Shown one piece after another: positions 1-33,908 of a stretch of 33,908 nucleotides of DNA (positions within the stretch are counted from its first letter, which is position 1; the number at the start of each line of letters is the position of its first letter). The position numbers and the translations under genes are program-made. Location of the stretch: IMG/VR virus record IMGVR_UViG_3300042485_000991, positions 1-33,908 of that record; one strand, 5' to 3'. The notes below the pieces were generated by a model, which searched no databases, was not told where the DNA came from, and was given only the letters and a program-made list of their open reading frames with translations. Source of the DNA: a virus.

Positions 1-163
1 AATAAAATACGTTTATTATAGAGAAGTACAAGGATTTTCTGACAGGTCATTTAAAACAATTCAAGAGGTGCACAAGTACGCTAAAATGATGAATATAGAA
101 AACTACGAAGTTAAAGAAGTAATCGAGATAACAAGATGATGACAATTAAAAACAAAGCCGAAA
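1..163. repeat. Left copy of the terminal direct repeat
   Basis: These bases recur at the right end of the window at 33738-33908. Positions 1-126 are identical to 33738-33863. Then G127 is A in the right copy, and the right copy carries 8 extra bases. This shows that the molecule is circular or terminally redundant, with a unit of about 33,737 bp (33,745 with the longer junction). It could be a true terminal repeat of the virion DNA, or the ends of a circular assembly that met two strain variants. The sequence alone does not decide this. Confidence 0.9.
2..139 (+). CDS. Small hypothetical protein, 3' part (duplicate of the gene at 33727)
   Basis: This is the last 45 codons and stop of the 49-residue protein whose full copy is at 33727-33876. 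The start codon is missing because the window opens inside the gene. The visible protein is identical to the right-end copy. In this copy the stop is TGA at 137-139, which overlaps the ATGATG start of the next gene and would couple the two. In the right-end copy the stop is TAA and the next start lies four bases beyond it. I do not recognise the function. Confidence 0.7.
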   Translation: MKYVYYREVQGFSDRSFKTIQEVHKYAKMMNIENYEVKEVIEITR

Positions 164-336
164 AATTAGTTCTATCGATGTATAGAATAGAAAATGATAC
201 TGATTATTATATGTCAATTGACAACGCTAAAAAATGTGCGTTAGTAGCAATTGATGAAATACTTGGAATGGTAGACGAAGAGAGCCTTTATTCTCAATAT
301 TGGGATGAGGTAAAAGAAGAAATTTTAAAAATGTAA
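136..336 (+). CDS. Hypothetical protein, 66 aa, helical
   Basis: A small acidic protein with no signal peptide or membrane segment. Its middle (about residues 27-45, with the run DNAKKCALVAIDEIL) is amphipathic helix, followed by a Trp/Tyr-containing stretch and a charged helical C-terminus. Small proteins of this character are common in flavobacterial phages, but I cannot assign a role. Two ATG codons stand in tandem at 136 and 139, and either could be used. It overlaps the stop of the preceding gene by 4 nt and ends 4 nt before the next start, so it belongs to a tightly packed run of small early genes. A second, partial copy begins at 33881 because of the terminal redundancy. Confidence 0.75.
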   Translation: MMTIKNKAEKLVLSMYRIENDTDYYMSIDNAKKCALVAIDEILGMVDEESLYSQYWDEVKEEILKM

Positions 337-340
337 TATT

Positions 341-823
341 ATGACACTAAACGAAATTGAAGATAAATTTGGAATTGATTTAACAGAAAACAACAGAAAT
401 AGGTATGTTGTATATTTGAAAATTCATTATATTGAAAATGAATTAAAAAACGGAAAAATAAAATATCATATATCAAAAGAATTAAATTTAAATCACGCAA
501 CAGTAATTTATCATTTAAATTTACTTTCTAATTATAAAAAAATTAAAGAATTCAATGAAATCGGAATAGCTTTTAAAAATAAAGATATAAATCTATTCAA
601 AGATATTGAATATAGAATGTTGAATGTTGAATATGAAAAAAATGCGCCAATATTAGGTGTTAGAAAAATAAAGAAAAAAGATGCTCCAGTTGTAAAAAAA
701 TGGAGCGTTCAAAGAATTATTAACGCTTTGAGATTCGACAATAAATCTTATCTTTGGAACAAAGAAATGAATATTTTCAATAATGAAGACTATAATATTT
801 TAAAAGTTTTGGAAAATAAATAA
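341..823 (+). CDS. DnaA domain IV-like helix-turn-helix protein
   Basis: A 160-residue, Lys/Asn-rich, probably DNA-binding protein. Residues about 20-65 read as a helical bundle with a helix-turn-helix. The second part contains HATVIYHLNLL, which resembles the signature of the DNA-binding domain (domain IV) of the initiator DnaA, where an H-[ST]-T-V-hydrophobic motif contacts the DnaA box. There is no AAA+ ATPase part, so at most it is the DNA-binding module alone. The rest (residues 66-160) is basic and unrecognised. It follows the preceding small gene by 4 nt and is followed by a palindromic intergenic stretch at 831-855. It could be an origin-binding protein or a transcription regulator. 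The HTH is reasonably clear; the DnaA relationship is an inference from a short motif. Confidence 0.7.
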   Translation: MTLNEIEDKFGIDLTENNRNRYVVYLKIHYIENELKNGKIKYHISKELNLNHATVIYHLNLLSNYKKIKEFNEIGIAFKNKDINLFKDIEYRMLNVEYEKNAPILGVRKIKKKDAPVVKKWSVQRIINALRFDNKSYLWNKEMNIFNNEDYNILKVLENK

Positions 824-830
824 TTTATAT

Positions 831-855
831 ATAATCGTTATAACGTCGATAATCG
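831..855. promoter_or_regulatory. Palindrome with repeated ATAATCG, possible operator
   Basis: The 64-nt gap between the genes at 341 and 888 holds a perfect 10-bp palindrome CGTTATAACG at 836-845. The heptamer ATAATCG occurs twice, at 831-837 and 849-855. CG dinucleotides are otherwise scarce in this AT-rich DNA, so the cluster stands out. It may be a binding site for the HTH protein encoded just upstream. No TAnnTTTG promoter box is visible here. Confidence 0.35.
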
Positions 856-887
856 CCGTAATAACTTAAAAATTTAAATAAAATAAT

Positions 888-1166
888 ATGCCAGATATAT
901 CAATGTGCAAAGGATTTAATTGCAATATAAAAGATAATTGTTATCGATTTAAAGCCAAACCAAGTGAATTTAGGCAAACTTGGTTTTGTAAAAGTCCTAA
1001 TATAGATGATTTAAATTGCGATTATTATTGGGAAATAATTAAACCAATTCATAAATTCAACAACGGAAATGGAGCCACACTGTGCCACCGATGCCGTAAG
1101 ATAATAAATACAGGATTTACAAAAGAATTATATTGTTCAACTAAATGTAAAGAAAAATGCGAATAA
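888..1166 (+). CDS. Cys-rich putative zinc-binding protein, 92 aa
   Basis: A small protein with nine cysteines at residues 7, 12, 18, 34, 44, 66, 69, 83, 87 plus C91. The C-terminal C66-x2-C69 ... C83-x3-C87 pattern looks like a zinc finger or treble-clef-like knuckle. The N-terminal C7/C12/C18/C34 group may form a second metal site. A bound metal is inferred from cysteine spacing only. It starts 64 nt after the HTH gene and overlaps the next gene by 10 nt. Function unknown; small zinc proteins of phages can act on nucleic acid or as inhibitors of host proteins, but nothing here decides that. Confidence 0.7.
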   Translation: MPDISMCKGFNCNIKDNCYRFKAKPSEFRQTWFCKSPNIDDLNCDYYWEIIKPIHKFNNGNGATLCHRCRKIINTGFTKELYCSTKCKEKCE

Positions 1167-1357
1167 TTTTCATAACGCTATTAATAGCATCAGTAGGAAT
1201 AATAATGTTTCAATTGGGTAAAAATAGCCAACAGAAGCATTTAAACAAAACAATTATACTAACTTTGCAAAATGACACTTTGCAACCATCAGAAGGTGAT
1301 CTAATGAGGGTGCAATACATTAATAATAAAAAAGTATATTTGTGCATAATAGATTGA
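1157..1357 (+). CDS. Small membrane-anchored protein, 66 aa
   Basis: The first 19 residues (MRIIFITLLIASVGIIMFQ) form a hydrophobic signal-anchor or uncleaved signal peptide with one positive charge in front. A polar 45-residue tail follows and would lie in the periplasm if the N-terminus stays inside. There is no lipobox cysteine. The ATG lies inside the last codons of the Cys-rich gene, overlapping it by 10 nt, so the two are probably translated together. Function unknown. A TATATTTG box at 1335-1342 lies inside its 3' end and may drive the genes downstream. Confidence 0.65.
   Translation: MRIIFITLLIASVGIIMFQLGKNSQQKHLNKTIILTLQNDTLQPSEGDLMRVQYINNKKVYLCIID
1335..1342 (+). promoter_or_regulatory. 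Putative Bacteroidota -7 box (TATATTTG)
   Basis: TATATTTG matches the Bacteroidota -7 consensus TAnnTTTG and lies 19 nt upstream of the ATG at 1362, in front of the terminase genes. No TTG element is present at the expected -33 position (1313-1315 reads TGC on from GG), so the promoter is weaker than the one at 23337. It could serve the packaging genes. Confidence 0.45.
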
Positions 1358-1361
1358 TAAA

Positions 1362-1511
1362 ATGGCTAATAAAAAGAAAATAAAACCACTTACTTTGCGT
1401 GAGTCTATTTTTGAACAGGAATATAGATTGAAACAACAAGCAAAAGAAACACTTAAAAAGATCAAAGAAAATGGCACGACCTTTCGGAACAAAGAAAATA
1501 GCAACTCCTGA
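1362..1511 (+). CDS. Small basic hypothetical protein, 49 aa
   Basis: An ATG 19 nt after the TATATTTG box opens a 49-codon frame rich in Lys and Arg, with a central predicted helix (residues 14-36). It overlaps the terS start by 41 nt in another frame. The basic composition and the place directly before the small terminase suggest a nucleic-acid or packaging accessory role, but that is only an inference from position. Being short and overlapping, it may be spurious; the good spacing from the promoter box argues for it. Confidence 0.5.
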   Translation: MANKKKIKPLTLRESIFEQEYRLKQQAKETLKKIKENGTTFRNKENSNS

Positions 1512-1935
1512 AATACTTTGGCAACACTTTCTTGATTATAAAGAATGGGTAAAAAATAATCCTATTTTGGTTCAGGATTACATCGGTAAAGATGTTCAAA
1601 TGATTTACCGTGAAAGACAAAGACCGTTAACAATTGAAGGATTTGAGTGTTACTGTTTTGATAATGATATAATAGGCGATTTAAGTCATTATTTTGCAAA
1701 TACGCATAATAACTATACTGATTTTTTAACTATCTGTACAAGCATACGCAAGGCAGTTAGAAACAATCAAATCGAGGGTGGAATGGCTGGAATCTATAAT
1801 GCAAGCATAACACAGCGTTTAAATGGACTTACTGAAAATGTGAATCAGGATATAAAAACAAATGGCGAAAGTTTAAACAATGTTTTAAAAATAGAAGTAA
1901 TAAAGCCAAATGATGAAAGCGACACCAGTATTTGA
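1471..1935 (+). CDS. terS: Terminase small subunit
   Basis: A 154-residue protein that begins MARPFGTKKI, the type of opening seen in many phage small terminases. It continues with a helical region, WQHFLDYKEWVKNNP, and a part rich in aromatic and charged residues. By family knowledge TerS oligomers recognise phage DNA and hand it to the large subunit. Its identity rests mainly on size, the opening residues and the place directly upstream of an unmistakable terL, which it overlaps by 26 nt. The start at 1471 follows an A-rich stretch. The Gly/Asn segment at residues about 108-125 (EGGMAGIYNASITQRLNGL) is typical of Bacteroidota phage TerS proteins. Confidence 0.8.
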   Translation: MARPFGTKKIATPEILWQHFLDYKEWVKNNPILVQDYIGKDVQMIYRERQRPLTIEGFECYCFDNDIIGDLSHYFANTHNNYTDFLTICTSIRKAVRNNQIEGGMAGIYNASITQRLNGLTENVNQDIKTNGESLNNVLKIEVIKPNDESDTSI

Positions 1936-3145
1936 AAAAAATTATAACGCTTTAAATACTAATAAATATAAATATATTATCAATTCTGGTTCATCCAGAT
2001 CAAGTAAAACATTTAGTATATTACAGTTGTTTTGGGTTTTATGCTGGTCAAAAAAAAGTATTAAATGCTCCGCTTTTAGAATAACTAAAAAAGATTGTAA
2101 GGATACAATTTTACAGGATATGTTAAAATATTATCCTACTTTGCCAAATTGGGATAAAGTTATATTTAATAAATCTGAATCATATTTTACCTTCCCTAAT
2201 GGATCGCAGATTTACATTGAGGGAACAGATGATGAATTGAAAGTAATGGGATACCATTCAGACTATCTTTGGTTTAATGAGTTTTATAAACTATCAAAAG
2301 AAACATTTGATCAATTAGATATGAGGTGTTCAAATACTATCTTTATGGATTATAATCCAGTAGGAACGCATTGGGCCGATAATGTTATGAAACGAGATAA
2401 TGCATTTGTGATCCATTCAACATTCAAAGACAATCCATTCATACCAGTTGAGCAAAAAAAGAAAATACTATCTTATGAGCCTACTGAATACAATATTAAA
2501 CAAGGCACAGCAAATGATTATAACTGGCAAGTATTTGGTTTAGGTTTAAAAGCTGAAAAACAAGGAAGGATTTATAATTGGAAGCAAATCAATTATTATG
2601 ATTATTTAAACATTGAAAAACAGACTTACTATGGTTGTGATTGGGGTTTGGTTGATCCATGGGGAATTGTTGAGGTAAAATATCATGATGGTAATTTATA
2701 CGTTCATGAACTTAATTATAAAAGTGAGAATGAACTCCGCAGAAACTTAACCACAACAGAACTACACCAGATTAACGCAAATCAGGATGAAGGATTAGTC
2801 AGTTGGATGTTTACAAAGTTAAACATACCAAAAGATAAAATTATTGTATGTGATTCCAATAGACCTACAAAAATAATAGCATTAAGGCGATCAGGTTGGG
2901 AATATGCTGTATCTGTTGGTGGCAAAACCAGATTATTAGACAGAATTGGAACAATGCAAGGATTAAATGTTTATTATACTTCAACATCAAAAAACATTGA
3001 ATTTGAACAGGAAAATTATAGTTATCAAAAAGATAGATTCGGTGTTACATTAGAAAATCCAGAGGATGGAAATGATCACTTAATCAATGCAATTGAATAT
3101 ATTGCACAAAAACTGTTTGAAATGAATATTATTAAAAATATTTAG
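1910..3145 (+). CDS. terL: Terminase large subunit
   Basis: A 411-residue packaging motor with ATPase and nuclease domains. It drives DNA into the prohead and cuts the concatemer. The Walker A loop is GSSRSSKT at residues 27-34, with Ser in place of the usual Gly before Lys. The Walker B region is DYLWFNE near residue 122, ending in the catalytic Glu. The C-terminal RNase H-like nuclease shows its acidic residues in CDWGLVDP (about residue 245), VCDSNRP (about 308) and DGNDHLINAIEY (about 390). Length is normal for the family. Two tandem ATG codons open the gene inside the end of terS, which implies translational coupling. The portal gene follows after 21 nt. Confidence 0.95.
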   Translation: MMKATPVFEKNYNALNTNKYKYIINSGSSRSSKTFSILQLFWVLCWSKKSIKCSAFRITKKDCKDTILQDMLKYYPTLPNWDKVIFNKSESYFTFPNGSQIYIEGTDDELKVMGYHSDYLWFNEFYKLSKETFDQLDMRCSNTIFMDYNPVGTHWADNVMKRDNAFVIHSTFKDNPFIPVEQKKKILSYEPTEYNIKQGTANDYNWQVFGLGLKAEKQGRIYNWKQINYYDYLNIEKQTYYGCDWGLVDPWGIVEVKYHDGNLYVHELNYKSENELRRNLTTTELHQINANQDEGLVSWMFTKLNIPKDKIIVCDSNRPTKIIALRRSGWEYAVSVGGKTRLLDRIGTMQGLNVYYTSTSKNIEFEQENYSYQKDRFGVTLENPEDGNDHLINAIEYIAQKLFEMNIIKNI

Positions 3146-3153
3146 TAACTTTG
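3146..3153 (+). promoter_or_regulatory. Putative -7 box (TAACTTTG) before the portal gene
   Basis: TAACTTTG fits TAnnTTTG and sits in the 21-nt gap after terL, 13 nt before the portal ATG. A correctly spaced TTG at -33 is missing (the nearest, at 3117, is 26 nt upstream). It may add extra transcription of the head genes over terL. Confidence 0.4.
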
Positions 3154-3166
3154 TGAAAATTTTATT

Positions 3167-4321
3167 ATGGGATTCAATCTAAATTTTTCTTTTGGTAATA
3201 ATGCGCCACAAATTGTAGAGCGTGATTTGTCTGGTAATTTCTTTTATGAACTAATTAACCAAAACGCAAACGTATCAAAGTTTAAAAACGATAAAGAAAA
3301 ATTAAACGTAATTTTATCAAATCCAGCAGTATTAAAAGTATTTGCATTAAATTGTGATTTATTTAGTTTAGGTAAAATTAACACACCAACAGAAACAGAC
3401 TTTCTTTATACACAAAGAAAAAAACCAAACTTTAAACAGAACTGGACTCAATTCCTTTGGGATTATATGTTTTTTATGCAGTTGGGAACTGCTTACCTTT
3501 GGACTCCAAACAATCAATTAAATGAAACATCACCTATTCAATGGCTTAATCCAGCAAATATTGAATTTGATAGTAATATAGTTGATAAATTAAACAGTCT
3601 TATTTTATCTAAAATTACATATTCAGATATTGTAAAAGGTACAATTAAATACAATATTGGTAATACATCAAGAGTTATTCCTATTTCAGAAATAACACCA
3701 TTCTACGATCTTACAAATTCTGTTAGTGATAACCATTTAAAAGGTGTTTCACGTATTGATGCTTTATATAAAATCATTGCCAATTCAGAAAATGCGCTTA
3801 ATGCTAAAAACATTAATTTAGAGTTTAGTCAAAAATTTATTGCATCCGCTAAAAGTGAAAGCCTTGAGGGTGTTAATATGTCAAATGATGAAAAAAGAAA
3901 TATTGAAAATGTAGTAAGAAGTAATAAGAGCGTTCACGCAATTAAAAAGCCTATTGATATAAAGCGATTTGTTGATGATATTGCACGTTTAAAGCTGGAT
4001 GAATGTTTTTATAATGACTTCTTTATGATTGGTTCAATGTATGGTATTCCGAGAGATATCCTTGAGGCCAATTTAAAAAGCAGTACATACGAAAATCAGG
4101 AGAAGGCAACAAATAGACACGTTGAATATGTATTGAAGCCAAAAGGCCAGTTATTGACTGATTCATTAGAGGAAAAATTTAATTATACTGAATTGTTTAT
4201 GACTTGGGAACATTTAGCATTCAATCAAGTATTTGAGAAGGAAAGGCAAGAGGTAATTAAATTGAAACTTGATAACAAAATTTTAGCAGATCAAAATAAC
4301 ATTAATCTGGATGAGTTATGA
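3167..4321 (+). CDS. Portal protein, HK97 type
   Basis: A 384-residue protein of the HK97-like portal family, which forms the dodecameric ring at the capsid vertex through which DNA passes. Supporting features are the early aromatic/helical segment, the LNPANIEFD stretch near residue 125, the typical GVSRIDALYKIIANSENALN stem and helix region around residue 195, and MIGSMYGIPRDILEA around residue 286, which is the conserved 'G.P...L' part of the family. Length is usual. Its context between terL and the prohead protease is canonical. Its stop codon overlaps an ATG (ATGA) that opens a 23-codon frame. Confidence 0.9.
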   Translation: MGFNLNFSFGNNAPQIVERDLSGNFFYELINQNANVSKFKNDKEKLNVILSNPAVLKVFALNCDLFSLGKINTPTETDFLYTQRKKPNFKQNWTQFLWDYMFFMQLGTAYLWTPNNQLNETSPIQWLNPANIEFDSNIVDKLNSLILSKITYSDIVKGTIKYNIGNTSRVIPISEITPFYDLTNSVSDNHLKGVSRIDALYKIIANSENALNAKNINLEFSQKFIASAKSESLEGVNMSNDEKRNIENVVRSNKSVHAIKKPIDIKRFVDDIARLKLDECFYNDFFMIGSMYGIPRDILEANLKSSTYENQEKATNRHVEYVLKPKGQLLTDSLEEKFNYTELFMTWEHLAFNQVFEKERQEVIKLKLDNKILADQNNINLDEL

Positions 4322-4389
4322 TAACCAAAGAAGAAATTGAGCAACTAAAAAAAGATAAACAAAATGAAAATACCATCATTCGAAAATAA
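4318..4389 (+). CDS. Possible micro-ORF, 23 aa
   Basis: An ATGA overlap with the portal stop opens a 23-codon Lys/Glu-rich frame (MITKEEIEQLKKDK at its start) that ends inside the protease gene. Such an ORF could be a chance product, or serve as a bridge carrying ribosomes from the portal to the protease start at 4364. Its opening resembles the first residues of the capsid protein (MITQEQLDAL), which may be coincidence. Low confidence. Confidence 0.2.
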   Translation: MITKEEIEQLKKDKQNENTIIRK

Positions 4390-5170
4390 GGAACAGGAAA
4401 TTGATTTTATCATTAAAAATCAAAACAAACTGATCGCATTTAAAAAGGCATCATTTAAAAAAGCCGATACATTTTCATTTGGTCCAATTGAAACAACAAA
4501 GGCAATTGTTAATAATAAACCAGTTGAAGAAGCTGAAGAAGAACTGAAAGTTAAAGTAGTAGTAAATTCAACTAATTTTTTAGACTCTCACGGTGATGTA
4601 CACATAAAAGGTTTATGGAATAAGTCAATTAACGAAAACAAAAATATTGTACATTTGCAAGAACACTGCATGGAATTTGATAAGATCATTGCAGATGGTA
4701 CAGATTTAAATGTATTTACTCAACAATTTACTTTTAAACAGTTAGGATTTGAATATGATGGTAAGACAGAATGTTTAATATTTGAAAGTAAAGTAAAAGA
4801 AGATCGAAACGAGTTTATGTATGAACAATACTCAAAAGGATTTGTAAAAAATCATTCTGTTGGTATGTCATATGTTAAAATGTTACTTTGCGCTAATAAT
4901 CCAGCAAGCACACAGGAGTTTGAAAACTGGAATAAATATTTACCAGAAGTGGCAAATCAAGAAACAGCAATTGAAAAAGGTTATTTCTGGGCCGTACTTG
5001 AAGCAAAATTAATTGAAGGATCTGCCGTTGTTATTGGATCAAATCCAGTTACTCCGACACTTGAAAATAATATGAAAGCCGTTCACACACTTTCAGAAAA
5101 TGAGCCAACAGAGAATGTTACTCAAAAAATGAATGAAAAAGAATTTAACAAACTATTAAACAAATTTTAA
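4364..5170 (+). CDS. Prohead protease, HK97-like (S78 family type)
   Basis: A 268-residue head maturation protease, expected to cleave scaffold and capsid precursor inside the prohead. The pattern fits the family: the VVVNSTNFLDSHGDVHIKG strand-turn start of the catalytic domain (around residue 65), a candidate catalytic His in HLQEHC (around residue 98), a candidate nucleophile Ser in NHSVGMSYV (around residue 165), and the closing EGSAVVIGSNPVTP motif (around residue 225) that is highly typical. It starts 42 nt after the portal stop and ends 1 nt before the capsid gene. The long N-terminal part before residue 55 is Lys-rich and may be a regulatory or scaffold segment. Confidence 0.85.
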   Translation: MKIPSFENKEQEIDFIIKNQNKLIAFKKASFKKADTFSFGPIETTKAIVNNKPVEEAEEELKVKVVVNSTNFLDSHGDVHIKGLWNKSINENKNIVHLQEHCMEFDKIIADGTDLNVFTQQFTFKQLGFEYDGKTECLIFESKVKEDRNEFMYEQYSKGFVKNHSVGMSYVKMLLCANNPASTQEFENWNKYLPEVANQETAIEKGYFWAVLEAKLIEGSAVVIGSNPVTPTLENNMKAVHTLSENEPTENVTQKMNEKEFNKLLNKF

Positions 5171-5171
5171 A

Positions 5172-6329
5172 ATGATCACACAAGAACAATTAGACGCATT
5201 AAGCGCAAAAGTTGAAGGATACAAAGCACAGGATGTTGAAGTATCTACATTAAAAGCTGAATTAGAGGCTTTAAAAGGAAAAGAAACAATTGAGAAATCA
5301 GTATTCGAAAACCTACAAGAACAAGTTAACCAATTGAAAGAAATGAAAGTAACTGCAACTGTTAAAACAATTGTTGACGAAATCAAAGAAAACAAAGAAA
5401 CTTTAAAAGCTATTGCTAAAGGTGGAAACGCTGAAGTAGTTTTGAAAGCTGACACTTTGAGAGCTTCTATTGCTACAAATCCACACGTTGCATTAGTTGA
5501 TGGTATTGGTCAATTACAACGTAAAAAAAGAAGTCTTTATGAATTATTTCGTAAAATTCCTGTTGGTGCTGGTAACCATAATGGTACTATTGCTTATGTT
5601 GACTGGGATGAAGCTACTACCGTAAAAGCTGCCGCTTCTGTTGCTGAAGGTGTTGCATTTGCTGAATCAACTGCTAAATTCAAAGGTTATACTTTGGCAT
5701 TGCAAAAAATCGGAGATTCGCTTCCAGTATCTGAAGAATTCTTCAATGATGAGGTTATGGCTGCTGCTGAATTAGAAGTGTTTTTGGATGCAAACGTACT
5801 TGATAAGGTTGCTTCTCAAATCGTAGTAGGTGATAACACAGGAACTAACTTGAAAGGTTTGATTACTTCTTCACCAGCTTACACGGCTGTAGCTTCTGGA
5901 ATTGCTGATGCAAACATTTATGACTTGATCGCAAAAGTATCTGAAGATATTACTTCTGTAGGTGGTGCAAAATACGCTCCAGATTTCGTTGCAATGAACA
6001 TTGCAGATATCAACAAATTGAAATTGAAAAAAGATAGTACTTACAATTATGTTTTCAACTTTAATGATCCACGTATTGGAGCATTGAATATCGTAGAAGA
6101 TAACAACGTACCAGCTAATACACTTTATTTAGGTGATTCAAGATTTGCACGTATCTATGAAATGGGTGGTGTAGTTGTTTCTAAAGGTTACAATGGAACT
6201 GATTTCGCAGAAGACATGTTGACTTTGAAAGCACGTAAAAGATTGGCTTTCTTAATCCGTGAGGCTGACAAAACTGGATTCAGAAAAGTGGCTTCTATTT
6301 CTGCTGCATTAACTACATTGGCAACATAG
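5172..6329 (+). CDS. Major capsid protein, HK97 fold
   Basis: A 385-residue capsid subunit. Residues about 1-80 are a charged coiled coil that fits the scaffolding delta domain removed by the prohead protease. The HK97 fold core follows with a segment near LYELFRKIPVGAG (around residue 119), the E-loop/strand region with SLPVSEEFFNDE (around residue 178) and a C-terminal domain ending in FAEDMLTLKARKRLAF and VREAD-like residues. Codons lean more to GCT, GGT, AAC and TTG than in neighbouring genes, as expected for the most abundant virion protein. It lies directly after the protease and before a 45-residue gene. Confidence 0.92.
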   Translation: MITQEQLDALSAKVEGYKAQDVEVSTLKAELEALKGKETIEKSVFENLQEQVNQLKEMKVTATVKTIVDEIKENKETLKAIAKGGNAEVVLKADTLRASIATNPHVALVDGIGQLQRKKRSLYELFRKIPVGAGNHNGTIAYVDWDEATTVKAAASVAEGVAFAESTAKFKGYTLALQKIGDSLPVSEEFFNDEVMAAAELEVFLDANVLDKVASQIVVGDNTGTNLKGLITSSPAYTAVASGIADANIYDLIAKVSEDITSVGGAKYAPDFVAMNIADINKLKLKKDSTYNYVFNFNDPRIGALNIVEDNNVPANTLYLGDSRFARIYEMGGVVVSKGYNGTDFAEDMLTLKARKRLAFLIREADKTGFRKVASISAALTTLAT

Positions 6330-6332
6330 TAG

Positions 6333-6470
6333 ATGAAAAAAGTAGAGTTTATAAAAGACTTTGCAACTAAATTGAAAGGCGATGTTTGGGAGTGCGACTC
6401 CCAACTCGCTTCTCACTTGGTGAACATTGATAAAGTGGCTAAATATTACGAACCTAAAAGCAAAAAATAA
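6333..6470 (+). CDS. Small hypothetical protein, 45 aa
   Basis: An ATG 3 nt after the capsid stop opens a 45-codon frame that ends exactly one base before the next gene, which supports it as a real gene. The protein is charged, with a possible short helix at residues 25-40, and has no membrane segment. Its DNA contains an unusually GC-rich perfect hairpin at 6386-6404. Position after the capsid gene would suit a capsid decoration or connector accessory protein, but no motif confirms it. Confidence 0.65.
   Translation: MKKVEFIKDFATKLKGDVWECDSQLASHLVNIDKVAKYYEPKSKK
6386..6404 (+). promoter_or_regulatory. 8-bp perfect hairpin inside a coding region
   Basis: TTGGGAGT, a GCG triloop and ACTCCCAA form a perfect 8-bp stem inside the 45-codon gene after the capsid gene. 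In this AT-rich genome a stem with five G-C pairs is rare. No U-tract follows, so it is not a standard terminator. It may protect the 3' end of the capsid mRNA, or slow ribosomes or polymerase so that downstream genes are made at lower level. Confidence 0.5.
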
Positions 6471-7109
6471 ATGTATTTAATTGACCAAACATATTTTATC
6501 AAAGAATTGAGCATTCCAAATCTTAACGAGATGGATTCCGATAATCTTACTGTATTAAATCAATATATTGATGAAAAATGTAGGGAATTATTACAAAATG
6601 CATTAGGATACGTTTTATTTAAGGATTTGGATAGTAAAATCACAAATGGAGTTCTGGATACATTAGCACCACAAAAGTGGCTTAATTTTGTAAACGGAGC
6701 AGAATATACCAAAGAAGGTAAATTATACAAGTGGAAAGGCTTAAGATACACCGAAGGCCTTTATAAGTCTTCATTGATGGCCAAATATACTTTTTACTCT
6801 TGGTTAAAGGATTCCATTTCTGTTGTTACTGGAACAGGCGAAAAAATGATTAATTCACAAAACGCTCAAAATGTTAATTCAAATCAAAGACTGGTAACAG
6901 TTTGGAATGATTTTGTTTCTGAATATCAGGGTACAAATACTTACTTTCCAACTGTATGGTATAAAGGAACTACAAAAGTTGTGGATTGGTTCGGAAGTGG
7001 TGAACAGTTGGGATATGTTAGTTTGATTCAGTTTTTAGCTGATCACGAAACAGACTATCCAGATGCAAACATGACCTTATTTAGAAATCAAAATCAGTTT
7101 GGGTTATGA
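6471..7109 (+). CDS. Putative head-tail connector protein
   Basis: A 212-residue protein, mostly helical in its first half (NEMDSDNLTVLNQYIDEKCRE), with a conserved-looking middle part around YTEGLYKSSLMAKYTFYSW. It resembles the Bacteroidota phage family (DUF6712 type) that sits between the capsid and tail genes and is thought to form the adaptor ring on the portal. The family assignment is by general resemblance and position, not by a diagnostic motif. It starts directly after the 45-codon gene and overlaps the next by ATGA. Confidence 0.6.
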   Translation: MYLIDQTYFIKELSIPNLNEMDSDNLTVLNQYIDEKCRELLQNALGYVLFKDLDSKITNGVLDTLAPQKWLNFVNGAEYTKEGKLYKWKGLRYTEGLYKSSLMAKYTFYSWLKDSISVVTGTGEKMINSQNAQNVNSNQRLVTVWNDFVSEYQGTNTYFPTVWYKGTTKVVDWFGSGEQLGYVSLIQFLADHETDYPDANMTLFRNQNQFGL

Positions 7110-7600
7110 TAGTAGTAGAGCATTATTTGCGAGATATTTTTGCACAATTACCAACTATTCAAGGTTTTCAACCTAAATTTAACTGGGGGTCACAGGATGC
7201 TTTAAACTTATATATAAGTCAATTAAAACAAACTAATAAATACCCATTGATTTGGTTAGTTCAAAATAAAGAACGAGGTAACTTTTCTAAAAAAGGAGTT
7301 GAAAAATCTGTCAAACTAATTATTGCAAAACAATCCGTACACCAAACAAACACAAATCCAATTATTTGGGAAACAGAATATGATAACGTATTAAATCCAC
7401 TTGCAGAAAATATACTAAAAGCATTGGATCGAAGTACAACAACAGAAATAAAGGAAGGAAAATATGATTTAGAAAAATTATCAAACTTTTCAGAAGACAA
7501 TGGTAAAAATGCAAAAACTATTGACAACTGGAATGTGATTGTTTTAGAATTGGATATTTACTTCAAAGAAAATTGTTTAAAAACTATAAATTTTAATTAA
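7106..7600 (+). CDS. Putative tail completion / neck protein
   Basis: A 164-residue protein starting in an ATGA overlap with the connector gene. The N-terminal VVEHYLRDIFAQLPTIQG, the strand-rich middle (PLIWLVQNKERGNF) and the C-terminal DNWNVIVLELDIYFKENCL fit the small alpha/beta proteins that close the head-tail joint just before the tail tube gene. Many such proteins (gpU/HK97 gp10-like) have this size and place. Family membership is inferred from order and fold impression only. Confidence 0.55.
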   Translation: MIVVEHYLRDIFAQLPTIQGFQPKFNWGSQDALNLYISQLKQTNKYPLIWLVQNKERGNFSKKGVEKSVKLIIAKQSVHQTNTNPIIWETEYDNVLNPLAENILKALDRSTTTEIKEGKYDLEKLSNFSEDNGKNAKTIDNWNVIVLELDIYFKENCLKTINFN

Positions 7601-7602
7601 AA

Positions 7603-8538
7603 ATGGCATTAACTAACATCGTAAATTCAGTAAACTGTAGCGCATCAGAAGTTTTAGGAACTGGTCTGAAAAACTGCAAACAGGACATTAAAAGAGTAAC
7701 AACATTAGGACTTTTAGAAAGAGGTCTTAAATTTGATGAAGCACGTTCATTGGAATTGGCTTACATTCAAGAATTGCAACAAAAGGGGCAATTAATCATT
7801 TTGCAAGGAGTTGTTGAATTAACAGACAACACAGCAGAAGACACAATCATCACACGTGCTGGATCAGGTGAGAAAATCGTAGCAGGAAAAAATCCTTATG
7901 AGTATGTTGTAATGTTTGACAATGGTTTAAACTTCCACAAAGCATTGACTTCTTTGTCTTCTAACAGACAATATGACTTGATCATGTTTGATTCAAAAGG
8001 TGATGCTATCTTTACTCAAACCAAAGCTGGAGAGTTTAAAGGATTCACACTTGGAATGTTTGAAAATGGAAAATACACAATGAGTAATGGAACGGATGCT
8101 TCTGCTCAAACAGTAACTTTCCAAATGGTTAACAGATTAGAGTTTGACGAGCGTGTAAGCTGGATTACTGCTGACAACTTGGATTACAACGCACAAGAGG
8201 ATCTTGATGGTGTTAATGATGCAGTTTTCACAATCACAACTCCAACTGCTGGAACATCAATTGTTTTCACTGTTAAAACATTAGCAGATAATCACCAAGT
8301 ATCATTAAGTGGATTGCTTAAAACTGATTTGCTTTATACTGTTGATGGTGTTACTACAACAATCACAACTTTGGTTGAAAGCACAACAGAAGCTGGAAAA
8401 TACACGTTAACTGTTCCAGCATTCATAGCTGGTAAAGTATTAACGCTAAAAACTTGGGATACTACATTATTGAAAACCATTATCAACCTTGATGGTGTAC
8501 TTTATAAGTCAAATGTAGCAACTACAACAGCTATATAA
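7603..8538 (+). CDS. Major tail tube protein with C-terminal Ig-like domain
   Basis: A 311-residue protein beginning MALTNIVNSVNCSASEVLGTG. Residues about 1-195 would form the tail tube domain. The rest (from about residue 205, with TPTAGTSIVFTVKTLADNHQ) reads as a Thr/Val-rich beta-sandwich like the Ig-like or Big domains often added to tail tube proteins and displayed on the tail surface. The gene lies between the completion protein and the strong terminator at 8561, consistent with high expression. Codons are again capsid-like. The tail tube call rests on position, length and composition. Confidence 0.75.
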   Translation: MALTNIVNSVNCSASEVLGTGLKNCKQDIKRVTTLGLLERGLKFDEARSLELAYIQELQQKGQLIILQGVVELTDNTAEDTIITRAGSGEKIVAGKNPYEYVVMFDNGLNFHKALTSLSSNRQYDLIMFDSKGDAIFTQTKAGEFKGFTLGMFENGKYTMSNGTDASAQTVTFQMVNRLEFDERVSWITADNLDYNAQEDLDGVNDAVFTITTPTAGTSIVFTVKTLADNHQVSLSGLLKTDLLYTVDGVTTTITTLVESTTEAGKYTLTVPAFIAGKVLTLKTWDTTLLKTIINLDGVLYKSNVATTTAI

Positions 8539-8560
8539 TTTTGTTTTAAGTTAATGAATT

Positions 8561-8590
8561 AAGCGCATCTTAATAGGTGCGCTTTTTTTT
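8561..8590 (+). terminator. Rho-independent terminator after the tail tube gene
   Basis: AAGCGCATC (8561-8569) pairs with GGTGCGCTT (8576-8584), giving a 9-bp stem with one wobble and a 6-nt loop TTAATA. A run of eight T follows (8583-8590). It should end transcripts carrying the head genes and tail tube gene. Confidence 0.9.
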
Positions 8591-8591
8591 G

Positions 8592-8599
8592 TACTTTTG
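8592..8599 (+). promoter_or_regulatory. Putative -7 box (TACTTTTG) starting the tail operon
   Basis: TACTTTTG fits TAnnTTTG and begins one base after the T-tract of the terminator. At the expected -33 place (8570-8572) is TTA, a near match to TTG. Transcription would begin about 8604, at or next to the ATG of the following gene, so the mRNA may be leaderless. Confidence 0.6.
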
Positions 8600-8603
8600 T
8601 ATT

Positions 8604-9044
8604 ATGAGAACTGTAAAAGATTATATGGACTTTGTGAAAAATGTTAGGGATAATATTCCTCAACAAACAGAAGGTATAATTAACAGAAATAAGGCCGAGA
8701 TAATTGATTTAAACAGACAGGCGCAATTGTATGAAAAAGGGGAAGACAGTTTAGGATTAGACTTAAAACCTTATGCATTTTTTACAGTCCAGATTAAACA
8801 GCTTTTAGGCCAGCCATACGACAGAACAACTTTGAACTATTCTGGAGCGTTTTATGATGGGTTTTATTTAACAGTAGACAAAGACAATTTAATACTTACT
8901 TTTAATTCAAACAATAGAAAAACACCTGATTTGATTGGAAAATATGGTAAAAATATTTTTGGATTGAATTATGATAATCAACAAAAACTTAATTATGAAA
9001 TTATTAAACCTGAATTGGATAAATACATCCGTCAATATTTATAA
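8604..9044 (+). CDS. Hypothetical protein before the tape measure, 146 aa
   Basis: The frame is open from 8577, but 8577-8603 is terminator and promoter sequence, so I take the ATG at 8604; a second ATG at 8625 is possible. The protein has an N-terminal helix (VKDYMDFVKNVRDNIP), a coiled middle (about residues 25-45), the strand-rich stretch LILTFNSNNRKTPDLIGKY and a helical end. It lies where tail assembly chaperones or tail terminator proteins usually lie, two genes before the tape measure. No diagnostic motif was found. The next gene begins 13 nt after its stop in the +1 frame. Confidence 0.7.
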   Translation: MRTVKDYMDFVKNVRDNIPQQTEGIINRNKAEIIDLNRQAQLYEKGEDSLGLDLKPYAFFTVQIKQLLGQPYDRTTLNYSGAFYDGFYLTVDKDNLILTFNSNNRKTPDLIGKYGKNIFGLNYDNQQKLNYEIIKPELDKYIRQYL

Positions 9045-9057
9045 AAAATGCGATGAA

Positions 9058-9624
9058 ATGCCACTATGGAATTTTCAAAAGTATCTTGAAACAAACGAAT
9101 TAAAATACTTTACAAAGGAATTAAAAGAGGTTAAGGATCTGCATTTAGTAATGAATGATTTCTTTGTTGAGTATTTAGAATTAACTCAAAATAATGTAGT
9201 ATATCAAAGATTCTCAAAGATTTATAAACTGTTAAAATTAGAAGGAAAGTATAATTGCGTTTCTTTAATACTTAAATCATTATATAATTATGACAAAGGT
9301 TTGAATATTGATATATTTCACGCTTTGACTTGGGAACTTGAAAAATGGCATTATAAAATTGACAGGGCAAAAGATATATTTTCACAGATTGAAAGCATAA
9401 ACCAAAGATTGCAGAATGTTAAAACGCAAATAGAAATATTGCAATTGGAACTTAAAAAAGATGATCAACAGGAAAGCCAAAGTATCGAATCACAATTAAT
9501 ATCAGTTAGCCGTATTTTAGAATTAAAATATAAACTGGATGCAAAAGAAATAACGGTTAAGGAGTGGATTGAATTCCAAAAACAAGCTGAAAAAACAATA
9601 AAATCACAAAAGAATGGCAAATAG
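9058..9624 (+). CDS. Putative tail assembly chaperone-like protein, 188 aa
   Basis: The frame is open from 8971, but the upstream part overlaps the previous gene, so the ATG at 9058 (MPLWNFQKYLE) is the likely start. The protein is nearly all helix. Residues about 100-160 form a coiled coil with SINQRLQNVKTQIEILQLEL, and the tail ends in EWIEFQKQAEKT with a basic end. It overlaps the tape measure gene by 11 nt. Tail assembly chaperones that coat the tape measure during tail building sit exactly here and are helical, which suggests that role; no sequence motif proves it. Confidence 0.6.
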   Translation: MPLWNFQKYLETNELKYFTKELKEVKDLHLVMNDFFVEYLELTQNNVVYQRFSKIYKLLKLEGKYNCVSLILKSLYNYDKGLNIDIFHALTWELEKWHYKIDRAKDIFSQIESINQRLQNVKTQIEILQLELKKDDQQESQSIESQLISVSRILELKYKLDAKEITVKEWIEFQKQAEKTIKSQKNGK

Positions 9625-12600
9625 TATTGACTTAATAGTAAGTAAAGAGGCACAAGCTGGACTTGATGCGTTATATAAATCATTGACAAAAACACATGAA
9701 GAAGTTGTTGCAATTTCAAAACTGCAACTTTCTTTTAATGGTGGCCAATCACCTAAAAGTGTTAGTGATTTAAACGATAAAATAAAAGAAAATATAAGGC
9801 TAACTGGTGAATTATCAACAGCCGAAAGAAAACTTTTAACAGATACAAATAAACTTGAAACGCAAAAGCAAAAGATAATTGCAACTCAAATAAAAGAGAT
9901 TGCATTAAGACAAAAACTAACGCAAGAAACAAATAAAAATGAACAGGCATTAGCACGAGAACAAGCTAAATTAGAAGCTAGTCAAAGTTTATATAATAAG
10001 GCACAACAAAAACTTAATGTATTAAATGCTGAATATAAAAATTTAGCAATACAAAAGGAATTAACAGGTAAATTAAGTGGTGATGAAGCTAAAAGATACG
10101 ATTTTTTAAGTGGTAAAATAACTAAATATGATCAGGCTTTAAAAGCTGTTGATGCTCAAATGGGTAAATATCAGCGTAATGTTGGTAATTATGCTGGAGC
10201 ATTTAATCCATTATCAAATAGTATCAATCAATTAAGCCGTGAGATGCCAGCCTTTGCCAATTCCGTTCAGACTGGATTTATGGCAATTTCGAACAACTTA
10301 CCTATCTTTTTTGATGCTATGGGTGGAATCATTAATCAAAATAAAGAATTGCAAAAACAAGGATTACCAACTCAATCAGTATTAAAACAATTGGCAGTGT
10401 CTGTTTTTAGTTTAGGCACAGCATTAAGCGTTGGTGTTACTTTATTGACTATTTACGGAAAGGATTTGGTTGAATGGGCAAGTAGTCTATTTGGCGCAAG
10501 TGAGGCAATGAAAAGTTTAACAGAAAGCCAAAAGGAATTTAATCAAACAAGGTTGACAGGCCAAAAAGATGCACAAAGTGAAATAATTGAATTAAAAAAA
10601 TATTTGGCTGTTGTTTCTGATAGAAAACTTTCAGATGATGAAAGAGAAATTGCATTAAAAAAATTAAAACAAGAGTATCCATTTTACTTTAAAAACTTAA
10701 CAGATGAACAAATACTATTAGGTCAAACAAAGGACGCTCAAAATGCTTTGAATTTAGCATTAGAAAAAAGAAAACAAGTTGAAAAAGCTACCGAAATAAA
10801 CGTAATTAATAAACAAAGACTTATTGATTTGGAAAAAGAAGTTGACCTTCAAGAAACCATATTAAAAAGGGCAAAAATGCCAAAGGTTAATTTAACTACT
10901 GGATTAAAACAAACTGATCCATTGGAAATAATGGTGGAGCAAAAGAAATTGAATTCATTATTAGAAACCAGAAAAAACTATTACGATACTATTATAAAAA
11001 ATGATGGTTTAATTATTAAATTAAAAAAGGAAACAATAGGCCTTGAATATCAGGAAGAAAAAATAAAAAAAGAATCAAACAAGCAAAAAACAAAATTAAG
11101 TTTTGATTACATAGAAAGTGAATACATTTTAAGATTGTCTTTATTAAATAGACAAAAGGAATTTTTAGCAGAGGAATTAAATAATGAAAATTTATCATTT
11201 GAGGGTAAAATATTAGCACGTCAAAAATATTCTGAAAAACTAATTGAAATATTAAATTTAGAAGCCTCAAAAGAAAAAGCAATTTCATTGATAAAATATA
11301 ACGAGGATCTTGAAAGAAATAATTTGGCTTATGTAAATAAGGAATTGACTGCTATGCAATACGCAGAAAATATAAGAGTTTTAAATAAAAGATATTCAAA
11401 TGAAACAAAAAAAATCGATATTGATACTTCTATCAATTTTAATAAAATAACAAATGATAGTTTAACTTTTTACGCTAAAATACAAAAGGAAAAAACAAAT
11501 ATTGCACGAAATACTGAAAAAATTCTTACTGATTTAGAAATAAAAAAATTAAACAGAATAAAAGACAATGAAGAAAACACGCTTCAAATAAGACAAAGCG
11601 CATTTGAGGAAATGCTGGCATTATCGCATAAAGAATTGGCATTGGCTGAAATCAGGGAAAAAGCAATGAACCCAGATAAAATTGATGAAATTAGTGCAAA
11701 ATATAAAAACTTAAAAAATGATCTTGATAATTTAGTAAGTCCATTAAAAAACGCACAAAAAGAAACTGATAAATGGATTGAATCAATGGGTAGCAAAAAA
11801 ACAGATGAAATTTTATCTGGTTTGGGATTATCAAGTACAAAAATGTTTATTGATTTTGATAAAAATGGTCAATCAACTTTTGATAAATTAATTGAGGGCG
11901 CAGATGGTTTAAAAGAACGCTTTCAGGTTAATTTTGTAGCTATGGCAGAAGTGGCAAAGGAAGTTTTTTCAATAATAAATAAAAACTCACAAGCTAATTA
12001 TGAGGCTGAATATGCACGTTTAGAACAACAAAAAAACATTTCAATTGCATTTGCTGGAAGTAGTGCAACGGCTAAAGCTGAAATTGAGAAACAATACGAA
12101 GAAAAAAGGAAAGCAATCCAAAGAAGACAAGCTGAAAGCGAAAAAAGACAAGCAATGTTTAGTATTGCGGTTAATACTGCTCAAGCTATTGTTGCAACAC
12201 TTGGTAAGACTGGATTTGCTGGTATTCCATTATCTTTGATTGTTGGAGCATTAGGAGCCGCTCAATTAGCTATGGTTGCCGCTCAAGAAATTCCAGCATT
12301 TGCAGAAGGTGGGGTTCACGAAGGCGGTAGGATGTTAATTAACGATGCAAAAGGTTCAAAATATCAGGAAACAGTAGTAACACCAGATGGAAAAATTAGG
12401 CAGTTTAAAGGCAGAAATAAAGTTGTAGATGCGCCAAAAGGAACGCAGATATTTACACCAGATCAATGGAGCAAACAAATTAATAACTTACTTTTGAAAA
12501 ACAATATTTCACCTTTGCAAACAAACCAAACCAACGGAATAAATAAAGATGATTTGGAAAGTGTATTTAGAAAATATAGTGGATCAAATGAGGTGGCAAT

Positions 12601-12700
12601 CGATATTAACGAAAATGGATTTAAGAAAATGATAAGTTCAAATGGTCGCACTCGTGAAATATTGAATAGTAGATTAACAACTAAAGGAAGGATCGTATAA
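9614..12700 (+). CDS. Tail tape measure protein
   Basis: A 1028-residue protein, the longest of the tail module apart from the fibre, and of the usual make-up: long coiled coils (residues about 20-135 and 390-760), a hydrophobic segment around residues 255-285 (VSFSLGTALSVGVTLL-like) and another around residues 850-895 (TAQAIVATLGKTGFAGIPLS). A Gly-rich C-terminal part around EIPAFAEGGVHEGGRM then follows, very common in tape measure proteins of Bacteroidota phages. It sets tail length and is ejected into the host envelope with the DNA. If the common ratio of about 1.5 angstrom per residue holds, the tail would be about 150 nm. It overlaps its neighbours by 11 nt and 1 nt (TAATG). Confidence 0.92.
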   Translation: MANSIDLIVSKEAQAGLDALYKSLTKTHEEVVAISKLQLSFNGGQSPKSVSDLNDKIKENIRLTGELSTAERKLLTDTNKLETQKQKIIATQIKEIALRQKLTQETNKNEQALAREQAKLEASQSLYNKAQQKLNVLNAEYKNLAIQKELTGKLSGDEAKRYDFLSGKITKYDQALKAVDAQMGKYQRNVGNYAGAFNPLSNSINQLSREMPAFANSVQTGFMAISNNLPIFFDAMGGIINQNKELQKQGLPTQSVLKQLAVSVFSLGTALSVGVTLLTIYGKDLVEWASSLFGASEAMKSLTESQKEFNQTRLTGQKDAQSEIIELKKYLAVVSDRKLSDDEREIALKKLKQEYPFYFKNLTDEQILLGQTKDAQNALNLALEKRKQVEKATEINVINKQRLIDLEKEVDLQETILKRAKMPKVNLTTGLKQTDPLEIMVEQKKLNSLLETRKNYYDTIIKNDGLIIKLKKETIGLEYQEEKIKKESNKQKTKLSFDYIESEYILRLSLLNRQKEFLAEELNNENLSFEGKILARQKYSEKLIEILNLEASKEKAISLIKYNEDLERNNLAYVNKELTAMQYAENIRVLNKRYSNETKKIDIDTSINFNKITNDSLTFYAKIQKEKTNIARNTEKILTDLEIKKLNRIKDNEENTLQIRQSAFEEMLALSHKELALAEIREKAMNPDKIDEISAKYKNLKNDLDNLVSPLKNAQKETDKWIESMGSKKTDEILSGLGLSSTKMFIDFDKNGQSTFDKLIEGADGLKERFQVNFVAMAEVAKEVFSIINKNSQANYEAEYARLEQQKNISIAFAGSSATAKAEIEKQYEEKRKAIQRRQAESEKRQAMFSIAVNTAQAIVATLGKTGFAGIPLSLIVGALGAAQLAMVAAQEIPAFAEGGVHEGGRMLINDAKGSKYQETVVTPDGKIRQFKGRNKVVDAPKGTQIFTPDQWSKQINNLLLKNNISPLQTNQTNGINKDDLESVFRKYSGSNEVAIDINENGFKKMISSNGRTREILNSRLTTKGRIV

Positions 12701-15309
12701 TGGAAAACTTTACATTTTATTTAAACTTTAAAAATGATGCAACAGGCTTGATTGAAATAACCGAGCCTGTAAAATTCGATGGCGCCAGCTTTACAGTTGA
12801 ACAAGATAAAAGCCGATATGGAAGGGACATAAGCTACGGTAATGAAGAAGTCAGTCTAGAGTTTTATGACGGAACTTTTGATAATGGTTTAACAATGGGA
12901 TTATTTCAATTGTTAGATTATTACAAAACATACGGATTTGAGAGTGAGATTGAATTTATACTTAAAAAAAACGGTGTAAATTTTACAGTTGGATTATTAG
13001 ATTTTCAAATGGCAAAAACTGATTTACTTACTTATTTTGAATGTAAAATTATTCAGGAAAACAATAGGGCTATAATAAACAGGCGTAAGGATATTAATGT
13101 TGATGTTTTTAGTGATAAAGATCTGGATTTGAATACAATTACACCACTAACAACAGAAAGCATTTTATTAAAGGCAAAGCCAATATTACAAGCAAGTGAA
13201 TGGAAAAGTGTAGGATCGAAATCATTTCCAATTGATTCAACAGATCCAACAAAAATCTGGTGTTTATTTAATTTTGCTCAAACAACTGTAAATTACGGAA
13301 TTCAAAATTCATTAAGTTGGCTATCAGATACTATTTATACGGCAACCATTTCAGATGCTGAAAAATTTGGTTTAATATACGCACAAAATAAATTAAACAA
13401 TATAAAAGTAACTGCCACAATTGACATGACTTATGTAGTTACACAGGGTGTTTTTCCAGACCTTGGATTTATGGGTTTATATTTATGTTGGGGCGATACT
13501 TTTGACCCTTCAAATACATCAACAACAAGGCATTTATTATACAATGATACATGGGGCGCTTCTGTTGAAAAAACTGTATTATTAAATGAAACATTTGAAT
13601 ATACAATTGACGAAGTTAATCAGGGCGGTAAAGTTTGGTTGTTTTGGGCTGGTATTGGTTATGTTGACTGCAATATTGATGTTACTCACAGGAATTTCAT
13701 TATAAAAGTTGATGCCGTTTCTACATCAATTGATAGTATAATTAAAGGAGTTCGTTATGTTGATTTGTTTAAACAAAATATAAAATCAATTTCAGGATTA
13801 ACACTTGAGGCGCCTAAATATGATGTTGCTGGTGAATTTTATGAACAATTTGCATTTAATGGTAAATTAATCAGGCAATATGTTGACAAGCCGTTTTACG
13901 TTAATTTTAATGACTTAACAGAAGGTTTACAGGAATTGAATGCTGACTATCAGATAAACCAAAATAATGTATTTATAGGGCAGTATAATGACTTTTACAA
14001 TAATGTTGATCTGGGTGGATTTTTACAAGCTCCAGATTCTGAATTTAATACAAATTTCAATGACAGATATAGTATTAACAGTTTTAATTATTCTTATAAG
14101 ACTTTTGAACAAAATAAAGATGAAAGCAACACAATTGACAGCATACATACAGATGCACAATTTTTACTGCCAAATAAACTTGTTGAAAATGTTAAGAAAG
14201 TAGAGGTAAATTATATTCGTGATCCGTTCAGTATTGAGGCATCCAGAAGACAAGGTATAAATACAAAAGAAAGCACCTCACTTGATAATGATGATAAAAT
14301 ATTTTTGATTGATGTTTTTCCACTACCTTCAGGAAGTACAAATGGATTTGGATTACGTTTATTAATGCGAATTAATAGCGGAAGGCTTGAAATACTTAAC
14401 AATACTTTAAATGGTGAGGGTACACCATTTGATTGGACTTTGTTGGGTTTTGTTGTCGGTTCTGATTTTGATATTATTGCTGGTGAAAATATAGGATCTT
14501 ACACAGTATATTCATTAGAGCGTGAAAAAATAGTCTTAACACCGATTGGATTTACACCAAGTTTTGAAGGTGATGGATTTATTAAAACAGAATTTCCACT
14601 TAATAATGTATCTTATGTAAATAGAACAAGTCAGGGTTTCACTGAAATACTTAATTTGTCAAGTGGCGACAATTATAGTAATTTAAGATATTCAATTAAA
14701 AGGAATATGAAATACTGGAGCAGTTATTTAAAAACAGCATCCAAGTACAAACCAAACGGAATAATACAGAATACATTCTTTAAAAATAACGGTTTACTTT
14801 CTACAAAATACGGATCAGAAACGGTTGCAACTGTTGAAGGTGGCAATATTAATGTAACAGATTTAAGCGATGCAATTTTATCACCGATGGTTTTTAAAAC
14901 AAAGGTTGTAGCAGAATTTGAAACAGTTAAAACATTGCTGGATAATTTAGCCACTCAAAAAGGATTTATTAGAGTAGTTGACACAAATAACCGAGTTTTA
15001 AAAATACATCCTACAAAGTTAGACTATGAATGGATGAGTAATTTATTAACAATTGAAGGAGAGCAAAGAAATGAAAGCGACTTTGTAACCATTGACACAA
15101 TTGGGACTGAATTAATAAATATTAACGAGGTTGGTTATGATTCAATAATATTAAAACGTAATTGGTTCAAAATTGATGGTTTTTTCATAACTTTGTATGA
15201 TTTCAATAGTGTACCTTTAATTAATCCTACAAGGATCGAAAAAGTAAAGGTAAACGGAGTATCTTACACAACAGCAGTTAATTTAAGTGATGCAATCAAT
15301 GGATTATAG
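12700..15309 (+). CDS. Large tail-tip / baseplate protein
   Basis: An 869-residue protein starting in a TAATG overlap with the tape measure stop. The N-terminal 110 residues (ENFTFYLNFKNDATGLIEIT ... DYYKTYGFESEIEF) look like a distal tail-type beta domain. The remainder is strand-rich with a mixed C-terminal part. Place and size fit a fused distal tail/tail-hub component that closes the tube and carries the fibres. Very large proteins of this kind follow the tape measure in many Bacteroidota siphoviruses and are usually called only tail protein. No enzymatic motif seen. Confidence 0.7.
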   Translation: MENFTFYLNFKNDATGLIEITEPVKFDGASFTVEQDKSRYGRDISYGNEEVSLEFYDGTFDNGLTMGLFQLLDYYKTYGFESEIEFILKKNGVNFTVGLLDFQMAKTDLLTYFECKIIQENNRAIINRRKDINVDVFSDKDLDLNTITPLTTESILLKAKPILQASEWKSVGSKSFPIDSTDPTKIWCLFNFAQTTVNYGIQNSLSWLSDTIYTATISDAEKFGLIYAQNKLNNIKVTATIDMTYVVTQGVFPDLGFMGLYLCWGDTFDPSNTSTTRHLLYNDTWGASVEKTVLLNETFEYTIDEVNQGGKVWLFWAGIGYVDCNIDVTHRNFIIKVDAVSTSIDSIIKGVRYVDLFKQNIKSISGLTLEAPKYDVAGEFYEQFAFNGKLIRQYVDKPFYVNFNDLTEGLQELNADYQINQNNVFIGQYNDFYNNVDLGGFLQAPDSEFNTNFNDRYSINSFNYSYKTFEQNKDESNTIDSIHTDAQFLLPNKLVENVKKVEVNYIRDPFSIEASRRQGINTKESTSLDNDDKIFLIDVFPLPSGSTNGFGLRLLMRINSGRLEILNNTLNGEGTPFDWTLLGFVVGSDFDIIAGENIGSYTVYSLEREKIVLTPIGFTPSFEGDGFIKTEFPLNNVSYVNRTSQGFTEILNLSSGDNYSNLRYSIKRNMKYWSSYLKTASKYKPNGIIQNTFFKNNGLLSTKYGSETVATVEGGNINVTDLSDAILSPMVFKTKVVAEFETVKTLLDNLATQKGFIRVVDTNNRVLKIHPTKLDYEWMSNLLTIEGEQRNESDFVTIDTIGTELININEVGYDSIILKRNWFKIDGFFITLYDFNSVPLINPTRIEKVKVNGVSYTTAVNLSDAINGL

Positions 15310-16444
15310 TTTTATAAAATTATCGAAAACAATAGATAGTGAAAATCCAAAAATTTCACAAATTAACTATTCTGATTGTGTGCAATTATTACCTTCAGAA
15401 AGTTATCTGCAAATAAGTAACAACGCTGATGGCATCGCATTTGACAATGACTTTGCCGTTTTTGTTGTTGACTGTGAAAATATATCATTGGCAGATATTA
15501 CCACAAATGTATCAATATTTGAGTTTACTGATATTAATGGAGTTCACCAGATAGCATTTGAGATTAATTTTTTGAATGTTGATTTTGGATTCCAGCCTGT
15601 TAGATTAAAATTTGTTAAAACAACTGGATCTGATATATGGTATTCAAATGAAATATTAATAACTGAAGAAGCCGAAGAACAAACTACACGTTTTGACTAT
15701 AAAGCAAATGGATATTTTCAAGGTATATCTTATGACATTGTTGATTATTATCAGTCAATTAGGTTAAGATGCTTTTTTGATCGTTTAGACAACGAAACGG
15801 AAGTAAAAGACTATTATCAAATAAGCAAAGGGAATACAATAAGTACAAGAGCGTTATTAAAGGAAGTAACAAATTATAAATTTGTAAATATTGATCCATT
15901 TGTATTTAAAAGAATAAATGTATTATTAATTCACGATATTATTTATGTTGATGGATTAAGAATGACAAACAAAACAAACGTAAAAGGGTCGGAGCGATTA
16001 GGCTATTCTAATTTATCAGAAGGGGAATTTTCTGCATACATAAACAATAACGACCTTTTTACTTTTGATTATCAAATTTACGAAGGTTTAAAAATTATAG
16101 AAAATAATCCAGTAGGTCAAATAAGTTTATATGCGTTTTTTAATGAAATTTCTTTTTCTTTGAATAAACCAGTAACAGTAAATCCAATAGCATCATTAAT
16201 TAATTTAAAAGATGGATTAGGAAATATTTTATTTTCTTATGATTATTTAGATTTAAGTTTTGATGGTGTATATTATAATATAGACACAAGCGCATTCATA
16301 CCAGCTATTGGAAGTTATACAGTTGAAATTCCAAAAGGCTTATTTTCTTCAACACTTCAAACAACAGATTTTTATTCATGGACTTTTAACATAGTTACAG
16401 GAGATTATTCAGATTCAGATTATTCATCAGATTATTTAATATAA
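15290..16444 (+). CDS. Tail protein, 384 aa
   Basis: The frame opens with GTG at 15287, ATG at 15290 and another ATG at 15299 (MDYSFIKLSK); I place the start at the first ATG. It overlaps the end of the previous gene by about 20 nt. The protein is strand-rich and acidic, with no membrane segment. It contains repeated phrases such as ITTNVSIFEFTDINGVHQIA and, near the end, GSYTVEIPKGLFSSTLQTTD, which resembles a bacterial Ig-like or SbsA-type domain strand pattern. It is probably a structural tail-tip component that works together with the 869-residue protein upstream. It ends in an Asp/Ser run. Confidence 0.65.
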   Translation: MQSMDYSFIKLSKTIDSENPKISQINYSDCVQLLPSESYLQISNNADGIAFDNDFAVFVVDCENISLADITTNVSIFEFTDINGVHQIAFEINFLNVDFGFQPVRLKFVKTTGSDIWYSNEILITEEAEEQTTRFDYKANGYFQGISYDIVDYYQSIRLRCFFDRLDNETEVKDYYQISKGNTISTRALLKEVTNYKFVNIDPFVFKRINVLLIHDIIYVDGLRMTNKTNVKGSERLGYSNLSEGEFSAYINNNDLFTFDYQIYEGLKIIENNPVGQISLYAFFNEISFSLNKPVTVNPIASLINLKDGLGNILFSYDYLDLSFDGVYYNIDTSAFIPAIGSYTVEIPKGLFSSTLQTTDFYSWTFNIVTGDYSDSDYSSDYLI

Positions 16445-16450
16445 AGAAAT

Positions 16451-16981
16451 ATGACACAAGCAGAATTAACGGCATTTATAAACGCTAAAATTAGAAATAA
16501 GACACCAAAAGTTATAAAGACTGAACACGCTGATGTGGAACAGGAAATAACAGATACTTTGTTTGATAATGTAGATACATTGACAGCTGTAATAGGCGCT
16601 TTAAACGATACAATAACAGACATTCAAGCTGTTTTGGCGCTTAATAGTGGAGTTGTTAAAAGTATAAATATTGGATCTGGAACAGTTGGTGCAAGTAGTG
16701 CAACACAAGGTAACATTTCAAGTTGTATTTTGAATGCTGTTGGATCAAATGGAAATACTTACACAGTTACACTTACAAACGCAATGCCTACAACAGCTTA
16801 TAGTGTATTTTTTACTTTGGAATCTAAAAGCGGTGATATGTTAGTTGATAACAATGCTTTGAGTATAGTTTTTAAACCTTTGACAACTACAACCTTCCAG
16901 TTTTCATTGGATGATGTTACAAGTTCTGGAAGTGATTTAATTGATTTGCATTTAAAAGTTTATAACAATACAACTTACTAA
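16451..16981 (+). CDS. Short fibre-like structural protein, 176 aa
   Basis: Residues about 1-62 are helical (TQAELTAFINAKIRNKTPK, then a heptad-like stretch to DIQAVL) and could trimerise. Residues 65-176 form a Gly/Ser/Thr-rich beta domain (SINIGSGTVGASSATQG ... FQFSLDDVTSSGSDL). This helix-stalk plus beta-head design is that of a short tail fibre or baseplate upper protein. It lies 6 nt after the previous gene and 4 nt before the long fibre. Not recognised as a known family. Confidence 0.65.
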   Translation: MTQAELTAFINAKIRNKTPKVIKTEHADVEQEITDTLFDNVDTLTAVIGALNDTITDIQAVLALNSGVVKSINIGSGTVGASSATQGNISSCILNAVGSNGNTYTVTLTNAMPTTAYSVFFTLESKSGDMLVDNNALSIVFKPLTTTTFQFSLDDVTSSGSDLIDLHLKVYNNTTY

Positions 16982-16985
16982 ATTT

Positions 16986-19900
16986 ATGGCTACATTAGAA
17001 ATAAGAAAAAAAAGTCTTAAAACGTGGCTTCACGTTCCAAGCGATGCAGATAATTTTATTTTATCTAAATTTTATTGCAAAACAGATGCTGGCACATTTA
17101 AAATAGTAGAGGAAAGCGGTAGCAATAGAAGGGAATATTCATATACTGATATCACAGTTTATGATGATACTGATATGGGTACTCCAGAAACATTTGCAAG
17201 CGCACAGGCTTTAATGTTAAGATTGGAAGCGCTAAAATATACGGGTTTTAATAGGGATGGGGACATCCCAACTTCGTACATAGAAAGTGTTGTTGCTGGA
17301 ACAAACGTAACAATTGATAACACTGATCCATTAAATCCAATTATATCAAGTACTGGTGGCGGTGGTTCACAGGATTTGCAAGGTGTAACAGATAATGGAA
17401 ATACAACTACAAATGATATTATATTTGATACTGGTGTAGGTATTATTTTAGATAATGGATCTAAATTAAAAGAGGGAACCATTGATGCTGGTTATGGTGG
17501 TTCAAAAGGTGTAGCGCAAATTTGCGCTGTTGGTTATGAATTGAAATGGGAAGCTGGAAGGCTTTATGTAATGGGTGATGGTGGCACAACAATAAGAGAA
17601 GTATCGCACAATTTCACAACAACACCAACAATTTACGATGATATAACCAAAGGTTTTATTGTTGGTAGTAGATGGATTTTAGATGATGGAACTTTATACA
17701 TTTGTACTGATAACACAGATGATACAGCCGTTTGGGAATTGGAATTGATAGACTTGCAATATGTAACAAATAATGGAAATAGCACAACAAATTCATTAAA
17801 TGTACAACTTGGTGATGAATATACAAATGTTTATACCAGCAATGTTTATACAGCAAATGATGCTAATAATAGTTATGCATTTATTGATAATAATGGAACG
17901 ATTGCTGTAAATAGCGGAGATTTTGAAGGAACAATACAAGCTAATAATTTAACTGCAAATAATGTTAATTTAGAATTTCCACAGAAAAGCGCTGGAAGTT
18001 ACACAATTGCTACAACAGATGATTTAACTGCTGGCACAGTTACAAGTGTAGGTTTAACAATGCCGAGCGCATTTAGCGTTTCTAATAGTCCAATAACATC
18101 AAGTGGGGATATTGCAGTAACAGGCGCTGGGGTTGCTTCTCAATACGTTAGAGGTGATGGTACTTTAGCAAATTTCCCAACCACAAGCGGTGGCGGGGCT
18201 TCTGTATCTTACTATTTGAATGGTAGCGTTTCACAGGGTACAATTGGCGGTGTTGCTTACAAAGAAATAGACGGAACACCAGTAATTGGTGCTGGAACGG
18301 ATTTTACTATAAATGCAGATGGTTATATTGCTCAATTTATTACTGATTCAGGAAATCCAAATAAATTATTAATACCAGCTGGTAATTGGAATTTTGAAAC
18401 ATATTTTAGCGCTTCTTCAGGCGGTGGTAGTCCTAAATTTTATATCGAATTATATAAATATGATGGAACAACATTTAGTTTAATTTCTTCAAATTCTGCA
18501 ACACCTGAAAACATAACAGGTGGAACAGCTATTGATTTGTATTTTACAGCGTTAGCGGTTCCCCCTACTGTATTACTTGCAACCGATAGAATTGCAGTAA
18601 GATTTTATGTAATTCATAGTGGGCGTACAATTACAATGCACACTGAAAACAGCCACTTATCGCAAATTATCACCACATTTTCAACAGGATTAACTGCATT
18701 AAATGGTTTAACCGATCAGGTGCAATATTTCGCAACAGGGACAACAGGCGCTGACTTTGGAATTAGTTCGGCAACAGATACGCACACCTTTAATTTACCA
18801 ACTGCATCTGCAACAAATAGAGGTGCTTTAAGTTCAACCGATTGGAGCGCATTTAACGGTAAACAGGATTTGTTGGTTTCTGGTTCAAATATCAAAACAA
18901 TAAATGGAAATAGTGTTTTAGGTTCGGGTAATTTATTGTTAGGTGTACCATTAACACGTCAGGAGTTTAGTTTTTCAGGCGCTCAAACTTTCACACTTTC
19001 TGGTACTCCTTCAGATATTTATGCTGTTTTTGTTAATGGTCAGGAATTAAATAGTAGTCAATATTTTTTTGTAACTACAACATTAACAATATCAGATACT
19101 TTACAAACTGGTGATAAAATAAACATTCTTTATACACCTACAAGTGTTGGGGTTTTAGAGTATTATACAAAAGCACAAATTGATGGTTTTTTGACAAATT
19201 CAAATATTGAGTCAATTATCGGTCAGGCTTCAGGTGTTAATAGTGGATATTTGAGTTTTACAGATTGGCTTGATTTTGATGCTAAACAAGATACAATAAC
19301 GCTTACAACTAACAATTATAGTGGTGTTGCTACTTTTGCTGGTGGAACTTTAAACATTCCAAATTATGAAGGCTTTATTCCTAAATTAAGAGGACACGAA
19401 ACATTTAGAGGGGTTAATTATTCAAACAACTCAACTACTGAAGTAACAAGCGGTGGAATAACAATAGCGACAACAGGCTCAACAATTGCCAGATCTGTTG
19501 CATCAACAAATTATGCATTAAAACAAGTTCGTAAAGGTTTTTATGGTTCTGTTGTTTCAACTGGTCGTTATACAGGAACAAGAGGATCTGCTTTATTATG
19601 GTATTTAGGAGGCGGTTTTAAATATGTTTGCGATGTTTTTATTTCTGATACTGCTTTTGGTTCAGGATGCCGTCAATTTTACGGAATGATGGGCCAAACT
19701 ACCGATTTAACTTATACTGATTCTGTTTTAGTTTCATCACAAGTAAACATTATCGGTATCGGTTCAGATGCTTTAGATACTAATTTACAAGTGTTTCATA
19801 ACGATGCAACAGGAACGGCAACAAAAGTTGATCTTGGTGTTAACTTTCCAGCAAATAGAACAGCTGGGTCTGCATTAACAACTGTTTATTCGATTGAGTT

Positions 19901-20099
19901 ATACAATGATTCAGCAAGTACAGATGTTAAATATTGCGTAAGAAATAAAGAAACAGGCAGTATTGCAATGGGTACAATTACAACAAATTTACCACTAGAT
20001 ACGCAAGGTTTAAATTTTACAGCTTCACGTTGTATGGGTGCTGGAGTAACTAACACAGGGCAATTTGATTTATTAACATTAGGAGTTTATTCTTTATAA
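16986..20099 (+). CDS. Long tail fibre, putative receptor-binding protein
   Basis: A 1037-residue fibre rich in Gly, Ser, Thr and Asn. The first ~95 residues form a compact attachment domain (DADNFILSKFYCKTDAGTF). The central shaft contains phrases typical of Bacteroidota phage fibres: GTVTSVGLTMPSAFSVSN, ASQYVRGDGTLANFP, and two copies of a TDW-x2-F-x2-KQD motif (near residues 620 and 760). The C-terminal 240 residues, from about FIPKLRGHETFRGVNYSN, are a separate globular domain with RKGFYGSVVSTGRYTG and FGSGCRQFYGMMG, the probable receptor-binding head. The gene starts 4 nt after the previous stop. The fibre assignment is secure in kind; the receptor is unknown. Confidence 0.85.
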   Translation: MATLEIRKKSLKTWLHVPSDADNFILSKFYCKTDAGTFKIVEESGSNRREYSYTDITVYDDTDMGTPETFASAQALMLRLEALKYTGFNRDGDIPTSYIESVVAGTNVTIDNTDPLNPIISSTGGGGSQDLQGVTDNGNTTTNDIIFDTGVGIILDNGSKLKEGTIDAGYGGSKGVAQICAVGYELKWEAGRLYVMGDGGTTIREVSHNFTTTPTIYDDITKGFIVGSRWILDDGTLYICTDNTDDTAVWELELIDLQYVTNNGNSTTNSLNVQLGDEYTNVYTSNVYTANDANNSYAFIDNNGTIAVNSGDFEGTIQANNLTANNVNLEFPQKSAGSYTIATTDDLTAGTVTSVGLTMPSAFSVSNSPITSSGDIAVTGAGVASQYVRGDGTLANFPTTSGGGASVSYYLNGSVSQGTIGGVAYKEIDGTPVIGAGTDFTINADGYIAQFITDSGNPNKLLIPAGNWNFETYFSASSGGGSPKFYIELYKYDGTTFSLISSNSATPENITGGTAIDLYFTALAVPPTVLLATDRIAVRFYVIHSGRTITMHTENSHLSQIITTFSTGLTALNGLTDQVQYFATGTTGADFGISSATDTHTFNLPTASATNRGALSSTDWSAFNGKQDLLVSGSNIKTINGNSVLGSGNLLLGVPLTRQEFSFSGAQTFTLSGTPSDIYAVFVNGQELNSSQYFFVTTTLTISDTLQTGDKINILYTPTSVGVLEYYTKAQIDGFLTNSNIESIIGQASGVNSGYLSFTDWLDFDAKQDTITLTTNNYSGVATFAGGTLNIPNYEGFIPKLRGHETFRGVNYSNNSTTEVTSGGITIATTGSTIARSVASTNYALKQVRKGFYGSVVSTGRYTGTRGSALLWYLGGGFKYVCDVFISDTAFGSGCRQFYGMMGQTTDLTYTDSVLVSSQVNIIGIGSDALDTNLQVFHNDATGTATKVDLGVNFPANRTAGSALTTVYSIELYNDSASTDVKYCVRNKETGSIAMGTITTNLPLDTQGLNFTASRCMGAGVTNTGQFDLLTLGVYSL

Positions 20100-20100
20100 T

Positions 20101-20325
20101 ATGGAACAATTTACACTACAAAGCGAAAACATTACTTTGGATGATTCAAAAATAAATGTTAGATTATTTCCAATAAATTTGGAATTGATAAACGTAATTG
20201 ATACGCACAGAACATACAATAATTTAGCGGATGCAACTGCTGATTTAAGTAGTTTTATTGCTGAAATGACACCTATATTATATGAAAATTTAAATCCTTC
20301 AACAAAATCTAATTATTATTTATAA
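20101..20325 (+). CDS. Small hypothetical tail-module protein, 74 aa
   Basis: An acidic, soluble protein starting 1 nt after the fibre stop, so translation is probably coupled. It has strand-like N-terminus (EQFTLQSENITLDD) and a helical C-terminus with DATADLSSFIAEMTPIL. The tight placement between fibre genes suggests a fibre-assembly chaperone or a small tail subunit. Nothing in the sequence confirms this. Its stop overlaps the next ATG (TAATG). Confidence 0.65.
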   Translation: MEQFTLQSENITLDDSKINVRLFPINLELINVIDTHRTYNNLADATADLSSFIAEMTPILYENLNPSTKSNYYL

Positions 20326-20633
20326 TGAACGGAACTAAAAAAATACCAAAAGGGCAATTACAAAATGGATTAGTTGATGTTGTACAAGTAACACCAGTTA
20401 CATTAGCTTCTGGCAGTTGGTCGTTAGTTAGTGGATTGTATGAATATAGTTATTCAAACGCTAATATTTTAGATACAAGCATTGTTGATGTAATTCCACA
20501 AAATGCAAGTATATCAATTGTTAAAACTGCTGAAATTTTACCTGCTACCGAATCTTTTTTTGGTAGTGTAAAAATTTATGCTACTAACGCACCAACGGCA
20601 AATATAATAGTAACCTTTAATATTTACAACTAA
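20325..20633 (+). CDS. Small beta-rich tail-module protein, 102 aa
   Basis: A strand-rich protein coupled at both ends by TAATG overlaps. The order of features (VDVVQVTPVTLASGSWSLVS, then YSYSNANILDTSIVDVIPQN and an alternating Val/Ile end) resembles the small beta-sandwich domains of fibre tips and decoration proteins. It may be a further fibre or adhesin subunit. Family not recognised. Confidence 0.65.
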   Translation: MNGTKKIPKGQLQNGLVDVVQVTPVTLASGSWSLVSGLYEYSYSNANILDTSIVDVIPQNASISIVKTAEILPATESFFGSVKIYATNAPTANIIVTFNIYN

Positions 20634-22024
20634 TGGCAGTAGGGACTTTTAAATTACCAATAGCAGGGGCAAGTAATGCAGGTAATGCGTGGACAAGACC
20701 TGCTGATTGGTTAACAATACCAACACCAGGAGCGCAAGAAGTAATAGGATTGATGGCAGTATATGATGACGATGCTAATTACGTTGCTATGCAATGTACA
20801 GGAGCTTATACTGTAGATTGGGGTGATGGCACGGTTACAAATTACGCTTCAAGTGCGGTGGCTTCAAGACAGCACGTTTTTTCTACAATTAGCGCAGGAA
20901 CGACAACAAGTAAAGGTTTTCGACAAGTTTTAGTAAGAGTTACACCACAAGCAGGGCAAAATTTAACTTTGGTTAACTTTGGTATTCAACACCCAACTTT
21001 AGCGAAATCTTTTGCGCCTGGTTGGTTAGAATTTGACGTTAGAACACCGAACGCTTTACCTACTTACGGGGCAAGTTCAAACGTAATAAGATACGCACGT
21101 TTAGAAAAAATTACTATTCGTCAAATGAGTACGGCAAGTTTAGCTAACTTATTTTCTTCTTTATTTAGTTTAAAATCGGTTTATATTGAACCGAGTGAAA
21201 CAAATGGTTCTACTGCATCTAATAATATGTTTTTAAATTGTTACTCTTTAGAGGATGTTAATTTATTTGATACAAGCACAATTACAAACGCTTCTACAAT
21301 GTTTCAGAACTGTTATAATTTGCAAAATGTACCAAATTTTAATTTTTCGGCAACAAACAACGTAGCAAATATATTTAATAACTGTTATTCTCTTACAACC
21401 GTTCCTGCTTTTGTTATGGGTACTGATTGCACGCAAATGTTTGTAGGCTGTAATTCATTGGTAACTGTTGGGTTAATGACAACTACAACTGTTAATAGTT
21501 TTTCTAATATGTTTCAAAATTGCGTATCACTTACAACCGTTCCTTTAATTAATACGGTTGCTGGAAATAACTTTACTTCGATGTTTGCGGGTTGTAATTC
21601 ATTACAGGAAGTTCCTTTATTAAATACAGCAAATGCCACCAACTTTACAGGAATGTTTAATGGCGCGCAAAGTATTATATATTTACCAACATTGAACACG
21701 GCAAATGTTACAACCTTAAACCAAACATTTAATAATTGCACCAATTTAAGACAATTACCAGCTTTTAGCTTACCAGTTTGTACGGTCTTTACTTCGTGGT
21801 TAGGTGCAAATACTACTTTATCAAAAAGTTTAATTGTTAATCCAACGAGAGGTCATTCGTACAGCGGAATGAGTTTAAGTCAAGCAAATATAGTAACGAT
21901 ATTTAACAATTTAGGCACGGCTTCAGGAGCGCAAACAATAACTGTTTCAAGTAATCCAGGTTATGCAGGTTTGACAGTTGGAGAAAGAGCAATTGCAACA
22001 GGTAAAGGATGGACCATAGCATAA
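20633..22024 (+). CDS. PKD/BspA-type leucine-rich-repeat adhesin
   Basis: A 463-residue protein. Residues about 40-85 carry a PKD-like motif, YTVDWGDGTVTNY. Residues about 165-400 are eight or nine degenerate repeats of about 22-24 residues with the pattern MF-x2-C-x-SL-x2-VP-x2-NT, which is the BspA-like (DUF285) leucine-rich repeat of bacterial surface proteins. The end GLTVGERAIATGKGWTIA matches the usual closing part of such proteins. By family knowledge these repeats bind host or matrix molecules, so here it is probably a host-range adhesin on the tail. It is last in the tail operon, starting in a TAATG overlap. Such a bacterial-looking domain at the operon end suggests acquisition by transfer. 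Confidence 0.8.
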   Translation: MAVGTFKLPIAGASNAGNAWTRPADWLTIPTPGAQEVIGLMAVYDDDANYVAMQCTGAYTVDWGDGTVTNYASSAVASRQHVFSTISAGTTTSKGFRQVLVRVTPQAGQNLTLVNFGIQHPTLAKSFAPGWLEFDVRTPNALPTYGASSNVIRYARLEKITIRQMSTASLANLFSSLFSLKSVYIEPSETNGSTASNNMFLNCYSLEDVNLFDTSTITNASTMFQNCYNLQNVPNFNFSATNNVANIFNNCYSLTTVPAFVMGTDCTQMFVGCNSLVTVGLMTTTTVNSFSNMFQNCVSLTTVPLINTVAGNNFTSMFAGCNSLQEVPLLNTANATNFTGMFNGAQSIIYLPTLNTANVTTLNQTFNNCTNLRQLPAFSLPVCTVFTSWLGANTTLSKSLIVNPTRGHSYSGMSLSQANIVTIFNNLGTASGAQTITVSSNPGYAGLTVGERAIATGKGWTIA

Positions 22025-22035
22025 AAATATAAATT

Positions 22036-22191
22036 ATGACAATAGAAATTATACCAGATTATTACATTCACGTAACAGCCGACAATGGTAAGCTGTTAAC
22101 TAATGGTGAAGTTGAAACAAAGGAAATATTTGCGCCTTTAAATAGCGATATAACAATATGGATTGAAATAGATGAGCCAATTGAAGAATAA
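22036..22191 (+). CDS. Small acidic hypothetical protein, 51 aa
   Basis: An ATG 11 nt after the adhesin stop opens a 51-codon frame. The protein has alternating hydrophobic strands (TIEIIPDYYIHVTADNG ... DITIWIEIDEP) and could be a small beta-structured protein. Its end overlaps the holin-like gene by 20 nt. Frames of this kind stand between fibre and lysis genes in related phages. No function assigned. Confidence 0.6.
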   Translation: MTIEIIPDYYIHVTADNGKLLTNGEVETKEIFAPLNSDITIWIEIDEPIEE

Positions 22192-22366
22192 CATATTAAA
22201 CGTAGTTACTACAATTATCGGTATTTGCATTTTGTTTCTGCAAGTATGGAAATATTACAGCCATACTTTGGAATTATCCTTTAATGAGGTTATTCTTACT
22301 ATCATTGCGTTATTATTGTTGAAAGATCCTAATAAATTAATTAACTTTGTAAAAACAAAATTATAA
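22172..22366 (+). CDS. Putative holin, two membrane segments
   Basis: A 64-residue protein with two hydrophobic segments, residues about 8-26 (ILNVVTTIIGICILFLQVW) and 38-52 (NEVILTIIALLLLK), joined by a short polar loop. The C-terminus is basic (LINFVKTKL). Size, topology and place before an endolysin gene fit a holin, which opens the inner membrane at the end of infection. No family-specific motif is known to me. It starts within the end of the preceding gene. Confidence 0.65.
   Translation: MSQLKNNILNVVTTIIGICILFLQVWKYYSHTLELSFNEVILTIIALLLLKDPNKLINFVKTKL
22319..22349 (+). promoter_or_regulatory. Putative promoter TTG-N20-TAACTTTG before the lysis genes
   Basis: TTG at 22319-22321 and TAACTTTG at 22342-22349 with a 20-nt spacer fit the Bacteroidota promoter form. 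It lies within the end of the holin-like gene and could drive the 86-residue protein and the endolysin from about 22355. Confidence 0.5.
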
Positions 22367-22368
22367 TA

Positions 22369-22629
22369 ATGGATTATATCAACATCATTATCGGATCTTT
22401 GCCAATGATAGGCACAATTATAGGCATTTACGTAAAAATGAACAATGTTATAATCCGTCAGGATATGAAGATTGAACATTTAGAAGCTAAAATAAATGAA
22501 ATTCAAGTAAATGCCGAAAAATTGAACAATATTCTATTTAAGAAATTGGAAGAAATGGATCGTAAAATGGATGATGTTAGAATGCACGCTTTTAGTTGTA
22601 TTAACTTTAAAACAAATAAGAATGGATAA
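22369..22629 (+). CDS. Membrane protein with coiled coil, lysis-associated
   Basis: An 86-residue protein with one N-terminal membrane segment (IIIGSLPMIGTIIGIYV, residues 6-22), then a charged coiled coil (residues about 27-75). This is the layout of phage spanin-like i-subunits, holin antagonists or small type II holins. It overlaps the endolysin gene by 8 nt, which supports a lysis role. Which of these it is cannot be told from the sequence. Confidence 0.6.
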   Translation: MDYINIIIGSLPMIGTIIGIYVKMNNVIIRQDMKIEHLEAKINEIQVNAEKLNNILFKKLEEMDRKMDDVRMHAFSCINFKTNKNG

Positions 22630-23098
22630 AATTTCATTAAACAGAATTGAAAAAGCGCATCCAAAAATTAGAGAGGAACTGGGTGTATTTTATCGAGAAT
22701 GCAACAATAAACTTCCTAAACACGTAAGGCTTCGTTTTAGCCACGTTTACAGATCACCAGCAGAACAAAGGGATTTGTTTATGCAAAAACCAAAAGTAAC
22801 CAATGCCGATGCATGGCAGTCAATGCATAACTACGGATTAGCCTTCGATGTTGTTTTATTATATGATAAAAATGGTGATGGTAATTTTGAAACTGCAAGT
22901 TGGGAAATAGATGAACACTGGGAACGAGTAATAACATATTTTAAAAGCAAAGGATATCAATGGGGCGGTGATTGGAAAACATTTAAAGATAAACCACACT
23001 TTGAGAAAAATTTCGGTTTTAATTGGCAAGTATTAAGATCAAGATTTGAAAAAGGAATAACTTTAAACGATAATGGTATCGTTTATGTAAAAATATAA
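22622..23098 (+). CDS. Endolysin, M15 family L-Ala-D-Glu type peptidase
   Basis: A 158-residue peptidoglycan peptidase. The frame is open upstream to 22571, but the ATG at 22622 (MDKISLNRIEKAHP) gives the usual N-terminus and an 8-nt overlap with the preceding gene. The zinc site is visible: S67-x-H69 ... D76 in SMHNYGLAFDVV, and H126 in KPHFEKNF. The RSPAEQRDLF stretch is typical of the VanY/endolysin branch of M15. It would cut the peptide stems of the wall from within once the holin opens the membrane. There is no signal peptide. Length matches T5 endolysin-type enzymes. Confidence 0.93.
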   Translation: MDKISLNRIEKAHPKIREELGVFYRECNNKLPKHVRLRFSHVYRSPAEQRDLFMQKPKVTNADAWQSMHNYGLAFDVVLLYDKNGDGNFETASWEIDEHWERVITYFKSKGYQWGGDWKTFKDKPHFEKNFGFNWQVLRSRFEKGITLNDNGIVYVKI

Positions 23099-23102
23099 AA
23101 CA

Positions 23103-23264
23103 ATGGAAAAAAAAGAATTGATTAATTTGGCGCTCAAAGATATTGCGATCAAATACAGTGAAAGTGCATATACAACAAACGCTGGAAGGTGGTTGAGGTT
23201 AATTGTTAAGTACATTCCAACTGAATTAATAATAAAAGCATTTGCACATAAATTGAGCAGATAA
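23103..23264 (+). CDS. Small hypothetical protein at the end of the lysis operon, 53 aa
   Basis: An ATG 4 nt after the endolysin stop opens a 53-codon frame ending just before the terminator at 23273. The protein is basic, with two predicted helices, the second weakly hydrophobic (RWLRLIVKYIPTELIIKAF). This could touch the membrane, so it may be a lysis accessory protein. No family recognised. Confidence 0.6.
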   Translation: MEKKELINLALKDIAIKYSESAYTTNAGRWLRLIVKYIPTELIIKAFAHKLSR

Positions 23265-23272
23265 TTGATTTT

Positions 23273-23304
23273 AAAGCCGTTAAAAAATAATTAACGGTTT
23301 TTTT
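23273..23304 (+). terminator. Rho-independent terminator after the lysis genes
   Basis: CCGTTAA (23277-23283) pairs perfectly with TTAACGG (23291-23297), extended outward by G-U and A-T pairs, with a 7-nt loop. Seven T follow at 23298-23304. It marks the end of the late operon, directly in front of the early promoter at 23315. Confidence 0.9.
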
Positions 23305-23314
23305 ATGTTTTTGC

Positions 23315-23344
23315 TTGTAATATTAAAATATTACTTTATATTTG
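23315..23344 (+). promoter_or_regulatory. Early promoter TTG-N19-TATATTTG with 18-bp palindromic operator
   Basis: TTG (23315-23317), exactly 19 bases, then TATATTTG (23337-23344): a textbook Bacteroidota promoter. The spacer is filled by the perfect palindrome GTAATATT-AA-AATATTAC (23317-23334). Two other promoters of this genome have the same arrangement, so this is a likely operator where a phage repressor or activator controls the promoter. Transcription would start at about 23350, 25 nt before the ATG of the 75-residue gene. Confidence 0.8.
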
Positions 23345-23374
23345 TACCCAGTTAGAAACATTAAAACAAACAAA

Positions 23375-23602
23375 ATGACAAAGCAAGATTTTTTAGACGA
23401 AAAAGAATTTAAAACTGATTTGGATTCAACATTCACTTATAAGTATAAATACGGATCATTAATGTGTAAATTGGGAGAAGGTCAATATAGATTTGAGGCG
23501 TCAATCCTTAAAATAACAGATGATGAAATTATTGTATTTTCAGGTATTTTAGGAAAAATATTTGAAGTAAATAAAAAAATTTCTGATTTAATACTTTTAT
23601 AA
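23375..23602 (+). CDS. Small hypothetical early protein, 75 aa
   Basis: I start it at the ATG of 23375 (MTKQDFLDEKEF); the upstream open part overlaps the promoter. It has a helical N-terminus and a strand-rich rest (KYGSLMCKLGEGQYRFEAS, then DDEIIVFSGILGKIFEV), suggesting a small beta-barrel or SH3-like fold. It is transcribed alone from the operator-controlled promoter at 23337, and its own 3' end overlaps the next promoter. As the first early product it may act on the host or in regulation; function unknown. Confidence 0.7.
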   Translation: MTKQDFLDEKEFKTDLDSTFTYKYKYGSLMCKLGEGQYRFEASILKITDDEIIVFSGILGKIFEVNKKISDLILL

Positions 23603-23625
23603 TACTAAAGTATTATTTATATTTG
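23596..23625 (+). promoter_or_regulatory. Promoter TATATTTG with palindromic operator before the HTH gene
   Basis: TATATTTG (23618-23625) is preceded by the perfect palindrome ATAATACT-AA-AGTATTAT (23599-23616), which fills the -33/-7 spacer exactly. The -33 element reads TTT instead of TTG. The palindrome shares the form TAATAyT-AA-ArTATTA with the operator at 23317. The downstream leader holds a tRNA-like fold and the HTH regulator gene at 23718, so autoregulation is plausible. Confidence 0.75.
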
Positions 23626-23653
23626 CATAAGTTCTTTGAAATACTGGAAAATA

Positions 23654-23696
23654 GTTAGGGTAGTGGTACTTTATTAAGTTCGATTCTTAACCTAAC
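23654..23696 (+). ncRNA. tRNA-elbow-like RNA element in the leader of the HTH gene
   Basis: GTTAGG (23654-23659) pairs with CCTAAC (23691-23696). Inside are GTA-GTGG-TAC (23660-23669), resembling a D-arm with the usual AGTGGTA loop, and TTAAG-TTCGATT-CTTAA (23674-23690), a perfect 5-bp T-arm whose loop matches the tRNA T-loop consensus TTCRANY. The anticodon arm is absent, so this is no tRNA. It lies in the roughly 87-nt leader between the promoter at 23618 and the HTH gene. It may be a tRNA-mimicking control element, a processing site or a remnant. Confidence 0.6.
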
Positions 23697-23717
23697 AACT
23701 AATTTAATAAATCATTT

Positions 23718-23900
23718 ATGAACCATAAACTAATTAAACTATTTGAAAAAAGCAAATTAACAAAAGGAGAATTTGCCGACCAGATCGGTATCCAAAGACA
23801 AAATTTAAACAAATTATTAGAATCAAAATTTATATTAAAACCAGCAACTTATGAAAAGTATTATAAAAACTTTTTTACTAAAAAAAGATTATCAGATTAA
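23718..23900 (+). CDS. Short HTH (XRE/Cro-like) regulator, 60 aa
   Basis: The protein is essentially one helix-turn-helix: LIKLFEKSKLTKGEFADQIG then IQRQNLNKLLESKFILKP, with the typical 'FA..IG...Q.L.KLL' pattern of XRE/Cro proteins at residues about 9-40. It has no dimerisation or peptidase domain, as in Cro-type repressors. It is transcribed from the promoter at 23618 whose spacer is a palindrome, which makes it the best candidate for binding the shared operators. A long structured leader precedes it. No integrase gene is present, so a lysogeny role is uncertain. Confidence 0.8.
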   Translation: MNHKLIKLFEKSKLTKGEFADQIGIQRQNLNKLLESKFILKPATYEKYYKNFFTKKRLSD

Positions 23901-23954
23901 ATTTGCTTACTATTTAGCAATTATTTTTATTCTTAATTTCATATTCAGATACTA

Positions 23955-24071
23955 ATGACAAAAGCAGAAAAATTCAACGAATGGATGCTAAAAATCCGAA
24001 ATATTTATTATTCAGATAACAATCAAATGACAAAAGCATATGAACAGCTACGAAGCATGGAAGGAAGGTAG
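23955..24071 (+). CDS. Small hypothetical protein, 38 aa
   Basis: A short helical frame (MTKAEKFNEWMLKIRN at its start) with a basic end, overlapping the next gene by 32 nt. The 54 bp before it are AT-rich without a promoter box. It fits the packed layout of this operon, but the length and overlap leave doubt. Confidence 0.4.
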   Translation: MTKAEKFNEWMLKIRNIYYSDNNQMTKAYEQLRSMEGR

Positions 24072-24285
24072 GTTTAATCCTAATTCACCAATAAACAGAA
24101 TAGAAGTAGAAACATCACCATTATGGGCCAATTTAACAGAAGCCTATGAAAGTGGCCATACAGAAGTATTTACAAATTTACAAGCTGAAATAATTAATGA
24201 ATTGGATATTATTTACCAAGTATTAAAAGCAAGTGATCACGGAATGAAAAACAGAGTATTAAGTTTAATCGATAAAGTAAAATAA
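24040..24285 (+). CDS. Hypothetical early protein, 81 aa
   Basis: An acidic, mostly helical protein (NSYEAWKEGRFNPNSPIN, then a long helix from about residue 27 to 75). It is followed one base later by the 148-residue gene, and both lie directly before the recombination genes, so it probably belongs to that operon. I do not recognise the family. Confidence 0.7.
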   Translation: MNSYEAWKEGRFNPNSPINRIEVETSPLWANLTEAYESGHTEVFTNLQAEIINELDIIYQVLKASDHGMKNRVLSLIDKVK

Positions 24286-24286
24286 A

Positions 24287-24733
24287 ATGGGAGCAAGTTC
24301 AGAAACATTTTTAGAATTAAGAGCGCAGGATTTCGTAACAATGTACGATTCAAATTTCACAAAAAAAGAAGCGCAAAAAGTAGGTGTTAAATTGGTTACT
24401 GATTTACTGGATAACGGTAATGTTGACAAAATGGAATTTATTGCAAATTTAGCACGTTTAAACGAGGTTATAAGCACAGCAATGATTGAAGCACGTAAAC
24501 ATATCAACGAAGAAAAACAGACTGTTATGGGTGTTGAATTTACACCAGTCAATGGCGGAAATACTTTGAACTATTCAGATGATCCAATTTACCAACAGTT
24601 AAAAGCTGATTTGGATGCAAGGGCGGAATTGCTAAAATTAGCGCAAAAACAGAATGTTATTGACATGTACGGTAATGACGTACCAGTGGTAAGCACCACA
24701 CCAAGAAAATCAAGTATAACAATAAAATTTTAA
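24287..24733 (+). CDS. Hypothetical protein next to the ERF gene, 148 aa
   Basis: A helical protein with a charged middle, LNEVISTAMIEARKHINEE, and a C-terminal part with ADLDARAELLKLAQKQ and a Pro/Thr/Lys end (VVSTTPRKSSITIKF). Proteins of this length and build often stand directly before the phage single-strand annealing gene and may assist it. It begins MGASSETFLELRAQDF, 1 nt after the preceding stop, and the ERF gene starts 3 nt after its end. Function is not established from the sequence. Confidence 0.7.
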   Translation: MGASSETFLELRAQDFVTMYDSNFTKKEAQKVGVKLVTDLLDNGNVDKMEFIANLARLNEVISTAMIEARKHINEEKQTVMGVEFTPVNGGNTLNYSDDPIYQQLKADLDARAELLKLAQKQNVIDMYGNDVPVVSTTPRKSSITIKF

Positions 24734-24736
24734 TTT

Positions 24737-25222
24737 ATGGAAAATTTAGCCAAAGCATTAGTAAAAGCGCAATTAGAAATGATCACACCAAAGAAGGGAA
24801 GCGTTAATCCATTCTTTAAAAACAAATACGCAGATTTAAACGATGTTTTACAAGCAGTTGTGCCAGCTTTAAACAATAACGGAATTGTATTATTACAACC
24901 TTTGATTAATATTGACGGCAAAAACTTTGTAAAAACAGTTTTAATGCACGAATCAGGCGAAATGTTTGAATCTTTGGCTGAAATATTCTGTAAAAATATA
25001 AATGATGCACAAGCCTATGGATCTGGAGTAACTTATGCCAGAAGATATAGTTTAAGTTCAATTTGCGGAATCGGTTCTGAAGATGATGATGCACAAAAGG
25101 CAGTACAAGCCAAACCAATGGCAACAGCTGAAATATTAGCCAAAGCAAAGGCAACAGGGGCCACAATGGCGCAAATTAAGACTAAATACAGCGTAACAGC
25201 AGAACAAGAAAAAAATTATTAA
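24737..25222 (+). CDS. erf: ERF family single-strand annealing protein
   Basis: A 161-residue recombinase of the ERF family, which anneals complementary single strands in phage recombination and replication. Diagnostic parts are the N-terminal NPFFKNKYADLNDVLQAVVPAL (shown here in part: residues about 26-45), the VLMHESGEM strand turn near residue 70, and GSGVTYARRYSLSSICGI near residue 96, the hallmark of the family. An acidic GSEDDDAQKA linker and a Lys/Ala-rich end follow. Length is shorter than P22 Erf but usual for phages. It is followed 23 nt later by an SSB-like gene, a typical pairing. Confidence 0.9.
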   Translation: MENLAKALVKAQLEMITPKKGSVNPFFKNKYADLNDVLQAVVPALNNNGIVLLQPLINIDGKNFVKTVLMHESGEMFESLAEIFCKNINDAQAYGSGVTYARRYSLSSICGIGSEDDDAQKAVQAKPMATAEILAKAKATGATMAQIKTKYSVTAEQEKNY

Positions 25223-25245
25223 TTAACACTTTAAATAAACAAACA

Positions 25246-25581
25246 ATGGCTTTACAAGTAACAGGAATTATCGAGAACATTTTACCAATAGAAAAAGGAC
25301 AGTCAAAAGATGGTAAAGAATGGAAAAAACAAAGTTTCTTATTGAAAACAGATGAACAATATAGCAACCTTTATTGCTTTGAAATTTTTGGGGATGAGAA
25401 AGTAGAAAACTTTATTAAATTTAATAAAGTTGGTCAATCGGTAAAAGTAGATTTTAACGTAGGCTGTAACGAATGGAACGGAAAATACTTTACTAAATTG
25501 CAAGCGTGGAAAATCTTTAAAGCTGATTCAAAAGAAGATGCGGTAACACAAGAAGAAATTGAAAGCGATTTGCCATTTTAA
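25246..25581 (+). CDS. DUF3127-type single-strand-binding-like protein
   Basis: A 111-residue OB-fold-like protein (VTGIIENILPIEKGQSKDGKE ... FEIFGDEKVENF ... VKVDFNVGCNEWNGKYFTKL). This pattern is that of the DUF3127 family of Bacteroidota, related to OB-fold SSB-like proteins. The C-terminus ends ESDLPF, an acidic tip like the D-D-D-I-P-F tail of bacterial SSB, through which partners dock. It probably covers single-stranded DNA for the ERF annealing protein and primase. The conclusion is strong on fold type and moderate on exact role. Confidence 0.8.
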   Translation: MALQVTGIIENILPIEKGQSKDGKEWKKQSFLLKTDEQYSNLYCFEIFGDEKVENFIKFNKVGQSVKVDFNVGCNEWNGKYFTKLQAWKIFKADSKEDAVTQEEIESDLPF

Positions 25582-25592
25582 TATTAATAAAT

Positions 25593-25612
25593 CCGCCTGT
25601 TAATTCAGGCGG
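25593..25612. promoter_or_regulatory. Perfect GC-rich hairpin between the SSB-like gene and the next gene
   Basis: CCGCCTG (25593-25599) and CAGGCGG (25606-25612) form a perfect 7-bp stem with loop TTAATT, in the 49-nt gap. No T-tract follows on this strand, so it is not a classical terminator. It could stop RNA degradation from downstream or reduce read-through into the next genes. Confidence 0.55.
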
Positions 25613-25630
25613 TAATTAAAATAACAAGCT

Positions 25631-25972
25631 ATGATACCAGAATCAAACAGAATTAATCACATTGTTATCAGTTCACAAGTTTTAAGTTATTACATTACAG
25701 AAATGAAATCTGATAACTATTTCAAGAAAGTTTTATTAAAATTTACCAATAATTTTATTGATCAACTGAAAACGGTTGAATGGAAATATTTTGATAAAAT
25801 GTTTAAAAGTGAAGAACAAGCCAGTGTAATTGTTTATGAAACTTATGATGAATTTATAAAAACAATTGCATCCGTGCCAATTTGGGAAATGCAGAACGTT
25901 AGTAAAATTTTAGAAGCGTACAATAAAGACCCTAAAAGCATTGAAGGATTAGTAAAAAAAATATTAAAATGA
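25631..25972 (+). CDS. Hypothetical protein, 113 aa
   Basis: A helical protein with aromatic residues spread through it (YYITEMKSDNYFKKVLLKF, then FIKTIASVPIWEMQNVSKIL). It overlaps the methyltransferase-like gene by 4 nt (ATGA). Proteins of this type accompany ERF and SSB genes in Bacteroidota phages, but I cannot name a function. The N-terminal MIPESNRINHIVISSQVLSYY hints at a structural helix pair. Confidence 0.7.
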   Translation: MIPESNRINHIVISSQVLSYYITEMKSDNYFKKVLLKFTNNFIDQLKTVEWKYFDKMFKSEEQASVIVYETYDEFIKTIASVPIWEMQNVSKILEAYNKDPKSIEGLVKKILK

Positions 25973-26625
25973 AAACAATTAAAGTTTTAGAATTATTTGC
26001 TGGAAGTAGATCAATTGGAAATACATCTGAAGAATTAGGAATGAATGTGTTTTCTATAGATTGGACACCATATGAAAAAATAGATTTATCAATTGATATT
26101 GAAGATTTAAAAAAAGAAGATGTTCCATTTGTTCCTGATATTATATGGGCAAGTCCTGATTGCACTACCTATTCAATAGCGGCCGTTTCTAAACATAGAC
26201 GAAATAGAATAGAACCTATAAGCGAATACGCTGTAAAATGTGATAATGTAAATAAACATTGGATTAGATTAATTAAAGAATGGTTAGATATAAATCCTAA
26301 TTTAGTTTTTTTTATTGAAAATCCAAGAGGTATGTTAAGACATATGCCATTTATGAAGGACTTTAAACGACATACAGTTTGGTATTGTCAATATGGAGAT
26401 GATCGTGCAAAACCTACAGATATATGGACTAATTCAAAAACTTGGTTACCAAAAAAAGAATGCTGTAATTATAAATATGATGAAAATGGAAATATTATAA
26501 ATAAACATTGTCATCACGAAAGCGCAAGGCGAGGAGCAAAAACAGGAACGCAAGGTAAAAAAGATAGTTACAATAGGTCTAAAATACCTAAACAATTATG
26601 TATTGAAATACTTAAATCATATTAA
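25969..26625 (+). CDS. Phage DNA cytosine methyltransferase-like protein
   Basis: A 218-residue protein of the phage branch of C5-cytosine methyltransferases. Motif I is LELFAGSRSIGNT (residues 7-19) and the AdoMet-binding Asp is in FSIDW (28-32). The catalytic loop is ASPDCTTYS (61-69) with Cys65; the residue before Cys is Asp instead of the usual Pro. ENPRG (117-121) stands for motif VI, where most enzymes have ENV. The C-terminal half has a Cys/His cluster (residues about 163-182, with CCNY and HCHH) and a Gly/Lys-rich end. It is short and has no clear target recognition domain. Likely role: protect phage DNA from host restriction, possibly in a reduced or altered form. Confidence 0.8.
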   Translation: MKTIKVLELFAGSRSIGNTSEELGMNVFSIDWTPYEKIDLSIDIEDLKKEDVPFVPDIIWASPDCTTYSIAAVSKHRRNRIEPISEYAVKCDNVNKHWIRLIKEWLDINPNLVFFIENPRGMLRHMPFMKDFKRHTVWYCQYGDDRAKPTDIWTNSKTWLPKKECCNYKYDENGNIINKHCHHESARRGAKTGTQGKKDSYNRSKIPKQLCIEILKSY

Positions 26626-26626
26626 A

Positions 26627-26776
26627 ATGAAAATAGAAGATATTTGTAAATTATTAGAATTCATAAGAAAAGAACCAAGACTAGAACAAGTTCAGGATGG
26701 ATTCTTATATCACGGAGTTTACTTTACTAACGAACAAATCATTAAAATTTATGAAAAGAATAGCAAAAAAAAATAA
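26627..26776 (+). CDS. Small hypothetical protein, 49 aa
   Basis: An ATG one base after the methyltransferase stop opens a 49-codon frame (MKIEDICKLLEFIRKEPRLE at its start), with a helix, a strand-turn part around DGFLYHGVYFTNEQI and a Lys-rich end. It overlaps the next start by 26 nt. Tight packing supports it. No function recognised. Confidence 0.55.
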   Translation: MKIEDICKLLEFIRKEPRLEQVQDGFLYHGVYFTNEQIIKIYEKNSKKK

Positions 26777-27083
26777 AATAGGTTTAATAGTTGGGAAGGA
26801 ATATGAAATTGTTAAAAATCCATTTGATAATTTTTATTATACTCCTTATGACGATTTTGCATTTCAAAAATGTGAATTAGATACTTTTTTCGAACCAAAA
26901 CAGAAAAAAGACAAAGTAGTAAGTCAAGTATTAAACAAGTTTAAAGAACGATCTAAAATAGGTATTAATAAGTACGGAACAACTTTACACGAAAACAATA
27001 CAGATGATTTTTTAAATCATTTACAAGAGGAGTTAATGGATGCAATATTATATTTACAAAAATTAAAAAACGATGATAAATAA
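26751..27083 (+). CDS. MazG-like nucleotide pyrophosphohydrolase domain protein, 110 aa
   Basis: The frame is open from 26697, but the ATG at 26751 (MKRIAKKNKIGLIVGKEYE) gives a sensible start. The first 50 residues read as a small SH3-like beta domain. The C-terminal half, from about residue 55, has SQVLNKFKERSKIGINKYGTT then DDFLNHLQEELMDAILYLQK, whose EEL-x2-A motif is that of the all-alpha NTP pyrophosphohydrolase (MazG/dATP-dGTP hydrolase) type. Such enzymes act on nucleotide pools or on alarmone levels. It overlaps the following related gene by 11 nt. Confidence 0.6.
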   Translation: MKRIAKKNKIGLIVGKEYEIVKNPFDNFYYTPYDDFAFQKCELDTFFEPKQKKDKVVSQVLNKFKERSKIGINKYGTTLHENNTDDFLNHLQEELMDAILYLQKLKNDDK

Positions 27084-27444
27084 AGTTAGAGAATTTCAGA
27101 AAATAGGATTACAAAAGGTAAACGACAAACCAACAGTTAACGATTTTAAAGATTGCAGTTTGCGTTTTGAATTGGCACGTGAGGAAAACATGGAATATAT
27201 TTCGGCCTGTTATGATGGTAATAAAGTTGATATATTAGATGCATTGGTGGATCAAATGTATGTATTGCTTGGAACTATAAATTTTCATGGAATGCAAGAT
27301 ATATTTGAGGAAGCATTTAATCGGGTACACGAAAACAATCTTACAAAATTTCCAAATGGTAAAGTATTAAGAAATCCTGATGGAAAAATCCTAAAGCCTG
27401 AAGGCTTCAAATCTGTTGATTTAAAAGATTTAATACCAGCGTAA
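27073..27444 (+). CDS. Phosphoribosyl-ATP pyrophosphohydrolase-like (MazG superfamily) protein
   Basis: A 123-residue all-alpha pyrophosphohydrolase-like protein. Its helices are SLRFELAREENMEYISACYDG (residues about 28-48, part of the E-x3-E metal site), VDILDALVDQMYVLLGTINF (D55 and D59 area, the second metal-binding helix) and an end with VHENNLTKFPNGKVLRN and DGKILKPEGF, which is typical of the PRA-PH-like phage branch. It likely cleaves pyrophosphate from nucleotides, altering the dNTP pool or removing host alarm nucleotides. It is the last gene before the terminator at 27471. Confidence 0.85.
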   Translation: MINKVREFQKIGLQKVNDKPTVNDFKDCSLRFELAREENMEYISACYDGNKVDILDALVDQMYVLLGTINFHGMQDIFEEAFNRVHENNLTKFPNGKVLRNPDGKILKPEGFKSVDLKDLIPA

Positions 27445-27470
27445 ATAACTTACAAAATAATACTATCTTT

Positions 27471-27498
27471 ATGCGCCTTTAATCGGGCGCATTTTTTT
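27471..27498 (+). terminator. Rho-independent terminator of the early operon
   Basis: ATGCGCC (27471-27477) pairs perfectly with GGCGCAT (27486-27492) around an 8-nt loop. Seven T stand at 27492-27498. It ends the operon that begins at the promoter of 23618. Confidence 0.88.
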
Positions 27499-27517
27499 AT
27501 TAACATAAAATCAAAAT

Positions 27518-28678
27518 ATGGGCATATTTTCACACCACAATGATAAGATTATAGAATTATTGCAAAAAGGATTAAATGATAGTAAAATAGGACAAGAAAT
27601 TTTAAAAGATAATTACACCGATTCCTTCAGGAAACATATCAATAGATTAAGAAATAATTTAGGAGTCATCAACGCTTGTGAAAATGTTGGAGTTGATCCC
27701 AAAACGGTGCCGATGTTATGGCTAAAAAACAAAAATGAATCAGTAAGAGTAACAAATCCGCTATTTGAAAAATTAAGCGATGAGGAAAAAAATATTAAAG
27801 ATATTGACTTTCTGAATATTTTTAAGGATAAAATTAAACCTATAACCTTAAAAACAAATGATAATTTTAAGGCTTTAGCCTTATTTGATAGGCTGGTTTA
27901 TACGGATGTTCATATTGGAATGAATGTAAATCCAGATGGTTATTCTATTTATGGTGGCCTTTGGAATGAGGATGAATTAACCAAAAGATTGAAATTAATG
28001 GTTAAACACACTTTAAATAATAAAAAATCAAATACTTTAATCATTCACGAATTAGGCGATTTTCTGGATGGTTGGGATGGTTATACAACCAGAGGCGGTC
28101 ATTCATTACCACAAAATATGGATAATCAAAAGGCATTTGACACTGCATTAACTTTTAAAATACAATTAATTGATTCATTAATAAATCACTACGACAAAAT
28201 AAAATGTATTAATATTTGTAACGATAATCACGCTGGATCATTTGGTTATATTGTAAATTCAGCTTTTAAAACTTTCATTGATTTAAAATATAGTGAAAGG
28301 ATTGAAATAATTAACCAAAGGCGATTTATAGACCATTACAGCCAAGATAATATAACTTTTATACTTACACATGGGAAGGATGATAAAAATCTAAAATTTG
28401 GCTTTAAACCGATTTTAGATGCAAAGCAAATTGAAAAAATAAAAAACTACATTGATGAGCATAAATTGCACAGTCAAAAAATAGAATTTTCAAAGGGTGA
28501 TTCACACCAGTACATTTTTGACAATTCAACTTCAAAGCATTTCAGCTATCAAAACTTCCCTTCTTTTTCACCACCTTCAAACTGGGTTCAGACAAATTTC
28601 CAGAATTCAATGAGTGGTTTTGTACATTTCAACTATTATAAAAATGGTCAAAAAAGTATTAACGATTTTATATTTTAA
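27518..28678 (+). CDS. Calcineurin-like metallophosphoesterase with N-terminal HTH-like region
   Basis: A 386-residue protein. Residues 1-50 are helical with a pattern like an HTH (IIELLQKGLNDSKIGQEIL). The phosphoesterase core follows with the metal ligands in order: YTDVHIG (D130, H132), GDFLDGWDGYTTRGG (D181), NDNH (N235-H238) and LTHGKDD (about residue 287), the motif set of the calcineurin-like/Mre11 superfamily. The C-terminal FDNSTSKHFSYQNFPSFSPP and NWVQTNFQNSMSGFVHF recur in phage members. It likely cuts phosphodiester or phosphomonoester bonds in DNA or nucleotide metabolism; the substrate is unknown. It follows the terminator without a clear promoter of its own. Confidence 0.8.
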   Translation: MGIFSHHNDKIIELLQKGLNDSKIGQEILKDNYTDSFRKHINRLRNNLGVINACENVGVDPKTVPMLWLKNKNESVRVTNPLFEKLSDEEKNIKDIDFLNIFKDKIKPITLKTNDNFKALALFDRLVYTDVHIGMNVNPDGYSIYGGLWNEDELTKRLKLMVKHTLNNKKSNTLIIHELGDFLDGWDGYTTRGGHSLPQNMDNQKAFDTALTFKIQLIDSLINHYDKIKCINICNDNHAGSFGYIVNSAFKTFIDLKYSERIEIINQRRFIDHYSQDNITFILTHGKDDKNLKFGFKPILDAKQIEKIKNYIDEHKLHSQKIEFSKGDSHQYIFDNSTSKHFSYQNFPSFSPPSNWVQTNFQNSMSGFVHFNYYKNGQKSINDFIF

Positions 28679-28700
28679 TTAAAAAAAATTATTATATTTG
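28676..28700 (+). promoter_or_regulatory. Putative promoter TATATTTG with weak operator before the primase gene
   Basis: TATATTTG at 28693-28700 fits the -7 consensus. The 16 bases before it (28676-28691) read TAAT, eight bases of mostly A, then ATTA, the outer frame of the operators at 23317, 23599 and 32965, but the middle is a plain A-tract, so this may be chance. There is no TTG at -33. The transcript would start about 28705, at the first hairpin of the structured leader. Confidence 0.6.
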
Positions 28701-28704
28701 TGCC

Positions 28705-28788
28705 TGTGTTATTGGTGGAGCATTAACGCAATTAACGAAATTTTTTAAAAGCCTTATGGTGCGGAACTCCACTTCCAATCCATAGGGC
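28705..28788 (+). ncRNA. Structured leader with complementary (kissing) hairpin loops
   Basis: Hairpin 1 is TGTGTTA (28705-28711) with TAACGCA (28724-28730) around a 12-nt loop. Hairpin 2 is GCCTTATGG (28751-28759) with CCATAGGGC (28780-28788), carrying an inner GGAA/TTCC stem and the 6-nt loop CTCCAC (28767-28772). The loop of hairpin 1 contains GTGGAG (28715-28720), the exact complement of CTCCAC. A U-rich stretch ATTTTTATTTTA follows. The element spans nearly the whole leader of the primase gene. It is either a regulatory leader (attenuator or riboswitch-like) or a small RNA ended by hairpin 2. Confidence 0.6.
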
Positions 28789-28804
28789 ATTTTTATTTTA
28801 TATT

Positions 28805-31042
28805 ATGGAAAAACACTTTGTTAAAAAAATAGTAGAAAATGGTTTTTCTATTATACCTGTCAATGATGACAAAACACCTAAAGGATCATGGAAAAGAAAT
28901 CAGGAAATACCTTATTCAATTAATGAGATAGATTCTATTGATTCAAATACTTGGGCAATTATTACAGGATTTAATGATCTAGAAATTATTGATTTTGATT
29001 TGAAGGTATTAAGCACCTTAAAAGAACAAAATGAGTTATGGGCTGAAATATTGAAATTCTTAAAAGATAATATTGATGACTTTGATAAAAAGTTTTCTAT
29101 TTATAAAACTAAAAACAAAGGATATCATATTTTATATAAATGCAAGGTAATTGCAGGAAATACTAAAATTGCTAAATTAAAAGGCCATAAAGAAGCGATA
29201 ATTGAAACAAGAGGTAAATTTGGTTATGCAATTTTATATGATGATTGTATTAATAATATTAATTACGCAAATATTCAGGAAATCACAGAAGAAGACAGAT
29301 CGATTTTATGGTCTTGTTTAAAAACATATAATTATATTGATGATTTACCAGCAGAACCAAAAAAAGAAAAACACGAATATCAAGAAACGGAAATTGCCTG
29401 CTGGGATGATTATAACAACAAAACAGATATTTTTGATGTTATTGGATCCGATTTTACTATTGTAGCAAATCACACAAAAAAATACATTATTAAAAGACAC
29501 GGTTCGGCATCACCTCACAGTGGATATATTTACAAAGAAGACAATAGAATGTTTCTTTTTAGCACAGGAACAATTTATCCACACGAAAAACAAATTACTC
29601 CTTTCATTGCTTACTGTTGGAAAAATCATAACGGAAATTTATCTGAAGGAGCAAAAGATTTATATCAAAAAGGATTTGGATCACGTTTGAAATCTAAATT
29701 AAAAGAATTAAAAGAAGAAATTCAGATCCAGCCAATTATTAACAAAGATGATTTAATATTTCCAATAGATATATTTCCAAAAGATATTCAAACCTATATT
29801 TTAGAATGTAACCAGAAATTGGATAGTTCTATTGAGTATATGGGTTGCTCAATGTTATGGCTTATATCTGTATGCATTGGTAATTCAATTGATGTAGAGG
29901 TCAAAAGAGGATGGAATGAAAACTTATCAATTTGGCTTTCAATTGTTGGTAAGGCTGGATTAGGTAAAACTCCAAGTATATCAAATATTATATTTCCACT
30001 ATTAAAAATAAATGCAAAACAAATTAAAAATTATATTAAAGAAAATGAAAAATTCGAATACTATGATTCACTATCTAAAAAAGAAAAAGAAGAACACAGC
30101 GAAGTTCAAAAGCCTATTAAAACTCAATTTATTGCTAATGATATCACTCTTGAAGCATTGGTGGATTTACACCAAGAAAGTGATAACGCTGTTGGGGTCT
30201 TCAAGGATGAATTAGCTGGATGGTTAAAAGATATGAATAAATACAGGGAAGGTTCTGATCTTGAATTCTGGTTAAGTAGTTGGAGCGGTAAAAGTGTAAA
30301 TTTAAACAGAAAAACTGCAAAAAGTGCATTTGTTGAAAAACCATTTATACCAGTTTTAGGCGGGATTCAACCAAGTATATTTAATAGCTTTTATACTGAA
30401 GAAAACAAAGACAATGGATTCATGGATAGAATGCTGTTATGCTATCCAGATCTTAAAATTGATTATTATAACGAAAATGAAATTTCTGAAAATATACTGA
30501 ATTGGTATAAAGAAATAATAATTTCTTTTTATGATACTATCAAAAGCATTGTCAAACGTGATGAAGATGATGAAATTTTATCACTTACTGCAAAGTTTTC
30601 AGATGATGCAAAGATAGAATGGAAGCGGATGTTTAATGAAATGACCAGCGTTCAAAATGATGAAGAAGAAAATGAGTATCTTAAAAGCATGTATCCAAAA
30701 CAAAAATCATACATTCCACGCTTCGCTTGTTTAATACACGTTTTTAACGACTTTTTTATTGATGGTGGTAATTCGCTATTGATTTCAAAAGAAAGTATCT
30801 TAAAAGCCGAAAAATTAAGTAAATACTTTATAGCAACAGCAAAAAAGATAAAAATTAATTCTGCTGAAGTATCCAAGCTAAAAAGTACAATTGGATTGAA
30901 TAAGGGTAAAAATGAAAAAGAAAAACTTTATGAAGTCTGGAAGGAAAATAAGAAATTTAATAAAACAGAAACAGCAGAACTTTTAGGCATATCAAGAGTA
31001 AGTGTTTATAATTGGGTTAAAGAGTTCGAAAGTGTAAAGTAG
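28805..31042 (+). CDS. Primase-polymerase/helicase (DUF3987 type)
   Basis: A 745-residue replication protein. The N-terminal ~220 residues fit the bifunctional primase-polymerase (prim-pol) fold: FSIIPVNDDKTPKGSW, the catalytic D63-F-D65 in EIIDFDLK, and NKGYHILYKC. A linker follows, then a RecA/AAA+-like domain of the DUF3987 family with Walker A GKAGLGKT (382-389) and the acidic KDELAGWLKDM (about 463), and finally a helix-turn-helix at residues about 715-740 (NKTETAELLGISRVSVYNW). It probably primes and unwinds phage DNA. It is preceded by a structured leader and followed by an iteron-like array whose first copy lies in its last codons, hinting that its HTH binds the origin. Confidence 0.88.
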   Translation: MEKHFVKKIVENGFSIIPVNDDKTPKGSWKRNQEIPYSINEIDSIDSNTWAIITGFNDLEIIDFDLKVLSTLKEQNELWAEILKFLKDNIDDFDKKFSIYKTKNKGYHILYKCKVIAGNTKIAKLKGHKEAIIETRGKFGYAILYDDCINNINYANIQEITEEDRSILWSCLKTYNYIDDLPAEPKKEKHEYQETEIACWDDYNNKTDIFDVIGSDFTIVANHTKKYIIKRHGSASPHSGYIYKEDNRMFLFSTGTIYPHEKQITPFIAYCWKNHNGNLSEGAKDLYQKGFGSRLKSKLKELKEEIQIQPIINKDDLIFPIDIFPKDIQTYILECNQKLDSSIEYMGCSMLWLISVCIGNSIDVEVKRGWNENLSIWLSIVGKAGLGKTPSISNIIFPLLKINAKQIKNYIKENEKFEYYDSLSKKEKEEHSEVQKPIKTQFIANDITLEALVDLHQESDNAVGVFKDELAGWLKDMNKYREGSDLEFWLSSWSGKSVNLNRKTAKSAFVEKPFIPVLGGIQPSIFNSFYTEENKDNGFMDRMLLCYPDLKIDYYNENEISENILNWYKEIIISFYDTIKSIVKRDEDDEILSLTAKFSDDAKIEWKRMFNEMTSVQNDEEENEYLKSMYPKQKSYIPRFACLIHVFNDFFIDGGNSLLISKESILKAEKLSKYFIATAKKIKINSAEVSKLKSTIGLNKGKNEKEKLYEVWKENKKFNKTETAELLGISRVSVYNWVKEFESVK

Positions 31043-31290
31043 ATAATGTAAAGTAACTTTACACTTTTATTGAAGCTAAATAATTGTAAATAAGCTGGTT
31101 AACATAAAAAGTGTAAATGTAAACCAGCTTTACACTAATAAATAAAAAAAATGAAAAACAAAAAAAATAATTTTCTTACTGTAAAGTGTAAAATGCTTTA
31201 CACTTTCCCTGTTAAGCCTTATAAACACTAACATTTTACTGTAAAGTTGCTTTACACTTTTATACTTTACACTTTACACTTATTTTACAC
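31032..31290. other. Iteron-like array, candidate replication origin
   Basis: Ten exact copies of TTTACAC or its complement GTGTAAA lie in 259 bp: GTGTAAA at 31032, 31111, 31186 and TTTACAC at 31058, 31129, 31197, 31251, 31266, 31273, 31284. Several are paired in inverted repeats: GTAAAGT-A-ACTTTAC (31048-31062), AAGCTGGTT/AACCAGCTT (31092-31100, 31122-31130), AAAGTGTAAA/TTTACACTTT (31183-31206) and GTAAAG-TTG-CTTTAC (31241-31255). An A-rich tract at about 31139-31176 could melt easily. The array lies between the primase and helicase genes. It could instead be an operator cluster for the helicase; no TAnnTTTG box is visible here. Confidence 0.7.
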
Positions 31291-31291
31291 T

Positions 31292-32524
31292 ATGATACAA
31301 TTAAGAGATTACCAAATAGAACTATCAAACAAAGGATCTGATATTTTAAGAAAAAAAGGAATTGTTTATTATAATTTTAGCCCAAGAGTTGGTAAAACAT
31401 TAACAGCATTACAAACGTGTCAGAATGTTAATGCAAAGGATGTTTTATTCATTACAAAGATAAAAGCCTTTAAAAGCATACAGGATGATTTTGATTCTGC
31501 TGGATATGATTTTAATTTAACGATCATAAACAAAGAATCCATTCATAAAATAGAACATAACAATTTTGATGTTATTATTTATGATGAAGCGCATGGATTA
31601 TTCTCAACCTACCCAAAGCCAAACAACTTTTATAAAATAGCAAAGCAAAGGTTTTCAAAAATACCAGCTATTCTTTTAAGTGGTACAATGTGTGTTGAAT
31701 CAGGTTCGCAAATTTATCACCAGTTTAATTTTAGCCATTATAGTCCATTTAAACAATATATAAATTTTTATAGATGGGCCAAAGATTACGTAAAAGTAAC
31801 ACAGAAGCAATTGGGCTATGGTTTAATCAATGATTATAGCAAATGTGATATAATAGCAGTTAATAAAATTATAGAGCCTTACACGCTAAAATTTACACAG
31901 GAGCAAAGCGGATTTATATCAAAGGTTAATAAACACGTTATACATTATCCAAGTTTAAATATAGAATTGATTGAAAGGTTAAAAAAAGATAATGTAATTG
32001 AAGGTAAAAACGAATTGATCATTGCGGATAGTGGTGTCAAATTAATGCAAAAGATACACCAGTTAGAAAATGGAACAATTATATTTGAATCTGGTAATAG
32101 TCAAATTTTAAGCGATGCAAAAGGCCAATTTATTAAAAAATACTTTAAAGGTAAAAAAATAGCAATAATTTATAACTTTAAAAATGAATTAAATTTGTTA
32201 CAAAATGTTTTCAAAGATCAATGTACAACAGATTTAAATGAGTTTAATTATACTAATAAACATTATTTAGGTCAACAAGTTAGTTCATGTGAAGGAATAT
32301 CATTATCAAAAGCCGATGCATTAGTATTTTATAATTTTGGTTATTCAGGCAAAAACTTTATTCAGGCTATTGACAGATTAACTTTGAAGGACAGACCAAC
32401 AAATGATGTTTATTTTATATTTGGTAAAGGGAGTTTAACTGAAGCTATTTATAAAACAGTAAGCAAAAAAGAAAAATTTAATATAAAACAATTCAATGAG
32501 TACAGAGCAACAAATTCAAACTAA
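31292..32524 (+). CDS. DEAH-box superfamily 2 helicase
   Basis: The frame can be read from a TTG at 31247, but that part is iteron sequence, so the ATG at 31292 (MIQLRDYQIELSNKG) is taken, giving 410 residues. Motif Q/I: LRDYQ and SPRVGKT (30-36). Motif II: DEAH (98-101) in IIYDEAHGLF. Motif III: LLSGTM. The second RecA domain has the motif V/VI-like GEGISLSKADALVFYN and QAIDRLTLKDRPTNDVYF, where an Arg finger is expected in the DR. It matches phage SNF2/RecG-like helicases that act at replication or recombination forks. It overlaps the VRR-NUC gene by 29 nt. Confidence 0.9.
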   Translation: MIQLRDYQIELSNKGSDILRKKGIVYYNFSPRVGKTLTALQTCQNVNAKDVLFITKIKAFKSIQDDFDSAGYDFNLTIINKESIHKIEHNNFDVIIYDEAHGLFSTYPKPNNFYKIAKQRFSKIPAILLSGTMCVESGSQIYHQFNFSHYSPFKQYINFYRWAKDYVKVTQKQLGYGLINDYSKCDIIAVNKIIEPYTLKFTQEQSGFISKVNKHVIHYPSLNIELIERLKKDNVIEGKNELIIADSGVKLMQKIHQLENGTIIFESGNSQILSDAKGQFIKKYFKGKKIAIIYNFKNELNLLQNVFKDQCTTDLNEFNYTNKHYLGQQVSSCEGISLSKADALVFYNFGYSGKNFIQAIDRLTLKDRPTNDVYFIFGKGSLTEAIYKTVSKKEKFNIKQFNEYRATNSN

Positions 32525-32765
32525 AATAATAGCATACGCAAAATTAAAAAACTATTTAGTGATTAAGACAATTAAATTAAGCACAAGTGGACACGCTGAT
32601 ATAATGCTTTTTAAAGATGGAAAAACCATTTTTATAGAGGTTAAAAATTCAAAAGGTGGTATTAAATCAGAATTGCAAAAATTAAGACAGAAACAATTTA
32701 GAGATGCTGGGTTTATTTGGGAATTCGTAAATGATTACGATGAATTTAAAAAAATAATAAAATGA
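32496..32765 (+). CDS. VRR-NUC domain nuclease
   Basis: An 89-residue protein that is just the VRR-NUC fold of the PD-(D/E)xK nuclease superfamily. It shows GHADI with D35, the E48-V-K50 core in IFIEVKNSKGG, and Q61 in SELQKLRQ, in the family order. Stand-alone VRR-NUC enzymes of phages act on DNA structures such as Holliday-junction-like joints. It overlaps the helicase gene by 29 nt, so both products are probably made together and may act on the same replication or recombination intermediates. Confidence 0.9.
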   Translation: MSTEQQIQTKIIAYAKLKNYLVIKTIKLSTSGHADIMLFKDGKTIFIEVKNSKGGIKSELQKLRQKQFRDAGFIWEFVNDYDEFKKIIK

Positions 32766-32968
32766 AATTAAAAGACAGAGTACAACTATTTAAAGAAAAC
32801 AATCCTAATCGATTAGAGCATACATTTAAAAATGGAATGATATTTAAAGGATCTGGAACTTATAAGTTACATTATTGGATTGATAAGATTTATAAAGATG
32901 CTGAAAATGAGTATATTAAAAATAAAACTGATTTTTTAGCAAAATTTATTGAAAAAGTTATTACGTAA
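32762..32968 (+). CDS. Small basic hypothetical protein, 68 aa
   Basis: An ATGA overlap with the nuclease gene opens a 68-codon frame. The protein is basic with a short strand-turn (HTFKNGMIFKGSGTYKLHYW) and a helical C-terminus (YIKNKTDFLAKFIEKV). Translational coupling to the helicase-nuclease pair suggests a part in the same process. Family not recognised. Confidence 0.65.
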   Translation: MKLKDRVQLFKENNPNRLEHTFKNGMIFKGSGTYKLHYWIDKIYKDAENEYIKNKTDFLAKFIEKVIT

Positions 32969-32990
32969 TAAGAAAGTATTACTATATTTG
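32965..32990 (+). promoter_or_regulatory. Promoter TATATTTG with palindromic operator before the pentapeptide gene
   Basis: TATATTTG at 32983-32990 follows directly after GTAATAAG-AA-AGTATTAC (32965-32982), a palindrome with six matching outer positions per arm and an AA centre, in the same position as the operators at 23317 and 23599. The -33 element reads TTA. The pentapeptide gene starts at 33022, about 27 nt after the expected start of transcription. Confidence 0.7.
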
Positions 32991-33021
32991 CTAAAGATAA
33001 CAACAATTAAAACAAAACATT

Positions 33022-33630
33022 ATGAAAATTGAAATTAAAAGTATTTTTGGTAATTTATTATTTGAATACGATTGTGAAAACAACACAATGAAAAAAACAT
33101 TAGAAAATGCTAATTTGATAGGTGCTAATTTGAGAGATGCTAATTTGAGAGGTGCTGATTTGATAGGTGCTAATTTGATAAATGCTAATTTGATAAATGC
33201 TAATTTGAGAGATGCTAATTTGAGAGGTGCTGATTTGATAGGTGCTAATTTGATAAATGCTAATTTGAGAGGTGCTGATTTGAGAGATGCTAATTTGAGA
33301 GATGCTAATTTGAGAGATGCTAATTTGAGAGGTGCTGATTTGAGAGATGCTAATTTGATAGGTGCTGATTTGATAGGTGCTAATTTGAGAGGTACTGATT
33401 TGAGAGATGCTAATTTGAGAGATGCTAATTTGCCTATTTTTTGCAAATGGAATGTTTCTATAAAAAATGATAAAATAGTAATTGGATGTAAAGAAAAAAC
33501 TATTGAAGAATGGAACATTTGGTTTAACTCAACTGAAGTATTCGATACACAAAGAGATACTGAAGAATTTAAAAGAATTTACGCAAACTATGTAGCGTTT
33601 AGAGAATATTATAAAATAATAAATAATTAA
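33022..33630 (+). CDS. Pentapeptide-repeat protein
   Basis: A 202-residue protein. After a short N-terminus (MKIEIKSIFGNLLFEYDCEN), residues 30-139 hold 22 tandem A[N/D]Lxx pentapeptides, which fold as a right-handed quadrilateral beta-helix. A separate C-terminal domain follows, with KWNVSIKNDKIVIGCKEKT and an EEW...Y region. Proteins of this family include DNA mimics that bind gyrase (Qnr, MfpA, AlbG type), so an inhibitor of a host DNA-binding enzyme is one possibility; it is not shown by the sequence. It has its own operator-controlled early promoter. The repeat part shows no synonymous variation between units. Confidence 0.92.
   Translation: MKIEIKSIFGNLLFEYDCENNTMKKTLENANLIGANLRDANLRGADLIGANLINANLINANLRDANLRGADLIGANLINANLRGADLRDANLRDANLRDANLRGADLRDANLIGADLIGANLRGTDLRDANLRDANLPIFCKWNVSIKNDKIVIGCKEKTIEEWNIWFNSTEVFDTQRDTEEFKRIYANYVAFREYYKIINN
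33109..33438 (+). repeat. 15-bp tandem repeat coding the pentapeptides
   Basis: Twenty-one full units and one partial unit of GCT-[A/G]AT-TTG-A[G/T]A-[GAT/GGT/AAT]. All Ala are GCT except one ACT (33409 area), all Leu are TTG, and the only variation is at the second, fourth and fifth codons. Units 2-5 are repeated exactly as units 7-10. Such uniformity implies recent duplication or ongoing recombination between units. Confidence 0.95.
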
Positions 33631-33637
33631 AACAATT

Positions 33638-33727
33638 ATGATAGCAAAATTTTTTCAGCAAAAAAAGTATCAGTATTACTTTTGCGTAGTATTAGCAGTA
33701 TGGTTTTTAACTCAATTTTTAAGATAA
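33638..33727 (+). CDS. Small membrane protein, 29 aa
   Basis: An ATG 7 nt after the pentapeptide stop opens a 29-codon frame. The N-terminus is basic (IAKFFQQKKYQ), then a membrane segment YYFCVVLAVWFLTQFL (residues 13-28) and a terminal Arg. Its stop overlaps the next ATG in TAATG, which supports translation of both. Single-span micro-proteins of this kind can act on host membrane proteins, but no function can be named. Confidence 0.6.
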   Translation: MIAKFFQQKKYQYYFCVVLAVWFLTQFLR

Positions 33728-33876
33728 TGAAAAGACAAATAAAATACGTTTATTATAGAGAAGTACAAGGATTTTCTGACAGGTCATTTAAAACAATTCA
33801 AGAGGTGCACAAGTACGCTAAAATGATGAATATAGAAAACTACGAAGTTAAAGAAGTAATCGAAATAACAAGATAA
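33727..33876 (+). CDS. Small basic hypothetical protein, 49 aa (full copy)
   Basis: The ATG at 33727 shares its A with the preceding stop. The protein (MKRQIKYVYYREVQGFSD at its start) has an N-terminal strand-turn, the helix KTIQEVHKYAKMMNIE and an acidic end. The frame upstream of 33727 is open to 33682 but overlaps the membrane gene, so the later ATG is preferred. The left end of the window carries its last 45 codons. In this copy the stop is TAA at 33874-33876. Function unknown. Confidence 0.7.
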   Translation: MKRQIKYVYYREVQGFSDRSFKTIQEVHKYAKMMNIENYEVKEVIEITR

Positions 33877-33908
33877 CAAAATGATGACAATTAAAAACAA
33901 AGCCGAAA
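33738..33908. repeat. Right copy of the terminal direct repeat
   Basis: This copy matches bases 1-163, with A33864 for G127 and one extra 8-base unit. It holds ATAACAAG (33865-33872) followed by ATAACAAA (33873-33880), where the left copy has a single ATAACAAG, so slippage between imperfect tandem octamers is the likely cause. Confidence 0.9.
33881..33908 (+). CDS. Start of the small protein encoded at 136-336 (truncated by window end)
   Basis: The first nine codons of the gene whose complete copy is at 136. Here its ATG lies four bases after the TAA of the previous gene, while in the left copy it overlaps the stop. Confidence 0.6.

Follow-up and report, generated by a model that had tools for sequence, protein, structure and literature searches.

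A leader RNA with two hairpins whose loops are complementary to each other lies upstream of a DUF3987 primase/helicase gene in the window and belongs to a family that is widespread beyond the window and larger than first noted. The window, i.e., the whole stretch of DNA that was analyzed, is a linear viral record of 33.9 kb (IMGVR_UViG_3300042485_000991), in which the element occupies positions 28693–28805. It is near certain that the two-hairpin structure with its kissing loops is real. As to its kind, the element is a structured leader, probably an attenuator. The specific reading that we favor, with a little less than an even chance of being right, is a cis-acting attenuator: the 5′ hairpin would use its loop to hold the loop of the terminator. 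The features are as follows:

28693–28700, + strand: promoter box TATATTTG, kept in relatives, with a start site predicted at about 28704.
28705–28730, + strand: hairpin 1, stem 28705–28711/28724–28730 (TGTGTTA/TAACGCA), from the fold and covariation.
28715–28720, + strand: GTGGAG, the kissing sequence in loop 1; exact complement of 28767–28772, with matching changes in relatives.
28731–28750, + strand: AU-rich linker with GAAATTTTTT; the words GAAATT/AATTTT recur in the AU-rich linkers of the family.
28751–28788, + strand: hairpin 2, terminator-like, from the fold and covariation.
28751–28759/28780–28788, + strand: outer stem of hairpin 2, GCCTTATGG/CCATAGGGC, with double changes in 7 of 9 pairs.
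28763–28766/28773–28776, + strand: inner stem of hairpin 2, GGAA/TTCC, with double changes in 3 of 4 pairs.
28767–28772, + strand: CTCCAC, the hexaloop of hairpin 2, pairing with 28715–28720 according to the kissing covariation.
28789–28800, + strand: T-tract ATTTTTATTTTA directly after hairpin 2, anchored to the stem and not to the ATG.
28805–31042, + strand: DUF3987 primase/helicase gene (745 aa), the downstream ORF, with its ATG at 28805.

All of the parts named in an earlier, sequence-only reading of this DNA were found at their positions, and the DUF3987 primase/helicase ORF that it had placed downstream was confirmed. That reading had described two nested stems; the hairpins are consecutive, and the GGAA/TTCC stem alone is nested, inside hairpin 2. 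The box TATATTTG is presumably a Bacteroidota promoter box of the TAnnTTTG type. The predicted 5′ end of the RNA is taken up by hairpin 1, which had changes on both sides in 7 of its 7 pairs. Hairpin 2 ends at 28788, leaving 16 nt before the start codon of the primase/helicase gene. When the element was folded with RNAfold, both hairpins appeared in the MFE and the centroid structures (−29.8 kcal/mol, the loop–loop pair not being counted), with a z-score of −3.07 and 1 of 200 shuffles folding as well. A transcript beginning at the predicted start also folded into two hairpins, with a z-score of −3.15.

Since our scanner for the element (promoter box, two hairpins, loop–loop match of at least 6 and T-run) requires complementarity, sets chosen without complementarity were used to test the kissing pair. 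Set (a) comprised 76 loci collected by primase homology only, 38 of which had a TAnnTTTG box 60–185 nt upstream. Among these, the loop zones showed a match of at least 6 in 36/38 and of at least 7 in 32/38; mismatched combinations of loops across loci reached the same lengths in 17% and 6%, respectively. The regions upstream of primase homologs showed this architecture with quite different loop pairs (CTCTCAC, GCACTAC, GTGGAAG, CCATCAC, GCTCAAC and others). Set (b) was found with a pattern that fixed the stems and flanks only and left four loop letters free, yielding 68 viral stretches. A matching second loop was present in all 49 of the distinct stretches, which represented three loop types, versus 82 of 1048 (8%) cross-combinations of loops. 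In set (c), where the pattern fixed hairpin 2 around a free hexaloop, the new types CTCTAC, CTGCAT and CTGCCT appeared, with their exact complements GTAGAG, ATGCAG and AGGCAG in hairpin 1. The exceptions were L197, with a partial match; L189 and L214, cut by the contig edge; and L182, which has a deletion. Other matches in this set look like unrelated sequence. The matched loop changes in sets (a)–(c) strongly support the kissing-loop RNA that had been proposed.

A comparison of L182 with L096 showed that the promoter and hairpin 1 are absent in L182 at the same place, while hairpin 2 and the start of the downstream GIY-YIG-like gene are retained as in L096. Judging from this comparison, L182 is a natural deletion variant.

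A formal covariation count used 37 sequences, with the pseudoknot included in the structure; 19 of them share GTGGAG, many because a search had asked for GTGGAG. Double changes occurred in 21 of 26 pairs, with a covariation score of 0.563, compared to 0.197 for shuffled and at most 0.135 for slid alignments, figures that are not from R-scape and are inflated by relatedness. Within the loop–loop helix, 4 of 6 pairs had double changes and 91% of the cells were paired. In a covariance-model alignment of 56 more diverse members, which was fitted to the structure and is subject to the same inflation, the stems alone scored 0.781 versus 0.217. The conclusion about the kissing pair stands apart from these counts because sets (a)–(c) are independent of them. 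The compensatory changes that the sequence-only reading had suggested looking for in homologous leaders were thus clearly found in both stems and in the loop–loop pair, and the two loops are complementary by Watson–Crick pairing, with covariation, as kissing loops should be.

Run on 795 kb of phage DNA, the scanner returned 123 elements, against 1 in Markov-shuffled copies at equal score, which bears out the earlier claim that such an arrangement is unlikely by chance. Many weak hairpins do arise in AT-rich DNA, but this count, the fixed order of promoter, hairpin 1, hairpin 2, T-tract and ATG, and the matched loop changes have already refuted a chance arrangement or an element acting at the level of DNA, and we give either next to no weight. 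After deduplication at a higher cut-off, 97 entries with 64 loop words remained, including a few palindromic or iteron artefacts, and a stricter, TTTG-only set had 90 elements with 58 loop words, again with a few artefacts. Overall, this arrangement was seen in over 100 phage contigs as well as in Flavobacterium and Cellulophaga phage isolates, with about 60 different loop pairs. The exact pattern for the loop pair of the window matched 23 stretches of viral DNA that share the architecture and have different genes downstream, most of them with a TAnnTTTG-like box.

Most carriers are uncultured phage contigs. The isolates were located through a neighboring protein: Flavobacterium phage lillamy9-2 has one element (MN812213, at 14098), Flavobacterium phage mymlan6-1 has two (MN812227, at 11640 and 12675), one of which precedes a NUMOD4/HNH endonuclease, and Cellulophaga phage phi19:1 has one. 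Cellulophaga phage Nekkels_1 probably carries further elements. BLAST with the element itself as the query gave weak low-complexity matches only and no isolated relatives. No match was found with the covariance model in 296 Bacteroidota genomes (a weak test, with 13 candidates scored per genome), nor with one exact subtype pattern in 395 Bacteroidota genomes, which is also a weak test.

Some further features were observed in this material. Between the primase and helicase genes, at 31030–31300 of the window, AAGTGTAAAG/CTTTACACTT is repeated many times in direct and inverted orientation; the repeats are iteron-like and perhaps mark a replication origin. Relatives seem to carry other repeat words (GTTACAC, TGCGCA) at the matching place. 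Region 23618–23720 of the window contains a second TATATTTG-type box and, after it, a candidate with a weak loop match (GTTAGG/CCTAAC), which precedes a small HTH-like ORF; this candidate was left out of the family because it lacks a good T-tract. In lillamy9-2 (L175), positions 12781–12815 matched the Rfam DUF805b RNA at 52.1 bits, above threshold. Finally, L001, L002, L070 and the window have primases that are 87–94% identical and a promoter region common to all, and their leader types differ (CTCTCAC and GCACTAC in L001/L002, GTGGAG in L070 and the window), as if whole leaders had been swapped between close relatives.

Across the family, the elements follow a fixed order of promoter box, hairpin 1, AU-rich linker, hairpin 2, T-tract and ATG. 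Hairpin 1 mostly starts 3–5 nt after the promoter box (59/90 elements), which is about where transcription starts for promoters of the TAnnTTTG type. Hairpin 2 is built of an outer stem, often followed by an internal loop and a short inner stem, and has the kissing sequence at its tip. The loop words are 6–9 nt long and GC-rich (56–59%) in AT-rich genomes. Folds of six members showed the two-hairpin form only, some with an extra hairpin in the linker. In about a third of the loop types, the linker lacks the length needed for both hairpins to form a straight rod, so that the structure must bend, or two states may compete. Family-wide, among 49 loop types, longer hairpin arms went with a shorter linker (rho −0.73), and the loop-to-loop spacing thus stays roughly constant.

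The position of the T-tract is set by the stem and not by the ATG: where the ATG is distant, the tract still comes directly after the stem. Runs of at least four Ts were found in 46/46, 26/28 and 14/16 members of sets chosen without the T-run, compared to 60/296 control gene starts. In most members, the initial pairs of the outer stem place C in the 5′ arm and G in the 3′ arm. Hairpin 2, with a GC-based stem followed by a U-tract, lies between the promoter, which was identified by consensus only, and the start codon, as in an attenuator, and together with its stem-bound T-tract has the make-up of an intrinsic terminator. Hairpin 2 of the window was missed by a simple terminator scan, whose model does not accommodate the inner stem and internal loop.

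The main and serious rival to the attenuator is an element for mRNA stability or translation, in which the 5′ hairpin, locked to hairpin 2, would protect the 5′ end and/or offer an open AU-rich start region, and no termination would occur. The location of hairpin 1 at the predicted 5′ end and the short, narrowly varying distance from hairpin 2 to the ATG are consistent with this explanation, as is the fact that initiation in Bacteroidota occurs largely without Shine–Dalgarno pairing. However, stability alone requires no U-tract, and the T-tract keeps to the stem, not to the ATG, and occurs far more often than it does ahead of other genes. We therefore consider this rival unlikely, though a real contender, and favor termination because the T-tract is stem-bound.

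In the attenuator that we propose, transcription would start just past the TAnnTTTG box, as suggested by the spacing, so that hairpin 1 would form at the 5′ end of the RNA. As the tip of hairpin 2 emerges from RNA polymerase, its loop would pair with loop 1; the pairing is indicated by covariation, and its timing is presumed. Hairpin 2 and the U-tract would then act as an intrinsic terminator directly before the start codon, and each transcript would either end as a leader RNA of about 95 nt or read through into the gene. The loop–loop contact may set how well the terminator closes: the kiss could help the terminator to close, or it could hold the tip so that the lower stem is unable to zip up. 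Either way, the leader would gate or throttle the expression of replication, modification and homing-endonuclease genes. The folds of the six members revealed no conserved antiterminator (alternative) fold, and no regulator was identified. The action of the leader probably depends on host machinery alone or on the RNA structure itself, as suggested by the way it moves with homing-endonuclease cassettes between different phages.

The genes downstream of the element encode DUF3987 primases, DEAD/SNF2 helicases, an AAA ATPase, a DNA methylase, a ParB-like protein and a primosomal-like protein, as well as HNH and GIY-YIG endonucleases in many contigs, and unknowns. The sequence-only reading had seen in it the leader of the primase/helicase gene; it does precede that gene in the window but is not specific to primases, as it is followed by many unrelated genes. 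Endonuclease cassettes typically have a subtype in which the loop word is GTCGTCG, GTCGTAG or GTGGTCG. In many contigs, endonuclease-type leaders are followed by a small protein (MNTISVQGFKIDINHF...) that recurs and has no match to a PHROG family (e.g., L242:3223-3459). A general role as a replication origin or primer RNA was considered and rejected, since genes for endonucleases, methylases and ParB-like proteins also carry the element upstream.

The position of the element also bears on the alternative of a separate small RNA, which the earlier reading had raised along with the attenuator. Such an RNA, of about 95 nt, would be released by termination and act in trans, either by targeting other RNAs or by serving as a tag for self-recognition, with loop 1 of one molecule pairing with loop 2 of another that has the same code. 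A terminated leader would indeed be compact, and there are many loop codes, mostly different from each other within multi-element contigs, although such contigs are few. However, nearly every copy directly precedes an ORF, with the ATG 10–26 nt downstream of hairpin 2 in 80/90 elements, and no gene-less element was established. This close tie to the following ORF favors a cis-acting leader, and the free small RNA is disfavored and in our view improbable.

Also disfavored, and still less probable, is a pseudoknot or attenuator under antisense control, as in the replication control of I-complex and pT181-type plasmids. A replication gene downstream, loop–loop pairing and variable loops would all fit such control, and the loops of plasmid incompatibility types vary in a comparable way (PMC10724649). 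Opposing TAnnTTTG promoters, however, were not enriched (7/90 elements versus 12% of random sites in a test of the consensus only), and genes without a link to replication also have the element upstream. In the I-complex/IncL-M rep leaders, such as the repZ pseudoknot of ColIb-P9, there is likewise long-range pairing of a hairpin loop in the leader of a replication gene, with loops that vary by type. In repZ, however, the pairing activates translation under the control of an antisense RNA, whereas our element shows no sign of an antisense promoter, has the loop of a terminator-like hairpin as the pairing partner, and precedes many non-replication genes.

Intrinsic-terminator attenuators in 5′ leaders, of the trp/his type or, as in pT181, driven by a countertranscript, share with the element a promoter, a structured leader, and a terminator-like hairpin with a U-tract before the gene. 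They differ in that neither a leader peptide nor a ligand domain was identified here, nor an alternative fold or an antisense RNA, and in that the terminator loop of the element pairs in cis with a 5′-terminal hairpin loop of variable sequence. Loops of 6–7 nt that are complementary throughout are known from ColE1 RNAI/RNAII and TAR/TAR*, and type L185 has two exactly complementary hexaloops; the contact in those systems is between two RNAs (TAR* being artificial), whereas both loops of the element are in one leader. In phage T4, homing-endonuclease genes likewise have structured RNA, in the form of 5′ hairpins, immediately ahead of the start codon. Those hairpins hide the ribosome site, whereas the hairpins described here end 10–26 nt upstream and are also found before replication and methylase genes.

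The put RNAs of phage HK022 raise another alternative, in which the leader would modify RNA polymerase to read through later terminators. Like put, the element places two hairpins right at the beginning of phage transcripts, and it occurs in many phages with no obvious phage factor. However, put RNAs depend on conserved primary sequence and are not known to have an internal terminator or a kissing pair. In our element, stems and loops vary freely with compensation, the match alone being kept, and the terminator is inside the element itself, making a put-like activity doubtful.

In Rfam 15, the window had no match, with the best sub-threshold scores far below threshold, and 13 further loci had no match at the element. 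No kissing-loop leader, attenuator or phage RNA of this form was found in open-access full text, and the main text of two large structured-RNA surveys does not mention kissing loops. A search of the same literature for RNA-seq of phages that carry the element likewise found none. Within Rfam 15 and the open-access literature, the earlier statement that no element of this form has been described in phages therefore holds. Both the family and its architecture appear to be new, and an earlier description outside the open-access literature is possible. Tentatively, and as a proposal more likely to need revision than to stand unchanged, we suggest a new class of phage riboregulator, consisting of a promoter, a 5′ hairpin and a terminator, in which a loop–loop lock, free in sequence and obligatory in its match, would gate the entry of RNA polymerase into the gene, with a code diversified so as to prevent cross-locking between the leaders of different genes and phages.

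These results describe a widespread RNA element, recognizable by its shape alone, in phages of Bacteroidota, a phylum in which phage gene control is poorly known. The element travels with homing-endonuclease cassettes and precedes replication genes, and so it probably relies on host machinery in many phages. If the lock does gate termination, it would constitute a compact, programmable switch for Flavobacterium-type hosts, for which few genetic parts are available.
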